This document shows positions 1 through 64,000 of a stretch of 64,000 nucleotides of DNA, in pieces. Below the pieces are notes generated by a model. That model ran no database searches and had not been told where the DNA came from. It saw only the letters and a list, made by a program, of their open reading frames with translations. Both the position numbers and the translations under genes were made by a program. This DNA comes from Synechococcus sp. CC9605 (GTDB taxonomy: Bacteria > Cyanobacteriota > Cyanobacteriia > PCC-6307 > Cyanobiaceae): contig NC_007516.1 of the NCBI RefSeq assembly GCF_000012625.1, positions 1,798,001 through 1,862,000 of the forward strand, in the 5' to 3' direction. The stretch's first letter is position 1. Every line of letters begins with the position of its first letter.

Positions 1-269
1 ATTGAGGTATCCGGAGGGGGTACCGGCTCCGTGTTCGACTGCGACGCTGCAGCCCAACGAAATAAATTTCTTGACCGTGTCCGGTGTTGCCGCGACGCGG
101 TTTTCTCCCGGCGTCGACTCCACCGGTATAAGAAGTCTGGGCAAGGCGAACACAACCACCGACCCGGCCAAGGGTAGAAGGTCGCCTTCTCGAGATCGAG
201 GAAACTTCCTGAAGAACGTACAGAACTTCTGTCGTTCTTGCTACGTAAAGTGGACCCTCTGTGCTCCCC
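1..269. other. Left-edge stretch without a recognised gene
   Basis: No family was recognised here. One frame is open from the window edge to a TAG at 175-177 (58 codons, rich in Arg/Lys), so the last codons of a gene that begins outside the window are possible but unsupported. An imperfect inverted repeat lies at 212-238 (7-bp outer arms AAGAACG/CGTTCTT, with inner arms ACAGAA/TTCTGT). It could fold as a hairpin ahead of the downstream gene. Confidence 0.3.
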
Positions 270-848
270 ATGGGTCTCAGCGCAATCGAGTGTCCCGACG
301 GCCTCTGCCACAGCCACCACGGTGGCCACGCCGTTGAACGGGAAACCATGCAGTCCACCCTCCAGTTGCACGGCAAAGACTGGTGTGAACGGCTGGCGGA
401 GCGGATTTATGAAATCTCCGTCGACACCTTTTCGCAAAGCGTGATGCCGAGCCTGCACACGGCCGGCTGGCAGCGACGCCATCTCGACTGGGAGTTCAAG
501 CTCAACGATGGCGAGAGCGAACCCGATCGCACCCTGGTGGACGGGATGATCAACGCCACGGAAAGCTTCCTGCGCAGCAGCGAAGTGCACCGCCTGTTCA
601 TCCAGGAACTAGTGCAGGGCACCTTCGCGGAAGCCGACAACGACGACCTGCGCATTCAAGCGGTGCGCACCTTGGTGGAAACCGAGATCGTGGCGATGCT
701 GGAGGAGCACAAGGAGGAGCTGCTCGATCGGCTCGCTCAGCAGCTGCTGGACAGCGCCAAAGGGGATTTCACAGCAGCTCGCTCCGCCTCAGAGGAGGCC
801 TTGAAGGAGGTGGAGCACCTGGTGGTCAACCACGCCGAAGCGCTCTGA
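270..848 (+). CDS. Conserved cyanobacterial hypothetical protein, 192 aa
   Basis: I do not recognise a named family. The protein is acidic and looks helical, with many Glu/Asp-Leu-Leu patterns in its C-terminal half and no signal peptide or membrane segment. The ATG at 270 is preferred to an in-frame GTG at 261. The N-terminus has an odd His/Cys-rich stretch (ECPDGLCHSHHGGH, residues 7-20) that resembles a metal-binding tail; this is inference. Codon use fits the high-GC core genome, and the frame is clearly better than the competing antisense frame. Confidence 0.7.
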   Translation: MGLSAIECPDGLCHSHHGGHAVERETMQSTLQLHGKDWCERLAERIYEISVDTFSQSVMPSLHTAGWQRRHLDWEFKLNDGESEPDRTLVDGMINATESFLRSSEVHRLFIQELVQGTFAEADNDDLRIQAVRTLVETEIVAMLEEHKEELLDRLAQQLLDSAKGDFTAARSASEEALKEVEHLVVNHAEAL

Positions 849-881
849 AGCAGGGGCGCTTATCCAAGGCATGCTGCCGGC

Positions 882-1115
882 TCAAACGATCGGCAGCACT
901 TCCTGTTCGAGGCCCACGGCCCAGTTCACCTCGCCGCGGCGGTGCAGGACGCGGGCCCTAAGAATCAACGGATCGATGTCGCAGTCGAGTTGCCAGCAAA
1001 GATCGAGTTGGTCGCGCTGGTGGTCGAGGGGACTGCTGAAAAAACGACGTTGGGCCATGGCGATGGGCGGGACCCGATCCCGATGGAGCTGATGGCCGGA
1101 CAGTAGAGATGCCAC
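882..1115 (-). CDS. Small hypothetical protein, up to 77 aa
   Basis: A short reverse-strand frame between two forward genes, with a C-terminal half (DIDPLILRARVLHRRGEV) that looks like ordinary protein rather than a shadow. No family was recognised. The start is uncertain: GTG at 1115 gives 77 residues, while an internal ATG at 1058 (MAQRRFF) gives 58 and looks more natural. No membrane segment is visible. It converges on the gene that ends at 848. Confidence 0.5.
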   Translation of the reverse strand: MASLLSGHQLHRDRVPPIAMAQRRFFSSPLDHQRDQLDLCWQLDCDIDPLILRARVLHRRGEVNWAVGLEQEVLPIV

Positions 1116-1304
1116 AGCACAAAAGAATGGTTAAAAAGACTCATCTTCCCGAGAGGTGATATCTCAGCCGTCAGCTTCAACCTCCCGGGACCGCTCAACA
1201 CCAAGCTCAGCCAAGTCCCTGTCCAACCAAGGCAGTGGCAGCAACAGCTGATCCAGCTGCTGCGGCGCAGGCTCGAGCTGGAGGGCAGCAGCCGCGACCT
1301 GCTG

Positions 1305-2612
1305 GTGTTTGCAGGCCCAGGGGCAGGCAAAACCCTCGGGGCCATGCTGGGATTCCGCGCCATGCGCGATCAGGGCCGGCTGGACCATTTCGTGGTCTTC
1401 TGCCACCGAACCTCAATCCTCAACCAGTGGAAATCCGCCGCAGCGCGTCTTGGCTTGCAGCTGGAGGAGTGGTCCTGCCCGCCGGAGCAAAGCCAAGACG
1501 CTGATGGCTTGTTGGTGACTTATCAGGGGGCCGGTCGCCAGCTCGAGGCTCTGGGTGCACGGCTCGAGCAATGGGGCCTGAGCGCCTGCATGGCGATCGC
1601 CGATGAAGCCCATCATCTCGGCGTTGATCCTGACGAACCGGATGCCACCGCCTGGGGGCAGACCTTTCTGGAGCTGACCGGCAGCGTGCGGCTGCGACTG
1701 GGGCTCACGGGTACCCCCTTTCGTGCCGACAACCTGGCGTTCTGCGCCGCCCGGCGCATGCGGGTGCGTCTGGATGACGGCGGTTGGGTTGAGCAGATCC
1801 GACCGGATCTCTGCGTTGAACCCAGGGACTTGATCGCTGCAGGGGATGTGCGCCCCCTGGAGTTCCGTTTCCAGGACGGCTGGGTGGAACACAGCCGAGA
1901 AGGACACCCCGACCGCGACGTTTCCCCCCTCTCGGTTGAGCAACGGGAAAGCTGGCGCGCGCGCAACCTGCGTCGCGCCATCCGCCTGGCCGACAGCAGC
2001 AGCATTGGTCAGCAGGTGCTGCTGCGCGCCCAGCAGAAGCTGAACAAGTTGCGTGAGCGACAGCCGCAGGCTGCTGGTCTTGTGATCGCCCGCGACATCA
2101 GCCATGCCGAAGCCATCAGCCGGGTGTTGATTGACGACGGCAACCGGGTGGAGTTGATCCATTCCCAGAGCCCGCAAGCAACGGAGCGCTTAAACGCCTT
2201 CCAAAGCGGTGACGCCGATTGGTTGGTGAGCATCGACATGTGCGCGGAGGGCTTTGATGCGCCACGTCTGCGGGTGGTGGCCTATCTGACCACCGTGGTG
2301 ACCCGGAGCCGTTTTGTGCAGGGCATCACCCGGGCTGTGCGAATGACGCCCGAACTGGCCGCCCGTGAAGCCATTCCAAGAGAAGCCTCCTACGTGTTTG
2401 CTCCGGCAGACCCGCTGCTGATGGACTACGCCAGGTCATGGTCGGTGGCCGAGCCCTACGTGCTGCGGCCTCAGGAGCATGAAGTCGAGGACGAGCAGCC
2501 GGGGGTTGGAGCCTGGCGCGGACCGAGCCTTCCCCTGGAAGCGGTGGAGGACGGAGCCGGCGCTGTAATTCGTCTAAAAATGCCCGAATTGCCCACTTTT
2601 TTGCAGCGCTGA
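1305..2612 (+). CDS. Superfamily II DEAD/DEAH-type helicase
   Basis: A DNA/RNA helicase-like ATPase. Walker A is GPGAGKT at residues 4-10, the Walker B/DEAH box is DEAHHLG near residue 100, and motif III (GLTGTPFRAD) follows. The second RecA-like domain carries SIDMCAEGFDAPRL and the arginine-rich QGITRAVR motif VI. The C-terminus (after about 360) is less conserved. The listed GTG at 1305 is only the first legal start. The same frame is open from about 1107 and encodes a Q-motif-like segment (PRQWQQQLIQLLRR) right before Walker A, so the true N-terminus is probably upstream, but no ATG, GTG or TTG is visible there. The substrate is unknown. Confidence 0.8.
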   Translation: MFAGPGAGKTLGAMLGFRAMRDQGRLDHFVVFCHRTSILNQWKSAAARLGLQLEEWSCPPEQSQDADGLLVTYQGAGRQLEALGARLEQWGLSACMAIADEAHHLGVDPDEPDATAWGQTFLELTGSVRLRLGLTGTPFRADNLAFCAARRMRVRLDDGGWVEQIRPDLCVEPRDLIAAGDVRPLEFRFQDGWVEHSREGHPDRDVSPLSVEQRESWRARNLRRAIRLADSSSIGQQVLLRAQQKLNKLRERQPQAAGLVIARDISHAEAISRVLIDDGNRVELIHSQSPQATERLNAFQSGDADWLVSIDMCAEGFDAPRLRVVAYLTTVVTRSRFVQGITRAVRMTPELAAREAIPREASYVFAPADPLLMDYARSWSVAEPYVLRPQEHEVEDEQPGVGAWRGPSLPLEAVEDGAGAVIRLKMPELPTFLQR

Positions 2613-2708
2613 GCACAGCATTGGCCAGAGGAAAATGCGAATTTGTGCGAATGGAAGGCCGAAAGGGACCCCCGATCCGCCAACCTGATCAACATCGAGG
2701 AGACAGCC

Positions 2709-2957
2709 ATGGACGCCGCAATGGAACGCCGGATCGTCGTTGCAACAGGCTGGGCATCCACGCGCATCGCAGTCCTGGACATGGAAGAGCGCTATGAAGA
2801 CAGTTATGCGATAACGCAAGAATTCTGCGAATGGATCACATGCATTGGCGAAAACGTAGAGATGCTTGAGGCCAATGTTTTGGCGGCTCCGCGCAACCCG
2901 AGCAAACGGCGCCCGATTCACGACCCCAGCTCCAACGACTCAGAAGTTCAAATCTGA
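2709..2957 (+). CDS. Small conserved hypothetical protein, 82 aa
   Basis: Not recognised as a named family. ATG 2709 follows a good ribosome-binding sequence (GAGGAGAC, 2698-2705), so it is preferred to the upstream start at 2643. The protein begins MDAAMERRIVVATGWAS and ends in a Pro/Ser/Asn-rich tail, with a compact acidic region (LDMEERYEDSYAIT) in the middle. It stands alone between the helicase and the NTRC gene and is followed by an AT-rich spacer of about 100 bp. Confidence 0.6.
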   Translation: MDAAMERRIVVATGWASTRIAVLDMEERYEDSYAITQEFCEWITCIGENVEMLEANVLAAPRNPSKRRPIHDPSSNDSEVQI

Positions 2958-3064
2958 AGTTTTTCTTAAATTCTTTTAAACCTCGTTCATTCACTTCCAA
3001 GCCATTGCTCACGTCGGCTTACAGCAGGGCTTTAGATTTAACTCATAGTCAGTTCGCTTAAGCG

Positions 3065-4447
3065 GTGGGTAAAGCCGGTACGGATCACATCGAAAATCTG
3101 GTCATCGTTGGGTCAGGGCCAGCCGGGTACACAGCCGCCATCTACGCCGCACGGGCCAACCTGCAACCGCTTCTAGTCACTGGGTTCCAACGCGGTGGCA
3201 TTCCCGGTGGCCAGCTGATGACCACCACCCATGTGGAGAATTTTCCTGGCTTCCCGGACGGTGTGCTCGGGCCCGACCTGATGGATCTGATGAAGTCTCA
3301 GGCGGTGCGGTGGGGCACTCACCTGCTTGAAGCGGATGCCGACAGCATTGATCTGAGCTCCAAGCCTTATCGCGTTGAGGTGGAAGGACAGATCGTCCGC
3401 ACCCACGCCCTGGTGATTGCCACGGGCGCCAGTGCTAATCGCCTCCAATTGCCCTCGGAGCAAACCTTCTGGAGCAAAGGCATCAGCGCCTGCGCGATCT
3501 GTGACGGCGCCACACCGCAGTTCCGCAACGAGGAACTCGCCGTGGTGGGCGGCGGCGACTCCGCCTGCGAGGAAGCCGTGTACCTCACCAAGTACGGAAG
3601 CCACGTGCATCTGGTGGTGCGCTCCGACAAACTCCGCGCCAGTGCCGCCATGGCTGATCGGGTGTTGGCCAACGACTTAATCACGGTGCACTGGAACAGC
3701 GAGATCGACGACGTGAGCGGGGACGACTGGATGCAGTCGATGACCCTGCGCAATCGCATTGAGGGCAGTTCATCCACCATCGCCGTTAAAGGGCTCTTCT
3801 ATGCCATCGGCCACACCCCCAACACCGATCTGCTTCAGGGGCAAATCGATCTGAACGAGAAGGGCTACCTGACAACGCAACCGGGACGACCGGAAACGTC
3901 CATGGAAGGCGTCTTCGCAGCCGGCGATGTGGCCGATGCCGAATGGAGACAGGGCATCACCGCAGCTGGCAACGGCTGCAAGGCGGCCTTGGCAGCGGAG
4001 CGCTGGCTGAGTCACCACAACCTGGCCACCCGGGTGCAGCGTGAGCAGGTGGAGCCGGCAGTGGCGGAACGTCCTGTGAATGTGGATGTCACCACGGAAG
4101 CCACCTACGACCCCCAGGGGCTTTGGCAGAAAGGAAGCTTTGCCCTGCGCAAGCTCTATCACGACAGCGCCAAGCCTCTGCTGGTGATTTACACCTCACC
4201 CACCTGCGGCCCTTGCCACGTGCTGAAGCCCCAGCTGCAGCGGGTGATTCAAGAGCTTGGTGGATCAGCCCAGGCCGTTGTCATCGACATCGAGGCCGAT
4301 CAAGAGATCGCCGAACAGGCCGGTGTGAACGGAACACCCACGGTGCAGCTGTTCCACAACAAAGCCATGGTGAAGCAGTGGCGCGGCGTGAAGCAGCGCA
4401 GTGAATTCAAAGCTGCGATTGAAGGTTGCCTTCAGGCTGCAGCCTGA
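3065..4447 (+). CDS. ntrC: NADPH-thioredoxin reductase/thioredoxin fusion (NTRC)
   Basis: A 460-residue fusion. The N-terminal FAD/NADPH thioredoxin-reductase domain (about 1-320) has [10 protein letters not shown] near residue 16, the redox CAICDG with Cys143 and Cys146, the NADPH-binding [11 protein letters not shown], and the FAD-binding [11 protein letters not shown] linker leads to a thioredoxin domain (about 350-460) with CGPC at Cys381-Cys384 in the SPTCGPCH context typical of NTRC. In cyanobacteria and plastids NTRC uses NADPH to reduce 2-Cys peroxiredoxins and other targets. The start is GTG at 3065 after an AT-rich spacer. It converges with the IF-1-like gene, 12 bp away. In this symbol ntrC means the thioredoxin enzyme, not the nitrogen regulator. 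Confidence 0.93.
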
Positions 4448-4459
4448 GAGCAGCAGCCC

Positions 4460-4729
4460 TCAGCGACGGCGCGGGCCGCCGGGGCGGTTGCCGCCGGGAC
4501 GACCGCCGGGAGCACCGGCATTGCGCTCGCGGTAGGTGATGCGGCCGCGGGTGAGGTCGTAGGGGCTGATCTCCACCAACACCTTGTCACCCGCGAGCAA
4601 CTTAATCCGGAACTTGGTGAGCTTTCCAGCCGCTCTGCAGAGGCATTGGTGACCAGCAGGCTGCTCGAGGGTGACCAGATAGAACCCGTTGCCCTGTTCC
4701 TTCTCGATCACGCCCGAGGTTTCGATCAT
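4460..4729 (-). CDS. infA: IF-1-like S1-domain protein
   Basis: An 89-residue protein with the five-strand OB fold of translation initiation factor IF-1. Residues 1-70 match the family pattern: MIETSGVIEK at the start, GDKVLVEISPYDLTRGRITYR at the end. It differs from classic IF-1 in a Gly/Pro/Arg-rich tail (residues 71-89, GGRPGGNRPGG) and in an inner part with two cysteines (HQCLCRA) where IF-1 normally has a conserved His-Ile-Ser segment. It may be the only IF-1 or a second divergent copy; the window cannot decide. The role at the 30S A site is known for the family. Confidence 0.75.
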   Translation of the reverse strand: MIETSGVIEKEQGNGFYLVTLEQPAGHQCLCRAAGKLTKFRIKLLAGDKVLVEISPYDLTRGRITYRERNAGAPGGRPGGNRPGGPRRR

Positions 4730-4836
4730 GCGCTGGTGGCCAGTTCTGTCTTGCTGCAGTCAGTTTAGAAGGCCACTTGCACCCCGCAGAGACAACACAG
4801 CCCTTAGGCTCCAACGCCGACACACATCCCCCAGCC

Positions 4837-4929
4837 GTGATTCTCCCCCCGTTGAGCCTGGATCTCGGCCTGCTGTTGATCTCCATTGGCGTGGTCAACC
4901 TGTGGAGGATGCGCGAAAACGCAAGCTGA
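4837..4929 (+). CDS. Candidate 30-aa single-helix membrane protein
   Basis: A GTG-started 30-codon frame that ends one base before the TTG start of the RluE gene. The peptide is a short polar start, a hydrophobic helix of about 17 residues (LGLLLISIGVVNLWR) and a charged end (MRENAS). That is the size and pattern of small photosystem or cytochrome b6f subunits, but it matches none that I recall (PetN, PetG, PetL, PsbM, PsbT, PsbX, Psb30). The tight spacing suggests translational coupling with the downstream gene. It could be chance. Confidence 0.4.
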   Translation: MILPPLSLDLGLLLISIGVVNLWRMRENAS

Positions 4930-4930
4930 C

Positions 4931-5578
4931 TTGACGACGCTGCTGCTGAACAAGCCCTACGGGGTTTTGAGTCAATTCACGTCGGAGGAGGGAAGCCGCT
5001 GGCGTTGCCTGAGCGACTTTGTTGATGTGCCCCAGGTGTACGCCGCGGGGCGACTCGATGCCGACAGCGAAGGGTTGCTGATCCTCACCAGCAACGGCCG
5101 ACTGCAACAGCGCCTCACCGACCCTCGCTTTGGCCACTGGCGCAGCTACTGGGCGCAGGTGGAAGGAACTCCCAACACCGAACAACTGCAACAGCTCTGC
5201 GATGGCGTTGTGGTTCAGGGGCGCCGCACCTTGCCAGCAAAAGCGCGCTGGCTTCAGGGCCAGGACCTACCGCAGTTGCCCGAACGAACACCTCAAATTC
5301 GTTTTCGAGCTGCGATTCCCACCAATTGGTTGCAACTGTCCCTCAGCGAGGGGCGCAACCGGCAGGTGCGCCGGATGACGGCGGCTGTTGGCCTGCCGAC
5401 GTTGCGTCTGGTGCGTTGCTGCATCGATCTGATGGACAACGGCCCACCGCTGGACCTCACGGGCCTTCAACCCGGCAGTTGGCGTACGGTGACGGCAGCT
5501 GAACAGGAACGGCTAAACCGCCTAATCAGCAGCAGCTCGAGCGCTGGCCCTCGGAGGGGAGGGCACCGACGAGGGTGA
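4931..5578 (+). CDS. rluE: 23S/16S rRNA pseudouridine synthase, RsuA/RluE family
   Basis: The start is TTG at 4931, which gives MTTLLLNKPYGVLSQF, the usual N-terminus of the RluE branch; the upstream in-frame start at 4886 would add unrelated sequence. Family motifs are AAGRLDADSEGLLILTSNG (catalytic Asp in GRLD), LSEGRNRQVRRM and LRLVRCCIDLM. There is no N-terminal S4 domain, as in RluE (which makes pseudouridine 2457 in E. coli 23S rRNA). The last 53 bp overlap the convergent methyltransferase gene, and the C-terminal Ser/Gly/Arg-rich tail is encoded there. Confidence 0.85.
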   Translation: MTTLLLNKPYGVLSQFTSEEGSRWRCLSDFVDVPQVYAAGRLDADSEGLLILTSNGRLQQRLTDPRFGHWRSYWAQVEGTPNTEQLQQLCDGVVVQGRRTLPAKARWLQGQDLPQLPERTPQIRFRAAIPTNWLQLSLSEGRNRQVRRMTAAVGLPTLRLVRCCIDLMDNGPPLDLTGLQPGSWRTVTAAEQERLNRLISSSSSAGPRRGGHRRG

Positions 5579-6338
5579 CCGCCCGGAACTCAATGCCCTC
5601 CACCACACGCCAGGGCTGCTCACTGCGATCGGCGTAGCAAACCTGCTCAAAACCAAGAGCTACGAATGCTTCCAGGAAGTCCTGCTCCTGCCAGGCGCCG
5701 CTGATGCAGCCGCTCCAGAGATCAGGGTCCTGCTGCAAACGCAGAGGCACTACCTGATCGCAAACGATGTCGCTGATGGCAACCTGACCACCGGGGGCAA
5801 GGACCCGGCGAATGTTGGCCAGGAGCCTGTCGCGCGCCGACGGGTTCACCAGGTTGAGCACACAGTTGCTCAGCACCACATCAATCGAACCGTCAGCGAT
5901 CAGGGGTTCACCCGTGGCCGTGGGGGCATCCAGGGCTTCGATGGCTCCATCAACAAAACGGACGTTGTCGAAGCCCACGGCTGAAGCAACAACCGGGATC
6001 GCTTCACGCGACAAGGCCAGCATGTCGGCGTTGCGGTCCACACCGGTCACGCGGCCGGATGAACCGACAATTTGGCTGCAAATGAAGGCGTTTTTGCCGC
6101 TGCCGCTGCCTAGGTCGAGCACCCGGTCCCCCTGCTTCACCCAGCGGGTGGGATCACCGCAGCCGTAATCCCGCTCAACGACAGCATCCGGAATCACTTT
6201 GAGCAGAGCAGGGTCGAAGCCGACCGGGGTGCAAAGGCAGGCTTCCTGCTCTTGGGCCGCAGCCCCGTAGCGGGCTTCCACCGCTTGGGTTTGATCCAGC
6301 GACTGGGGCACTGGAGACGAACAACACGATTCCGCCAT
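5526..6338 (-). CDS. SAM-dependent methyltransferase, ArsM-like
   Basis: A class I methyltransferase of 270 residues. The SAM site is LDLGSGSGKNAFICSQ near residue 74, followed by VTGVDRNADML. The segment SNCVLNLVNP is shared with arsenite methyltransferases (ArsM). Cysteine clusters near the N-terminus (ESCCSS; ACLCTP; YGCGDP) and the final CC fit thiol chemistry with a metalloid, but ArsM activity is inference; other cyanobacterial proteins of this type are only called methyltransferases. Its start codon shares one base with the stop of the upstream 71-aa gene (TGATG), so the two are probably co-translated. The 3' end overlaps rluE. Confidence 0.75.
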   Translation of the reverse strand: MAESCCSSPVPQSLDQTQAVEARYGAAAQEQEACLCTPVGFDPALLKVIPDAVVERDYGCGDPTRWVKQGDRVLDLGSGSGKNAFICSQIVGSSGRVTGVDRNADMLALSREAIPVVASAVGFDNVRFVDGAIEALDAPTATGEPLIADGSIDVVLSNCVLNLVNPSARDRLLANIRRVLAPGGQVAISDIVCDQVVPLRLQQDPDLWSGCISGAWQEQDFLEAFVALGFEQVCYADRSEQPWRVVEGIEFRAVTLVGALPSEGQRSSCC

Positions 6339-6553
6339 CAGCCGATCGCCTCCTGCAGCTCACGCACCACATTCCACTGGCCATACCAGTAGTTGGCCTC
6401 GGCCCGTCGGTCGGGGTCGGCCATACCATCAACTGCATCGGGGCCCACCGACTTCCACAGCTCATGGCCGCAGACACGGTTGAGGCCTTGTTCCGCCTCA
6501 TCCGACAACAACTGCAGACGCCGCTGCAGATTTTTGAGCTGAGCGACAGCCAT
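6338..6553 (-). CDS. Small conserved cyanobacterial protein, 71 aa
   Basis: A soluble, charged helical protein with a conserved-looking C-terminal half (NYWYGQWNVVRELQEAIG). No function was recognised. It lies directly upstream of the ArsM-like methyltransferase and its stop overlaps that gene's ATG by one base, which implies a two-gene operon. No signal peptide or membrane segment is present. Confidence 0.65.
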   Translation of the reverse strand: MAVAQLKNLQRRLQLLSDEAEQGLNRVCGHELWKSVGPDAVDGMADPDRRAEANYWYGQWNVVRELQEAIG

Positions 6554-6606
6554 CAGAACAGGGTCAATTGAGGCGATAGTACAAAAGAACCAAGAGAGAT
6601 CAAGGT

Positions 6607-7569
6607 TCAGAAGGGCAGCTTTTTCTTCGCGTCCTTGTCAAGATCGGCTTCCATCTCGCGAAGTCTCTTCAGGATCGTGTCGTAGTACTCACCGATGTAG
6701 CCCTCCATGTCCGTGGTCTCCGATGCCTCAAGGCCGAAGGCGGCATAGCTGTTCTGCATAGGGGCATCCAGGGTCTGACCGCTGCCGGTGACCTCAGCAA
6801 AGGCCAAGCGCTCCGCCACGTTGACGGCGGGTTCAAAGAAGGACGCCACCCCCTGCATCAGGTTCATCAGGACAGGCTGCACCCGAAACACACGGGCTGT
6901 CTTGCCACTGCAGCGTTCACAGAGCTGCACGAGTTCGCCGGTGTTCCAGGCCTTGGGACCAACAACGGGGTAGGTGCCACACACGGTTTCCTCCCGCTCG
7001 AGTGCCGCGACGGCAAAGCGGGCCATGTCCTGGGTGTTCATGTAGGCAATGGCCGTGGGGCTGCCACTGACCCACACCGTCTGGCTCTCCAGAACCGGAA
7101 TGGCGAACTGACTTATCACCCCCTGCATGAAGGCGGCACCTTGCAGGATGGTGTAGTCGAAATCCGACGACTCCAGCAGCTTCTCGGTGCAGGCCTTGAT
7201 GTCCATCAAGGGAACCTCGCGGTGCTGATGCGCACCCAGCAGCGAGAGAAAAACAAAACGCTTCACCCCTGCTCGCTCACATGCACGAAGCAGATTGAGC
7301 TTTCCGTCCCAATCCGTTTCGTAGATGCTGCGAGGATCGTTGGGGCGACTGGTGGATGCATCGATCACGGCATCCATGCCCTCAAGGGCGTAATCAAGGC
7401 TGTCGGGCTCCAACAGGTCGCCCCGGGTCAGCTCACAACCCCATTCCTGCAGAAAGGCAGCCTTGCGGGGGGTACGCACCATGCAGCGAGCCTGGTGGCC
7501 GGCGTCAAGGGCACGACGGGCGACCTGTCGTCCCAGGGTGCCGGTGCCACCCACCACAAGCACTTGCAT
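6607..7569 (-). CDS. ycf39: Ycf39, atypical short-chain dehydrogenase
   Basis: A NAD(P)-binding NmrA-like protein of 320 residues. The Rossmann motif is GGTGTLGRQVARRALD at residues 6-21, followed by a long atypical-SDR body. Ycf39 associates with high-light-inducible proteins and chlorophyll synthase during photosystem II assembly (family knowledge). ATG 7569 (MQVLVVGGTG) is preferred to a GTG five codons upstream because the Rossmann strand starts right there. The C-terminus is charged and ends in KKKLPF. It runs away from petM, which is on the same strand just upstream. Confidence 0.9.
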   Translation of the reverse strand: MQVLVVGGTGTLGRQVARRALDAGHQARCMVRTPRKAAFLQEWGCELTRGDLLEPDSLDYALEGMDAVIDASTSRPNDPRSIYETDWDGKLNLLRACERAGVKRFVFLSLLGAHQHREVPLMDIKACTEKLLESSDFDYTILQGAAFMQGVISQFAIPVLESQTVWVSGSPTAIAYMNTQDMARFAVAALEREETVCGTYPVVGPKAWNTGELVQLCERCSGKTARVFRVQPVLMNLMQGVASFFEPAVNVAERLAFAEVTGSGQTLDAPMQNSYAAFGLEASETTDMEGYIGEYYDTILKRLREMEADLDKDAKKKLPF

Positions 7570-7625
7570 CGGCGACTTCCTCACGAAGGCTGGAGCTTAA
7601 TAGCCCCAGTAGCAAAGCGACTGCT

Positions 7626-7727
7626 TCAGTCGTCGCCTTGAAGCTTCAGCAGCAGAGCACCACCAGCGAGGCCGACAGGAATCAAGACCCAGAAGATCGC
7701 AGCAGTTCCAAAAATCTCAGCAGCCAT
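7626..7727 (-). CDS. petM: Cytochrome b6f complex subunit PetM
   Basis: A 33-residue single-helix protein that starts [16 protein letters not shown] and ends KLQGDD, as in PetM (subunit 7) of marine Synechococcus. It sits in the thylakoid membrane at the edge of the b6f dimer. The ATG at 7725-7727 is internal to a longer open frame, whose upstream part is a shadow of the Trm1 gene. It is followed downstream by ycf39 after 56 bp. Confidence 0.92.
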
Positions 7728-7755
7728 GGTCTGGGCAAAGCGATCGCCTGCCAAT

Positions 7756-8970
7756 TTAAATCCCTTCCCCCCGCAGGCTGGCGCAGATCTGTAACAGCTG
7801 CGGTAATTCCGCATCAGTTCGCACCTGGCCCGGCATGACGCCACTGGCACTGGCGCGATAACCCGCCGCCTGGAGCGCCTGCACCAATGGCCCCAGAGCT
7901 GGTGGTCCACCGCTGCCCAGCCGTCGGGCCAGCTCATCGGTGGGCCAGACCGTGGGGCGATCGCCGGGATCCGCCTGCAGGCGCTGCATCAATCGAAGGG
8001 TGGCGGGGCTGATCTGCTGACGCCCCAGCTGTTGACCCTCGGCAATCAGCTGCTGCAACAACTGTGGCTCTTGCAAGGGACCAATCCACAGCGGGCCGCT
8101 GATGCTCCAGCGCCCCTGACCAGCCGCGCAATCACAGGCGGGCCAGCCGCTGAGCTTGAGGAGGGGCTGCACCCTTTGAGCACCACAGAATTCGCAACGG
8201 GCCACCAGCCCCAGCTTCTGTTCATCGCCTGCGGGGATCTGGCGCCGCAGGCGCAGCGCGAGGCGAAAGGTGCGGCCTTCACTGAAGCTGAACAGCGGCT
8301 GCAGTCCGCGGCCCAGCATCCAGGCCTGCCGCGCCACCAGCCCGATCTGCTGCCGCAGGGCCATTTCCCAGCTGGATGGATGGGCTCGAGCGGCAGCCCC
8401 GAGGCTGCGAATGGCGCCCGGCCGGTCATGGCCGGTGGGGGAGCGACCATCCGTGGAGGCCAGAAACAACAGGCCGTCGAAGCGCAGAGCCTCAAGGGCC
8501 GGCTGAATCAGAGGCCCAGGAGCACCAAAGGCATCAAGGTCGATGAAATCGAACCAGTGGCGCTCAACAATTGAGCGGTGCAGCAGCAGGTCTGCAGCCT
8601 CAGCCGTGAACCGCATTGAGCACCCCAGCCTTTGCAGATTGGCCTGGATCAGCGGCAGCCGGTCGGGATCCCCATCGTTGATCCAGAGCTCCGTTTCAAC
8701 GGCCGTGTTGGCCAGCGCCTCCAACCCCCAGCGCAGTGCCCTGATCCCGCAACCGGCCATCAGATCCAGCCAGCGCAGGGGCCGCGTGGCATGGCGGCTC
8801 TGGTGACGGGCCAGCAACACCGAAAGGTCCCGGGCCGGACGCGACTCAGGCCTGAAAAAGCCTGGGCCAAGGCTTAGCTCAGCCAAACCTTCGCGATAGT
8901 GATGATCGGTTGAGGTCAGAAGGGTGCCGCCTGCTGTTGTCCAGACTGCCGAGTGGGGGGTCCAGAGCAC
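7756..8970 (-). CDS. tRNA (guanine-N2)-dimethyltransferase, Trm1 family
   Basis: A 404-residue enzyme of the Trm1 type, which methylates G26 of tRNA in archaea and eukaryotes and is rare in bacteria except cyanobacteria and Aquifex. The SAM motif is [15 protein letters not shown] (about residue 68); [12 protein letters not shown] takes the place of the DPFG motif; two cysteine pairs (CEFC and CDC) fit the family's zinc-binding part; a winged-helix-like C-terminus follows. No ATG is available near the N-terminus. GTG 8970 gives the full length but makes its first 47 bp overlap the divergent hydrolase gene. The protein is clearly coding from about residue 18. Confidence 0.85.
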
Positions 8971-9889
8971 CTGGCAGTGGAAGGGCTGGCCCTGCCACTG
9001 GCGGGTCAGCGGCCCTGAAGCAGGCCCTGCCCTGCTGCTGTTGCACGGTTTCGGCGCCGCCAGCGGACACTGGCGCCACTGCGCGCCGCGCCTGGCTGAT
9101 CAGGGATGGCGGGTCTACAGCCTGGATCTGCTGGGTTTCGGCCAATCCGCCCAGCCGGCGCGGCCGATGGACAACCGGCTCTGGGCCCTGCAGGTGTGCG
9201 CATTTCTCGATCAGGTGGTGCAAAGGCCAGCGGTGGTGATCGGCAATTCCCTGGGGGGCCTGACCGCACTCACCGCGGCGGTGCTGGCGCCGAACCGGGT
9301 GCGGGCGGTGGTCGCCGCGCCCCTGCCGGACCCTGCCCTGATTCAACCGTTGCCGAAACGGCGGGCGCCCTGTCGGCGGCGTTGGCAGCGGCGCCTGCTC
9401 GCCTTGGTGCTGCACGTGCTTCCGCTTGAACTTGTGGTGCCCTTGATCGCGCGCACGGGCTTGCTCAAAGCCGGGCTTCAGGGGGCCTACTGGAAGTCGA
9501 TCCAATCCGATCCGGAGCTACTGCAGCTGATCGCCCGTCCTGCCCGGCGCCCTACAGCAGCCCGGGCCCTGCGGGGCATGAGCCTGGGCATGGGTAACCG
9601 TCCCCGAGGCGCCACCGCGCCAGCCCTGCTCGAACAACTGCGGGTGCCGATGCTGCTGATCTGGGGCCGTCAGGATCGGTTTGTGCCCCTGGCCGTCGGG
9701 AAATCCGTGGCCGCCAGCCACACAGCACTCGAGCTGAAGGTGCTGGATCGCTGCGGCCACTGCCCCCATGACGAAGCGCCTGATCGCTTCCTGGCTGTGT
9801 TGTTGCCCTGGCTGGACCGTAACTTGGGAGGACCAGACCGGCAGGGGACGACCAGCGGCGATGAAACACACCCTTTCGGTGGTGGTTGA
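8924..9889 (+). CDS. Alpha/beta-fold hydrolase
   Basis: A 321-residue hydrolase of the large cyanobacterial alpha/beta family. It has the oxyanion segment [12 protein letters not shown] near residue 38, the [11 protein letters not shown] strand, the nucleophile elbow GNSLGG (Ser near 108), and a C-terminal catalytic His region ([12 protein letters not shown]) after GRQDRFVP. A cap region (about 140-225) is Arg/Pro-rich. The substrate is unknown; paralogues in this group are annotated as haloperoxidase-like or as pheophytinase-like. The start is GTG 8924, which overlaps the 5' end of the Trm1 gene on the other strand. The 3' end overlaps ilvH by 29 bp. Confidence 0.85.
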
Positions 9890-10391
9890 AGACGAGTCCG
9901 GCGCACTCAGCCGGATCGCAGGACTCTTCGCCCGACGCGGCTTCAACATCGACAGCCTGGCTGTCGGCCCAGCAGAGGCCGAAGGGCAGTCGCGCCTGAC
10001 CATGGTGGTGGAGGGCGATGACCAGACGCTCCAGCAGATGACCAAACAGCTGGACAAACTGGTGAATGTGCTTCAGGTCCTCGACCTGACCCAGCGCCCG
10101 GCTGTGGAGCGGGAGCTGATGCTGCTCAAAGTTTCAGCACCGGCAGCATCTCGGGGCGCCGTGATCGAACTCGTTCAGGTGTTCAGGGCCAAGGTGGTGG
10201 ACGTGGCTGATGAAGCCCTGACCCTCGAAGTGGTGGGTGATCCCGGAAAGCTTGTGGCCCTCGAACGGTTGATGGCCCCCTTCGGCATTCTCGAAATCGC
10301 CCGAACCGGCAAGGTGGCCCTTGAGCGGGCCTCAGGCGTGAACACCGAAATGCTCAAGGTGTCCCCCAGCCAGAGCCGGGTGCCGGCCTGA
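9861..10391 (+). CDS. ilvH: Acetolactate synthase small (regulatory) subunit
   Basis: A 176-residue protein with the N-terminal ACT domain of IlvH ([20 protein letters not shown], then [14 protein letters not shown]) and the conserved C-terminal ALS_ss domain (GRAEV-like AKVVDV and [16 protein letters not shown]). It activates the catalytic subunit for valine, leucine and isoleucine synthesis and confers valine feedback. ATG 9861 is inside the 3' end of the hydrolase gene, so the two are probably co-transcribed. It converges with the cyclophilin gene, 2 bp away. Confidence 0.95.
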
Positions 10392-10393
10392 GT

Positions 10394-11065
10394 TCACTCC
10401 TTTAACACCGCCTTGGCGATGCGATCTCCCTGTTGGATCGCGTCCACCATCTCAATGCCATCGACTACACGGCCGAAGACGGCGTATCGGCCGTCGAGTT
10501 CCGGCAAGGGACGCAAGGCCACATAGAACTGGGCACTAGCGGAATCAGGAGCCTGGGAGCGGGCCATGGCCACCGCTCCACGCTCGTGGGTCAACTCCAG
10601 GCCATCAAGTTCCGCCGGATTGGTGATGACCCTGCTGTAGCGGGGCTGCGGCTCGGATCGGAACTTGATCTCAAGCGGGATCATCCGCGCCTGGCCGTTG
10701 TCTGGATCCACAAAACTGCCGGTGCCGAGCTGCCCCAAGGGAACCGATCGATCACTGGATTGCGGATCGCCCCCCTGCACCACAAAGGGAACGGGCTCGC
10801 GAACAACGCGATGAAACATGGTTCCGTCGTAGGTGCCGCGCCGCACCAGATCGATGAAATTGCCGGAGGTGAGGGGAGCGGAATCGCCATTCACTTCAAT
10901 CGTAAACTCGCCCTGGCTCGTCTGCATGGTGACCGTGGCCAGGCCCTGCAGGCAGGCCGCCTGAGCATCAGCACAGCCGGTCACCACCGAAGCGCGCGGG
11001 GAAGGGCTGCAACTCACCAACAGAGGGATGAGCAGCAGCAGCGCCCAGGAACGAAGACGACGCAT
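10394..11065 (-). CDS. Peptidyl-prolyl isomerase, cyclophilin-type lipoprotein
   Basis: A 223-residue protein with a lipoprotein signal (MRRLRSWALLLLIPLLVSC, with the lipobox Cys at residue 19). The cyclophilin domain follows: GNFIDLVRRGTYDGTMFHRV, VVQGGDPQ and the C-terminal GRVVDGIEMVD. It probably folds exported proteins at the membrane. Longer upstream frames exist but the lipobox decides the start. It has the same strand as ycf4 and begins 4 bp after it, which suggests an operon. Confidence 0.92.
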   Translation of the reverse strand: MRRLRSWALLLLIPLLVSCSPSPRASVVTGCADAQAACLQGLATVTMQTSQGEFTIEVNGDSAPLTSGNFIDLVRRGTYDGTMFHRVVREPVPFVVQGGDPQSSDRSVPLGQLGTGSFVDPDNGQARMIPLEIKFRSEPQPRYSRVITNPAELDGLELTHERGAVAMARSQAPDSASAQFYVALRPLPELDGRYAVFGRVVDGIEMVDAIQQGDRIAKAVLKE

Positions 11066-11069
11066 CGGA

Positions 11070-11705
<636 letters not shown>

Positions 11706-11794
11706 TCACACAAATCAGCCCCGCAGGTCGCTTGAAGATTGTTAAGGTCGCGGCGTATCCCACAGCCTGCGGCTTTCCGCACCGTTCACCTCTC

Positions 11795-12850
11795 ATGACG
11801 ATCGCTGTAGGACGCGCGCCACAGCGGGGATGGTTTGACGTCCTCGATGACTGGCTCAAGCGCGACCGCTTCGTTTTTGTCGGCTGGTCCGGCATTCTTC
11901 TCCTCCCAACGGCCTACCTGGCCATCGGTGGCTGGCTGACAGGCACCACTTTTGTCACCTCCTGGTACACCCACGGCATTGCCTCGTCGTACCTGGAAGG
12001 TTGCAACTTCCTGACCGCTGCTGTGTCCACCCCCGCTGATGCGATGGGTCACAGCCTGCTGCTGCTCTGGGGCCCTGAGGCTCAGGGCGACTTCGTTCGC
12101 TGGTGTCAGCTCGGCGGCCTCTGGGCCTTCGTGGCTCTGCACGGCGCCTTCGCACTGATCGGCTTCATGCTCCGTCAGTTCGAGATCGCTCGTCTGGTCG
12201 GCATCCGCCCTTACAACGCCATCGCCTTCTCCGGTCCGATTGCGGTGTTCGTCAGTGTCTTCCTGATGTACCCCCTCGGCCAGAGCAGCTGGTTCTTCGC
12301 GCCCTCCTTCGGTGTGGCTGCGATCTTCCGCTTCCTTCTCTTCCTTCAGGGCTTCCACAACTGGACCCTGAACCCCTTCCACATGATGGGCGTCGCCGGC
12401 ATCCTCGGCGGTGCACTCCTCTGTGCTATTCACGGCGCCACCGTGGAAAACACCCTGTTTGAGGACGGTGAGCAGGCCAACACCTTCAAGGCGTTCGAGC
12501 CCACTCAGGAAGAAGAGACCTATTCCATGGTCACCGCCAACCGCTTCTGGAGCCAGATCTTCGGTATCGCCTTCTCCAACAAGCGCTGGCTGCACTTCTT
12601 CATGCTGTTCGTGCCTGTGATGGGCCTATGGACCAGCTCCATCGGCATCATTGGCCTGGCCCTCAACCTGCGCGCCTATGACTTCGTGTCCCAGGAAATC
12701 CGCGCTGCAGAAGATCCCGAATTCGAGACCTTCTACACCAAGAACATCCTTCTGAATGAAGGTCTGCGTGCCTGGATGGCACCGGCTGACCAGCCGCACG
12801 AAAACTTCGTCTTCCCTGAAGAGGTTCTGCCCCGTGGTAACGCTCTCTAA
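11795..12850 (+). CDS. psbD: Photosystem II D2 reaction-centre protein
   Basis: A full-length 351-residue D2 protein: [20 protein letters not shown] at the start, five transmembrane helices, and the pheophytin/P680 and quinone-iron environment ([30 protein letters not shown]-type helix). The end is [10 protein letters not shown]. The upstream longer frame has no family support. The last 17 bp overlap psbC, the classical arrangement in cyanobacteria and chloroplasts. Codons are strongly biased, as expected for a highly expressed gene. Confidence 0.98.
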
Positions 12851-14222
12851 TCCCGGTCTTGGCGCCACTGGCGGCAAAGACCTTCCCTCCACTGGGTATG
12901 CCTGGTGGTCCGGCAACGCCCGCTTGATCAACCTGTCCGGCCGTCTGCTTGGTGCCCACGTGGCCCACGCTGGTCTGATGGTGTTCTGGGCCGGCGCAAT
13001 GATGCTGTTCGAGGTGAGCCACTTCACCTTCGATAAGCCCATGTACGAACAGGGCTTCATCTGCATGCCTCACGTCGCCACCCTTGGCTACGGCGTGGGC
13101 CCCGGCGGTGAAGTCACTGATCTCTTCCCCTTCTTCGTGGTCGGTGTTCTGCACCTGATCAGCTCCGCCGTGCTCGGCCTCGGCGGCCTCTATCACGCCC
13201 TGCGTGGTCCTGAGATCCTGGAGAACTACTCCTCCTTCTTCTCCCAGGACTGGCGTGACAAGAACCAGATGACCAACATCATTGGTTATCACCTGATTCT
13301 CCTGGGCGTCGGCTGCCTGCTGCTGGTCTTCAAGGCCATGTTCTTCGGCGGCGTTTACGACACCTGGGCCCCCGGCGGCGGTGACGTCCGCATGATCACT
13401 AACCCGACCCTCGATCCGGGCGTGATCTTCGGCTACCTGTTCCGCGCTCCCTTCGGCGGCGAGGGCTGGATTATCGGTGTGAACTCCATGGAGGACATCA
13501 TCGGTGGCCACATCTGGCTGGGTCTGACCCTGATTTTCGGTGGCATCTGGCATGCCATCACCAAGCCTTTCGGTTGGGTGCGTCGCGCCTTCATCTGGAA
13601 CGGTGAGGCCTACCTGAGCTACAGCCTTGGCGCTCTGAGCTTCATGAGCTTCATCGCTTCGGCCTACATCTGGTTCAACAACACCGCCTATCCCTCCGAG
13701 TTCTGGGGCCCCACCAACGCTGAGGCATCCCAGGCTCAGAGCTTCACCTTCCTGGTGCGTGACCAGCGTCTCGGCGCCAACATCGGTTCCGCCATGGGCC
13801 CCACCGGCCTTGGTAAGTACTTGATGCGATCACCTACCGGTGAAATCATCTTCGGGGGTGAAACCATGCGCTTCTGGGACTTCCGTGGTCCCTGGCTTGA
13901 GCCCCTGCGTGGTCCCAACGGCCTCAGCCTCGACAAGCTGCAGAACGACATTCAGCCCTGGCAAGTGCGCCGTGCGGCTGAGTACATGACCCACGCTCCG
14001 AACGCCTCGATCAACTCCGTGGGCGGCATTATCACCGAGCCCAACTCGGTGAACTACGTGAACCTCCGCCAGTGGCTGGGTGCAACGCAGTTCGTGCTTG
14101 CCTTCTTCTTCCTGGTTGGTCACCTCTGGCACGCCGGCCGCGCCCGCGCTGCTGCTGCTGGCTTCGAGAAAGGCATCGACCGCAAGGCTGAGCCTGTGCT
14201 CGGCATGCCTGATCTCGACTGA
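12834..14222 (+). CDS. psbC: Photosystem II CP43 chlorophyll-binding protein
   Basis: A 462-residue core antenna protein. The start is GTG at 12834, inside the end of psbD, giving [16 protein letters not shown]. Six transmembrane helices carry histidine ligands for chlorophyll (for example [17 protein letters not shown] and [15 protein letters not shown]). The large lumenal loop E includes [14 protein letters not shown], with the Arg region near the Mn4CaO5 cluster. It ends at 14222 and is followed by a Rho-independent terminator. Confidence 0.98.
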
Positions 14223-14254
14223 TCCACCGGATCAATCCAAACTATCGTCATCAA

Positions 14255-14280
14255 CCCTCGCCACACAGCGGGGGTTTTTT
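14255..14280 (+). terminator. Rho-independent terminator after psbDC
   Basis: The stem is CCCTCGC (14255-14261) paired with GCGGGGG (14268-14274, one G-T pair), the loop is CACACA, and at least six T follow directly. It is placed 33 bp after the psbC stop. Confidence 0.85.
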
Positions 14281-14331
14281 ATTGGGATGGGAGAGGCGAT
14301 TTCTTAGCCTGTCCGAACCGATGGATCGTCC

Positions 14332-15474
14332 GTGAACACAGGCCTGAACACCCGGGTGATCCACCACGGCGACAGTTTTGCGGGAGACACCGGCACCGTG
14401 ATGCCGCCGATCTTCCCCACCAGCACCTTTGCCCATGGCAACGCCGGCGGATTTGATTACACCCGGTCCGGCAACCCCAACTTCCGCATCCTTGGTGGGG
14501 TACTCGCCTCGGTTGAAGTCTGTGCCCACGCCACCGTGTTCGCCTCCGGCGTCAGCGCCATTACCGCCGTGGTGTCCCAACTGAAACAGGGCGATCTGGT
14601 GCTCTGCGAAGAGAACCTCTACGGCTGCACCGTGCGGCTGTTCGAGCAGGTGTTCGCGAAGTTCGGATTGGAAACCGCTTGGGTGGACTTCACTCAGCCG
14701 GCCGCACTGGAGCAGATCCAAGCCCAGAAGCCGGCGATGGTGTGGCTGGAGAGCCCCACCAACCCTCTGCTTAAAGTGATTGACCTGGAGGCGGTGTGTG
14801 CCATCACCCAACCCCTCGGCATCCCCGTGGTGGTGGACAACACCTTCGCCACCGCCCTGGTGCAGCGCCCCCTGGATCTGGGCGCCACCCTCTCGCTCAC
14901 CAGCACAACCAAGTACATCAATGGCCACTCCGATGCCCTCGGCGGAGCCGTGTGCACCAACGATCCCGAGTGGCACCAGAAAATGGTGTTCTCCCAGAAG
15001 GCCCTGGGCCTGCAGCCCTCACCCTTTGATTGCTGGCTGATCACGCGGGGCATCAAGACCCTGCCACTGCGGCTCAAGCAGCAGATGGCCAATGCCGCGG
15101 CCCTGGCCGATCAACTGGCGGGGCACGCCAAGGTGAACTGGGTGCGTTACCCCCACCGCAGTGATCACCCGCAGCATCAGGTGGCAGCCCGTCAGATGCG
15201 CGCCGGTGGCGCCATCGTGACGGTGAGCTTCAACGCCAGCCAGGAGCAGACCTATGCCCTCTGCAAACAGCTGCGCTGGTTCACCATGGCCGAAAGCCTG
15301 GGCGGCATCGAAAGCCTGATCTGCCACCCCGCCACCATGACCCACGCCGCGGTGTCTGCTGAGGTGAAGGCCAAACTGGGCATCCACGATGGCCTGGTGC
15401 GCTTCTCGGTGGGCTGCGAAGACCTCGCCGATCTGCAGGCCGATCTGGACCAGGCCCTGGAGCTGCTGGCGTGA
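14332..15474 (+). CDS. Trans-sulfuration PLP enzyme (cystathionine gamma-synthase/lyase family)
   Basis: A 380-residue fold-type I PLP enzyme. It begins MNTGLNTRVIHHGDS from GTG 14332. The family patterns are YTRSGNPNFRIL, WLESPTNPLLKV and VVDNTFATALVQ, and the PLP lysine is Lys194 in SLTSTTKYINGHSD. C-terminal ESLGGIESLICHPA and IHDGLVRFSVGCED complete the match. It could be cystathionine gamma-lyase or gamma-synthase, and the sequence alone does not settle this. It overlaps the next PLP gene by 4 bp (GTGA) and is two genes ahead of cysK, so the block handles cysteine/homocysteine exchange. Confidence 0.85.
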   Translation: MNTGLNTRVIHHGDSFAGDTGTVMPPIFPTSTFAHGNAGGFDYTRSGNPNFRILGGVLASVEVCAHATVFASGVSAITAVVSQLKQGDLVLCEENLYGCTVRLFEQVFAKFGLETAWVDFTQPAALEQIQAQKPAMVWLESPTNPLLKVIDLEAVCAITQPLGIPVVVDNTFATALVQRPLDLGATLSLTSTTKYINGHSDALGGAVCTNDPEWHQKMVFSQKALGLQPSPFDCWLITRGIKTLPLRLKQQMANAAALADQLAGHAKVNWVRYPHRSDHPQHQVAARQMRAGGAIVTVSFNASQEQTYALCKQLRWFTMAESLGGIESLICHPATMTHAAVSAEVKAKLGIHDGLVRFSVGCEDLADLQADLDQALELLA

Positions 15475-16967
15475 GTCCTCGCAATCTGCTCAGCGATCCG
15501 GCCTGGCAGGGCTCTGATCTCGGCCATCCCCTTCCGGACTCCCCCCATGCGGTGTCTGTGGCGCTGCCGCGCTGGTGCGATGTGATCGCCTACGAGGAAA
15601 AGGATCCGGCCTGCCGCGATGCCCTGCAGACGATCTATCCCCGCTTCGGCCTGCATCCGCTGATCCGACAACTGGTTCAGCCTTCGGAGCTTGAAGGCAC
15701 CACGGTCTGGCCCTACCCCACCGAAGCGGCAGCCCAGGCAGCCCTGGCCCACTGCCAACGCAAGGCACCGGAGAGCCTCTCGGAGCTGATCGCCATTGCC
15801 GGGGTGACCTGCCTGCGCAGTGATGCAGCGGCGAGCCCCCATGCCAAAGCGTTCTGGCAGCACACCGGCCTGGGCCTCTCCTCCCGCCAGGCCGCCATCG
15901 CCTTAGGGAAGGAGACGGCCCCCAGCAGCTCATCCGGCGACGCCGCCCGCGATGTGATTCGAAAGCGCCTGGCTGGCATCCATGGCGTCGACGCCCAGCA
16001 GATCAGCCTGCATCCAGCGGGAATGGCCGGGCTGCATGCGGCACTCAGATCCATCCAGACGCTGCGGCCCGGCAAGCCCACGCTTCAGCTGGGCTTTCCC
16101 TATGTGGATGTGCTGAAGCAGCCGCAGGTGGTGTTTCACGGTGGCGAGCTGTTACAACCGCAGAGCCTTGCCGAGGTGGAAGTGGCCCTGGATCAGCTCC
16201 AACCGGCGGCCGTGATTGTGGAGCTGCCCAGCAATCCACTGCTGCGCTGCATGGATCTGCCCGGCGTCTCGGCCCTGGCCCGCAGCCGCGGCATTCCAGT
16301 GATTGCCGATGACACGATCGGCACCGGCATCAACCTCAATGCCCTGCCCTACGCCGATCTGATCTTCACCTCACTCACCAAAAGCTTCGCTGGCCGAGGT
16401 GATGTGATGGCGGGCAGTGTGCTGGTGAGTCCGCAGTCGCCCTGGGTGGCCTCCCTGCTGGCGGCGGTTCCAGCCATCGCCCACCTCAGTGATGCCGATG
16501 CCATCGCCCTGGAGATCGCCAGCCGGGATGTGCTCCAGCGGGTGCCGCAACTCGATGCAAACGCCCTGCTTCTGGCGGAACGGCTCGAAGAGCATCCGGC
16601 CGTGCAGCGGGTGCTGCATCCGAAGAGCTGCCCTAACTTCCGCGCCTTGATGCGCAGCGGAGCTGGCCACGGCTGCCTCCTCTCCTTTGAACTGAAGGGA
16701 GGCCAAGAGCATTCCAAGCGGGTTTACGACGCGCTTCGGATCAGCAAAGGCCCCAGTCTTGGCACCGATTTCAGCCTGGTGTGCCCTTACACCCAGCTGG
16801 CCCACTACGACGAACTGAGCTGGGCGGAACAATGCGGTGTGCCGGCTGATCTGCTCCGTGTGTCCGTCGGCCGGGAAGACCCCGAGACGCTGTGGATGCG
16901 GTTTGAGCAAGCGTTTGCTGACCAAGAGTCCGGTGAGACTCTGAAAAAGCCCTTAACAACTGGGTGA
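15471..16967 (+). CDS. Long PLP-dependent trans-sulfuration family protein, 498 aa
   Basis: A diverged second member of the Cys/Met metabolism PLP family. The first 140 residues are an extra domain not found in typical 380-400 aa enzymes (contains YEEKDPACRDALQTIYPRFG). The PLP domain follows, with VELPSNPLLRCMDLPG, VIADDTIGTG and the PLP lysine at Lys304 in TSLTKSFAGRGDV. The C-terminus has LLRVSVGREDPETLW. Family members of this form are usually called cystathionine gamma-synthase in picocyanobacteria. The substrate is not certain. It shares a GTGA overlap with the preceding gene. Confidence 0.8.
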   Translation: MSPRNLLSDPAWQGSDLGHPLPDSPHAVSVALPRWCDVIAYEEKDPACRDALQTIYPRFGLHPLIRQLVQPSELEGTTVWPYPTEAAAQAALAHCQRKAPESLSELIAIAGVTCLRSDAAASPHAKAFWQHTGLGLSSRQAAIALGKETAPSSSSGDAARDVIRKRLAGIHGVDAQQISLHPAGMAGLHAALRSIQTLRPGKPTLQLGFPYVDVLKQPQVVFHGGELLQPQSLAEVEVALDQLQPAAVIVELPSNPLLRCMDLPGVSALARSRGIPVIADDTIGTGINLNALPYADLIFTSLTKSFAGRGDVMAGSVLVSPQSPWVASLLAAVPAIAHLSDADAIALEIASRDVLQRVPQLDANALLLAERLEEHPAVQRVLHPKSCPNFRALMRSGAGHGCLLSFELKGGQEHSKRVYDALRISKGPSLGTDFSLVCPYTQLAHYDELSWAEQCGVPADLLRVSVGREDPETLWMRFEQAFADQESGETLKKPLTTG

Positions 16968-17012
16968 GTAGAGGCTTTCGATCATTAGTTTGTTTTCTTC
17001 GGGCCCCTCTAC
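16968..17012 (+). promoter_or_regulatory. Inverted repeat in the leader of cysK
   Basis: GTAGAGG (16968-16974) can pair with CCTCTAC (17006-17012), enclosing a T-rich loop, and ends ten bases before the cysK ATG. It may be an mRNA hairpin that affects cysK translation or a weak attenuator. No known riboswitch was recognised. Confidence 0.3.
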
Positions 17013-17021
17013 AGCAGCTCC

Positions 17022-18008
<987 letters not shown>

Positions 18009-18051
18009 GGGGGAAAGAGCAGGGCTAAAAAGCCATTCCAATCGCAGCGGA

Positions 18052-18082
18052 TCTGAACCCATAAGGGTTCAGACCTTTTTTT
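18052..18082 (+). terminator. Rho-independent terminator after cysK
   Basis: A perfect 9-bp stem, TCTGAACCC (18052-18060) with GGGTTCAGA (18065-18073), a four-base loop ATAA, then CC and a run of seven T. It closes the core block before the AT-rich island. Confidence 0.9.
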
Positions 18083-18148
18083 CAGGCACAAACACGCAAG
18101 AGGCAAAACTCAAAACGCGTGTTAAAAGGTTTCTGATTAGGCACTGAC

Positions 18149-18694
18149 ATGGAACAGCAAGCTGTGGTCAGCCTGGGGAGTCTGGAGGAATCACTAGGAC
18201 TATCACGAGTTGATCTTCTTCTGGTGATCCGGGAGTTGGGGATTCAGCCCGTTCGAAAAGGAATGAGGACCTGGATCAAACAGGAGGAAACTGGCCTCAT
18301 CTATCAACACCTGGGCAGAAGCGATCCCAAAGAGCCCTTGGTTGCCGAAGTGGTCACCGTCGAACCATCCACTCCCAACAATGAGTTGATGGTGACGAAC
18401 AATCAGGGTGGTGGAAGTGTAGACGAGGAGTTCAAAAAGTATTCAAGGCTACGGTTACTAAGAGAGAGAATTCAAGTCCTTGACCTACTTCGATCGACGG
18501 CAATCGAGCTGACAAGTCATGAAATTTGCTTGCTGCTGGAGCTCAAACGACTCCCATCACTGGAACAACTAGACGATGGAGCCGTCGGCTTCAGGCGCAT
18601 GGGACTTGAATTTGAAAAAGTTACACGGCCAGGGCAGCGCCTAAGCTGGAAAGCGCGGCAAATACTCAGATCTCAAAATATTCAGGGTTCCTGA
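18149..18694 (+). CDS. Hypothetical protein with HTH-like N-terminus, 181 aa
   Basis: No named family was recognised. Residues 9-45 (LGSLEESLGLSRVDLLLVIR, then GMRTWIKQEE) have the rhythm of a helix-turn-helix followed by a wing. The middle (about 75-90) is Asn/Gly-rich and probably flexible. Residues 95-175 form a helical domain (LRERIQVLDLLRSTAIELTS). It could be a DNA-binding protein; that is inference. It is the first gene after the cysK terminator and marks the change to AT-rich sequence, so it may regulate or simply border the island. Confidence 0.65.
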   Translation: MEQQAVVSLGSLEESLGLSRVDLLLVIRELGIQPVRKGMRTWIKQEETGLIYQHLGRSDPKEPLVAEVVTVEPSTPNNELMVTNNQGGGSVDEEFKKYSRLRLLRERIQVLDLLRSTAIELTSHEICLLLELKRLPSLEQLDDGAVGFRRMGLEFEKVTRPGQRLSWKARQILRSQNIQGS

Positions 18695-18750
18695 CCAACC
18701 TGCTGCCTTCAAGCAAATCCGCTTAGTTTTAAAATATATGAAAAGTACAT

Positions 18751-19353
18751 ATGGCTGGGTTTACGACTGCTTTTGCGACCGTAGCCCTGGCAGGCATCGG
18801 AGATAAATCATTTTTAACCGCTCTTGCTTTAGCAGCACGCCACAAAGCTCGTTGGGTTTTTATTGGAAGCGTGTCTGCACTCACAGTCGGAGCGGGCCTT
18901 TGGATCGGGATGGGTGCATGGCTAAATACATTAGTTTCAACAGAAACAGTCAAATTTGTATCCGGTATTACATTTTTAGCATTTGGAGCATTAGCTCTGA
19001 GTCAGGTCTATCAATGCCATTCAAATCCTGAGATTGACGCAAAATTAACATCGGATAAATTAATGTGTGATGTGAGAGACCAAGGGGCCGAAATTGTCAT
19101 TCGCAACTCATTTACAACAACCTTCTTGGCCGAATTCGGGGATCGCACTCAGCTAGCCCTATTAGCGCTAGCGGCAGGTCCGAACATTTCTGCCTCAAGC
19201 ATTTTTACTGGAGCAGTTGCAGCCAATTTCTTGCTCGTTATTGCAGCTGTTTCGTCAGGAAAACTCTTGAGGAACCATCTAAGCTACAAAAAATTATCTT
19301 TTTGCAGCGGTATTCTTTTTCTAGCGCTCGGCGTCAGAATTCTTGCAACGTAA
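18751..19353 (+). CDS. UPF0016/GDT1-family cation transporter with altered first motif
   Basis: A 200-residue, six-helix membrane protein made of two halves, as in the GDT1/TMEM165/Mnx family, whose members exchange Mn2+ or Ca2+. Each half normally has E-x-G-D-(K/R)-(S/T). The second half is complete (EFGDRT, Glu128), but the first reads GIGDKS (residues 15-20), with glycine in place of the glutamate. The central loop has a Cys-containing segment (YQCHS...LMCDV). Transport by the family is known; the effect of the substitution is not. It lies at the edge of the AT-rich island and converges with the pseudo-ATPase gene. Confidence 0.85.
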   Translation: MAGFTTAFATVALAGIGDKSFLTALALAARHKARWVFIGSVSALTVGAGLWIGMGAWLNTLVSTETVKFVSGITFLAFGALALSQVYQCHSNPEIDAKLTSDKLMCDVRDQGAEIVIRNSFTTTFLAEFGDRTQLALLALAAGPNISASSIFTGAVAANFLLVIAAVSSGKLLRNHLSYKKLSFCSGILFLALGVRILAT

Positions 19354-19372
19354 ATAGAAGGCTTTAATTACC

Positions 19373-21481
19373 CTAAATAGACTTGAATCGAGAGCAATTT
19401 GGAGACAATGACCTCAGCGTATTCAATTCGGCGATGACACTAGGAGCATTAAACAAAATAATTAATTGTAGAGGGTTCAAAGCGGATACAAAAGAGGCGA
19501 GAGTAAGAATGATCGAAGAACCAACAATTAGATTTGTATTCACCTGCTGTGATCGCTCATAATTACGGCCTAGAGCGATTAAACGCGGCAACCAATTAAG
19601 ATCGCCTGCAAGGATAACATCACAAACTGTTTTTGAAATAAAACCATCGGGATCCTCTTCAAAGCCGATGGCTACTTCTGCAGCAGCCATGGCTAAAATG
19701 TCATCAATGACGTTCCCAAGGTAAGCCACCTTTTCGCCTGCCCGACGACGCTTGGAGACGGACAAAAGGCGATCCTGTGGTTCTCGCAGGCGAGCAGCGT
19801 GAGTTCCAACAACTTGAACGGACACACCGAGAAAAGCCAAATCATCTACCATTTGACCGTAATCAGGATCTGGAATCCAACGAATCAGAAGCGAGCCCAA
19901 TGTCCCAGTTTGACCTTCGAATCGAATTATCACGTCATCCCTATCGTTCGCAAATTGAATTCGAACAGATTTACCATTGCTGAAATCAACATTGTATGCG
20001 CAGCATTCAGGTTGATCAGATGTGATCTCCAAATGGTCAATAGGCCAAGCCTCCACCGACTGAGCTTCCAGAATTCCCCAAAAAACAGTTGTTGGGTCTG
20101 CCCTCAAATAGTCAGCAACGGAATTCAGCATACGAAGCATGTCGCCTGGCTCTGCTGACGTAACAGAGGGAACTACTTCTGAATAGTTGTAATTTCCGAA
20201 ATATTGAAGAGCATCAATACTTATCAAGAGAGTACTCAAATCGGAAAGGGTCTTCAGTGCTCGAATATCGGAAATATGTACACGATTGAGGCGCATATCA
20301 AGTAGAGCGGTTTCAGCCGATGACATTCGGGAACGCTCGGAATCTTTTGCAGGGCTAAAAGCAAGAAGACCAATCGCGCGTTCCGTGAAGCCACTGAACA
20401 AAGACCAAGCCGCTAATCCCAACTGAACAGGAGGAACAAATAATCGATATATAGACGACACAGATTGCTGATATTCGGTGAAAGACTCCTCCTCAAACAA
20501 GGTGTTTTGGATTTTAAATACTGGAATATCAACGAAAGCCATCGTTACTTCTGCGATGGCACTTCCGTACAGGACAGTAGCCCCGAAAGGAAGATGATCC
20601 CCAGGGCAAGCACGCAATGGCAGCTTTGATCCGTCAGCAAGATTATTCAAAACAACTAATTCACCTTCAACGAGCTTCGATGTCAAATAAACGTGGCATT
20701 TGTTGTTGATTTCGTAGCGTTGACCAACCTGAACATCACAAATGGGAACAAGCCTGGTCTCGTTTTGTTCTTGGGTCTGGCATGGCAGAAAAACCGAGTT
20801 TTTGAAACGCTCCAGGAAATCAAAGAACTCGAGACTGGAACCATCGGTGTTCTGAGACAATGACTGAAGAGCAGATGTCGTGCTGCCAAGGAGACCATCA
20901 ACAAGGAGCTCCTGTGCCAGGCCCGATGAGATCAGGGTCGCCGACAAAGCCACTTCCACAGACGAGGATGGCAAAAGTTCGGAAGCAACAGCATTACCGC
21001 TGGACAACCAGCGATCACGCATCTGCGACCAGAACTCGCGCAACAAAGGAAAACAGAACATTGTGGCCGCAAGCCCCAATGCCAAAGGAGGAAAGGCCAC
21101 CAGTGAGTTAATCAGCAAAATCGAGCCACAAGTGGCACCTGTTTTCAAGGCCGATCGGAACGAAGAACTCCTAACAATATCTGTGGTTGACGATTCGGCT
21201 GAGAGCAGACTCTCAAAGCTCGAATCTGCAAAAGGATCGACAAAACATCTCCTGAGCAAGAGCTCGATCTGGTGTTGCTCGTTGGCAGGAAAACGAAGGA
21301 CAAGCGTCCCAGAGATGCCATTGATGCGGTGGCTCAGTAACCAATGAGTACGATGAAGCACACCAGCGCAATGGCGACGTAACCCGGGTGAGTCGGAAAG
21401 ACCGGGGTGAAAAATCCTGAGACGTCCACAAAAATCACTGCGAATCTGCCAAGGGTGATCAACAAGTGTCGAAGTCGTCAT
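19373..21481 (-). CDS. Degenerate P-type ATPase homologue (probable pseudoenzyme), 702 aa
   Basis: This aligns by eye with the active-looking P1B-type ATPase two genes upstream but has lost its catalytic motifs. The N-terminus (about 10-65) carries an HMA-like basic domain with CGRLRIFHP. The actuator TGES position reads ADGS (282-285). The phosphorylation loop DKTGTLT reads DALQYFG (423-429): the Asp remains but Lys-Thr-Gly-Thr is gone. GDGIND reads GNVIDD (589-594). Two hydrophobic pairs remain in the N-terminal half and one at the C-terminus (about 645-690). The frame is intact over 700 codons, so it is maintained and not simply decayed. It is likely a regulatory or structural partner of the pump. 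Confidence 0.75.
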   Translation of the reverse strand: MTTSTLVDHPWQIRSDFCGRLRIFHPGLSDSPGLRRHCAGVLHRTHWLLSHRINGISGTLVLRFPANEQHQIELLLRRCFVDPFADSSFESLLSAESSTTDIVRSSSFRSALKTGATCGSILLINSLVAFPPLALGLAATMFCFPLLREFWSQMRDRWLSSGNAVASELLPSSSVEVALSATLISSGLAQELLVDGLLGSTTSALQSLSQNTDGSSLEFFDFLERFKNSVFLPCQTQEQNETRLVPICDVQVGQRYEINNKCHVYLTSKLVEGELVVLNNLADGSKLPLRACPGDHLPFGATVLYGSAIAEVTMAFVDIPVFKIQNTLFEEESFTEYQQSVSSIYRLFVPPVQLGLAAWSLFSGFTERAIGLLAFSPAKDSERSRMSSAETALLDMRLNRVHISDIRALKTLSDLSTLLISIDALQYFGNYNYSEVVPSVTSAEPGDMLRMLNSVADYLRADPTTVFWGILEAQSVEAWPIDHLEITSDQPECCAYNVDFSNGKSVRIQFANDRDDVIIRFEGQTGTLGSLLIRWIPDPDYGQMVDDLAFLGVSVQVVGTHAARLREPQDRLLSVSKRRRAGEKVAYLGNVIDDILAMAAAEVAIGFEEDPDGFISKTVCDVILAGDLNWLPRLIALGRNYERSQQVNTNLIVGSSIILTLASFVSALNPLQLIILFNAPSVIAELNTLRSLSPNCSRFKSI

Positions 21482-21490
21482 GGGATCGCT

Positions 21491-22015
21491 TCAAGCAACG
21501 AAGGGGCGACGCAAGTCCAGTGCAGTTTCAAATAAAAGAGTGGCGAGCAGCATGATCCACAGACCTGGAAACAGGGGGAGATAGAGGCCAACAAGCCCGA
21601 AAACAAATGCCACAGAAGCCAATAGAAGACATCCCACGGACAATGAAGCCGAGAATGCGTTCACAACGGGATAGAGAAAAGACCGAAGCTCCAACCAAAC
21701 GCGGTTCGGAGAAGGTTTGACCACCTCTACCTTGCTTAGTGGAATCGTAGACAACTGGCAACCTTGATGGTTTAGTTGATCGACGACCGCAGAGTAGACA
21801 AACTGAAATAAATAGTCTTGATTAATAGATAAAGATGATCTGGAACTGATCACAATCAGGCAAGTGGATTGGTTGAGCCGAAGACACCACTGGTTTGAAG
21901 GGAAAACATCCTCTAAATCCCGTTGCAACAAAGCCCAGTTCAGTGGAACAGAGGAATCAACATAAAATCGCCAGCGTGTTGGGGTTTGGTGCTTCAGGAC
22001 CAACCTTGAGGTCAT
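21491..22015 (-). CDS. Small membrane protein: HMA-like domain plus C-terminal hairpin, 174 aa
   Basis: The start ATG 22015 sits two bases after the stop of the P-type ATPase gene, so the two are coupled. Residues 1-75 form a small alpha/beta domain that opens with TRWRFYVDSSV, like the basic first strand (R-x-R-x) of the HMA-like domains in the neighbouring ATPases. After a linker (LSKVEVVKPSPNRVWLELRS) come two hydrophobic helices joined by GLYLPLFPGLW, a Pro-Gly turn. The architecture matches the protein at 25995-26444. The N-terminal domain might belong to the HMA-related group reported in bacteria near P-type ATPases (CoBaHMA); that is recalled, not tested. Confidence 0.6.
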   Translation of the reverse strand: MTSRLVLKHQTPTRWRFYVDSSVPLNWALLQRDLEDVFPSNQWCLRLNQSTCLIVISSRSSLSINQDYLFQFVYSAVVDQLNHQGCQLSTIPLSKVEVVKPSPNRVWLELRSFLYPVVNAFSASLSVGCLLLASVAFVFGLVGLYLPLFPGLWIMLLATLLFETALDLRRPFVA

Positions 22016-22017
22016 GA

Positions 22018-24507
22018 TCAGGCTGCAATCACTGAGAAAGATTTTCGCTTTGAGCAGTATTGCCAAGCATGGCCATCTGGATCGCGCTCAGCAATCCAAT
22101 CGCTGAAATCAGGACGTCGTCTGCGGGCCGAAATCTTCTGATAACTCACACCAACGCGTTTTGCCAGCCCAGAGAGGTCAAGGTCAAGGATTGGCTGAGA
22201 ATCGGGATCCGACTCAGAAGCCACGACATCGACGAGATCTCTACGAGTGGATGGTTTTGCAGACGGCAGTGCCTTCGCCTTGAAGCCCAGGGCTCTGATG
22301 GCATTGCCGGCAGCCACCAAACAAGAACCATTATTTAGGAAAACTGCTGCGATTGGGCTGACAGGGAGGAAGGTTCCAATGAGCAGTGCAGACAGATTCG
22401 GGACGCCAACAATCCCGATGTTTTGCTTTACGAGAGCAAAGGTGTGACGGGCAAGATCCTGAGCCACAATCAGATCGGACACACGATCGTTGGTGAGAAC
22501 AACGTCGGCGGTTTCCCGGGCCAAGTCACTTCCAGAGGCGAAGGACACTGACACATCTGCATAGGCCAGTGCAGCTGAATCGTTTATGCCATCTCCAACG
22601 AAAACAACCTTCTTCCCCTGAGAGGTGAAGTGCTGAACCAATTCAGCCTTCTGATCAGGGAGTGCATCAGAATGAACTTCTTCAGGCTTCAGCCCGATTT
22701 CTGCAGCCACAGCATGTGCCACTGTGCCGATGTCGCCGGTAAGCATGTGGGCTTCGATGCCACGGCGATGAAGCTCCGCGATCAAATCTGGAGTATCAGG
22801 CCTTACACGGTCGAGAGCGTAGTGGATAGCTACCAATACCCCATCAAGAGCCAAGTAGATCGGTGTCGCTACAGCAAGATCGGGGCGCTCCTCAATTGAA
22901 GGGATTTCAACTCCTTCCTCAAGAAGAAGTTTGGAATTTCCAAGCAATGCTTGTTGTCCATTGACACTGGCAACTACACCACGACCAACCCTGTAGTCCC
23001 AAGCGTCACAGGGAATGACATCGATCTCCTCACACTCTGCAGAATCACGAATCGCCTTGGCGATTGGATGATTAAGCCCTTGCTCTAAAGAGGTCGAAAG
23101 TTGCAAGAGTTCTTTTCTACGAGCATCGGAGACGGTCTGGATGGGACGCCCCTCAGTGTCAAAAATGGCGAAGTGAACCACCGAAGGATGCCCTTCCGTG
23201 AGTGTTCCAGTCTTGTCGAAGATCACCACATCGACATCAACCAATTGCTCGAGGGCGCGGCCGCTCCGAATTAAAAGACCCTGGCTACTTGCACGGGCCA
23301 AAGCGGCCATGATTGCAGTTGGCACTGAAACACGAAGTCCGGTACCAAGGTCAAACATCAGTAGCGATGCAGCCTGAGCAATATTGCCCGCGCTTAGGAG
23401 CAACGAGACTCCCGCGAGAGCAAGGGTGGGCAAAACAAAGCGGTTCGCGATGTTGGCAGCAAAATTACCGACGCGTGTGTCAAACACAGGCGCCGATTCG
23501 ATCATTTTTGTGATTTGACCCACCCTTGTGTCATCGCCGACAGCCGTTGTTGTGACAACCAAATTACCTTCAAGAACTATAAAACCAGCAAGAATTTCAT
23601 CCCCAGGTCCCGAGATTCTCGGTACAGACTCACCAGTCAGCTTGACCACATCAAGTGATGCTTCACCAGAATCAATCACACCATCAATAGGAATCTTGTC
23701 GCCAGGGAGGAATGAAACCCGATCTCCAGGAGACAGGTCAAAGCTAGAAACAATCACTTCACCTTTGTCAGTAATCAAACGGACATCCGACTGAAGACTG
23801 GAGACAAGATCAGTGTTGGAGGAATGAGCAATTCGCTGGGTCGCATCACGAACTGCCTCACCGCCCTCAATCATCGTGATCATCATCGCTGGCCCGAGTA
23901 GGAACCCTTCAAGGCTGTGAAGAAGAACAGCCAATGCATCAAGAAAATCTACGTTGATTTTCTTTTCATGTTTGAGCCCAGACCAGGCTCGCCTGAAGCT
24001 GAGATGCGCCGAACCTATGATGAAAACACCTATCGCCAATGGGGGTAGCGAAAGAGGCCCAGCCAGAATGGCTAAACCTAAGGAGCAGACGGGCAAAATG
24101 ATACGAGTCGGTACAAATTTTTCATCATCATCTTCGCCAATTCCTTCAATTGTAGATGAAGACGACTTAATAGCTTCAGGCACAAAGGGTATATCGCTCG
24201 TAAGCTGAGGTAAAGAAAGCAACCACTGAAATGGGTCAGTGGCTGAATCCTCTTTGAAAACAATGACGTAACAACAAGCCCATTTGTTAGAACGTACGTG
24301 AAGGACGCTGGGAAGAGAATGCAGATGACGCTCAAAATTATCAAAGTCTTCAAAATCGGATTCAACACTAAATCTCAATCGCCGCTTTGATGCATGAAGA
24401 ACTCTGTCAACGAACCGGGGCAAACCCATTTTCGGATGACCATTCGAAGCAGAAACTCCTCCTTCGAGTACTTCAAAATCAGAGGGCAATTGGTAGGAAG
24501 TAGCCAT
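22018..24507 (-). CDS. P1B-like P-type ATPase without a CPx motif, 829 aa
   Basis: All P-type catalytic motifs are present: TGES (291-294), DKTGTLT (431-437, phosphorylated Asp431), HP (480-481), MLTGD (588-592), VGDGINDS (637-644). Residues 35-90 form an N-terminal HMA-like domain with ASKRRLRFSV and no CxxC. Membrane helices are near 135-170, 190-215, 355-375 and 380-400, with a final pair around 690-735. The transmembrane metal motif normally written CPC, SPC or CPH reads LGTGLRVSVP (387-396), so the substrate cannot be inferred from the usual classes. The C-terminal tail (777-817) looks like a short helix-turn-helix unit (LAKRVGVSYQKISARRRRP). It is the likely active core of the island. 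Confidence 0.88.
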   Translation of the reverse strand: MATSYQLPSDFEVLEGGVSASNGHPKMGLPRFVDRVLHASKRRLRFSVESDFEDFDNFERHLHSLPSVLHVRSNKWACCYVIVFKEDSATDPFQWLLSLPQLTSDIPFVPEAIKSSSSTIEGIGEDDDEKFVPTRIILPVCSLGLAILAGPLSLPPLAIGVFIIGSAHLSFRRAWSGLKHEKKINVDFLDALAVLLHSLEGFLLGPAMMITMIEGGEAVRDATQRIAHSSNTDLVSSLQSDVRLITDKGEVIVSSFDLSPGDRVSFLPGDKIPIDGVIDSGEASLDVVKLTGESVPRISGPGDEILAGFIVLEGNLVVTTTAVGDDTRVGQITKMIESAPVFDTRVGNFAANIANRFVLPTLALAGVSLLLSAGNIAQAASLLMFDLGTGLRVSVPTAIMAALARASSQGLLIRSGRALEQLVDVDVVIFDKTGTLTEGHPSVVHFAIFDTEGRPIQTVSDARRKELLQLSTSLEQGLNHPIAKAIRDSAECEEIDVIPCDAWDYRVGRGVVASVNGQQALLGNSKLLLEEGVEIPSIEERPDLAVATPIYLALDGVLVAIHYALDRVRPDTPDLIAELHRRGIEAHMLTGDIGTVAHAVAAEIGLKPEEVHSDALPDQKAELVQHFTSQGKKVVFVGDGINDSAALAYADVSVSFASGSDLARETADVVLTNDRVSDLIVAQDLARHTFALVKQNIGIVGVPNLSALLIGTFLPVSPIAAVFLNNGSCLVAAGNAIRALGFKAKALPSAKPSTRRDLVDVVASESDPDSQPILDLDLSGLAKRVGVSYQKISARRRRPDFSDWIAERDPDGHAWQYCSKRKSFSVIAA

Positions 24508-24557
24508 TGGAAGTGAAGTGGAAGATTTGGACTTTTAGAAGCAAATATACCAAGACT

Positions 24558-24899
24558 TTATTCCACAGTAACGTCAGTGATGGTGGGAGATGTTGATTCG
24601 TTTTTTGTGATTGTTGATACGGCAACATCCTCGGTGCTGGAGTTTTCAGATTTCGCCTCTTCGACCAAATCGACAACTGTTTCAGCCACTTCCGCAGCAC
24701 TTTTAGCTACGCCTTTGGCGACTTTTTCTGCTGTACCGACAGCTACAAGACCAATTTTCACACCACTCTTGGCCATTTTCCGACCAGCTTGTCCCATCGA
24801 ATCTCCGAGCTCTTGATTGCCTAACTTTCGAACAACAGGCGCCATTGCCATTAGTGCAGCTCCAGCTCCAAAGGCTGCAAGCGTTTCAAGCTCGAACAT
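24558..24899 (-). CDS. Small glycine-rich one-helix protein, DUF5132-like, 113 aa
   Basis: It begins MFELETLAAFGAGAALMAMA, an amphipathic start plus a membrane helix with Gly/Ala spacing. A repeated G-K helix follows (AGRKMAKSGVKIGLVAVG), then an Ala/Glu coiled region and an acidic Ser/Thr tail. It shares its start and the AGR...K.G.K.G pattern with the protein at 26441-26749, so the two are paralogues. The pattern resembles DUF5132 proteins, which I recall sitting beside HMA-type P-type ATPases. The gene is 50 bp upstream of the pump gene on the same strand. Confidence 0.6.
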   Translation of the reverse strand: MFELETLAAFGAGAALMAMAPVVRKLGNQELGDSMGQAGRKMAKSGVKIGLVAVGTAEKVAKGVAKSAAEVAETVVDLVEEAKSENSSTEDVAVSTITKNESTSPTITDVTVE

Positions 24900-24972
24900 A
24901 AGCTATTAGATTCTCATCAACACTATCATGTCTTTCAAGAAAGGAATTTTTAAAATGCCGATATACTGATAA

Positions 24973-26142
24973 GTGATTCCATCAAAGCTATTGATCATCT
25001 TTGCCAGCGCTGATAGGTATCAAGCACTACAGAAAGTCGTTAGTGCTATTGCAAGCCATCTAAAAAAAGAACGAAAATTGAAAGTTATCGATATGTCTGG
25101 AGAGAGATTAAACCTATTATTAGAAAACAAAAACTCAACTATCTCATACTTCGATCATAGTCAAATAGTCGACGATATTTGGATGATGTTAAACCCACAC
25201 GCTTTGGAATGGTGGAAGCTCTTAGGACTTGAAGACAAAGATTCTTTGGAATTACCTTGCCTACCTGGGATTGAAGACCTAACGCGTATCATCAAACTTG
25301 CACAAGTCATTGATGAGCACAAAGACTTTAATCTTCTAATAGTGATTCTCCCTCACCCTCTGCACGCGATCAAGCTTCTGCAGATGGCCCAAAAAGGACC
25401 CGATTTGGTTGAGCAACTTGTCGACCCCCTATTGAATTGGTGGGATAAGACACGCAAGTCTTTATCAGCCGTAGAAAAAATGTTTCGACTCAATCTACCC
25501 TCCTCAAAGAGATTACGATTAGAAGATGTGTGGAAGAAAAAGTTTGAAACGCTTCAGAGAATTACTTCAGAGAGGAATCAGCACAATTTCATTTGTTTCA
25601 TTGATCAGGAATCGAGAAATCTTGATCAACTGCAGCACCGATTCAGCAACTTTGCACTACATGGCGGATTCCCAACACATCTTGTTATTCAAGATGCAGA
25701 AAAGTTGATCGTGGAGCAAATTGAAAGTGACTGCTCCGACATCCCATTCACACTTATCAAATGGCCTGAAGAGAAACAGCAAGATATCGCAAAAATGCTG
25801 TTGGAAGCGCCCTCTAATCGACGAACCAAATTCACCAACAAAAATGATAGGTCAATCAATATATTTATGCCTGGGGTTCAAAAAAAGTCTTTAAAGATTA
25901 AACAAACTATCGATAATATTTATCTAATTTATCAGGGTAATCACAGAGCAATAGAGATTCCTGAGGCGTGGAAGAAGATGCGATGTGGACGTGCTCAAAT
26001 AAAATTATCCTGGTTAACATTATTTTTTTTGGATGACATCGAGGATGGTCTCCACCCCAACCACCATGCAACAAGGAAAAAAGGGGTCCCCGGAAGGATT
26101 GGCAAAATCCAACCCAATACTGCCAATCCGAGTGATACTTGA
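24973..26142 (+). CDS. ArsA/GET3-like protein without a P-loop (probable pseudo-ATPase)
   Basis: A 389-residue protein with the ArsA layout but no nucleotide site. Where ArsA has GKGGVGKTT after the first strand, residues 6-20 read LLIIFASADRYQALQ. The strand usually ending D-x-A-P-T-G-H/E-T-L-R-L-L reads VILPHPLHAIKLL (124-136). Residues 292-352 match the C-terminal HSP20-like domain of ArsA homologues (INIFMPGVQKKSLKIK, then GNHRAIEIP). The start is GTG 24973, divergent from the DUF5132-like gene. The last 148 bp overlap the gene on the other strand; the part after about residue 352 has no family support. A role as a non-hydrolysing adaptor is inference. Confidence 0.6.
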   Translation: MIPSKLLIIFASADRYQALQKVVSAIASHLKKERKLKVIDMSGERLNLLLENKNSTISYFDHSQIVDDIWMMLNPHALEWWKLLGLEDKDSLELPCLPGIEDLTRIIKLAQVIDEHKDFNLLIVILPHPLHAIKLLQMAQKGPDLVEQLVDPLLNWWDKTRKSLSAVEKMFRLNLPSSKRLRLEDVWKKKFETLQRITSERNQHNFICFIDQESRNLDQLQHRFSNFALHGGFPTHLVIQDAEKLIVEQIESDCSDIPFTLIKWPEEKQQDIAKMLLEAPSNRRTKFTNKNDRSINIFMPGVQKKSLKIKQTIDNIYLIYQGNHRAIEIPEAWKKMRCGRAQIKLSWLTLFFLDDIEDGLHPNHHATRKKGVPGRIGKIQPNTANPSDT

Positions 26143-26444
26143 ATACTAAGGTTTACAGCGTGCAGACGAAAAGATTCGAAACGGGTAGGTGGAAGATCTG
26201 GACCGAGAGGAAAAAATTCCTCAAAGAAGCTGTTCAACTCATCTAAAAGTGCTCCTGAGTCGATTTGTTTGTAGTCTGTTATACGAACAACACACCCTGA
26301 TCGAAAAGATGATGGAAATATTTCAAAGCCTGAATATCGGTACTTAACTGTCGAATACATTAAATTAAATTCTTGACGCGACAGGGTTCTCGGAAATTTG
26401 AATCGAACTCGCCGTTTCGTAGCGTGTTTGATCGAAACCTTCAA
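25995..26444 (-). CDS. Small membrane protein: HMA-like domain plus C-terminal hairpin, 149 aa
   Basis: It opens with a basic strand (ATKRRVRFKFPRTLS, residues 8-22) like the HMA-like domains of the local ATPases. The domain extends to about residue 75. Two hydrophobic helices follow (about 95-113 and 118-130) joined by LPILPGTP, a Pro-Gly turn, and the tail is basic (WWLGWRPSSMSSKK). It has the same design as the protein at 21491-22015. Its 5' end overlaps the upstream DUF5132-like gene by 4 bp and its 3' end overlaps the ArsA-like gene on the other strand. Confidence 0.6.
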   Translation of the reverse strand: MKVSIKHATKRRVRFKFPRTLSRQEFNLMYSTVKYRYSGFEIFPSSFRSGCVVRITDYKQIDSGALLDELNSFFEEFFPLGPDLPPTRFESFRLHAVNLSIQVSLGLAVLGWILPILPGTPFFLVAWWLGWRPSSMSSKKNNVNQDNFI

Positions 26445-26749
26445 GCCTTAGAGGTTCCCGAAGCTTTCGTGGGTTTGGTTTCTGCCAGATCAGCCTTGGC
26501 TTCTGCAAGGATATCTCCGAAGCTTTCACCAACTTCGCTCAAACCAGACTTAACACCGGTAAAAAGACCAGAGGCTTTGGATACAACCACGATTCCAACT
26601 TTTAAGCCTTGCTTAGTGATACTTCGCCCTGCCCCTGAAATTGCTTTGGTTAGTCTGCTCTCACGACCCGAAACAGATGCAGCAATGGGTGTAATGGCTA
26701 CCAAACTAGCCCCCAATGCAAACGCAACCAGGTATTCTAGCTCGAACAT
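26441..26749 (-). CDS. Small glycine-rich one-helix protein, DUF5132-like, 102 aa
   Basis: A paralogue of the protein at 24558-24899: MFELEYLVAFALGASLVAIT at the start, then SGAGRSITKQGLKVGIVVVS, then an Ala/Glu helix and a Lys/Thr/Ser tail. A single membrane helix is predicted at residues 6-24. It is coupled by a 4-bp overlap (ATGA) to the HMA-like hairpin protein downstream. The pair of genes thus repeats, in another order, the unit found beside the pump. Confidence 0.6.
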   Translation of the reverse strand: MFELEYLVAFALGASLVAITPIAASVSGRESRLTKAISGAGRSITKQGLKVGIVVVSKASGLFTGVKSGLSEVGESFGDILAEAKADLAETKPTKASGTSKA

Positions 26750-26882
26750 GTTTTTCGAGAGTCACTACTACCAAATACTAGACAAAAATCAGTTTGGTGT
26801 GAAGTCAGGCATCAACATTACTGGTCTTTGACGAGGATTTCAACACACGATCAGGAAGAGTACTGATTCGGGGCAAAGCCGT

Positions 26883-27545
26883 TTAGGCAACCTGTGTAAC
26901 AAGAGACAGAATAATTGAAAATATTGTCGATGCAAAAAGGAACGATGAAAGACAATGAACAAGAACAATACGACGTACGGATGCATCCTCTAAGCCACAA
27001 TCAGTCATCGAATATGTCAAACCGATCGAATAAGAGATGTACAGAAAATCACTAAATGATGGCTCATTCCCTTCAAAAATAAATCCATGTTGCGTATCAT
27101 CAGCAGCTAGCGGAGTAGGATTCATCTCGTAATACCTTTTGGCATAATAAAGAGCGAAACCATTGTGCAGCTCCAACCACATCAAGAACAAAGCTAAAAA
27201 CGCAGTAAAAATATGAACGCGGTTTGGCAATGCATCCTGGGGCGAATGGAGCTCTGTAAGACAAAAGCTCAACATTCCAAGACTGAGAAAAACCAAAGCA
27301 ATGGTTCTTTCTGCTACCAATGACTCTCTGGCTTCAGAACATGAAAGAATTTCTCTAGTACGGGCAGTACTAAGTAGCCATGTTCTGCGTAAAAAGATAA
27401 GCAAATCACATGTCAAAGCCAGAGAAATCGCGACCGTTAAGGTTTCCCTTACGGAGAGAAGTGGCAAGAGTACAACAGTTGAAAGAGTTCCGACTAAAAA
27501 GGCGCGTGTAAGTCGATAGCTATCAGATAAATAACGTAATCGCAT
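26883..27545 (-). CDS. DUF1345-like membrane protein, 220 aa
   Basis: About five to six membrane helices. The diagnostic C-terminal block, EPSFSDFLYISYSIGLTYSM, followed by RRIVLVHCLSSFLF, matches what I recall of DUF1345 (a domain that looks like half of a two-helix ion channel). The function is unknown. It ends 133 bp from the DUF5132-like gene and starts 3 bp after the antiporter-like gene, with which it is probably co-transcribed. Confidence 0.7.
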   Translation of the reverse strand: MRLRYLSDSYRLTRAFLVGTLSTVVLLPLLSVRETLTVAISLALTCDLLIFLRRTWLLSTARTREILSCSEARESLVAERTIALVFLSLGMLSFCLTELHSPQDALPNRVHIFTAFLALFLMWLELHNGFALYYAKRYYEMNPTPLAADDTQHGFIFEGNEPSFSDFLYISYSIGLTYSMTDCGLEDASVRRIVLVHCLSSFLFASTIFSIILSLVTQVA

Positions 27546-27548
27546 GGG

Positions 27549-28961
27549 TCAAATTGCATCTGTCTGCGATGATTTTAATTTTGAAAAAAGACTATAATGA
27601 AGCCGTGGTACTACAAAAGCCTTAAAAATGAGGGATATGAGTACAGCTCCACATACGACGTCAGACATGAACATGGCGGAGGTTTCGGGAAGAATTTCGG
27701 AAACTTTAATTCCAAAAGTATCTTCTAAAAGTAAAGGAGCGGTTACAATCAGTGCCATTGAAATAGCACCTTTTGGACTCCAAGCGGCGAGAAGCTTTCT
27801 CTCTTCGGCGCTGACTGCATCGCGCCGAAAAAATAAAAACACAGTAATAGGCCTTATAAGAATAATCCCGATCCATGCATACAAAGCAACCGGAAGATGA
27901 GCGAAGAAGAGACCAGGTTGCAAACCTAGGCCAATCGCGAAAAACAGAATAGCCTCGCAAGCAATATTCAGAGATTCAAGCTGTTCTGAAAGAAATTCAA
28001 TTTCATCTTCGGTTGAATTATTGCGGTAGGACAACGAAGTGGTAATACCCATAACTAGGGCGCAAAGGTATCCACCCTGCTGGACAGCAAGGAAAGCAAT
28101 AGTGTAACCAATAAAAGTGAACGAAACAGCAGCAAGAATTAGCTGAGATTTGGACTCCAAAAAGAAGCGAATGGTATAAGTTAACAGTAAGCCGAGCATC
28201 AAACCACTCACCGATCCGATGAATAAACCTCTAAAAATGGAGACTAAGAGACTTGCATCAGCAAAACTTGCATACTCAGGATTCAAAGTAATCCAAATGA
28301 GTACAAGTATTTCAGCAACTGCGACAGAAATCGCAGCCGATACAGCAGTTTCAACCTTAAAAATATTGGAAATGATAAATCTAAAGTCTTTTATTTTTTT
28401 CGATACAAATACAAAGGAGTTCCAATCCTGAACTGCCAGTGAAAAGACAGCTGCCACTGCCGCCAACCAGACAATGCTGGAGGGAACGCCCTCCAGGTAA
28501 CCAAAATTACTCTGAAAAAACGAGAATCCAAGGCCAAGATAGAACAACCAGAACACCATGCTTATGAAGGTTCCAAACAAAGCCAGATAAATCGAATTTG
28601 GAAGAACTTTGTTTTTCCGAAGAAGGCAACCTTCAAATGATAAACCGCTGAAAAAAAGTAAAATACTCAAGGCGACGACATGAAGCTCTTCAAGTGGGAA
28701 CAGATCGAAATTGTATCCCGATATGTGAAAGAAAAGCCCACTAAAAAATAATAATATAGAGCCTGGCATGCCAAACTTTGCTCCCAACTTGTCAAACACG
28801 ATGCTTGAGATTATCAGCAGAGACAAGCAAAGTAGTGCAGATTCAAATGTAAAATGAAAAGATGTAATGCCTTCAAAAAAACCCTCTGCAGCCTCGGCTG
28901 TTGAAAGATGGGATTCACCACCCTCTGCCTCGAGTGAAGCCAAGATCAGCTGAGAGGGCAT
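27549..28961 (-). CDS. CPA-type cation/proton antiporter homologue without the Asn-Asp pair, 470 aa
   Basis: A 12-13-helix protein of the NhaP/Kef fold; an N-terminal extension of about 35 residues precedes the first helix. LLFFSGLSFEGCLL (101-114) is typical of CPA1. The ion-site segments are unusual: the unwound-helix motif TDP aligns with QDW (178-180), and the essential N-D pair in the next helix (E-S-x-x-N-D) reads E-T-A-V-S-A (204-209). In CPA proteins this Asp carries the ion, so transport may be lost or changed. The start is MPSQLILASLEAEGG. It is divergent from the carbonic anhydrase gene. Confidence 0.75.
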   Translation of the reverse strand: MPSQLILASLEAEGGESHLSTAEAAEGFFEGITSFHFTFESALLCLSLLIISSIVFDKLGAKFGMPGSILLFFSGLFFHISGYNFDLFPLEELHVVALSILLFFSGLSFEGCLLRKNKVLPNSIYLALFGTFISMVFWLFYLGLGFSFFQSNFGYLEGVPSSIVWLAAVAAVFSLAVQDWNSFVFVSKKIKDFRFIISNIFKVETAVSAAISVAVAEILVLIWITLNPEYASFADASLLVSIFRGLFIGSVSGLMLGLLLTYTIRFFLESKSQLILAAVSFTFIGYTIAFLAVQQGGYLCALVMGITTSLSYRNNSTEDEIEFLSEQLESLNIACEAILFFAIGLGLQPGLFFAHLPVALYAWIGIILIRPITVFLFFRRDAVSAEERKLLAAWSPKGAISMALIVTAPLLLEDTFGIKVSEILPETSAMFMSDVVCGAVLISLIFKAFVVPRLHYSLFSKLKSSQTDAI

Positions 28962-29094
28962 AGCAAAAGCAAAACCTTAATGACCCTATGTTGGTAGGTG
29001 AATCCTCCATCATGTTTATGAGGATTTCATGATTTTTTCAATCATGAGCTGATCCTCGGTTCATGGTTAATTCACCAATTCAAGAAGTGGCAAG
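28962..29094. promoter_or_regulatory. Divergent control region with two inverted repeats
   Basis: The spacer between the divergent antiporter-like and carbonic anhydrase genes. It holds AATCCTC (29001-29007) facing GAGGATT (29020-29026), and directly after it a perfect 8-bp inverted repeat TCATGATT (29027-29034) and AATCATGA (29040-29047) around TTTTC. These could be operator half-sites or hairpins in the leader of the carbonic anhydrase mRNA. No consensus promoter was assigned with confidence. Confidence 0.4.
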
Positions 29095-29742
29095 ATGGAT
29101 GAGAAAGAAGGCTCCTACATCGATTCGGGTTGGGGTCTGGATGATCCCAGCGCAATCGTCGAGGAGCTCAAGGCAGGGTTCCAACGTTTTCTCGAAGGAC
29201 ATACTGCCCATCCGCATGCCTCAGAAGCAAGGCGTCATCAGCTAGCAGGCGGTCAACATCCTCAAGTTGCACTTCTGGCCTGCTCTGACTCACGAGTTCC
29301 CGTTGAGGTGATCTTCGATGCCGGCTTTGGCGATCTTTTTGTGATCCGTAACGCCGGTAACACTAATACGTTCGGGTCAGCCGGTTCCATCGAATACGCC
29401 GTGCTTGACCTCAATGTTCGTGTTTTGGTAGTTATGAGCCATCAAGGCTGTGGAGCAGTCAAGGCGGCTTATCTCAAGGAGGCAAGCTTCTCGGCATCGC
29501 TCACCGAGCTTGTTACTGACATAAAGACAGGCCTTACCAGTCATGGCATTAGCACCGATGACCTCAGTAGCTACAACGATGCCTGTTTGCGCCACGCCAG
29601 CATTACCGCAACCTCGTTGATGGACACCAGTGCCCCGATCTTCGATGCTGTCCAGAACAAAAGGTTGATGATTCAACCAGCCTTTCTCCATATCGATCCT
29701 CTGGCCATCTCCTGGTTGCCTCCGCTTTATGGACGCGGCTGA
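29095..29742 (+). CDS. Beta-class carbonic anhydrase
   Basis: A 215-residue zinc enzyme that interconverts CO2 and bicarbonate. The zinc ligands and catalytic dyad are visible: CSDSR with Cys63, Asp65 and Arg67, and HQGC with His116 and Cys119. The surrounding [13 protein letters not shown] and [10 protein letters not shown] are family blocks. The second site reads [10 protein letters not shown] rather than the common GHSDCGA, so it belongs to a diverged branch. No signal peptide is visible. It closes the island and its 3' end overlaps queA by 16 bp on the other strand. Codon use is intermediate between island and core. It is not the carboxysomal CsoSCA. Confidence 0.92.
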
Positions 29743-30827
29743 ACCTCTGGCAGAACAACCTCAGGGGCGATCCACATGGCATCGCCATAAGAAAAAAAGC
29801 GATAGTCCCGTTCGATTGCCTCGTGATACAACTCCAGCAGTTTCTCTCTCCCGATCAAGGCACTTACCAACAGCAACAGAGAACTCTTGGGTAAGTGAAA
29901 GTTTGTGAGTAGGCCCTGCACCACTGCAAAGCGATAGCCCGGCTGAATCACCAGATCCACCGGCCCGGTGTAGGGCTTGAGAACACCGCCATGGGCTTGA
30001 GCGGCTCCCTCCAGGGCACGAACACTCGTGGTGCCCACCGCAATCACCCGGCCTCGACAAGCCTGCACCGCTTCCACAACAGCAGGGCTGACATCGACCC
30101 ATTCACTGTGCAACTCCAAAGCGGTGAGGTCTTCAGTTTCAACGGGGCGAAAGGTGCCGAGGCCCACATGCAGTGTGATTCGGGCCAGATCCACCCCTTT
30201 CTGCTGCAAGCCCGCCAGCAGTTCATCACTGAAATGCAACCCCGCCGTCGGGGCAGCCACCGCACCGGGGCGATCGGCGTAACGGGTCTGATAACGCTGG
30301 CTGTCGCTGGGATCGTGCCGTTCGATGTAGGGCGGTAGGGGCACCTCGCCCACGTCATTGAGCAAACCCTCAATGGTTTCGGCATCCCTGCAATCACTCG
30401 GGAACTGCACCAGCCTTCCACCACTGGCGGGGTCTTCCGCGAGCACCGTCAGGCTGATCGAAGTGCTGCCATCAATCGTGAGGATGTCGCCAGGCCGCAT
30501 GCGCTTGGCAGGACGAGCCAGGCACAGCCAGCGGCCCTCCCCCCGCGGCTCCAGCACCAGCAACTCAGAAAGCCCACCCCCGGAACGGCGCACCGCCAGG
30601 CGGGCCTTCAGCACACGGGTGTCGTTAACCACCAGCAGGTCACCGGGCTGCAGCTGCTCGAGCAGATCCCAGACCTGGCCGTGAGCTGCATCCGTTGATG
30701 GCTCCCCCTGAGGGGGAACCATCAACAAGCGAGCGCTGTGGCGGGGCTCGACCGGTGCTTGAGCGATCCGCTCGGGCGGCAGCGGGTAGTCGTAGCTGCT
30801 GAGTTGCAGGTCCCTGGGGTCAGGCAC
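29727..30827 (-). CDS. queA: S-adenosylmethionine:tRNA ribosyltransferase-isomerase
   Basis: A 366-residue enzyme of queuosine synthesis that transfers the ribosyl part of SAM to 7-aminomethyl-7-deazaguanine in tRNA. Family blocks are [59 protein letters not shown] and [15 protein letters not shown]. The length fits the family. It begins 12 bp after the stop of pdhC on the same strand. Confidence 0.95.
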
Positions 30828-30839
30828 GCGGACAACCGA

Positions 30840-32171
30840 TCAGAGCGCCAAGCTTTCTGGACGGTTCTCGATCAGATCGGCGAGATCCTTCAGGAATGCA
30901 GCGCCGTCAGCGCCGTAAATCACCCGGTGATCCGCCGTCAGGTTGACCTGCATCTGACGCTTGACGGCGATGGACCCGTCCTTGTTTGCCACCACTTTTG
31001 GGCGTGATGCGGCGACGGCCAGAATGGCTCCGGTGCCTGGGGGAAGGATCGCGTCGAAGCGATCAACACCGAACATGCCGAGGTTGGAAAGGGTGAAGGT
31101 GCCCGTGGAATATTCCTCCGGCTGCAGCTGCTTGCTGCGGGAGCGCTTGACCAGATCACCCCACTGACGCGACATCTCATAGAGATCGGTACGGTCGGCA
31201 TTGCGCAGCACCGGCGTGATCAAGCCACCGTCTTCCATCGCCACAGCGACAGCCACGTTCACATCGACCGGGTAGGCCATGCCAGCGACAGTGGTGGCGG
31301 CATTCACCTGGGGATGACGCGCCAGGGTGACGGCCACCGCCTTGGCCAGCAGTGCCGTCATCGTGACGCCCTTGGGCTTCACCTGTTTGTAGAAGGCATC
31401 CAGCTTGTCGGTGGTGATGGTGTAACCAACGCGGAAGCAGGGAACCGCCAGGCTCGCCTCCATGTTTTTGTTCACCGCACCCTGAAGGGTGTTGAACGCC
31501 ACGGTCTCGCCGGGGCGACCAAAGCTGTTGCCCGCCGGAGCCGCCGGGGCTGCTGCTGCTGCAGCCCCAGCCGCGGAAGCAGCGGGAGCCGTTCCTTCCG
31601 CCACCCGAGGCACGGAGATGGGCTGACCGGAGGCTTGCTCAACGTCTTCCGCCTGAATCCGGCCATGGGGACCGCTGCCACGCACGGTGGCCAGGTCCAC
31701 ACCCATCTGGGAGGCCAGCTTCTTCGCCCGGGGGCTGGCCACGATGCGGCCGTCATTCACCACCGGTGCCGACGGTGCAGGGGCAGCAACAGGTGCCGGA
31801 GCCGGCGCAGGGGTTGGGGCTGGGGCCTGGACCGCAGCTGGTGTTGGAGCCGGAGCCGGTGCAGGGGCGGGAGCTGCAGCCGCCGCGGGAGCGGTGGGGG
31901 CCTTGGCCTGCGCGTCGGCGATCTCAGCTTCGGTTTCGACAATCAGACCGATGGTTTCGCCCACCGGTGCCGTGCTGCCAGCAGGCATCAACACCGCAGC
32001 CAGGTAGCCGTCCTGGAATGACTCAACGTCCATGTCCGCTTTGTCGGACTCAACGACAAGAACCGACTCCCCACGAGCCACCTTGTCTCCGGGCTGTTTC
32101 AGCCACTCCACGATCTTCCCCTCCGTCATGGTGGAGCTGAGGGCAGGCATGAAGATGTCTGTGGTCGCCAA
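30840..32171 (-). CDS. pdhC: Pyruvate dehydrogenase E2, dihydrolipoamide acetyltransferase
   Basis: A 443-residue E2. One lipoyl domain (1-80) has the lipoyl lysine Lys44 in ESDKADMD. A long Ala/Pro linker (about 90-140) follows, then the E3-binding domain (ASPRAKKLASQMGVDL, GPHGRIQAEDVE), and the acetyltransferase domain (about 215-443). The active-site His415 is in ADHRVIYGADGAAF. The usual HxxxD reads HxxxY, as I recall for plastid-type E2 proteins, so this is not a defect. A shorter second linker at 185-210 is Ala-rich. Confidence 0.95.
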   Translation of the reverse strand: MATTDIFMPALSSTMTEGKIVEWLKQPGDKVARGESVLVVESDKADMDVESFQDGYLAAVLMPAGSTAPVGETIGLIVETEAEIADAQAKAPTAPAAAAAPAPAPAPAPTPAAVQAPAPTPAPAPAPVAAPAPSAPVVNDGRIVASPRAKKLASQMGVDLATVRGSGPHGRIQAEDVEQASGQPISVPRVAEGTAPAASAAGAAAAAAPAAPAGNSFGRPGETVAFNTLQGAVNKNMEASLAVPCFRVGYTITTDKLDAFYKQVKPKGVTMTALLAKAVAVTLARHPQVNAATTVAGMAYPVDVNVAVAVAMEDGGLITPVLRNADRTDLYEMSRQWGDLVKRSRSKQLQPEEYSTGTFTLSNLGMFGVDRFDAILPPGTGAILAVAASRPKVVANKDGSIAVKRQMQVNLTADHRVIYGADGAAFLKDLADLIENRPESLAL

Positions 32172-32227
32172 AACCGTCTCCGGGAGGGCAGATCAGGGGA
32201 GTTTACGAGTCAGCAGAGGCCAGCCGA

Positions 32228-32671
32228 TCAGGCTTCCTCAATCGACTGCACAACGCCATCCTTCACAACGATGGCCACCTGCATCTTCTGCACCAGGTTG
32301 TCGCCAACCTTCAGCTCACAGCTGCTCTCCAGCTGACCCTGCTCAACGATCTGGTCCATCTCCAGCTCACGCACCTGGGCCTGCTGCTGAAGCAGGTTGC
32401 GCTTCTGCTCCTCCAGCTCGGCGCGCTTGGCCGCCACCTGCTGTTGGATCTGCGCCACCTGATCCTGCACGCGTGGATCAAGGGGGTTGGCGCTCTGACG
32501 GCGCACCTGGTCCACTACGTCCTGACCTTCCTGTTCCAGCTGAGCCAGCTGTTGATCAGCGGTGGCAATGCTATTGCTGAGCTCGCGCTCTGCTTCTTCT
32601 TTCCAGGTGGGCGTTACGACGGCGCGGACGGTGATAGGGCGCTTGATCGTCAGGAAGGTGCCGTCGGACAT
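32228..32671 (-). CDS. YlqD-family protein, 147 aa
   Basis: A beta-strand start (MSDGTFLTIKRPITVRAVV) is followed by a long coiled-coil (about 25-110, rich in Gln/Glu/Arg, e.g. QQQVAAKRAELEEQKRNLL) and a C-terminal strand pair (VGDNLVQKMQVAIVVKDGVV). This layout is that of the YlqD family, whose role is unknown. ATG 32671 fits the family; another start lies seven codons upstream. Confidence 0.75.
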   Translation of the reverse strand: MSDGTFLTIKRPITVRAVVTPTWKEEAERELSNSIATADQQLAQLEQEGQDVVDQVRRQSANPLDPRVQDQVAQIQQQVAAKRAELEEQKRNLLQQQAQVRELEMDQIVEQGQLESSCELKVGDNLVQKMQVAIVVKDGVVQSIEEA

Positions 32672-32763
32672 GGGTTCTTGGAAGACGGCCAAAGCGTGTC
32701 AGCCCTTTCACATGGGGTCAATCACCGGACAACCGACCACCCCCCAAGCCTCGTCAGGCTCGG

Positions 32764-34677
32764 TCAACGTCCGTAAAGGCCATCGATCAAATGCTGATCG
32801 CGGCTGGTGATGCGATCACGGCGCTGCTTCAGGGTCTGGGTCAACAGACCGTTCTCAATGCTGAAGGGATCCACAAGCACCACCCCCGCCAGCCGTTCAT
32901 CACCCCGGGAGCCCCACCGCTGCTTGAGCAAGCGGTTGCATTCGCGCATCAACAAGCGAAGCAGGGCCGGATCACCGGGTTGTCCGCCCAGGTCCTGTGC
33001 CACGTTTACGCAGGCTTCTGCCGCCCAGGCCACGATCGCCTCAGCACGGGGAACGATCAGGGCACCGAGCTGGCGTTCGTCCTGACCCACCAGCATCACC
33101 TGCTCGATCAAGGGGCTGGCCACCAGGGCCTCTTCCAGCGGGCCGGGCTCGATGTTCTCGCCACTGCTCAACACAATCGTGTCTTTGGCCCGGCCGGTGA
33201 GGGCCACCGAACCATCCGGCAGGAGCATGCCGAGATCGCCGGTGTCAAACCATCCCGCGGTATCGAGAACCTTGGCGCTGGCCTCAGGTTTGCCGAGGTA
33301 GCCCACCATCACCTGGGGGCCACGCACCATCACCCGCCCCCGTTGCCGGAAGCCCAGGGGCTGGCCGTTGTCGGGATCGACGATCCGGAATTCGGTCTGG
33401 GGCATCGGCAGCCCGGAACTGCCGCGGATGTTGCGCCAGGGCCTGCGGCAACTCACCACAGGGCTGGTTTCGGTGAGGCCGTAGCCCACCAGCAGCTCAA
33501 TCCCCACGGCTTCAAAAAAGGCATCGATGTGGGGCGCGATGGCACCGCCACCGCTGATCGGATAGGCGAGCTGACCACCACTGAGCTGGCGCCGCAGCTT
33601 CGGCCAGATCAAGGTCGACGCCAGGGCATGCAGGGGCCAGCGCAGGGCGGCGGAGCCGCAGGCACGTAGCCGGCCGGAGGCTGACACCGGTTCCAGCAGG
33701 AGGTTGCGCGCCGTTCGCACGGCTTTGCGCTGGGCAGCGCTGTTGGCCAATGCCGCCCGCAGCAGGCGCTGCCGGGAGGGGGGGAAGGTTTTAAGCACAT
33801 CCTCAAATCCAGCCTGAACCGCCTCCCAAAGCCGCGGCACGGTGGCCATCGCGATCGGCCGGACCCGCGGCAGATCCTTCTTCAGTTGCTTGATGGTTGT
33901 GTAGGTCTGCGTGCAGGCACAGGAGAGGAAGAAGTAGCTGGCACTGCGCTCGTAGGCATGCCAGATGGGCAACACACTCAGCACAGGAGCACCGGGCTCG
34001 GGATAGGCCACACAGGCCAGTGAGCTCATCTGATGCAGCAGGTTGGCGTGGGTCAACGGGACCCCTTTGGGTTGGCCGGTCGTGCCCGAGGTGTACAGAA
34101 CAGTGGCAACGGCGTCTCGCCCCCCCGCCGGGCCAACGGGATCGAGGCCGGCCCCTGACGCCAGAAACGCCTCCCAGCCCATGGCGCCCTCGGCAGGCTC
34201 CCCTTCCAGCTGAAGCACAAAACGCAGCTGAGCCCGCTGGTCTGGGGGAAGGGCCAGACGACGCCACACCTCAGCGTTCTGCACCACCAGAGCCGTTGCC
34301 TGGCAATCCGAAAGGATGTAGCACAGCTCCTCCACTGGAGCCGAGGCTCCGCGCACGGCATCAGCGGCACCGGCACGCATCAGGCCCTGATCCGCCACCA
34401 GCCAGCGGGGGCTGTTCTCAGCAAACAAAGCCACCACATCGCCTTCCTTCACGCCATGGCGCCGAAAGGCGGCGGCAGCGGTGGCGATGCGCTCCGCCAG
34501 TTCGCCGAAATTGAAGCGTTCGGGATTCGCCGCATGGGGCGCATCGACGGCGGCAATCAGCCCATGGCGGTCGGCGAGCCAGGGCCACACCGCATCGACC
34601 CTCGGCAACCTCTGAACATGGGCATGACGCTGCAAAGCGTCCGTTTCACGGGTTGTCGGGCTCCAGCTGGCCGTCAT
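32764..34677 (-). CDS. aas: Long-chain acyl-ACP/acyl-CoA synthetase (AMP-binding)
   Basis: A 637-residue ANL-superfamily enzyme. AMP-binding motifs: TVLYTSGTTGQPKGVPLTH (P-loop like), LLVGYGLTETSPVVSCR, WFDTGDLGMLLPDGSVALTG and the hinge region with KDTIVLSSGENIEP. In cyanobacteria this single enzyme recycles free fatty acids onto acyl carrier protein. It has no membrane segment but is usually membrane-associated. The C-terminus ends in DQHLIDGLYGR. It runs towards the ylqD-type gene. Confidence 0.92.
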   Translation of the reverse strand: MTASWSPTTRETDALQRHAHVQRLPRVDAVWPWLADRHGLIAAVDAPHAANPERFNFGELAERIATAAAAFRRHGVKEGDVVALFAENSPRWLVADQGLMRAGAADAVRGASAPVEELCYILSDCQATALVVQNAEVWRRLALPPDQRAQLRFVLQLEGEPAEGAMGWEAFLASGAGLDPVGPAGGRDAVATVLYTSGTTGQPKGVPLTHANLLHQMSSLACVAYPEPGAPVLSVLPIWHAYERSASYFFLSCACTQTYTTIKQLKKDLPRVRPIAMATVPRLWEAVQAGFEDVLKTFPPSRQRLLRAALANSAAQRKAVRTARNLLLEPVSASGRLRACGSAALRWPLHALASTLIWPKLRRQLSGGQLAYPISGGGAIAPHIDAFFEAVGIELLVGYGLTETSPVVSCRRPWRNIRGSSGLPMPQTEFRIVDPDNGQPLGFRQRGRVMVRGPQVMVGYLGKPEASAKVLDTAGWFDTGDLGMLLPDGSVALTGRAKDTIVLSSGENIEPGPLEEALVASPLIEQVMLVGQDERQLGALIVPRAEAIVAWAAEACVNVAQDLGGQPGDPALLRLLMRECNRLLKQRWGSRGDERLAGVVLVDPFSIENGLLTQTLKQRRDRITSRDQHLIDGLYGR

Positions 34678-34705
34678 CCGAGACAGGGGTTCAAACAGCT
34701 CAGGT

Positions 34706-35404
34706 CTATCTCGCTTCCTCCTCCCAGACCAGACCGAAACGATGGGCCAGGGCTTGCCGAAGCAACGGCTGCACCTCAGCCGACGTCAGCCCTGGCAACC
34801 AGTCCGCAAGCCGCCCGACCTCACGACCGGTGAGCCCACAGGGGGTGACCTGCTCAAACCCCTGCATCGAACAATCAACGTTCAGAGCCAGGCCGTGCTG
34901 GGTAATCCAGCGGCGACAGCCCACACCGATGGCGGCGACCTTGCGGTTGTCCAACCAGAGGCCGGTCAACCCCGGCAGACGCTGACCCTCCAGGCCCAAC
35001 TCCGCCAGAACATCCAGAACGACTTGTTCCAGCTGGCGCAGATACCAGTGCAAATCGGGGGTGCGGCGCTGCAGGTCCAACACCGGGTAGGCCACGAGTT
35101 GGCCGGGCAGGTGATGGGTCACCTCCCCGCCCCGATCGATCCGATACAGGGGTGCCGGTGGCTCAGCGGGATCGAAATGCAGGTGCTTCTCGCTGGCACC
35201 ACGGCCGAGGGTGTAGCAGGTCTGGTGCTGCAGGATCCAGACCGCCTCCGGAGCCGATGGATCAGCCAGAAGACGGGTCTGCCAGCGCTGTTGCGCCGAC
35301 CAGGCGGCATCGAATCGAACCGGATCACCGGGCTCGAAAAGAAATGCACGCTGGGGGTGGGCCGAATCGTGCGCCGTATCTAGCTTGCCGATAACAACCG
35401 GCAC
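34706..35404 (-). CDS. lipB: Octanoyltransferase (lipoate biosynthesis)
   Basis: A 232-residue LipB that moves octanoyl from ACP to lipoyl domains such as PdhC. Visible: [29 protein letters not shown], the lysine of KVAAIGV, and the catalytic cysteine in VTPCGL. GTG 35404 is the likely start; no ATG is available upstream of the conserved core. It is divergent from hpf with only 11 bp between start codons, so the promoters must lie inside the coding regions or elsewhere. Confidence 0.92.
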
Positions 35405-35415
35405 AGGAGTGAGGC

Positions 35416-36003
35416 ATGAAGTTGCTGATCCATGGTCGCAACCTCGAGATCACGCCGGCGTTGCGGGATTACACCCAAACCAAATTGGAGCGGGCCACAT
35501 CGCACTTCGGTGATGCTGTTCGCGAGGCCGATGTCCATCTCTCCGTGGCCCGCAATCCCCGAGTGCCGCAACAGACCGCCGAGGTGACGGTCTTTGCCAA
35601 CGGCACGGTGATCCGCGCCCAGGAACGCAGTGAAAACCTGTACGCCAGCATCGATCTGGCCGCCGGGAAACTTGCCCGCCAACTGCGCCGCTGGAAGGAA
35701 CGCCACAGCGATCACCACCACAGCCACGGCCACAGCGCCAGCCACACCCCCAGCACGGATGTGGTCAACGATGCATCCCCCGTTGAAGCCTCCCTTCTGC
35801 AAGGGCGTGAGGCGGAACTGCCAGATCCAGGTGTGCGACGAAAGTATTTCGCCATGCCGCCCATGGGCCTGGAGGAGGCACGCCGCCAATTGGATCTGAT
35901 CGACCACGACTTCTACCTGTTCCGGGAGAAGGAGAGCGATCAGCTGCAGGTGATCTACCGACGCAACCACGGGGGGTATGGGGTGATTCAGGCTCGTGAG
36001 TGA
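35416..36003 (+). CDS. hpf: Long-form ribosome hibernation promoting factor (LrtA-type)
   Basis: A 195-residue protein: an N-terminal S30AE/YfiA domain ([20 protein letters not shown], then [11 protein letters not shown]) that binds the decoding region of 30S, a His-rich linker ([12 protein letters not shown], about 98-109), and a C-terminal dimerisation domain ([16 protein letters not shown]) that holds 100S dimers. In cyanobacteria it is the light-repressed transcript LrtA. The next gene's possible GTG start overlaps its stop (GTGA). Confidence 0.95.
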
Positions 36004-36017
36004 CCTTCCGGCCCGCC

Positions 36018-36698
36018 ATGGCTGATCCAGCCCAAGAGCTCCCCGACCTACCCCCCCGGCTGGATCAGGCGATCCTCGACCCCCTGCTGACCCGGGACCA
36101 GCTTCAAGCCCTCTGTGATTCCGGAATGCAGGAGGGCGTGCGGGCCTTCTGTACCACACCGCGTCAGCTGCCGATGCTGCGGGAACGCATCGGGACCACC
36201 GACGCAGGCCCCCGACTTGTTGCCGCCATCGGCTTTCCCTTCGGAGCCATTCCCGCTGAGCTCAAGCTCGCGGAAGCGGAGTGGTGTGCCGCCCATGGCG
36301 CCCAGGAGCTCGATGTCGTGCCCGATTTCAGCGCCTTGGCGAACGGCGATTCAGGCGCGTTTGCCGAGGAACTCGCCGCCCTCTGCGAGCTGGGGCTTCC
36401 CGTGCGGGCCGTCCTGGACATGGCCCGTCTGGAGAACGAACAGCTGGAACTGGCCGTGGAGGCCGCCATTGATGCTGGCTCTGCGGGACTGCAAACCAGC
36501 AACGGCTTTGGCCCGGCCTGTCATGCCGATCAAATCCTTGCGTTGAAAAAGCTGATCCGCAAACGCTGCGCCATCAAGGCAGCCGGGGGGATCCATAGCC
36601 TCAGCCACGCAGGAGACCTGCTGTTGGCGGGAGCCGATCTGCTGGGCACCAGCAGCGCACCGGCCCTTCTGCAGGCCCAGCGCCGCCCCGCGGCCTGA
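36018..36698 (+). CDS. deoC: DeoC-family aldolase lacking the Schiff-base lysine
   Basis: A 226-residue TIM-barrel protein of the deoxyribose-phosphate aldolase family. Family blocks are VAAIGFPFGAI, the ELDVVPDFSAL segment (the Asp of the D-x-V motif is present), RAVLDMARLENEQL and IKAAGGIHSL (Lys187). The segment normally reading F-x-K-T-S-T-G-F, whose lysine forms the Schiff base, reads GLQTSNGFGPA, with Gln159. Classical aldolase activity is therefore doubtful. ATG 36018 is chosen; a GTG at 36000 overlaps the hpf stop. It is followed directly by recO. Confidence 0.85.
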   Translation: MADPAQELPDLPPRLDQAILDPLLTRDQLQALCDSGMQEGVRAFCTTPRQLPMLRERIGTTDAGPRLVAAIGFPFGAIPAELKLAEAEWCAAHGAQELDVVPDFSALANGDSGAFAEELAALCELGLPVRAVLDMARLENEQLELAVEAAIDAGSAGLQTSNGFGPACHADQILALKKLIRKRCAIKAAGGIHSLSHAGDLLLAGADLLGTSSAPALLQAQRRPAA

Positions 36699-37472
36699 AT
36701 GGCAGAACGACGCCTCACCGGCCTCGCCCTCAAAGTGGGCCCCCTCGGCGAGCACGACCGCCTGTTGAGCCTGCTCAGTAATGCGGAGGGGGTCAGTCGC
36801 TTCGCCGTTCCCGGAGCACGCCGTCCCAGGAGCAGTCTGGCCGCCGCGGCCCCCCTCACCCTGCTGGAACTGCAGGTGGGAGGACGGAGCGGCCTGGCCC
36901 GGGTGCGACAGCTGCGGGTGCTGCGCAGTTTTTCCGGCCTTGGGCAACAGCTGGAAACCCTGGCTGCTGCTCAGGCGCTTTGTGATCTGTGCATTCAACT
37001 GGCGGCCGAAGACCCCGTGGAGGGGCTGCTGGACACAATGCAGCTGCACCTGGAACGCCTGGAGGAGCACCGAGCCGACCCGGAGTTGGTGCTGGCCGGC
37101 ACGGTCCAGGCCTGCATCCATCTGCTCACCCTGGGCGGTTATGGACTGCCGTTGCAGACCTGCTGCATCACGGGCGATCCCCTGGAGCCACCGCTTGGCC
37201 AGTGGGACTGGCGCTGCAGCCTGCTGGCGCAGGACGGTTTTGCGATCGATGAGCAGCCTGGGGCAGCGATCCAGCTGAATCCCTCCGAACTGGCCCTGCT
37301 CCAGCGACTGACCCGGGCCGAACTACCGCGTCGCCGGGACGGTGAGCTGATGGGCCCCCCAGCCGTGTGGCGCCGGCTGCTGCGGGTGGTTGAGATCTGG
37401 AGCCGGACGCATCTGAACCGACCCAGCAAAGCCCTGGCCATGCTGCGAGAGACGCTCCTGGCAGGCGCGTGA
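36699..37472 (+). CDS. recO: DNA repair protein RecO
   Basis: A 257-residue protein with the N-terminal OB fold (ERRLTGLALKVGPLGEHDRL, ARRPRSSLAAAAPL) and a helical C-terminal part. RecO loads RecA at gaps with RecR. The zinc site is reduced: CCITGDPL and a single distal WRCSLLAQDG cysteine are visible. It starts on the base after the deoC stop. Confidence 0.9.
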   Translation: MAERRLTGLALKVGPLGEHDRLLSLLSNAEGVSRFAVPGARRPRSSLAAAAPLTLLELQVGGRSGLARVRQLRVLRSFSGLGQQLETLAAAQALCDLCIQLAAEDPVEGLLDTMQLHLERLEEHRADPELVLAGTVQACIHLLTLGGYGLPLQTCCITGDPLEPPLGQWDWRCSLLAQDGFAIDEQPGAAIQLNPSELALLQRLTRAELPRRRDGELMGPPAVWRRLLRVVEIWSRTHLNRPSKALAMLRETLLAGA

Positions 37473-37500
37473 GCCATCATGGCCGCGATGCAATTGCCCC

Positions 37501-38880
37501 TTGAGCGGACCGAGCCTCACCACCCCTGAACCCGCTCTGCCCACCGGCAGCAACCCGGAGGGAAAGCGTGGCTTGGAAGCCGTGCTGCGCCTCAAGGACT
37601 TCCGCAAACTCTGGCTGGGCCAGATCTTTTCCCAGCTGGCGGACAAGTTCTACATCGTGCTGATGGTCTTCCTGATCGATCAGCACCTGCTGCTGAAGGG
37701 GCAGGGAAGCGGCGTGCTGGCGGAGATGGCCTCGGATTACGGCCTCGACATCAGCACACGCACCCAGGTGATCACCCTGCTGGCCACAGGCATCTTTGTG
37801 GCCAACACCATTCCGGCCATGCTGCTGGGAACGGTGGCTGGGGTCTGGGCTGACCGCTGGCCCAAGCGTCGGGTGATGGTGGCCAGCAACGCCATCCGAG
37901 CCCTATTGGTGGTGTTCGCACCGCTCTGTCTGCTGCCGGGTCCCGTCTGGCTTGGTCTGCCCTGGGGCTACTGGGGGCTGGTGGGCATGACCTTCCTGGA
38001 GTCGATCCTGACCCAGTTTTTTGCCCCCTCGGAACAGGCCACGATTCCTGTGGTGGTGCCGGGAGATCACCTGTTGGCGGCCAACTCCCTCTACCAAGCC
38101 ACCAGCATGGGGGCGACGATCCTGGGCTTCGCGCTGGGGGAACCGATTCTTCGTGCCCTGCACAGCAGCCTGGCGATCATCGGCATCGATGGCGGCGAGT
38201 TTCTGCTGCTTCCTCTCTGTTACAGCCTTGCGGCCCTCAGCCTGTCGCGCCTGAAGCTGCAGGAAGCCCCCAAGCCCCCCTCCACTACATCGGTGTGGAC
38301 GGAGATCGGCGAAGGATTGCAGGTGCTGCGCCGGGTGCCATCGGTGCGCGGCGCCATGATTCATCTGGTGCTGCTCTACAGCCTGTTGGCAGCGCTCTAC
38401 GTGTTGGCGCTCCAGCTGGCTGCCCTGATCGACAACCTGGGCCCCTCAGGCTTTGGTGCCCTGCTGGCCATGAGTGGACTGGGCATGGCGATCGGAGCCG
38501 TGGTTATCGCCCAGCTGGGCCATCGGTTCAGCCGCCGCCGGCTTACGGCAGCAGGCCTGGGAACCATCACCTGGACCCTGGTGCTGCTCAGCCAGCTGCG
38601 GGGATCCCTGGCCTTCACCTTGAGCCTCTGCGGAATCCTGGGCATCGGCGCAGCTCTGGTGGCGATTCCAGCGCAGACCACGATTCAGGAAGAAACCCCC
38701 GAAACCGAGCGCGGCAGGGTGTTCGGACTGCAGAACAACCTGATCAACATCGCCCTGAGTCTGCCGCTGGTTCTGGCGGGCACCTTGGTGAGCAGCATTG
38801 GTCTTCAACCGGTGCTGTGGCTGCTGGCGGGGTTGGCGCTGGTGGCGGCGTTGATCGAAAGGCCGTGGCAACGCTGCTAA
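37501..38880 (+). CDS. Major facilitator superfamily transporter
   Basis: A 459-residue, about 12-helix protein. After a polar start the first helix follows LRLKDFRKLWLGQIFSQLADKFYIV; the loop 2-3 signature is GVWADRWPKRRVMV, the form of the MFS G-x-x-x-D-R-x-G-R-R motif. The end of the second half has ETERGRVFGLQNN. The group resembles LplT/EntS-type exporters, but the substrate is unknown. The start TTG at 37501 is the only reasonable one before the conserved region. Confidence 0.85.
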   Translation: MSGPSLTTPEPALPTGSNPEGKRGLEAVLRLKDFRKLWLGQIFSQLADKFYIVLMVFLIDQHLLLKGQGSGVLAEMASDYGLDISTRTQVITLLATGIFVANTIPAMLLGTVAGVWADRWPKRRVMVASNAIRALLVVFAPLCLLPGPVWLGLPWGYWGLVGMTFLESILTQFFAPSEQATIPVVVPGDHLLAANSLYQATSMGATILGFALGEPILRALHSSLAIIGIDGGEFLLLPLCYSLAALSLSRLKLQEAPKPPSTTSVWTEIGEGLQVLRRVPSVRGAMIHLVLLYSLLAALYVLALQLAALIDNLGPSGFGALLAMSGLGMAIGAVVIAQLGHRFSRRRLTAAGLGTITWTLVLLSQLRGSLAFTLSLCGILGIGAALVAIPAQTTIQEETPETERGRVFGLQNNLINIALSLPLVLAGTLVSSIGLQPVLWLLAGLALVAALIERPWQRC

Positions 38881-38912
38881 TTTGCGTTTTCGCCTGAGGA
38901 GGCCCAACCCGC

Positions 38913-40082
38913 TTGGCGCAGATCGCGTGGCTCGGCAAGAAGTCTCCCTTCTGCGGGAATGTGTCCTACGGGATCAGCACCACAGAGGCCCTGCGCAAAC
39001 GCGGGCATCAGGTGCACTTCATCCATTTCGATAACCCGCGCAGCCCGGAGCGCGACAACACATCGCTGCTGGCCAACGACCCGGACGTCAGCCTGCCCTA
39101 TCTGGTCAAATCGCAGGTCTACACGATCCCTTCCCCCGGAGCGCAGCGGGAGCTGAGGGAATCCCTAGAGCGGCTGCAGCCCGATCTCGTGCACGCCAGC
39201 CTCACCCTTTCGCCCCTGGATTTCCGCCTGCCGGAGCTCTGTCAGCAGCTGGGCGTGCCCCTGGTAGCCACCTTTCATCCCCCCTTCGATGCAGGCCTTC
39301 GCAACCTGACGGCGGGCACCCAACAGCTCACATACCAGCTTTATGCACCGGCCCTGGCCCGCTACGACCGGGTGATCGTGTTTTCACAGCTGCAGGCGGA
39401 TTTTCTTGAGCGCCTCGGCGTTCCAGCCGATCGTCTGACGGTTATTCCCAATGGTGTGGACACCGACCGCTGGTGCCCCACCAGCCCCGGCACCCTTTCG
39501 CTGATGCATCAGCAGGTGCGGCAACGGCTGGGCCGAGAACGGATCGTGCTCTACATGGGGCGCCTGGCGACGGAGAAAAACGTTGAAGCCCTGCTGCGGG
39601 CCTGGCGTCTGGTCTCACCGAAGGGCTGCCGTTTGGTGATCGTCGGCGACGGGCCGCTGCGCAACAGTCTGATGAACCAATTCAACGACGATCGGATCCT
39701 CTGGTGGGGCCACGAGCCAGACCTGGACACCCGGGTTGCACTGCTCCAGTGCGCTGAGGTCTTCATCCTGCCGAGCCTTGTGGAGGGCCTGTCGCTAGCC
39801 TTGCTGGAGGCGATGGCCAGCGGAACAGCATGCGTGGCCACCGACGCCGGTGCCGATGGCGAGGTGCTCGAGCAAGGGGCGGGAATCGTGCTGAGCACCC
39901 AGGGCGTCACCACCCAGTTGCGCACGCTGCTGCCGGTGCTTAGGGACCAGCCGGTGCTGACGGCGGAACTGGGCCGCAAAGCCCGCCTACGCGCCCTGGA
40001 GCGCTACACGATCTCAAGCAACATCGACGCCCTCGAACAGCTCTACGCCGACCTGATGCTGACCAGCACGGTCGCCGCATGA
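38913..40082 (+). CDS. Glycosyltransferase family 4 protein
   Basis: A 389-residue GT-B enzyme. The N-terminal domain has AWLGKKSPFCGNVSYGIST and PDLVHASLTLSPLD; the C-terminal nucleotide-sugar domain has VIPNGVDTDRW, VLYMGRLATEKN, LVIVGDGPLR and the EX7E region VEGLSLALLEAMASGT. The acceptor is unknown; glycolipid synthesis is one option, as there is no nearby polysaccharide gene. The start is TTG 38913. It lies 33 bp after the MFS gene and converges with the isoprenylcysteine-methyltransferase-like gene. Confidence 0.88.
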   Translation: MAQIAWLGKKSPFCGNVSYGISTTEALRKRGHQVHFIHFDNPRSPERDNTSLLANDPDVSLPYLVKSQVYTIPSPGAQRELRESLERLQPDLVHASLTLSPLDFRLPELCQQLGVPLVATFHPPFDAGLRNLTAGTQQLTYQLYAPALARYDRVIVFSQLQADFLERLGVPADRLTVIPNGVDTDRWCPTSPGTLSLMHQQVRQRLGRERIVLYMGRLATEKNVEALLRAWRLVSPKGCRLVIVGDGPLRNSLMNQFNDDRILWWGHEPDLDTRVALLQCAEVFILPSLVEGLSLALLEAMASGTACVATDAGADGEVLEQGAGIVLSTQGVTTQLRTLLPVLRDQPVLTAELGRKARLRALERYTISSNIDALEQLYADLMLTSTVAA

Positions 40083-40090
40083 AGGGCTGA

Positions 40091-40609
40091 TCAGCGCCAG
40101 TCCAATCCAGGAACCCAGCCCACAATCGCCGGGGTGACAGCGGCGTATTGGCCGTAATCCGGATGCAGCGCCCGTAACCCCTGCTCCTCGAAGCGGGCTT
40201 TCCCCCGCAGCACGGCCGCCAGGCTGACCAACAGCAACAGATGCAGCGGGCTGCCTGTGGCCAACACCACGCCTGCGGAACACAGCAGCACCGACCGGTA
40301 CAAGGGATGCCGGCAGATGGCATATGTGCCTGTGGCGATCAACTGATTCGCCGGCTTGGGCGCCGGCAGCGGCGAAAGACTGGCCCCGAGACAGCGAAAC
40401 GCCTCAAGGGCCCGAAACAGGCCAAAAGCCAACAGCAGCAGGCCCAGCCCAAACAAGGATTTAGGCCAAATCGCCACACCGAAGCTGGCCGGAGCAGGCC
40501 AGACCGGAAGCAGATGGGCCGTGATCAGCAGCAGCTGGGCCAGCAGCCACCACTCACCGCGGCGGTTGTCCAACCAGCCGCCCCAACTGAAGCCCCAATC
40601 GGAAAACAT
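40091..40609 (-). CDS. Isoprenylcysteine/phospholipid methyltransferase-like membrane protein
   Basis: A 172-residue protein with about four helices. The C-terminal block GTYAICRHPLYRSVLLCSAG, followed by ARFEEQGLRALHPDYGQY, is the SAM-binding pattern of the ICMT/PEMT superfamily (R-H-P-x-Y, then E-E-x-x-L). The substrate is unknown. It begins directly at the end of the transpeptidase-like pseudogene, so its own upstream signals may be damaged. Confidence 0.8.
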   Translation of the reverse strand: MFSDWGFSWGGWLDNRRGEWWLLAQLLLITAHLLPVWPAPASFGVAIWPKSLFGLGLLLLAFGLFRALEAFRCLGASLSPLPAPKPANQLIATGTYAICRHPLYRSVLLCSAGVVLATGSPLHLLLLVSLAAVLRGKARFEEQGLRALHPDYGQYAAVTPAIVGWVPGLDWR

Positions 40610-41221
40610 TCAGTCGCTGACCACCAATGTTCGGACGTTACGGCGCTGCACCAGACCCGCCAGGGTCTGCATGTCGTCCCAGCGAACCAAGCCCACACAG
40701 CCAAGTGTGCCGCTGTTGGCGTTGCGGTTGGCACTGGGGTCGAGATTAATGCCCAGATGGCCTCGCCACGTAGGGAACTGCGGTTAAATCCCGATCCAGA
40801 TCGGCCCGAGCTCCCGCGGATTCGTGGGACCCTGGGGCTCCACCGGCCCAAGGCTATAGCGACCGGCGGGAAGCGGCGCGCGGATGCCGGAGCGATGGCG
40901 ATCGGCGTTCTGACGGTGGGCCCGACCGCTGACGGCATCGAAGTGCTGCACTGGCTGACCTGGGGTTTCCAGACGCAGACTTCAGATGGGATCGCCCGTG
41001 CGCGTGAGTGATCGCGTGGTGCAGTTGAGCACCAAGACGGACTCGTTGGCGGAGGTGGAGATGGATGGCGACGTGGTGGGGAGCTTGGAGGCCGAGGCCA
41101 GATCCATCTCAGCGGCAGAACGGGGCAAGGCAAACAGCGCCAGCAACTTCAACGCTAGACACGACCAAACGACCACAGTAACCAGGCAAACAGGCAAACA
41201 GGCAAACAGGCAAACAGGCAA
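40610..41221 (-). pseudogene. Broken L,D-transpeptidase-like exported protein
   Basis: One reverse frame gives a signal-like start (CLALKLLALFALPRSAA), ESVLVLNCTTRSL, then a TGA (40982-40984), then SLRLETPGQPVQHFDAVSGR, PLPAGRYSLGPVEP and GPIWIGI, a second stop (TAA), and HLGINLDPSANRNANSGTLG, ending VRTLVVSD. Read through both stops it resembles the L,D-transpeptidase-type or murein-related proteins of picocyanobacteria (HLGINLD and the GTLGCVGL cysteine segment). Two nonsense codons in frame and no frameshift were seen. The 5' end runs into a 6-fold octamer repeat. Confidence 0.7.
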
Positions 41222-41230
41222 ACAGGCAAA
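41183..41230. repeat. Six tandem copies of the octamer CAGGCAAA
   Basis: Six exact units of CAGGCAAA in a row. The unit length is not a multiple of three, so gain or loss of a copy would change the reading frame of the gene whose 5' end it occupies on the reverse strand. This is a typical slipped-strand pattern. Confidence 0.95.
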
Positions 41231-41370
41231 CCCTATGGGCGGTTTTTATTCGCCGAGGAAATAAAAGCCAGCGCTCTCACTGTCCCCTTCTGAGACCCAG
41301 CTCGAGAAAAGGTTCAGAGTTCGTTTTCGGCCAGCTGAAGCGCTTCAGCCTCCTTGGTTGGATCCTGGGC

Positions 41371-41697
41371 TCAGCTGTCATCCAGCAGGCGCTGCAGGCG
41401 AGGACTGACGGCAACCACCAGGGGATTCGTCAGCACGCGCCGGCTGATGCCCAACTCCTCGAGTGAAATCGCCAGAGCTTGCCTGGCCTGGCGGCGCGGA
41501 AGACGCCCCTTTTCCACCTGGCAGTCGCTGCTGGCCTTGGCCATGGCGGCATAGCCGCGAATGCGGCGGGCCAGCACCACCACGGCAACCCGGCGCTGAA
41601 CCTCGGATGCCAAGGGAGCCTCCTCAGCAGCAACAGGGATGGGTGTTCCCATGGGCAGACCCACCAGAATCGCAGCAAAGGTGCGGAGGAGACGCAT
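41371..41697 (-). CDS. Small exported hypothetical protein, 108 aa
   Basis: A Sec-type signal peptide (MRLLRTFAAILVGLP, cleavage likely after VAA) is followed by a basic, Ala-rich mature part of about 80 residues (EAPLASEVQRRVAVVVLARR). The family is not recognised. After its TGA the same frame continues for 18 codons with coding character (AQDPTKEAEALQLAENEL) to a second TGA at 41314-41316. The gene may therefore be a slightly truncated version. A 16-bp palindrome (41334-41349) lies in that extension. It follows mtnD on the same strand, after 21 bp. Confidence 0.6.
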   Translation of the reverse strand: MRLLRTFAAILVGLPMGTPIPVAAEEAPLASEVQRRVAVVVLARRIRGYAAMAKASSDCQVEKGRLPRRQARQALAISLEELGISRRVLTNPLVVAVSPRLQRLLDDS

Positions 41698-41718
41698 CAA
41701 GGTGTCTGGAACGCCCTC

Positions 41719-42279
41719 TCAGTCAAGCCTGGGAAATCGCTGGGAGATGCTGCTGCCGGTGTACTGCGCCACCCAGCCCTCGGGGTTGTTGAACCAACGC
41801 ACAGCACAGAACCGGGGCTGAGAACCCATATCGAACCAATGCCGGGTCCCTGCTGGGACCCTCATCAGGTCGCCCCGTTCGCACAGCACGCTGAGCACCT
41901 CGGAACCGATGTGCAGCACAAACAAGCCGCACCCTTCCACAAAAAAGCGCACTTCGTCTTCGGCATGGGTGTGCTCCTCAAGGAACTTGCGGCGCAGGGG
42001 CTCGCGATCGGGATGATTCGGCGTCATCCGAATCGCGTCGACCGTGAAGTAACCACCATCGCGTTGAACCCAGGCGATGGCATCGGCATAGGCCTGGAGG
42101 ATGGTGGCCTGGTCAGCCCCCTCCGGCAGGCCATGCTCCGCCGGCCATTGCTCAAAGCCGATGCCCCTGCGGCTGAGCGACGCCTGAATCACCGCCGGAT
42201 CGTTGCTCTCGAGCTGGGGCACAAGTCCATCTGGGGCATTGGCTGCAGTTTCATCTGGAAAGATGCTGAGACGACTCAT
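41719..42279 (-). CDS. mtnD: Acireductone dioxygenase (methionine salvage)
   Basis: A 186-residue cupin enzyme that oxidises acireductone in methylthioadenosine recycling. The metal site is complete: EEHTHAEDEVRFF supplies H-x-H and the Glu, and GTRHWFDMG supplies the last His. RFFVEGCGLFVLHI is a family block. The N-terminus (MSRLSIFPDE) is as expected. It is divergent from cobI. Confidence 0.92.
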   Translation of the reverse strand: MSRLSIFPDETAANAPDGLVPQLESNDPAVIQASLSRRGIGFEQWPAEHGLPEGADQATILQAYADAIAWVQRDGGYFTVDAIRMTPNHPDREPLRRKFLEEHTHAEDEVRFFVEGCGLFVLHIGSEVLSVLCERGDLMRVPAGTRHWFDMGSQPRFCAVRWFNNPEGWVAQYTGSSISQRFPRLD

Positions 42280-42347
42280 CGTCTGGACCCCGGGCGCATC
42301 GACTGCTGACCATCATCGATTCCACCAGGACAGGGGGTCTCACGCTG

Positions 42348-43058
42348 GTGGGAGTCGGCCCCGGCGATCCTTCCCTGCTCACCCTGGCCGCCGTTGAAGC
42401 CATCCGTCAGGCCGAGGTGGTGGCTTATCCGGTCGGACGCCTGGGGTCCGACAGCATGGCCGCCCAAATCGCCGCCGCCTGGATCCGCAGCGACCATCAG
42501 CGGCTGCCGTTGCTGTTCCCGATGGTGGAAGCCGCCGAACCGCGTCGCACCGCCTGGGGGGCGGCGGCGCAGGAGCTGCAGCAGGCCATCCGTTCTGGCC
42601 AGCAGGTGGCACTGCTATGTGAGGGAGATGCGTCGCTGTTTGCGAGTTGCAGCTACGTGCTGCTGGCCCTTCGTCAGGCGTGGCCCGACTGTCCCATCAA
42701 CGTGATCCCCGGCATCACCTCCTGCTCAGCAGCCGCGGCTGCCGGCCTCTGGCCCCTCGCTCTGCAGCAAGACCAACTGCTGTTGCGCCCCTGCCCAGAC
42801 TCGCCCGAGGAGCTGGAGCGGGTGCTGGACACCGCCGCAGCGACGGGGCAAGTTCTGGCCCTGCTGAAGCTGGGTCGGCGCTGGAGTTGGGTGCAACCCC
42901 TGCTGAAGCAACGAGGTTTGCTGCAGCAAGCACTGTTTGCCGAACGGGTCGGCTGGCCCGACCAGCAGATCTTCCGTGCGGATGGCGTAGCGGCCAAACC
43001 CCGCCCCTACTTCTCGCTGCTGTTGATCCGTCAGGGATGGCCGGAGGTGCTGCCCTAG
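42348..43058 (+). CDS. cobI: Precorrin-2 C20-methyltransferase
   Basis: A SAM-dependent tetrapyrrole methylase of the cobalamin pathway. VGPGDPSLLTLAAVEAI and VVAYPVGRLGSD open the protein, LLCEGDASLFASCSYV (the E-G-D loop) and NVIPGITSCSAAAAAG follow, and FADGVAAKPRPYFS-type sequence ends it. GTG 42348 starts just inside the first strand. The same frame is open back to about 42264 and encodes LTLVGVGPGDP, so the true start is probably a little upstream, although no ATG, GTG or TTG is seen there. Confidence 0.88.
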   Translation: MGVGPGDPSLLTLAAVEAIRQAEVVAYPVGRLGSDSMAAQIAAAWIRSDHQRLPLLFPMVEAAEPRRTAWGAAAQELQQAIRSGQQVALLCEGDASLFASCSYVLLALRQAWPDCPINVIPGITSCSAAAAAGLWPLALQQDQLLLRPCPDSPEELERVLDTAAATGQVLALLKLGRRWSWVQPLLKQRGLLQQALFAERVGWPDQQIFRADGVAAKPRPYFSLLLIRQGWPEVLP

Positions 43059-43867
43059 GCGAGTTCTCGGCTGCGTTCCGCAGCAGCAACAACCGCTTCG
43101 ATCAAGGCGGAGCGAAGACCGATCCGTTCCAGCGCGCGGACGCCGGCGATGGTGGTGCCCCCAGGGGAGGTGACCATGTCCTTGAGCTGGGCAGGGTGCA
43201 GATCGCGACGGTCCAGCAGCTCAGCCGTTCCAGCCAGGGTGCGGTGGCTCAGCCGCAGGGCCAGGTCTCTGGGAAGACCAGCGGCAACAGCACCATCAGC
43301 CATGGCTTCCGCCACCAGGGCCACAAAGGCAGGGCCCGATGAGGTGAGCGCCAGAAAGGCATCGAGCTTGGCTTCCGCCAACTCCAGCACTTCGCCCACA
43401 TCGGCGAACAGCTGCCGCACCTGATCCTGTTGCTCTGGGTCGATCCCCTCCCCCCAGGCCAGAGCCGTCAAACCGGCGCCCACCAACGCAGGAGTGTTGG
43501 GCACCGCCCGCACACAGCGATGACCGGGAAACAAATGCTGCAACCGCGCCAGAGACACCCCCGCCAACACAGAGATCAGCAGCGGCTCCCCCACAACCGG
43601 TCCTGAAACCGCAGCAACGGCATCCAGTTGCTGTGGCTTCACCGCAAGCAGCTGCACCGGCGCCGTCCAAACCTGCTGTGCTGAAGGATCATCAGCGGCA
43701 ACCAAACCGATGCCAGCCGGCAAGGCCCCACGCCGTTGCTCAAGAGAAACAGATTCTCCAACCACCGCCAACAGCTGGTCGGCCGGAATCCGACCACGCT
43801 CCAAAAGAGGAAGCACAAGGGCCTGAGCCATGCGGCCCAGGCCGATCACACCGAAAGCAGGCTGCAC
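43055..43867 (-). CDS. proC: Pyrroline-5-carboxylate reductase
   Basis: A 270-residue NAD(P)-dependent enzyme for the last step of proline synthesis. The Rossmann start is FGVIGLGRMAQALVLPLL; the signature in the C-terminal half is DMVTSPGGTTIAGVRALE with the catalytic region around ALTSSGPAFV. It overlaps cobI by 4 bp at the 3' end (convergent). The 5' end follows sepF by 8 bp, a likely operon. Confidence 0.93.
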   Translation of the reverse strand: MQPAFGVIGLGRMAQALVLPLLERGRIPADQLLAVVGESVSLEQRRGALPAGIGLVAADDPSAQQVWTAPVQLLAVKPQQLDAVAAVSGPVVGEPLLISVLAGVSLARLQHLFPGHRCVRAVPNTPALVGAGLTALAWGEGIDPEQQDQVRQLFADVGEVLELAEAKLDAFLALTSSGPAFVALVAEAMADGAVAAGLPRDLALRLSHRTLAGTAELLDRRDLHPAQLKDMVTSPGGTTIAGVRALERIGLRSALIEAVVAAAERSRELA

Positions 43868-43875
43868 GGGAAGCT

Positions 43876-44442
43876 TCAGAGAGCGGCTGCTCCCCAGGCG
43901 GGCGAAGGGGCGCTGGCGTATTCATCAACATCGGCCGCATCGGCCTCACGACTCACCACCGTTGGAGCTGAGGCTTCGTCATGACCGGTATTGGTGACGG
44001 TGACGCAGCTGGGGGCGAACAGGAAGATGCTCTCGCCGACACGTTCCTGGTGACCATCGATTGCGAAAGTGCCACCGGCCACGAAATCAACAGCACGCTG
44101 GGCTTGGTCGGGCTCCATCATCGTGAGGTTGAGGATGACGGTCTTGCGCTCCCGCAGGGCCTGAATGGCCCGAGGCATTTCATCGAAGCTGCGGGGTTCC
44201 ATCACATTCACCTCAGCAGCAGCATTGCTGATGCCGGGCATGCCGATCACATTGGATCCCGGCAGATCACCACCGAGATCAAACGGGTTGGAATCTCCAA
44301 TGGTGGCCAACGCCCCTCCGTCAGCCTGCAGGGCGCGCTGATCCTGGTCATCTTGCTCGTCGTCGTAGGCGAAATCATCCAATTCGCCATCGAGATAGTC
44401 ATCGCCAGCGACGACGGCACGGAGACGGGAGATCAGCGACAC
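43876..44442 (-). CDS. sepF: Cell division protein SepF
   Basis: A 188-residue protein that tethers FtsZ to the membrane in cyanobacteria (also called Cdv2). It has the membrane-binding amphipathic start [15 protein letters not shown], a long acidic linker (Asp/Gln-rich, 18-80), and the conserved SepF fold with [20 protein letters not shown] and [20 protein letters not shown]. The C-terminal tail (about 158-188) is Ala-rich. It is cotranscribed with proC, and pipY lies 75 bp upstream. Confidence 0.93.
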
Positions 44443-44517
44443 CTTGGGATTCCTCTCGGTCTGAATGTGGTTCGAAAACCATGTCCCTGGATACCGTTTT
44501 CGTTGCGACGGGGCAAG

Positions 44518-45180
44518 TCAATTCGCAGCGTCTGTTGACACCAATCTCGGGCCGAACAAGGCCGAACCGATCCTGAGCCAGGTGCTGCCCGCTTCAGCAG
44601 CCTCTTTCCAGTCCGTGCTCATCCCCATCGAGCACTCCGCCAAGGCGAGCTGATCGGCCAAAGCTCGGCAGTCGGAAAACAACGCCTTGCGCTGCTCTGC
44701 GGCCATGTCGAGCGGCGCCATGGTCATCAGGCCCGAGATCCGCAACCCCGGCAGAGCCTGCAGGTCGGACCAGATGGCACCGAGTTCCTCGGCCGACAGT
44801 CCCCCTTTGCTGGGATCGGGCCGAAATTTCACCTGCAGCAACACTTCAGGACGGCGGTCCTCCTCCAGAGCGATGCGCGATACCCGTTCAGCCAGGGACA
44901 GGGAATCCACCGAGTGGATGACATCGAAGGCCTTCACCACCGGCCGCACCTTGTTGCTTTGCAGGCGACCAATGAAATGCCAGCGCAGGTTCAAATCGAT
45001 CAGCGCTTCTTGCTTCGGCAGAGCCTCCTGCACGCGGCTCTCCCCGAAATCACACTGACCAAGCTCTGCCACGCAACGAACGGACGCTGCTGGGTGCCCC
45101 TTGCTAACGGCCAGAAGCCTGGATGAAGAGGGGCGGACTGCCTGGAGCGCCTGCCAACGCGCAGCGAAGGAATCGGTCAA
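44518..45180 (-). CDS. pipY: YggS/PipY PLP homeostasis protein
   Basis: A 220-residue PLP-binding protein of the COG0325 family. The TTG start at 45180 gives MTDSFAARWQAL; longer frames upstream have no support. The PLP lysine is in LLAVSKGHPAASV, and GESRVQEALPK, WHFIGRLQSNK and the C-terminal LRIGSALFG are family blocks. It is thought to balance B6 vitamers and amino acids. It begins 4 bp after pipX, the conserved pipX-pipY operon of cyanobacteria. Confidence 0.92.
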   Translation of the reverse strand: MTDSFAARWQALQAVRPSSSRLLAVSKGHPAASVRCVAELGQCDFGESRVQEALPKQEALIDLNLRWHFIGRLQSNKVRPVVKAFDVIHSVDSLSLAERVSRIALEEDRRPEVLLQVKFRPDPSKGGLSAEELGAIWSDLQALPGLRISGLMTMAPLDMAAEQRKALFSDCRALADQLALAECSMGMSTDWKEAAEAGSTWLRIGSALFGPRLVSTDAAN

Positions 45181-45184
45181 GGGT

Positions 45185-45451
45185 TCAGATGAACGTCTGA
45201 TCGAAGAGCTGACTCCAGGCCTCCAGCTCGTCCGAGCCATCCCGCCTGCAACGGCCCAAATGCACCTCAGCGTGGTGACGCGCATCTCCGTAGGGGATTA
45301 CTTCGAACTGGGCACCACGAGGTTGCAGGGTGACCAGGAAGAACATGCGCTGGGCATAGAGCGTGGCGTAGACGTCACGGCCCTCACCAGCCGGAGCAAC
45401 CCGATAGAGCATCCCGAAGGTGGGGTGATTCAGATATCGCTCGGACGCCAT
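45185..45451 (-). CDS. pipX: PII-interacting protein PipX
   Basis: An 88-residue Tudor-like protein, MASERYLNHPTFGMLYRV with ATLYAQRMFFLVT, that links PII (GlnB) to the nitrogen activator NtcA. The length (88-89 aa) fits the family and the ATG at 45451 is preferred to the start 6 codons upstream. The C-terminal helices (LGRCRRDGSDELEAWSQLFD) are diverged. It sits 14 bp after cbiQ and before pipY. Confidence 0.92.
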   Translation of the reverse strand: MASERYLNHPTFGMLYRVAPAGEGRDVYATLYAQRMFFLVTLQPRGAQFEVIPYGDARHHAEVHLGRCRRDGSDELEAWSQLFDQTFI

Positions 45452-45465
45452 GCCGTGATCGGATG

Positions 45466-46374
45466 TCATAGAGCACCGTACTGACCGCGGAGCCCAATCA
45501 CCAAGACGAGAACAATCATCGCCAGGCCATTCAGCAGGGGGGCCGCCCGATCGGGTGGCATGCGGAAGTAAGATGGACCAAGAATTCGGCCGCCACGGGC
45601 GACCAGAGCATCGGCCCCCTGCTCAGCCCTGAGAAGGATGTTGGCCAGCAGCCGCTCCCCGACGGCCAGCACTAGGCCGAAACCAGCCTTGAATCCCAGC
45701 TGACGGAGGTTGACGGCGCGGCTGGCGAGAGAGCGCAGCAGATTCTGGAGCTCCTCCTGCACCAGAGGCAGAAAGCGCAGTGCCAGCAGCAATTGAAACC
45801 CCAGTCGCTCCACAGGACACCCCAGCCACTTCAAGGGAGCCAGGCACCAACTGAGGGCCCAGACCAGATCCTCTGGAGGGGTCGTGATCAGCATCAGATT
45901 GACGCTGTGAATCACGGTGAAGATCAGGGTCGACGTGCGCAGCCCCAGCAGCGCCGAAGCACGATCCACCACCAGCGGCCCCAGCTGGAGACCGCCCAAC
46001 TGCAGGGGGCCGAGGCGCAGCAGATCCCAGGAAGGACCCTCCATCTCGAGCCCCGGAAGCTCAGCCGGACTGCGCAGCGGGAAGGCCGCAGGAGGATCCA
46101 CCGCCGGCAACAACATCGAGAAGAGGCCCACCACAACGGCCAAGGCCGTCAGCAACAGCACAGACCGCCACCACAGCGAGCGAGCCAGTCCACTGCCAAG
46201 GGTGATCAGCACCAGAGCCACCACCAGGCCAACGCGCCAGAGGGGCCCCGCCAGAACAGGCGTGAGCAGAAAGACAAGGGACCAGGCGAGCTTCAGGCGA
46301 GGGTCCAGGCGCCGGAGCCAACCCGTGGACCCATCGACGTATTGGCCCATGGGGACCTGGCGCAACCAGTCCAT
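45466..46374 (-). CDS. cbiQ: ECF/CbiQ-type transporter transmembrane protein
   Basis: A 302-residue protein with about six helices and the T-component pattern: RLDPRLKLAWSLVFLL at the start, and the coupling-helix motifs LLLALRFLPLVQEELQNLLR and ASRAVNLRQLG, which contact the ATPase subunits. The cognate A and S components are not in the window, so the vitamin or metal carried is unknown. It overlaps nothing; der lies 3 bp upstream and pipX 14 bp downstream, a likely operon. Confidence 0.88.
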   Translation of the reverse strand: MDWLRQVPMGQYVDGSTGWLRRLDPRLKLAWSLVFLLTPVLAGPLWRVGLVVALVLITLGSGLARSLWWRSVLLLTALAVVVGLFSMLLPAVDPPAAFPLRSPAELPGLEMEGPSWDLLRLGPLQLGGLQLGPLVVDRASALLGLRTSTLIFTVIHSVNLMLITTPPEDLVWALSWCLAPLKWLGCPVERLGFQLLLALRFLPLVQEELQNLLRSLASRAVNLRQLGFKAGFGLVLAVGERLLANILLRAEQGADALVARGGRILGPSYFRMPPDRAAPLLNGLAMIVLVLVIGLRGQYGAL

Positions 46375-46377
46375 GAC

Positions 46378-47745
46378 TCAGCCTTTGCGACTCTGCTGAC
46401 GGGCCAGGTCGCGTTCGGCATCGCGCTGTTGCTTGCCCCGCCAGAACAGACGCAACGGGCTGCCATCGAAACCGAGGCCCTCGCGGATCTGCCGCTCCAC
46501 ATAGCGCCGGTAGGTCTCACCGAACATTTTGGGGTCGTTGACGAACAGCGTGAAGCTGGGGGGGCGGCTGGCCACCTGGGTGCCGTAATACAGCTTTCCC
46601 TGGCGTCCACCGCGGGTGGTGGGGGGGCTGCGCCAGCTCAGCGCTTCCTTGAGCACCTCGTTCACAACGGACGTACTGACGCGGCGACGGTGCTGCTCAA
46701 CCGCCAAGGCGGCCAAAGCAAAGATGCTCTCCACCCGCTGGCCCGTCAGCGCTGAAGTGAACAGCATCGGAGCCCAATCAAGGAAATAGAGCTTGGAGCG
46801 CAGCTCCTTTTCCATCGCCGTCATGGTGTGGCTGTCTTTTTCCAAGGCGTCCCATTTGTTGACGACCACCACGCAGGCACGCCCGTCCTCTTCAATGCGG
46901 CCCGCCAGGCGCTGATCCTGCTCGGTCACCCCATCGAGGGCATCGATCACCAGAACACAAACATCACTGCGTTCAATGGCCTTGAAACTGCGGTTGATGC
47001 CGAAAAATTCCGGGCCGTAGTTGACGCTGCGACGCCTCCGGATGCCTGCGGTATCGACTAAGCGCCAGGGGCGATTCTCACGAATGATGCTGGTATCAAT
47101 CGTGTCGCGGGTGGTGCCGCGGATCGGGCTGACAATCGCCCGCTGCTCTCCGCAGATGGCATTCAGCAGACTGGATTTACCGACATTCGGCCGTCCGATG
47201 ATGGCCATCTGAATCGGCTCTTCCTCGTCACCCTCCTGATCCTTCGGGGGCAAAAAGGTGAGCACCTGATCCAGCAGCTCTCCGGTGCCTGCGCCATGGA
47301 TGGCCGAGATCGGATGGGGTTCACCCAGGCCAAGGCTCCAAAATTCGCCAGCCATCGCCAGGCCCTGTTCCGGCGATTCGCACTTGTTCACCGCCAGAAG
47401 CGTGGGACAGCGGTGACTGCGTAGAAATTCCGCGATGGATTCGTCAGCGGCGGTGAGCCCCTGCTGACCATCAACGATCACCAGAGCCACACTGGCTTCC
47501 TCGAGCGCGAGCGCCGCCTGCTCCCGGATCTCCGGCAGAAACTCACTGTCATCGTCGAAGACCAGTCCACCGGTGTCGACGACCTTGAACTCGCGATCAC
47601 CCCAGTAGCCATCCTGGTAGGTGCGATCACGCGTCACGCCTGGCTGATCGTGAACGATGGCCTCCCGACTGCGGCAAAGCCGGTTCACCAAGGTCGACTT
47701 ACCGACATTGGGGCGTCCGATGATTGCGACGACAGGACGCGTCAA
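46378..47745 (-). CDS. der: Ribosome assembly GTPase Der (EngA)
   Basis: A 455-residue protein with two tandem G domains and a KH-like domain. G1 motifs are [10 protein letters not shown] (domain 1) and [10 protein letters not shown] (domain 2), with G3 DTGG and DTAG, and G4 NKCE and NKWD. It acts in 50S assembly. The C-terminus, with [17 protein letters not shown], is basic. It reads away from the pseudogene at 47876. Confidence 0.96.
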
Positions 47746-47801
47746 GAGTCTGCTCAGGCCAATCTTTCACCCTACAGAGAGGCCATAAATCAGTGGCAAA
47801 A

Positions 47802-47844
47802 CCGAAATTCTTTCGGAGCGAGACAAATGAGTCTCAATTGAGAC
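47802..47844. promoter_or_regulatory. Hairpin and 14-bp palindrome upstream of der
   Basis: CCGAAA (47802-47807), a three-base loop TTC, and TTTCGG (47811-47816) form a small hairpin. A perfect palindrome, GTCTCAATTGAGAC, lies at 47831-47844. They are in the 130-bp divergent spacer between der and the transpeptidase pseudogene and could be an operator pair or a leader structure. No regulator was assigned. Confidence 0.35.
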
Positions 47845-47875
47845 GTCTAGGGCGGGTTCAGTCTGATCCTCCGTC

Positions 47876-48258
47876 ATGCTCGAGCTCGTCGCCAGCCTTG
47901 TGGTCGACCTCTCCGATCAACGCCTGACCGTCTAAAACAGCGATCAGGAGGTGGTTCGTGTGATTCCGGTCAGCACCGGCAAGGCCTCCACACCAACCCC
48001 GATCTTCAAAGCAAGTTCTTCACGAAGTACCGATCCACAACGATGTACGGACGCACCTACACCGTTCCAGGGGTGCCGTTCACGATGTGCGTGAGTGCGA
48101 ACGAGGCCATCTGCCTCTACGCCGCCCCCTGGCAGGAGAACGCAGGGCAACCCTTCGGCGTGCCCCGCAGCCATGGCTGTGTGCGCATGCCGATGAACCA
48201 CGCCCGTTGGTTGTTCCACAACCCCCCGAAAGGCACACCCATCACGATTCAGTCCTGA
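47876..48258 (+). pseudogene. Broken L,D-transpeptidase (YkuD) gene
   Basis: The frame starts MLELVASLVVDLSDQRLTV, then an in-frame TAA, then NSDQEVVRVIPVSTGKASTP and PIFKA. At about 48010 the reading frame shifts: the rest (KFFTKYRSTTMYGRTYTVP, then PWQENAGQPFGVPRS and the catalytic SHGCVRMPMNHARWLFHN) is in another frame to a TGA at 48256. The YkuD signature H-x-C (SHGCVRM) is intact, but the nonsense codon and the frameshift make a functional protein unlikely. The gene would have cross-linked peptidoglycan. Confidence 0.8.
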
Positions 48259-48272
48259 GTCTGGCCACCGGA

Positions 48273-48740
48273 TCACTTCACCGGCAGATCGCCGGGGTGC
48301 CCCTGCACCGGATCGCCAGGAGGGGGAAGCTCAGGACCCAATGGCCCCTGCTCCGGCAGGGGGTCGCCCTGCTGGGCCAGCCGGGCCAACAGCCAGTTCA
48401 CGGCAGTGGCTCGTCGGGTACGGCGGGGGTACAACTCACCGATGCGGTAACCCGCAAAGTTGAGCTGTTGCTTGAGCAGCTGTTTGTGTTCCTTGGGAAC
48501 CGAGCGGGTCAAACGAACCGACGCGGGACGCTCCGCGATCAACTCGGGAGCCTGGGGGAAGGCGTCGGCCCATTCGGAGGGTGTGTCGGGACCGGCGCAC
48601 CACTGCGGTTCAGCAGGCTGATAGCCCAGACGTTCCCAAATCCTTTCGCAAACAAAGCGATCGCTGCAGCGGTCCTCGAGGATCTGCAACAGCAACGAAC
48701 GACTGAGCGGCCAGGGCATGTCGGTTGCGTTGTGCAGCAT
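48273..48740 (-). CDS. DUF1823-family protein, 155 aa
   Basis: A cyanobacterial and plant-plastid family of unknown function. Typical blocks: LLLQILEDRCSDRFVCERIW, TPSEWADAFPQAPELIAERP, LTRSVPKEHKQLLKQQLNF and YPRRTRRATAVNWLL. A Pro-rich tail of about 25 residues follows. It is divergent from dus, 6 bp apart. Confidence 0.8.
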   Translation of the reverse strand: MLHNATDMPWPLSRSLLLQILEDRCSDRFVCERIWERLGYQPAEPQWCAGPDTPSEWADAFPQAPELIAERPASVRLTRSVPKEHKQLLKQQLNFAGYRIGELYPRRTRRATAVNWLLARLAQQGDPLPEQGPLGPELPPPGDPVQGHPGDLPVK

Positions 48741-48746
48741 GGACCC

Positions 48747-49748
48747 ATGATTGCTCTACCCCCTCTGCAGCTACCCGGCAATGGCATCGCACGTCAGCTG
48801 CGCTGCCGCGTGTTGCAGTCGCCGCTGGCAGGGGTGAGCGATCGAGTGTTTCGCAGCCTGGTTCGACGCTGGGCGCCCGATGCCCTGTTGTTCACCGAAA
48901 TGGTGAATGCCACCAGCCTCGAGATGGGGCATGGACTGTGCAAGGTGGAATCGCTCGCCGAGGAATCCGGCCCCATCGGCGTGCAACTGTTCGACCATCG
49001 CCCCCAGGCCATGGCCGATGCGGCACGACGGGCCGAAGCCAGTGGCGCCTTTCTGATCGACATCAACATGGGCTGCCCGGTGCGGAAGATTGCCCGCAAA
49101 GGGGGCGGTTCCGGGTTGATCCGTGATCCCGGGCTGGCCATTCAGATCGTGGAAGCGGTGGCGGACGCGGTGGCCGTGCCTGTCACGGTGAAGACACGCC
49201 TGGGTTGGTGTGGCAGTGATGCCGATCCCGTGCACTGGTGCCAGCAATTGGAACAAGCCGGGGCACAACTTCTCACTCTGCATGGACGCACCCGCGAGCA
49301 GGGCTTCAAGGGTGCCGCCGACTGGAGCTCCATCAGGCAGGTGCGGGAGGCCCTCACGATCCCGCTAATCGCGAACGGCGACATCAACAGCCCCGACGAT
49401 GCCCTGCGCTGCCTGAAACAGACCGGCGCAGCGGGCGTGATGGTGGGCCGAGGCACGATGGGGTCCCCATGGTTGGTGGGTCAGATCGACGCCGCCCTAG
49501 CCGGTCGCTCGATCCCCGCCACGCCGGATCCCTCAGCACGACTTGCGCTGGCCCGCGATCAATTGGATGGCCTCGTGCAGGATCGCGGTGACCACGGGCT
49601 GCTGATTGCCCGCAAACACATGGGATGGACCTGCACGGGCTTCCCCGGCGCCTCGCGACTGCGTCATGACCTGATGCGGGCACCCACACCCGCCCAGGCC
49701 AGGGATCTGCTTACTCAGCAGATCGATGCCCTTGCCGCGTCCGCTTGA
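48747..49748 (+). CDS. dus: tRNA-dihydrouridine synthase
   Basis: A 333-residue FMN-dependent enzyme that reduces uridine in tRNA D-loops. The start MIALPPLQLPGNGIARQL is followed by SPLAGVSDRVFRSLVRRW; the catalytic cysteine is in INMGCPVRKIARKGGGS; FMN and RNA sites are TVKTRLGW, LHGRTREQGF, NGDINSPDDA and GRGTMGSPWL. The much longer in-frame start upstream runs through the pseudogene and DUF1823 region and is not used. It ends by overlapping the next possible start. Confidence 0.93.
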   Translation: MIALPPLQLPGNGIARQLRCRVLQSPLAGVSDRVFRSLVRRWAPDALLFTEMVNATSLEMGHGLCKVESLAEESGPIGVQLFDHRPQAMADAARRAEASGAFLIDINMGCPVRKIARKGGGSGLIRDPGLAIQIVEAVADAVAVPVTVKTRLGWCGSDADPVHWCQQLEQAGAQLLTLHGRTREQGFKGAADWSSIRQVREALTIPLIANGDINSPDDALRCLKQTGAAGVMVGRGTMGSPWLVGQIDAALAGRSIPATPDPSARLALARDQLDGLVQDRGDHGLLIARKHMGWTCTGFPGASRLRHDLMRAPTPAQARDLLTQQIDALAASA

Positions 49749-49771
49749 CTGGATGCTCCTACGATCAGGGC

Positions 49772-52756
49772 GTGGAGCCTGCCAGCGGCCAAGACAACAG
49801 CACGCTTGATGCTCAGGCCTGGCAGCGCTGGCGGTCTGGTCGCGCCAGCGCCGAAGAAATCGAGCGTTGGCAGCAACAGGTCCAGCAGCAGCTCCCCTTG
49901 CTCCCGCAACAGCTGCTGGACCCGTCGCTGCTGCCCATCGCACTGTTGAGCAACCCGAGCCAGTGGTCTCCGGAAGACAGCGGGCTGGATCCAATCGCTC
50001 TTCTGGCCTGCCACCAGGACCTCACTGACCCCAAACAATTGCTGAGCAGCGGCCGCCTTGGCGAGATCGCCCTGGGACAGCGCAGCCTGTTCACGGATCT
50101 GCCGCCGGTACACCTCCAGGCCTACCGGGATGGGTTGAGACCAGCGGCATGTGACGACTCCCTCAGCGCTCTAGAGCACCTGGGGGGCATCGGCCGTCAA
50201 CGCTTCCAGCAGGGACAGCCCTTGGGCATGGATCTCGATCGCTACCAGCCCCCCCTACCGGACCCAGCACCAAGCGGGTCCATCCCCTCAGCGGCCACGG
50301 TGTTGGTGGTTCTCCACCCCACCCAAGAAGAAGCAGAGGCTGAGTCGGCGCGCAGCTCACCACCAGAAGGATGGAGTCAGATCCGGCACGCCTCCCTCGA
50401 GGATCCCTCTGGATGGATCGGAGCTCCGTTCCCAGACGGTGAGACCCTCGTCAGCTTCTGCCACGCCAGTGATCAGCTGGATCCCCAGGCAGCCCTGCGC
50501 ATGGCCCACTGCGCAGCGCAACACCCTGAAGCGGTGTTGCTCACCAGCGATGAAACCCTGCGCTGGAGTGAAGACCCAGGCATTCCTGCGGGGAACCGCC
50601 AGAACAGAACAACCATCACACCGTTTCGTCTGCTCTGCCGGGGATGCATCGGCGGCCTGGTGACCCTCCGCTGGTCAACGCTGCAACAACTGAACCTGCC
50701 GGCATCCAGCGGTTCGCTGCATGCCCTGCTGCTGGATCTGGCGCTGCAGGTTTGCCGCCGTGGAGATGCCGTGGCCCACTGCCCGGAGGTTTTGCTTCAG
50801 CGATGCATCCGGGCGAACCCGACCGTGCCCGACGTTGCATCCCCGGCCGACCGCCACTGTTGGACCCCTGAGCTCAGCGATGAGATCCTGGCGATCACCC
50901 AGCGACACAGCCCAGGCTTTCTGGAGCTGGGTGGGGAGCTCACTTCCTCTCAATCGCTCAACGCCTGCCATCAGTTAAGGCTCCGCACCGATCCCAGTGT
51001 TCTGGTGTCGGTTCTGATCCCGTTTCGCGACCGGGTGGATCTCACCCAGAGCTGCGTCGCCTCCCTGCGCCGCTGTGCCGGAGCTGTGGCCTACGAGCTG
51101 ATCCTGATCGACAACGGCAGTGAGGAGGCCGCCACCCAGGACTGGCTGGATGAACAGGCGCAGCTCGATGACGTGTGCGTGGTGCGAGTGGACGAACCGT
51201 TCAACTATTCGCGGCTCAACAACATCGGCAGACGCCATGCCCGTGGCAGCCATTTGTTGCTGCTGAACAACGACATCGAATTCCGATCCGCCGAGGTGCT
51301 CCAGGCCCTGCTGGACCCATTCGCCTACCGCGGCACCACTGCCGTGGGAGCGAAGTTGCACTACCCCGACGGGAGTATCCAGCATCAGGGGGTCGCCCTG
51401 GTGAAGGGGGAACGGCGCTGTGTGGTGGAACCTGGCAAACACCTGCACAGCGCTCCGGTGCTGGCCACCCTCACACCCCTGCTCCTGCAGGAGGAGTTCA
51501 CCGCAGCAACCGGAGCCTGCCTGATGCTCCGCAGCAGTGATTTCGATGGCATTCAAGGCTTCGATGAAAATCTCGCCGTGGTGTTCAACGATGTGGATCT
51601 CTGCCTGCGGCTCCGCGCGCAGGGCGGATCAATAGTCGTGACCCCCTATCTGGAGATCGTTCATCACGAGTCGATCAGCCGCGGCAAGGATCGGGAAGGT
51701 GCTGCACTGGCCCGCCATCAACGGGAATCCGGTCAGCTAAGGGCCAAGCACGCCGGGCTGTTTGCCGCAGGCGATCCCCTCAGCAGTCAGCGGATTCATC
51801 CCCACAGCAATCGCTACCAACCCCGGGAACCCGCGCCGCGCTCAAAAGGTCCCGTGGCCAATGCCGTGCTCATGCACTGGAGGGATCCGAACTTCCAACC
51901 CAACCGTCAACGACCGATCGTTGTGCTCGCGCATTTTTCAGCCGACAACCGGTTTCGGGATGACCTCTTCCCTCTAATTGACGAGTACCAGCGCTTCGCC
52001 GACGTGATTGTTGTGTCGTCAGCCAGCGGGGTGCGCTGGCACCCGAGAACCCTGCATCGGCTGCGCCAACGCTGTGCCGCGATCGTTATCCGGCGCAACC
52101 AGGGGTATGACTTCGGCAGCTGGAAGGCAGCACTCAACCTTCACCGGCAGGACATTGATCAAGCAGCGTTCCTGGTGCTCACCAATGACAGCTTCTGGGG
52201 ACCGATCGCCCCCCTCGACGATCTGTTCCAACGCCTGCAGGCCAGCAGAGCGGATGTGATTGGGCTGACGGACGATTTGATGTACGAACCGCATCTGTCG
52301 TCCGCCTTCACGGCTTACAAACCCAAGGCCTTGCAGAGCCAAGCCTTCAACAACTTCTGGAATTCTCTACAGATCTGGCCCCGCAAACGGGACCTGGTCA
52401 AACAATGCGAAGTGGGCCTACCGGTGCAGCTGCGGGCAGCGGGGGTGAAGCTCGAGAGCCTCTATACCCACAACGCCAATGGCAATGTTCTCCACTACGA
52501 CTGGAAGCACTTGATTGAGCAAAGCGGCTTCCCTTTCCTCAAGGTGAGCCTGCTGCGGGACAACCCCACAAAGCAACCCGTCGACACCTGGCCCGAGGTG
52601 ATCGGACAACGCAACCCTCAGCTAGCGGCCAGCATCGAACGCCAACTGCAGTCGAGGACAGGGTTACGACGACTGCTGGAACGGCTGCGCCATCGACTGA
52701 ATGGAAGTGGTCGCAATGGGTCTCGTGCTGTAATAGCGCCGACTTCACACCGGTGA
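49772..52756 (+). CDS. Multi-domain glycosyltransferase: GT2 plus RgpF-like rhamnan domain
   Basis: A 994-residue protein. The N-terminal 400 residues contain a poorly conserved, GT-like region. A GT2 domain follows (about 410-660): [37 protein letters not shown] (D-x-D site) and the acidic [20 protein letters not shown]. The C-terminal domain (about 710-960) is RgpF-like: [43 protein letters not shown] 49772 is the start preferred here; a TTG at 49745 overlaps the dus stop. It precedes the dTDP-rhamnose genes, so rhamnose transfer to a surface polysaccharide is likely. Confidence 0.85.
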
Positions 52757-52764
52757 GCCAGCCG

Positions 52765-53692
<928 letters not shown>

Positions 53693-53703
<11 letters not shown>

Positions 53704-54274
53704 ACAACTCACAACCTCCTCCGGCGTATTGATGCAGGGCCCCCTGCTGATCACGCCCCAAGCCTTTGGCGATGACCGTGGCTGGTTCTACGAAAGCTGG
53801 AATCAGCGCAAGTTCGATGATGCCGTCGGCGAATCAGTGCTGTTCTCGCAAGACAACCACTCGCGCTCGATCCAGGGGGTGTTGAGGGGGCTGCACTACC
53901 AGCTCGCTCCGGAACCTCAGGCCAAGCTGGTGCGTGCCACGGTCGGGGCGATCTACGATGTTGCCGTTGACATCCGACGCAACTCACCCACTTTTGGCGC
54001 CTGGGTCGGCGCTGAACTCAGTGCTGAGAACAAATGCCAGCTTTGGATCCCCGAGGGCTTCGCCCACGGCTTCCTCACCCTCAGCGATGTTGCTGAGGTG
54101 CAATACAAGGCGCGGGGGTTCTGGAACAAATCCTGCGAACGGGGCATCATCTGGAATGACTCTGATCTGGCCATTGCCTGGCCGATCGATCGGCTGCAGG
54201 GTGCCGAAGTGAGCCTCTCAGGCAAGGATGCCGAAGCAGCAAGCTTCAAAGCCGCTGGAGACGTTTTCCCATGA
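53693..54274 (+). CDS. rfbC: dTDP-4-dehydrorhamnose 3,5-epimerase
   Basis: A 193-residue cupin enzyme. Family blocks: [35 protein letters not shown] (catalytic His), [29 protein letters not shown] and the catalytic Tyr region YKARGFWN. It starts inside the end of rfbA and shares a 4-bp overlap with rfbD (ATGA). Confidence 0.95.
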
Positions 54275-55155
54275 AGGTGCTGCTCACCGGAGCTGGCGGT
54301 CAGCTGGGCCAAGCTCTGATCGCATGTGCCCCTGATGGAATCGAGCTGGTGGTCACGAGCCGCCAGGAGCTTGACCTGGCGGACCCTGAAGCCTGCGGCG
54401 GCGCTGTGAAACAGCACAAGCCCGACTGGGTGCTCAACGCCGGTGCTTACACAGCGGTGGACAAGGCCGAGTCGGAGCCCGAGCTGGCCCATGCCGTGAA
54501 TGCCGGGGCACCGGAGGCCTTTGCCCGCGCCCTTGATCAACAGGGGGGACGCCTGCTCCAGATCAGCACCGACTTCGTTTTCAACGGAACCCAGGGCAAG
54601 CCGTATCAACCTGAGCAGGCCCGCGACCCTCTCGGTGTGTATGGGGCAAGCAAAGCTGCAGGAGAAGCAGCAGTCCAAAGCATTTTTGGAGCAAGAGGCC
54701 AGGGCCTGATCCTGCGCACCAGCTGGGTGATCGGGCCCGTGGGCAAGAACTTCGCCCTCACCATGCTCCGCCTTCATCGCGAACGGGATCAACTGGGTGT
54801 TGTCGCCGACCAGGTGGGCTGTCCTACCAGCACCCTCAACCTCGCTCAAGCCTGTTGGCAGACCCTTCAGATCGCTGGTGACCGCGAATTGCCAGCTGTG
54901 ATGCACTGGAGTGATGCAGGCGCTGCCAGCTGGTACGACGTGGCGGTGGCCGTAGGCCAGATCGGTGCTGATTTGGGGCTCATCGACACGCCCGCAGCCG
55001 TTCAACCGATCACCACAGCCGACTACCCGACACCTGCTGAACGACCGGCCTACTCCCTTCTTGACTGCACCTCCACCCGCGCCGCCTTGGACCTCAACGG
55101 TGAGCACTGGCAGCAAGCCATCAAAACCGTGTTGCAGCAAGCTAAAACGCCATGA
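54271..55155 (+). CDS. rfbD: dTDP-4-dehydrorhamnose reductase
   Basis: A 294-residue SDR that makes dTDP-L-rhamnose. GAGGQLGQALI is the NAD(P) motif; NAGAYTAVDKAE, STDFVFNGTQG, and the catalytic Tyr-Lys in YGASKAAGE are present; ADQVGCPTSTLNLA follows. It is in the compact rfbACDB operon. Confidence 0.95.
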   Translation: MKVLLTGAGGQLGQALIACAPDGIELVVTSRQELDLADPEACGGAVKQHKPDWVLNAGAYTAVDKAESEPELAHAVNAGAPEAFARALDQQGGRLLQISTDFVFNGTQGKPYQPEQARDPLGVYGASKAAGEAAVQSIFGARGQGLILRTSWVIGPVGKNFALTMLRLHRERDQLGVVADQVGCPTSTLNLAQACWQTLQIAGDRELPAVMHWSDAGAASWYDVAVAVGQIGADLGLIDTPAAVQPITTADYPTPAERPAYSLLDCTSTRAALDLNGEHWQQAIKTVLQQAKTP

Positions 55156-55213
55156 AGGGCGACTGAGATCAACACCCCAATCCCACACAACGCTCCAACC
55201 CACGCTCTGACCA

Positions 55214-56350
55214 ATGGTTTCATCGATGCCTTCCGCCTCCGACCTGCTGGGAAATCGCCGCAGAGTTCTGGTCACCGGAGGTGCCGGCTTCATTGGCGGG
55301 GCCGTCGTGCGCAGGCTGCTGCGGGAGACCACAGTCACCGTCTTCAATCTCGACAAGATGGGCTATGCCAGCGACCTGTCCTCGATTGAGAAGGTGCTGA
55401 GCGAACTGGGCGAAGCGGCCAACGATCGGCACAGGCTTCAGCAAGTCGATCTCACCGATGCAACAGCCGTGGAGGCTGCGGTGCAGGAGGCCGACCCCGA
55501 TCTTGTGATGCACCTGGCAGCGGAAAGCCACGTGGATCGATCCATCTCCGGCCCTGGTGTCTTTATCGAGAGCAACGTCAACGGGACCTACAACCTCCTA
55601 CAGGCGGTGCGAAGCCACTACGAGGGCTTGAGCGGTGAACGCCGTGATTCCTTCCGGATGCACCACATCAGCACCGACGAAGTCTTTGGATCCCTGGGCG
55701 CCGAGGGGCGCTTCTCAGAAACAACGCCCTACGACCCCCGCAGCCCCTACTCCGCCAGCAAGGCGGCAAGCGATCACCTGGTTCAGGCCTGGCACCACAC
55801 CTTTGGGCTTCCCGTGGTGCTCACCAACTGCTCAAACAACTATGGCCCCTGGCAGTTCCCGGAAAAACTCATTCCCGTTGTCACCTTGAAGGCCGCTGGA
55901 TGTGAGTCAATTCCTCTTTATGGCGATGGGCTGAATGTGCGGGATTGGTTGTACGTGGAAGATCATGTCGACGCGCTGCTTTTGGCCGCCTGCAAGGGAG
56001 AGTCGGGACACAGTTATTGCGTCGGCGGCCACGGTGAACGCACCAATAAAGAGGTCGTTAACGCCATCTGCCAACAGATGGATCAAAGCCGTCCCACATC
56101 AGCTCCCCACGCAGATTTGATTACGCCGGTGACCGATCGACCAGGCCATGACCGCCGCTACGCAATCGACCCAAGCCGCATCAGTGCAGAGCTGGGCTGG
56201 AGCCCTCGTCACGATGTTGAGCAAGGACTCGCCGAGACAGTGAACTGGTATTTGGCCAATCAGGACTGGTGCAACAAGGTGCGTCAGCGTGCGGGATATG
56301 ACGGCAGCAGATTGGGCATGAGGACACCAAAAACCAACTCAAACGAGTGA
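55214..56350 (+). CDS. rfbB: dTDP-glucose 4,6-dehydratase
   Basis: A 378-residue SDR that makes dTDP-4-keto-6-deoxyglucose. VTGGAGFIGGAVVRRLL binds NAD; HLAAESHVDRSISGP, HISTDEVFGSLG and the catalytic YSASKAASDHL are diagnostic, and NCSNNYGPWQFPEKLIP follows. A start at 55226 (MPSASDLLG) is nearly as likely as 55214. It has a 58-bp gap from rfbD and completes the four-enzyme dTDP-rhamnose set. Confidence 0.95.
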   Translation: MVSSMPSASDLLGNRRRVLVTGGAGFIGGAVVRRLLRETTVTVFNLDKMGYASDLSSIEKVLSELGEAANDRHRLQQVDLTDATAVEAAVQEADPDLVMHLAAESHVDRSISGPGVFIESNVNGTYNLLQAVRSHYEGLSGERRDSFRMHHISTDEVFGSLGAEGRFSETTPYDPRSPYSASKAASDHLVQAWHHTFGLPVVLTNCSNNYGPWQFPEKLIPVVTLKAAGCESIPLYGDGLNVRDWLYVEDHVDALLLAACKGESGHSYCVGGHGERTNKEVVNAICQQMDQSRPTSAPHADLITPVTDRPGHDRRYAIDPSRISAELGWSPRHDVEQGLAETVNWYLANQDWCNKVRQRAGYDGSRLGMRTPKTNSNE

Positions 56351-56382
56351 TAGGTTTCCACATTCTTTTTTAGACCTGCCAA

Positions 56383-59300
56383 ATGAGCGGCATGCCAAAA
56401 AATCGTCATCCGCTCTCCGCTCTTTCGCACACGACGAAGCAGGTGCTGAAGCGCTCAGCCTCTGCGATGGGCCGGCAGAAAATATTGCCCAAGGCACTGC
56501 GGAAGCAGTTCAATCGACTGGGCCAAGCCAAACATTCAGCGCCACCAAACAACAGACGCAAAAAAACAACACCCGAGCTGCAGGATTACATTAAGAACCT
56601 TCAAAGCAAAGATATAAACAAGAAAATTATTCGTGACTTTCGAGAATTAGCCCATTACGCCTACGTGTTCGACATTGAGCAGTATAGGGCCCAATTAGAG
56701 AGGGAAGAGGCAGAGGGTCTTAAATGCATTGGAGACGTAATCCTTCATTACTGCACATCAGGCAGCAAAAAAGGGATTGATCCCAGCATACTCTTTGATA
56801 CAGACAATTATTTAAGCAAATACCCGGATGTCAGAGAAAGTGGACTCAACCCAATGGTTCACTGTTTCAAATTCGGAATGAACGAACACCGTTACTCTAT
56901 GGACAACATCCATTTCATGCGGAAGATGGCTGACATAAAAAAAACCGTAACAGATGACTTTAACGCAATCAAAGAAGGTCTAATCAATAAAAAAGTTGGA
57001 ATTTTTCTGCATATCTTCTATCCAGAACTTGGCGAAACAATTGCAGCTTACCTCAAAAATATACCCTGCAGCATCGATGTCTTTATTTCCACAAGGGAAG
57101 ACTCGGTCGCAGCCCTAGAGAAAATTTTTGCGCGAGTTGAAAATACACAAAAGATCGAAGTCAGACACTTCAGCAATATCGGACGCGACGTCGCTCCATT
57201 CATTGTTGGCTTTAGGGATCAAATTCTCAATTACGACTACATCCTCAAGCTGCATTCCAAAAAGAGTCCTCACAGCAATGCACTTAGCGGCTGGTTCCTT
57301 CACTGCCTGGACAATCTGATTGGCAGCGAAGCCATCACAGCGACCAACCTTAAAGCCCTTCAATCGCCAGAAGTAGGCATTGTGTATCCGATTGAGAACT
57401 ATGCTCTGAGCCTCGGAATCCAACACGACTCCTGCTGGGGCCACGAGGATGGCAACTACGCCAAAGCCAGACCCTTCCTCAATCGCTACAACCTTCGCCA
57501 GATCAAACGAGAAAGCCAGTTCCAGTTCCCAACCGGGACGATGTTTTGGTGCAAGCCAGCGGTCCTGCAATCAATCCTAGACTGGGGTCTTAATTGGAAC
57601 AACTTTGACGAGGAAGGTGGACAAATCGACGGGACGATTGCCCACAGCATTGAACGCCTCATTGGAATTTCAACAACCGAAATATACAAGCAAAAAATTC
57701 TGACAACCTATGCTGGATATCTACTCTCCAAGCAACACATACATGACAAATCAATTATCGAAGACCGCAATAAGCTGTGCATTGATGGCTTCGAAAAAGT
57801 CATTCAATTCACCCCCCAGAGACTCGATACGAACTGGTCACTGAAAAAAAACATCAACACCAAATCTCTTCACATTCATTGGGTCATCCCCAATTTCACA
57901 CCTGGCCTTGGCGGCCACATGACCATTTTCAGAACAATCGAATATTTGGAACGTTGTGGCCACCAATGCACAATCTGGGTCCATTCCGAGCTCAAGGGGA
58001 ACGACAAGCCAAGCCGCCTTAGCTCGTTGCACAAACGTGTAATCAACCAGTCCTTCATTTCCCTGGATACAGACCAGGTCTACATGCTGGGCAACAACCA
58101 AGACGACCTTGATCTTGTATCCGGCGACGTTGTCATTGCCACAGACCGGATGAGCACTTATCCAGTGCTTGGAATGAAAAAATTTCAGAAAAGATTTTAT
58201 TTTGTTCAAGATTATGAGCCCTATTTTTTCGCTCGAGGTAGCTCCAGCATCCTTACCGAACAATCCTATGCATCTGATAACAATTTTTTCTGCATTTGTG
58301 CCAGCCCTTGGCTGAAACAGAAGATGGAAAGCTTTGGCAACTTAGCCATCTCTTTCCCACTGGCCGTCGACCACAGTGTTTACTACCCCAAGAACGAAGA
58401 GAAACGCAAACGTGATGCCATTGCCTTCTATGTAAGACGCAGTACGCCAAGGCGACTTTATGAACTGGGACTGCTTGCCTTAAGAGCTTTATTTGATCTT
58501 GGCGACCACTTCGAGATCATCACCTTCGGCGAAAAAGACCTTCCCGATCTTGGAATTCCAGTGAAAGTGAGGCATGCAGGAATTCTGGACGCCGACGCCT
58601 TGGCCAATCTCTATCGCCAATGCGCAGTTGGTTTGGTGCTTTCGGGAACCAACTACTCACTGGTGCCAAACGAAATGATGGCCTGCGGGCTGCCGGTTGT
58701 TGATATTGATGCCGAGCACACGCGGATCTCCTATCAACCAGAAACGGCGGTGTTGGCCAAACCAACACCGATAGAGCTGGCCTCAGCATTAAGCCGATTG
58801 TTGAATGATGCATCGTTCAGGCAAAGCACCGCTAAGGCTGGCCTTGCCGCCACTGAACAGCTTACCTGGGATGGCTCCAACAAACTGATCGAAGCCTTCA
58901 TTCAGGAGTCACTGTCATCGGCACAATCGCTCCCGCGACAACTTCAGTCATCGACTCCCTTGGTGACGATTGTGATCCCCGTTTACAACGGAGGTACGAT
59001 GCTCAAAACCGTCATTGAGTCTTGTCTGTCGCAAGATCTTGATCAGGAATTTGAAGTGTTACTGATCGACAGTGCCTCCAGTGATGGATGCCTCGATGCA
59101 CTGCCACAAGACGAACGACTCCATCTACACAGAATTAAGCAAGAGGATTTTGGTCATGGACGCACCCGCAACTTGGGAGTAGAGCTAGCGCGAGGGGAAT
59201 ACGTCGCTTTCATCACGCAGGACGCGATTCCTGCAAATCGCATGTGGCTGATGAATCTCATCGCTCCACTCCAAAAGGATCCAAATGTGGCCGGTGTTTT

Positions 59301-59871
59301 CGGCTGCCATATCGCCCATTGCGGGCATGGACAACTCACCGCCCATGACCTTGACCGGCACTTCAATCGTTGGATTTTCAGAAGTCATCGACAACCAATC
59401 GAACTGGATGTTGATCGACAGAACTCCAATAGCGTTGTCTCCAACCATGAACGTTTCTACTCAGATAACAATTCATGCCTGAGAAAATCTGTCTGGGAGA
59501 CACTCCCACTTCCCGATGTTGTTTATGGTGAAGATCAATTATGGGCACGTGAAATACTCAGAAAAGGCTACAAAAAGGCCTATGCATCAACAGCTGTTGT
59601 TCGCCATTCCCACGAATACGATTTTCGGGAAACAGTTATGCGCGCCAACACTGAATGGCACTTTTACAATCAGCTTCTTGGAGAAAGTCTGCCTTCCACC
59701 AAAGATCAAGTTTTACAAATGGTTGAACAAGCTTGTACCAACGACCGAGAGGCTCAGAAACTGTACCCAGACGTCAGCGACGACGATTTAATCCATCGGC
59801 GTCGGATTCATTTTGCTCGTGCTTGTGGCTACTACCTGGCCGCGAAAGGACATGGGGAACTTCGACCCTAA
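56383..59871 (+). CDS. 1162-aa three-module glycosyltransferase (RgpF-like, GT4-like, GT2)
   Basis: The N-terminal 190 residues are basic, then contain short blocks like FDTDNYLSKYPDVRESGLNP (about 138-157) that occur as tandem units in surface-polysaccharide glycosyltransferases. An RgpF-like domain (about 200-460) has VGIFLHIFYPELGETIAAYL, GRDVAPFIVGF and LKLHSKKSPH. A GT4/WsaF-like domain (about 495-830) has HWVIPNFTPGLGGHM, DYEPYFFARG and CGLPVVDIDAEHTRI. The GT2 domain (about 860-1090) has VTIVIPVYNGGTML, LLIDSASSDG and QDAIPANRMWL. It probably builds repeat units of a rhamnose-containing polymer. DNA here is clearly more AT-rich than the rfb genes, a sign of transfer. Confidence 0.8.
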   Translation: MSGMPKNRHPLSALSHTTKQVLKRSASAMGRQKILPKALRKQFNRLGQAKHSAPPNNRRKKTTPELQDYIKNLQSKDINKKIIRDFRELAHYAYVFDIEQYRAQLEREEAEGLKCIGDVILHYCTSGSKKGIDPSILFDTDNYLSKYPDVRESGLNPMVHCFKFGMNEHRYSMDNIHFMRKMADIKKTVTDDFNAIKEGLINKKVGIFLHIFYPELGETIAAYLKNIPCSIDVFISTREDSVAALEKIFARVENTQKIEVRHFSNIGRDVAPFIVGFRDQILNYDYILKLHSKKSPHSNALSGWFLHCLDNLIGSEAITATNLKALQSPEVGIVYPIENYALSLGIQHDSCWGHEDGNYAKARPFLNRYNLRQIKRESQFQFPTGTMFWCKPAVLQSILDWGLNWNNFDEEGGQIDGTIAHSIERLIGISTTEIYKQKILTTYAGYLLSKQHIHDKSIIEDRNKLCIDGFEKVIQFTPQRLDTNWSLKKNINTKSLHIHWVIPNFTPGLGGHMTIFRTIEYLERCGHQCTIWVHSELKGNDKPSRLSSLHKRVINQSFISLDTDQVYMLGNNQDDLDLVSGDVVIATDRMSTYPVLGMKKFQKRFYFVQDYEPYFFARGSSSILTEQSYASDNNFFCICASPWLKQKMESFGNLAISFPLAVDHSVYYPKNEEKRKRDAIAFYVRRSTPRRLYELGLLALRALFDLGDHFEIITFGEKDLPDLGIPVKVRHAGILDADALANLYRQCAVGLVLSGTNYSLVPNEMMACGLPVVDIDAEHTRISYQPETAVLAKPTPIELASALSRLLNDASFRQSTAKAGLAATEQLTWDGSNKLIEAFIQESLSSAQSLPRQLQSSTPLVTIVIPVYNGGTMLKTVIESCLSQDLDQEFEVLLIDSASSDGCLDALPQDERLHLHRIKQEDFGHGRTRNLGVELARGEYVAFITQDAIPANRMWLMNLIAPLQKDPNVAGVFGCHIAHCGHGQLTAHDLDRHFNRWIFRSHRQPIELDVDRQNSNSVVSNHERFYSDNNSCLRKSVWETLPLPDVVYGEDQLWAREILRKGYKKAYASTAVVRHSHEYDFRETVMRANTEWHFYNQLLGESLPSTKDQVLQMVEQACTNDREAQKLYPDVSDDDLIHRRRIHFARACGYYLAAKGHGELRP

Positions 59872-60107
59872 AAAGCAAACAAACCTTGATCCTACTATAT
59901 ATGATAAATCTCATATTTAGGTAATACAGCAAAACAAAACAGCTCTGTTATTAATCAACTACGGCTTTTATATTATCGAAATTAATTAAAAAGCGAATTT
60001 AAAAACACATGCCTTAATCTTATACTCACAGATTTAAGCATTGCTTAGAGAAAGGCGAAAAACAGAGCATCACTCATGATCTTTCAACCTAACAGATTAT
60101 TTAACAA
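59872..60107. other. AT-rich spacer between convergent polysaccharide genes
   Basis: About 236 bp of AT-rich sequence between the convergent large glycosyltransferase and kpsE-type genes. No gene or clear terminator was recognised. Short runs of A and T in both directions could serve as weak terminators. Confidence 0.5.
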
Positions 60108-61316
60108 TCAGCTTTTACGCATTGCATTCAAAATAAATCCACCAACGCCCCAACCCACAACAATGATTCCGACAGATGCCAAGAATGCTTGCCAACGCCA
60201 GTTTTGATCTGGCGCAACTGGCAATCCAGGTTGACTCAGAACCACAACGAACTTCAATTGACGCTGGCTTTCTCGGCGGCTGTTATCAGATGCAAGTCGC
60301 GCCGATTGAAGCGTTTCAGTAGCAAATTCGACGTCTGAAATCAACCCTGCTTCCTCCAGAACAAGAGTATTTAGGTCTCGGCCGTCATTACTGACGGATT
60401 TATCCCTTTCTTGACGAATCTGCACTTGAAGCTCTTTAACTTGGTCTGCAACAAATGAAACTTCAGGTGCATTTGGATCGCGATATTGACGACGCAAGGC
60501 TGCTTCTTCAACCTTCAGTTCAACAAGCTGGGATTCCAGACCAGAAATAAATGATGATGTTGCAGCTTGCTCAGACTCAACGCTTAAGTTCCCATGTTTT
60601 TTGCGGAAAAGCTCAAGCTTCCTTGAGGCTGTCTTGAGTTTAAGTTCCGCCAACTGAACTTCTTTTCTAGCAAATTTATTTTGATCAGCATTGATTGACT
60701 GGTTCACTTCATTCACAAATCGACGCGACTGTTTCAGCAGCGCAGCGTTAAGATCGAAAGCCTGCTTTGGGTTAAAGCCGGAAGTCGTGAGAATGACTGA
60801 ACCACTCATCGGCTGAGGGGCTACAGACAACTGTTTTCTGTAAAAATCAAGCTGAGCTGGCGCCGAACTATGGGCATACAAACCAGTCCACAGATCAGGG
60901 AGTCGGGGGCGGTAAGCCTGCTCAAGCTTCTTGCCGTCGGGGAACAGACGATTTTTTATGTCTGAAGATTCAAGGTAGACCTGTAAGTATTGTCCATCAA
61001 CGAGGGAAGTTAGAACTTGCGGAGAAGAAGCAGCACCAGCCAAAACAGAAGCAGATGAACCGTCCAATGGAGCTGCCTGTTGAATCACAAACTCAGAGAC
61101 AGACGTATAACGGTCTCGACCAATGACAAAGCAGTAAAAGGCTGATGTTGCCAAAAAAGCCGAGATCACAATCCGGGGCTTTGCGAAACTGGCAAGCCGC
61201 TCACGCCATAAAGTAATGAGTTGATTTGACTCGAAAGACTCAGCAAATTTAAATGATGAAGACAATTTCTTAGAGGTGTTAGAGAAAGTATTGGAACGCT
61301 GGTTTGACTCAGGCAT
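60108..61316 (-). CDS. kpsE: Capsule export inner-membrane protein (KpsE/Wzz-like)
   Basis: A 402-residue polysaccharide co-polymerase/export protein. One membrane helix near residue 48-66 (VISAFLATSAFYCFVIG) and one at the C-terminus (ASVGIIVVGWGVGGFIL) flank a long periplasmic coiled coil (about 200-330, rich in Glu/Gln/Arg). QPGLPVAPDQNWRW before the last helix is the conserved Pro-rich segment of this family. KpsE links the inner-membrane ABC transporter with an outer-membrane channel; no wza/kpsD gene is in the window. Confidence 0.85.
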   Translation of the reverse strand: MPESNQRSNTFSNTSKKLSSSFKFAESFESNQLITLWRERLASFAKPRIVISAFLATSAFYCFVIGRDRYTSVSEFVIQQAAPLDGSSASVLAGAASSPQVLTSLVDGQYLQVYLESSDIKNRLFPDGKKLEQAYRPRLPDLWTGLYAHSSAPAQLDFYRKQLSVAPQPMSGSVILTTSGFNPKQAFDLNAALLKQSRRFVNEVNQSINADQNKFARKEVQLAELKLKTASRKLELFRKKHGNLSVESEQAATSSFISGLESQLVELKVEEAALRRQYRDPNAPEVSFVADQVKELQVQIRQERDKSVSNDGRDLNTLVLEEAGLISDVEFATETLQSARLASDNSRRESQRQLKFVVVLSQPGLPVAPDQNWRWQAFLASVGIIVVGWGVGGFILNAMRKS

Positions 61317-61362
61317 GACTCAAATTCAATTTAGGCAATGGAACAGGGAGAAAATCAGGTGG

Positions 61363-62205
61363 TTAGTCATCAACTGACTCAAGGAGCAAGGACTCATTCG
61401 TCCTATAAAGAATCAGGGAAAATCCTAAAAGTATCAGTGAACACCAAATGAGGTATGACAATGAAATATCAGGAATTGGGTATTCATTATTTAGAGAATA
61501 CCGGAAAAGCTCAACTGCATGAAGAACAGGATTCCATGTAACAAATGGCCTTGAATACAAGGGGAGCTCAAAAGTGGCGAAAAACAGACCGGATGTAAAA
61601 ATAAGAATACGATTAATAAGACGTTTAATCAACCGAGTAATAAATTTGTTGTAACTACCAAGAAAGACAAGACAGATACCAAATCCTATTGCCATCACAA
61701 CAGTTAGCAGATAAATGCACAGAGCCAACCCAGGACTGTCCATTCGAAAATCCCATGTAAGACCCCATATCAGTGCCATAAGGCCAAGAGTGAGGGTCAA
61801 CAAAGCCCTAACATTGTTGAGTGACAAAGCTAAAAGTATGTCCAGCGGCTCAATACGCTTGTAATATAACGGAGATCTCAATTTCAAGCCGGATAGTGCT
61901 TGTATAGCCAGCTGTCTAAAAGGAAAATAAATTGTAAACCCAGCAGCCATAAAAATAACAATGTTGAAATATAGGCTTGTAGCACTACCACCTAACGACC
62001 CACCAGACATCAGATATCGAAATCCAATACGGATCCCGATAAAGAACAGCATGATCTGCAACGGATTAATCAGACTCTCCCAAGAGCCAACTGAGCTACT
62101 GGTTGATTTCCGATCGTTCTCATAGGCCGCGAGAGCAAGGATTGTCGAAATCTGTCTCGCCATTGCAGCCAAAAATCTTCTAAGAAAGATCATAATATTA
62201 TCCAT
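61363..62205 (-). CDS. kpsM: Polysaccharide ABC transporter permease (KpsM-like)
   Basis: A 280-residue protein with six to seven helices of the ABC-2 type. INPLQIMLFFIGIRIGFRYL and FGICLVFLGSYNKFITRL, and the conserved amphipathic segment LFFATFELP with PVLHAVELFRYSLNNEY, fit KpsM/Wzm. It starts two bases after the stop of the ABC ATPase-like gene, so the set is one operon running to kpsE. It exports capsule or O-antigen across the inner membrane. Confidence 0.85.
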   Translation of the reverse strand: MDNIMIFLRRFLAAMARQISTILALAAYENDRKSTSSSVGSWESLINPLQIMLFFIGIRIGFRYLMSGGSLGGSATSLYFNIVIFMAAGFTIYFPFRQLAIQALSGLKLRSPLYYKRIEPLDILLALSLNNVRALLTLTLGLMALIWGLTWDFRMDSPGLALCIYLLTVVMAIGFGICLVFLGSYNKFITRLIKRLINRILIFTSGLFFATFELPLYSRPFVTWNPVLHAVELFRYSLNNEYPIPDISLSYLIWCSLILLGFSLILYRTNESLLLESVDD

Positions 62206-62207
62206 GC

Positions 62208-62993
62208 TTAAATATCCATTGCATCATCAGTGGAGTCTGAATTGCTCAAATTTAAGTCAACCTCAAAGCTATCATCTTCAGATTCTAATACACTGGAACC
62301 CTCTAGGTTTTGATCTGCCCACTGGATGGCATCTGCAAGAGGGCCCAAAAAGAGAATTTGACCTAGAGGACCCAGAACCAGGCCATCTGTACAGAATTCG
62401 CGCTGGAACTGAACATTCGCCGAAGTAGAAAAAAGCATTTTTCCCTCGATCTGCCTCAACAACAACTCTTTAAGCGGCTTGGCAGGCTTGGACATTAAAA
62501 ATCTTGTCTTAGGGATTAAATAGCAGTCGAATGAAAAAATTACAGACAAGGCTAAACTGAAGAAATCCTTCTGGTCTCTTGAAAGCTCCTTAATTACAAG
62601 GCCTGGCTCAATACCAGTATCTGACAAGATGTTCCAAAATTTATCAATGCTGACGAGAGATTGGTCAAGACAATCGTTGTAGACGGTCGATAGAAAGCTG
62701 AAAGCATGGGAAACCCGCAGCTTTCTATCCAATCCTCCATCTCCTCCAACAGGCCAGCCAATCACACTGTTACCAACAATTTGACCTGTCACTGGTGAAA
62801 CAAGGCCAGACATAGATGCAATCAACTGATAACGAAGAAAAGAATTGTTCGTAATAATTGCAATCCTCTTTCTACTATCACAAACCCAGTTCCAAGGAGT
62901 TTCAAACGAAATCTGGGGGTTCGACTTATCGCAGCGGAGTGAGAAATCTTGGAACCTCAACACTGGGTTAATTGAAGCTGTCACTACTACCAC
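62208..62993 (-). CDS. Degenerate ABC ATPase (KpsT-like), probably inactive
   Basis: A 261-residue protein that keeps the KpsT/Wzt framework but not its active site. The KpsT segment D-S-G-x-x-x-N-G-x-x-S-W-P-L-G reads PVTGQIVGNSVIGWPVGGDG (67-86). The Walker A position reads ITNNSFLRYQLI (47-58), with no Gly-Lys-Ser/Thr. The signature position reads LSRDQ (137-141) and the Walker B position FDCYLIPK (155-162), without the Asp-Glu pair. The gene is intact and placed where an active kpsT should be. A partner ATPase elsewhere or heterodimer formation is possible; both are inference. Confidence 0.7.
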   Translation of the reverse strand: MVVVTASINPVLRFQDFSLRCDKSNPQISFETPWNWVCDSRKRIAIITNNSFLRYQLIASMSGLVSPVTGQIVGNSVIGWPVGGDGGLDRKLRVSHAFSFLSTVYNDCLDQSLVSIDKFWNILSDTGIEPGLVIKELSRDQKDFFSLALSVIFSFDCYLIPKTRFLMSKPAKPLKELLLRQIEGKMLFSTSANVQFQREFCTDGLVLGPLGQILFLGPLADAIQWADQNLEGSSVLESEDDSFEVDLNLSNSDSTDDAMDI

Positions 62994-63050
62994 TAAACCA
63001 GGTGGGGAGAGATTTTGTTTGTGAACATACCACCATCAAACAAAGCAGCT

Positions 63051-63599
63051 TTATGGGTGACGTGCAATCCAATTAAGTGCACCTTTCCTTAATCCAGTGC
63101 GGCACCGCTTTTCCAAGCGATCCGTCACCAAACGCAGTGCGACATCTCCGGTGCGTTGCATCAGCCGCTCCGGTACGAGTGCCCCTGCTCCCCTCGGAGA
63201 CAGTTCAAGGCTGAGATCAGCCTTAGCCATCAGCCGTTCCTGCTCGGGACGAATCCAGGCCTGGCACTGGAACTGCACAAGATCCTGAAAGCGCCCAAGG
63301 CCATGAATCGTGCAGTGCTCAAAAAGAATGGTGAGTTGGTCGCCATCCCAGCTAGAGCGGAACACCACCTCAGGCTGCAGCTGAAAATTCAACAACTGAT
63401 ACGGCCGGGATGCATAAAGGAAGCGGCCATCCGCGAGCCGCTCCACCTTTTTGCGGTTCAACAGAGCCTTCAGTGGGCGCCCAGGCTGCGCCAGGTAGCC
63501 CTGCAACTGAGGCAAGGATGCATCAGGCACCAGTACATCGATGCCATGGGAGCGGTGAACCTGCACCGAAAACCACCGAAACAGTTGCTGCGGAACCAT
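63051..63599 (-). CDS. DUF1997-family protein, 182 aa
   Basis: A cyanobacterial/plastid family of unknown function with a beta-rich fold. The blocks YLAQPGRPLKALLNRKKVER, RFLYASRPYQLLNFQLQPEV and ALRLVTDRLEKRCRTGL fit my memory of the family. No signal peptide or helix is present. It ends the low-GC capsule block, and codon use returns to the core pattern. Confidence 0.7.
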   Translation of the reverse strand: MVPQQLFRWFSVQVHRSHGIDVLVPDASLPQLQGYLAQPGRPLKALLNRKKVERLADGRFLYASRPYQLLNFQLQPEVVFRSSWDGDQLTILFEHCTIHGLGRFQDLVQFQCQAWIRPEQERLMAKADLSLELSPRGAGALVPERLMQRTGDVALRLVTDRLEKRCRTGLRKGALNWIARHP

Positions 63600-63662
63600 G
63601 GCACGACCAACGGACAGTGATCACGGATGATCGAAGCATCACTCGATCGCGCCGAAGATCAG

Positions 63663-64000
63663 ATGACGCAGCCATTCAGGATTGAAACCGACAGCCTGGG
63701 TGGCATTGAGGTGGCGTCCGAAGCTCTCTGGGGAGCCCAGACCCAGCGCTCGCTTCAGAACTTCGCCATCAGCGACGAACGAATCCCGCTCGAGATCATC
63801 CAGGCTCTGGCCTGGATCAAGCGCTCCTGCGCCACGGTGAACGGCCAGCATGGGCTCCTGAGCTCTCAACAGGTTGAACTGATCTGCACGGCGGCCGATG
63901 CGATTGCCGCTGGCCAGCACAACAATCAGTTCCCGCTGCGGGTCTGGCAGACCGGAAGCGGGACCCAGACCAACATGAACGTCAACGAGGTGATCAGCAA
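63663..64000 (+). CDS. fumC: Class II fumarase, N-terminal part (runs off the window)
   Basis: The first 112 residues of fumarate hydratase: MTQPFRIETDSLGGIEVASE, LWGAQTQRSLQNF, and the fumarase family block TGSGTQTNMNVNEVIS, which includes the substrate loop. The window ends before the active-site signature near residue 320. An in-frame ATG at 63627 would add 12 residues; 63663 fits FumC better. Confidence 0.93.
   Translation, partial: MTQPFRIETDSLGGIEVASEALWGAQTQRSLQNFAISDERIPLEIIQALAWIKRSCATVNGQHGLLSSQQVELICTAADAIAAGQHNNQFPLRVWQTGSGTQTNMNVNEVIS

Follow-up and report, generated by a model that had tools for sequence, protein, structure and literature searches.

A P1B-type ATPase homologue without catalytic residues, encoded beside an intact pump in Synechococcus sp. 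CC9605

Analysis of a 64,000-nucleotide window of the Synechococcus sp. CC9605 genome (NC_007516.1, positions 1,798,001 to 1,862,000; coordinates below are those of the window) revealed a minus-strand gene at 19373-21481 whose product, judged from its sequence, is a P1B-type ATPase homologue without catalytic residues, here called the dead pump. The reading we favor, with a probability of roughly 60%, is that this protein is a stable non-catalytic protomer of a heteromeric cation pump, the other protomer being the intact pump encoded two genes upstream. Homology, motif loss, purifying selection, a tight operon, and co-occurrence with the intact pump are established by the data; the complex and its cation are inferred.

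The frame is open over 702 codons, in agreement with the initial annotation, and the 702-aa product comprises an HMA_2-like N-terminal domain, the A, P, and N domains, and membrane segments. Its hydrophobic stretches fall in the regions expected for eight membrane helices, where the structural model is poor. The complete relative that had been placed nearby is the protein encoded at 22018-24507, which carries DKTGT, TGES, and GDGIND; BLASTP aligned the two at 21% identity (E 2e-7). The dead pump scored below the cut-offs of the family models, with 36.6 bits against NCBIfam TIGR01512 (cut-off 313.5), 23.6 bits against Pfam E1-E2_ATPase (cut-off 28.1), and a weak 12.6 bits (E 0.13) against HMA_2 (PF19991; cut-off 30). 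Of 17 family members compared with HMA_2, 13 gave a match at E 1 or lower, the best at 7.6e-5, and a profile built from 17 members of the dead-pump family matched the P1B copper pump 7si3 in the PDB with E 1.3e-28.

A 74-row alignment disclosed the extent of motif loss in the window protein: D-G-S-K stands at TGES, GNVIDD replaces GDGIND, and Ser421 (within ISIDALQ) occupies the column of the catalytic Asp. AD is found at the N-domain HP motif, and neither GxG nor TGD is retained in its column; the alignment is uncertain in the N domain. These replacements bear out the loss of catalytic motifs first noted from the sequence, where TGES had been read as ADGS. DKTGTLT is indeed lost, but the register first given for it (DALQYFG) is two residues off, the Asp aligning with Ser421. 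Both AlphaFold models have a strand at 417-421 that terminates in Ser421, the place of the phosphorylated Asp in P-type ATPases.

None of the 27 relatives longer than 600 aa contains DKTGT. This set derives from 28 proteins of that length without the motif, one of which (L061, close to L021) was left out; the copies of genomes G078 and G086 are not among the 27 counted, and for one dead-pump relative, L059, the source contig is assigned to a different phylum. As the 27 dead pumps and 41 comparison pumps were sorted by DKTGT, the presence of the Asp in 41/41 pumps holds by construction. The catalytic Asp position is occupied by Ser in 22 dead pumps and by Thr in the other five, the Glu of TGES is retained in a single one, the P-domain Lys has become Arg in 25, and HP and GxG are missing from most. 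Other positions were preserved, including the last Asp of GDGxxD (27/27), the first Gly of GDGxND (26/27), the TM5 Asn (25/27), an Asn or Asp in TM6 (26/27), and Arg-20 and Arg-22 of the HMA domain (27/27), and all 27 share a new Pro in TM4. The Ser/Thr bias at the Asp position goes beyond chance, and this bias, the loss of the other motifs, the single clade, and the gene position are evidence independent of the sorting by DKTGT. As sampled here, the aligned sequences place motif loss in the whole dead-pump clade.

Phylogenetic trees grouped the 27 dead pumps in one clade with an SH-aLRT of 100, under long-branch warnings, and nine of the 27 again formed one clade at 100/100 in a 44-row tree; the dead pumps nest among HMA_2-type pumps with an Asp in TM4. 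A search across 388 genomes of the taxonomic class led us to inspect 22 loci outside the family (L088-L109), all of which carry DKTGT. A search with the partner of G574 gave matches in 37/388 genomes (E up to 1e-100), and among the 30 loci returned and inspected, a further kind of partner, with Ala in place of the catalytic Asp, appeared in three, in genomes G542, G574, and G647 (families f15, f24, and f23, respectively). In these Ala-partners the motif is still readable, for example as AKTGTLT, and HP and GxG are kept, while the hinge reads GEG[IM]DD and TGES is changed, so that they differ from a live pump beyond the Asp. The three loci share the order small protein, pump, short DUF454-like protein, dead partner. 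The last two genes adjoin in G574, are separated by a 200-aa ORF in G542, and lie about 2 kb apart in G647 with an opposite-strand ORF between them; the interrupted locus, L114, is the one of the three in which an ORF on the other strand stands between pump and dead partner. The Ala-partners joined the 27 dead pumps at an SH-aLRT of 89 in the 74-row tree, again with long-branch warnings, and fell in an unresolved fork in the 44-row tree, which kept 9/27 dead pumps and 8/20 pumps. On these sequence trees, all dead partners may go back to one origin or to several.

The dead pump could still be an enzyme of altered chemistry, acting through the conserved Ser or Thr at the Asp position or through another residue. 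The restriction of this position to Ser or Thr in 27/27, which is not random, and the invariant last Asp of GDGxxD are in line with such an activity. We nevertheless regard it as very improbable, as the protein also lacks HP, GxG, TGD, and TGES, its N domain is conserved less than any other part, and in the Ala-partners of other families the Asp position holds no nucleophile.

Structure prediction, proposed at the outset as a check on the fold, returned P1B ATPases. An AlphaFold model built from eight rows, three of them pumps, had a mean pLDDT of 60, and P1B structures led the fold search made with it (4umw, E 5.6e-22, TM-score 0.41); KdpB structures were also among the fold matches of the dead-pump model. 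Superposition of its P and N domains on CopA (PDB: 3a1d) gave Z 17.6 and rmsd 3.5 over 225 residues. When the input was reduced to five rows, all of them dead pumps, the mean pLDDT was 48, and Foldseek again listed P1B ATPases first (7si3, E 1.1e-16, at low model confidence). Given the low TM-scores, the models support the individual domains and not the full predicted model. A different fold is ruled out by the profile match, the fold searches, and the CopA superposition.

The dN/dS ratios of the dead pump, likewise suggested initially as a check among strains, were 0.125-0.195 by NG86 (10 of 11 pairs computable) and 0.108-0.237 by YN00 (9/11), values that put the gene under purifying selection. 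Those of the intact pump were 0.046-0.109 (NG86, 6/7 pairs) and 0.051-0.112 (YN00, 6/7), and the dead pump exceeded it by a factor of 1.7-4.2 over the six shared pairs (NG86); the pair of the window with G024 is saturated in both genes, the G004-G005 pair is nearly so, and three pairs share genomes. Within the genus, and with domain borders drawn by eye, mean identity in the dead pump is highest in the HMA_2-like domain (0.64) and M1/M2 (0.63) and lowest in the N domain (0.33). The intact pump shows 0.90-0.99 in M1/M2, A, M3/M4, P, and M5/M6, and 0.62 in its HMA_2-like domain. A decaying pseudogene would also have lost its catalytic motifs, but 27 relatives retain open frames longer than 600 aa, which together with these ratios rules it out, leaving this explanation a negligible probability; the copies are not decaying, so that the scattered decaying copies under relaxed selection, named in advance as a refutation, did not appear. 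The initial proposal of selection for a non-catalytic role thus gains support from the 27 relatives without DKTGT, from the dN/dS values, and from co-occurrence with the intact pump in 22/399 genomes.

The dead pump is the last gene of a minus-strand operon in the order small membrane protein (24558-24899), intact pump (22018-24507), DUF454-like membrane protein (21491-22015), and dead pump. The small membrane protein gene lies 50 nt before that of the pump; DUF5132 matched 21 of 29 members of its family (E up to 1), the 24558-24899 protein itself being unmatched. The 829-aa intact pump has FDLGTGLR in TM4 and is recognized by NCBIfam as a heavy-metal P-type ATPase. The DUF454-like protein bears an H..R.R N-terminal segment; its listed ORF extends to a TTG at 22066, and the likely ATG at 22015 would place its start 2 nt after the pump stop and its end 9 nt before the dead pump. 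Among 28 dead pumps, 19 have a DUF454-type gene immediately upstream, with gaps of -62 to +44 nt. Of the other nine, two lie at contig starts (L059, L023) and one is 1.6 kb off (L071); four stand at loci of Na/Ca-exchanger-family genes (L062, L068, and a tandem pair in L064), and the last two are the divergent second copies of g5 genomes (L075, L076).

The operon is part of an 11.7-kb block of low GC content (18060-29726, edges approximate), with 45.8% GC against 63.2% and 64.6% in the flanks, the lowest-GC stretch of its length in the window when scanned in 500-base steps. It is bordered by a gene at 17022-18008, which we take to be cysteine-synthase-like, and by a queuosine-synthesis gene at 29727. 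On the plus strand the block encodes a GDT1/UPF0016 divalent cation/proton antiporter (18751-19353), convergent with the dead pump, an ArsA/Get3-like protein without a P-loop (24973-26142; itself a second apparent pseudo-ATPase), and, at the block edge, a beta-type carbonic anhydrase (Pro_CA; 29095-29742). Its minus strand holds a second DUF454-like protein with an H..R.R N-terminus (25995-26444), a second small membrane protein that matches DUF5132 above the cut-off (26441-26749), a DUF1345 membrane protein (26883-27545), and a cation/proton antiporter-like protein (27549-28961) with an NCBIfam match below the cut-off. The P-loop motif was found in 0/14 aligned members of the ArsA/Get3-like family. 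A conserved 181-aa block protein at 18149-18694 on the plus strand had no Pfam match above the cut-off.

The block is missing from its site in 8/8 congeners examined, drawn from the 27 genus genomes without a dead pump and compared at that site only; there, the queuosine gene comes next after the cysteine-synthase-like gene. Absence as a unit suggests that the block was gained or lost as a whole. At one otherwise empty site (L169 in G022), a DUF1345 paralogue with 36% identity stands alone.

Full-length relatives of the dead pump, at 42-90% identity, occur in six genus genomes besides that of the window (7/34), and GDT1 is found in the same 7/34 (E up to 1e-20). Because the block is missing as a unit, co-occurrence of the pump and the dead pump within the genus alone proves little and could reflect linkage. 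An order search and the neighborhoods revealed more dead pumps in further genera of family f1, to which the genus belongs. Across the order, the intact pump (E up to 1e-150) is present in 22/399 genomes, and the dead-pump profile (E up to 1e-10) detected the same 22, with two candidates scored per genome in most. As this profile also touches pumps, each of the 22 genomes was checked at its locus, which confirmed a dead pump in all, that of G375 as a fragment at a contig end. A dead pump without the intact pump was found in 0/399 order genomes at the thresholds used.

These data also bear on the idea that the dead pump is a passenger of the low-GC block, held under weak constraint and with a minor role or none in the work of the pump. 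Its lower constraint relative to the intact pump and the absence of the 46% GC block as a unit in the congeners would be expected of a passenger. We consider this improbable, since dN/dS is well below 1 in all ten computable pairs, other genera keep the core of pump, DUF454-like protein, and dead pump amid different neighbors, and a core with an Ala-partner also exists in three other families.

Some dead pumps stand apart from the operon. The draft genome G018 has its dead pump and its pump operon on separate contigs (L023 and L024), and nothing occupies the usual place of the dead pump in that operon, between GDT1 and the DUF454-like gene. Extra dead pumps in g9 genomes lie directly behind a Na/Ca-exchanger-family gene (L062:8032-10419; L064:6632-8752 and 8982-11231; L068:7968-10229), G155 carrying two in tandem behind such a gene, and g5 genomes carry a second, divergent dead pump. 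The exchanger-linked extra copies and the divergent g5 copies imply that the partner of the dead pump may differ.

Such arrangements could fit a protein of pump descent that acts on its own as a regulator, sensor, or receptor. Its HMA_2-like domain and membrane helices would bind the cation or a partner, and it would control several transporters (pump, exchanger, antiporter) without being a stoichiometric subunit. The exchanger-linked copies in three g9 genomes (L062, L064, L068), the place of the HMA_2-like domain among the best-kept parts of the protein, and the unlinked dead pump of G018 are all compatible with this role. It appears unlikely, however, in view of the 19/28 copies immediately behind the DUF454-type gene of the pump operon and the lack of any order genome among the 399 with a dead pump but no pump at the thresholds used. 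The initial annotation had offered a heteromeric subunit or a dominant regulator; the subunit is the best reading of the operon and the co-occurrence, whereas the dominant regulator is not told apart from it.

In the favored arrangement, the dead pump would sit in the membrane beside the intact pump, probably in contact by way of the HMA_2-like domain and the membrane helices; the small membrane protein and the DUF454-like protein may join the two. Presumably unable to be phosphorylated, the dead pump would not cycle but could fix, feed, or gate the working protomer. As to the cation, a hard divalent ion (Ca2+ or Mn2+) is the most likely choice, and this is the weakest step of the proposal. 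It is suggested because the pump has an Asp in TM4, in place of the CPC of other P1B pumps, and because GDT1 and Na/Ca-exchanger-family genes are neighbors. The TM4 Asp is present in 41/41 comparison pumps, and Mn2+ transport by UPF0016 proteins is reported in the portion of the literature consulted. Several observations count against a protomer, namely dN/dS above that of the pump, possible linkage within the genus, the extra copies at exchanger genes, the interrupted L114 locus, the contig split in G018, and the low pLDDT. More tentatively, a two-protomer pump of live and dead partners may have evolved from an unlike live pair, within a platform including the P-loop-less ArsA-like protein, in which two former ATPases would serve one pump, probably for Ca2+ or Mn2+. 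The steps would be a canonical pump with a GEGIND pump, then the change of Asp to Ala, then the loss of all motifs.

P-type ATPases are usually described as pumps with all catalytic parts in one chain. KdpFABC is a P-type ATPase that acts with other subunits and shares with the present operon the presence of partner proteins; its partner KdpA is channel-like rather than a dead P-type paralogue. A live and an altered homologous protomer act together in heterodimeric ABC exporters with one degenerate site, which belong to another superfamily and serve as a working analogy for the dead pump and pump. Comparison with P1B heavy-metal ATPases (CopA, the zinc pump, ATP7B; 3a1d, 4umw, 7si3) revealed common A, P, and N domain homology, the dead pump differing by its lack of DKTGT, TGES, TGD, HP, GxG, and the TM4 CPC. 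Cyanobacterial HMA_2-type pumps with the TM4 Asp have the same kind of N-terminal domain and differ from the dead pumps in the catalytic motifs, the groups having been sorted by DKTGT. The CoBaHMA domain, related to calcyanin, has conserved basic residues in an HMA-like fold; in the dead pumps, Arg-20 and Arg-22 are kept in 27/27. A tie to calcium carbonate formation by way of calcyanin and this domain was considered and is not claimed here. In the parts available, PMC11773610 and PMC12710302 mention calcyanin and not the dead-pump gene set.

A further working analogy is the mycobacterial PacL/CtpC system, in which a P1B-like pump is encoded in an operon with a small single-TM protein and membrane platforms are proposed; related DUF6110 proteins are encoded with P1B6 pumps (PMC9374683, PMC13043812, both in the sections consulted). 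The likeness is that of a P1B-like pump with a small membrane protein in one operon. The small proteins here match DUF5132 and not DUF1490 or DUF6110: DUF1490 was not listed for any of the 29 members scanned (E up to 1), and the alignment, inspected by eye, showed in none of them a His-rich C-terminus, the sign sought of a C-terminal metal-binding motif. The sections of PMC9374683 and PMC13043812 consulted mention no dead pump either.

The titles and abstract openings listed from the open-access literature searched (in one search, 15 of 346 matches) contained no earlier description of a dead P-type ATPase partner kept in bacteria, nor did the accessible part of the review PMC10654040 describe dead P-type ATPases. 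A P-type ATPase and a pseudoenzyme partner are each of a known kind; judging by these searches, the pairing of a live pump with a dead P-type paralogue is new. Kept beside a live pump, the dead-pump clade would be a natural experiment on what the A, P, and membrane domains do without phosphorylation, and would open heteromeric P-type pumping to direct tests. A functional setting would likewise emerge for the unnamed DUF454-like, DUF5132-like, and ArsA-like families in marine cyanobacteria.

Two contigs that hold parts of the block, L059 and L061, are filed as Deltaproteobacteria UBA6967 and Rhodopirellula MED697, respectively, and are probably misbinned. Carriage of the dead pump by phages or plasmids was set aside: one scan of viral contigs with the window dead pump gave four pattern matches, none confirmed by tblastn, and plasmid records held no match at E 1e-5. 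The intact pump has plasmid relatives, the best at 42% identity. Live pairs, in which a GDGIND pump and a GEGIND pump lie on one strand 2-5 kb apart, were observed at L110, L111, L112, L113, L116, and L126.
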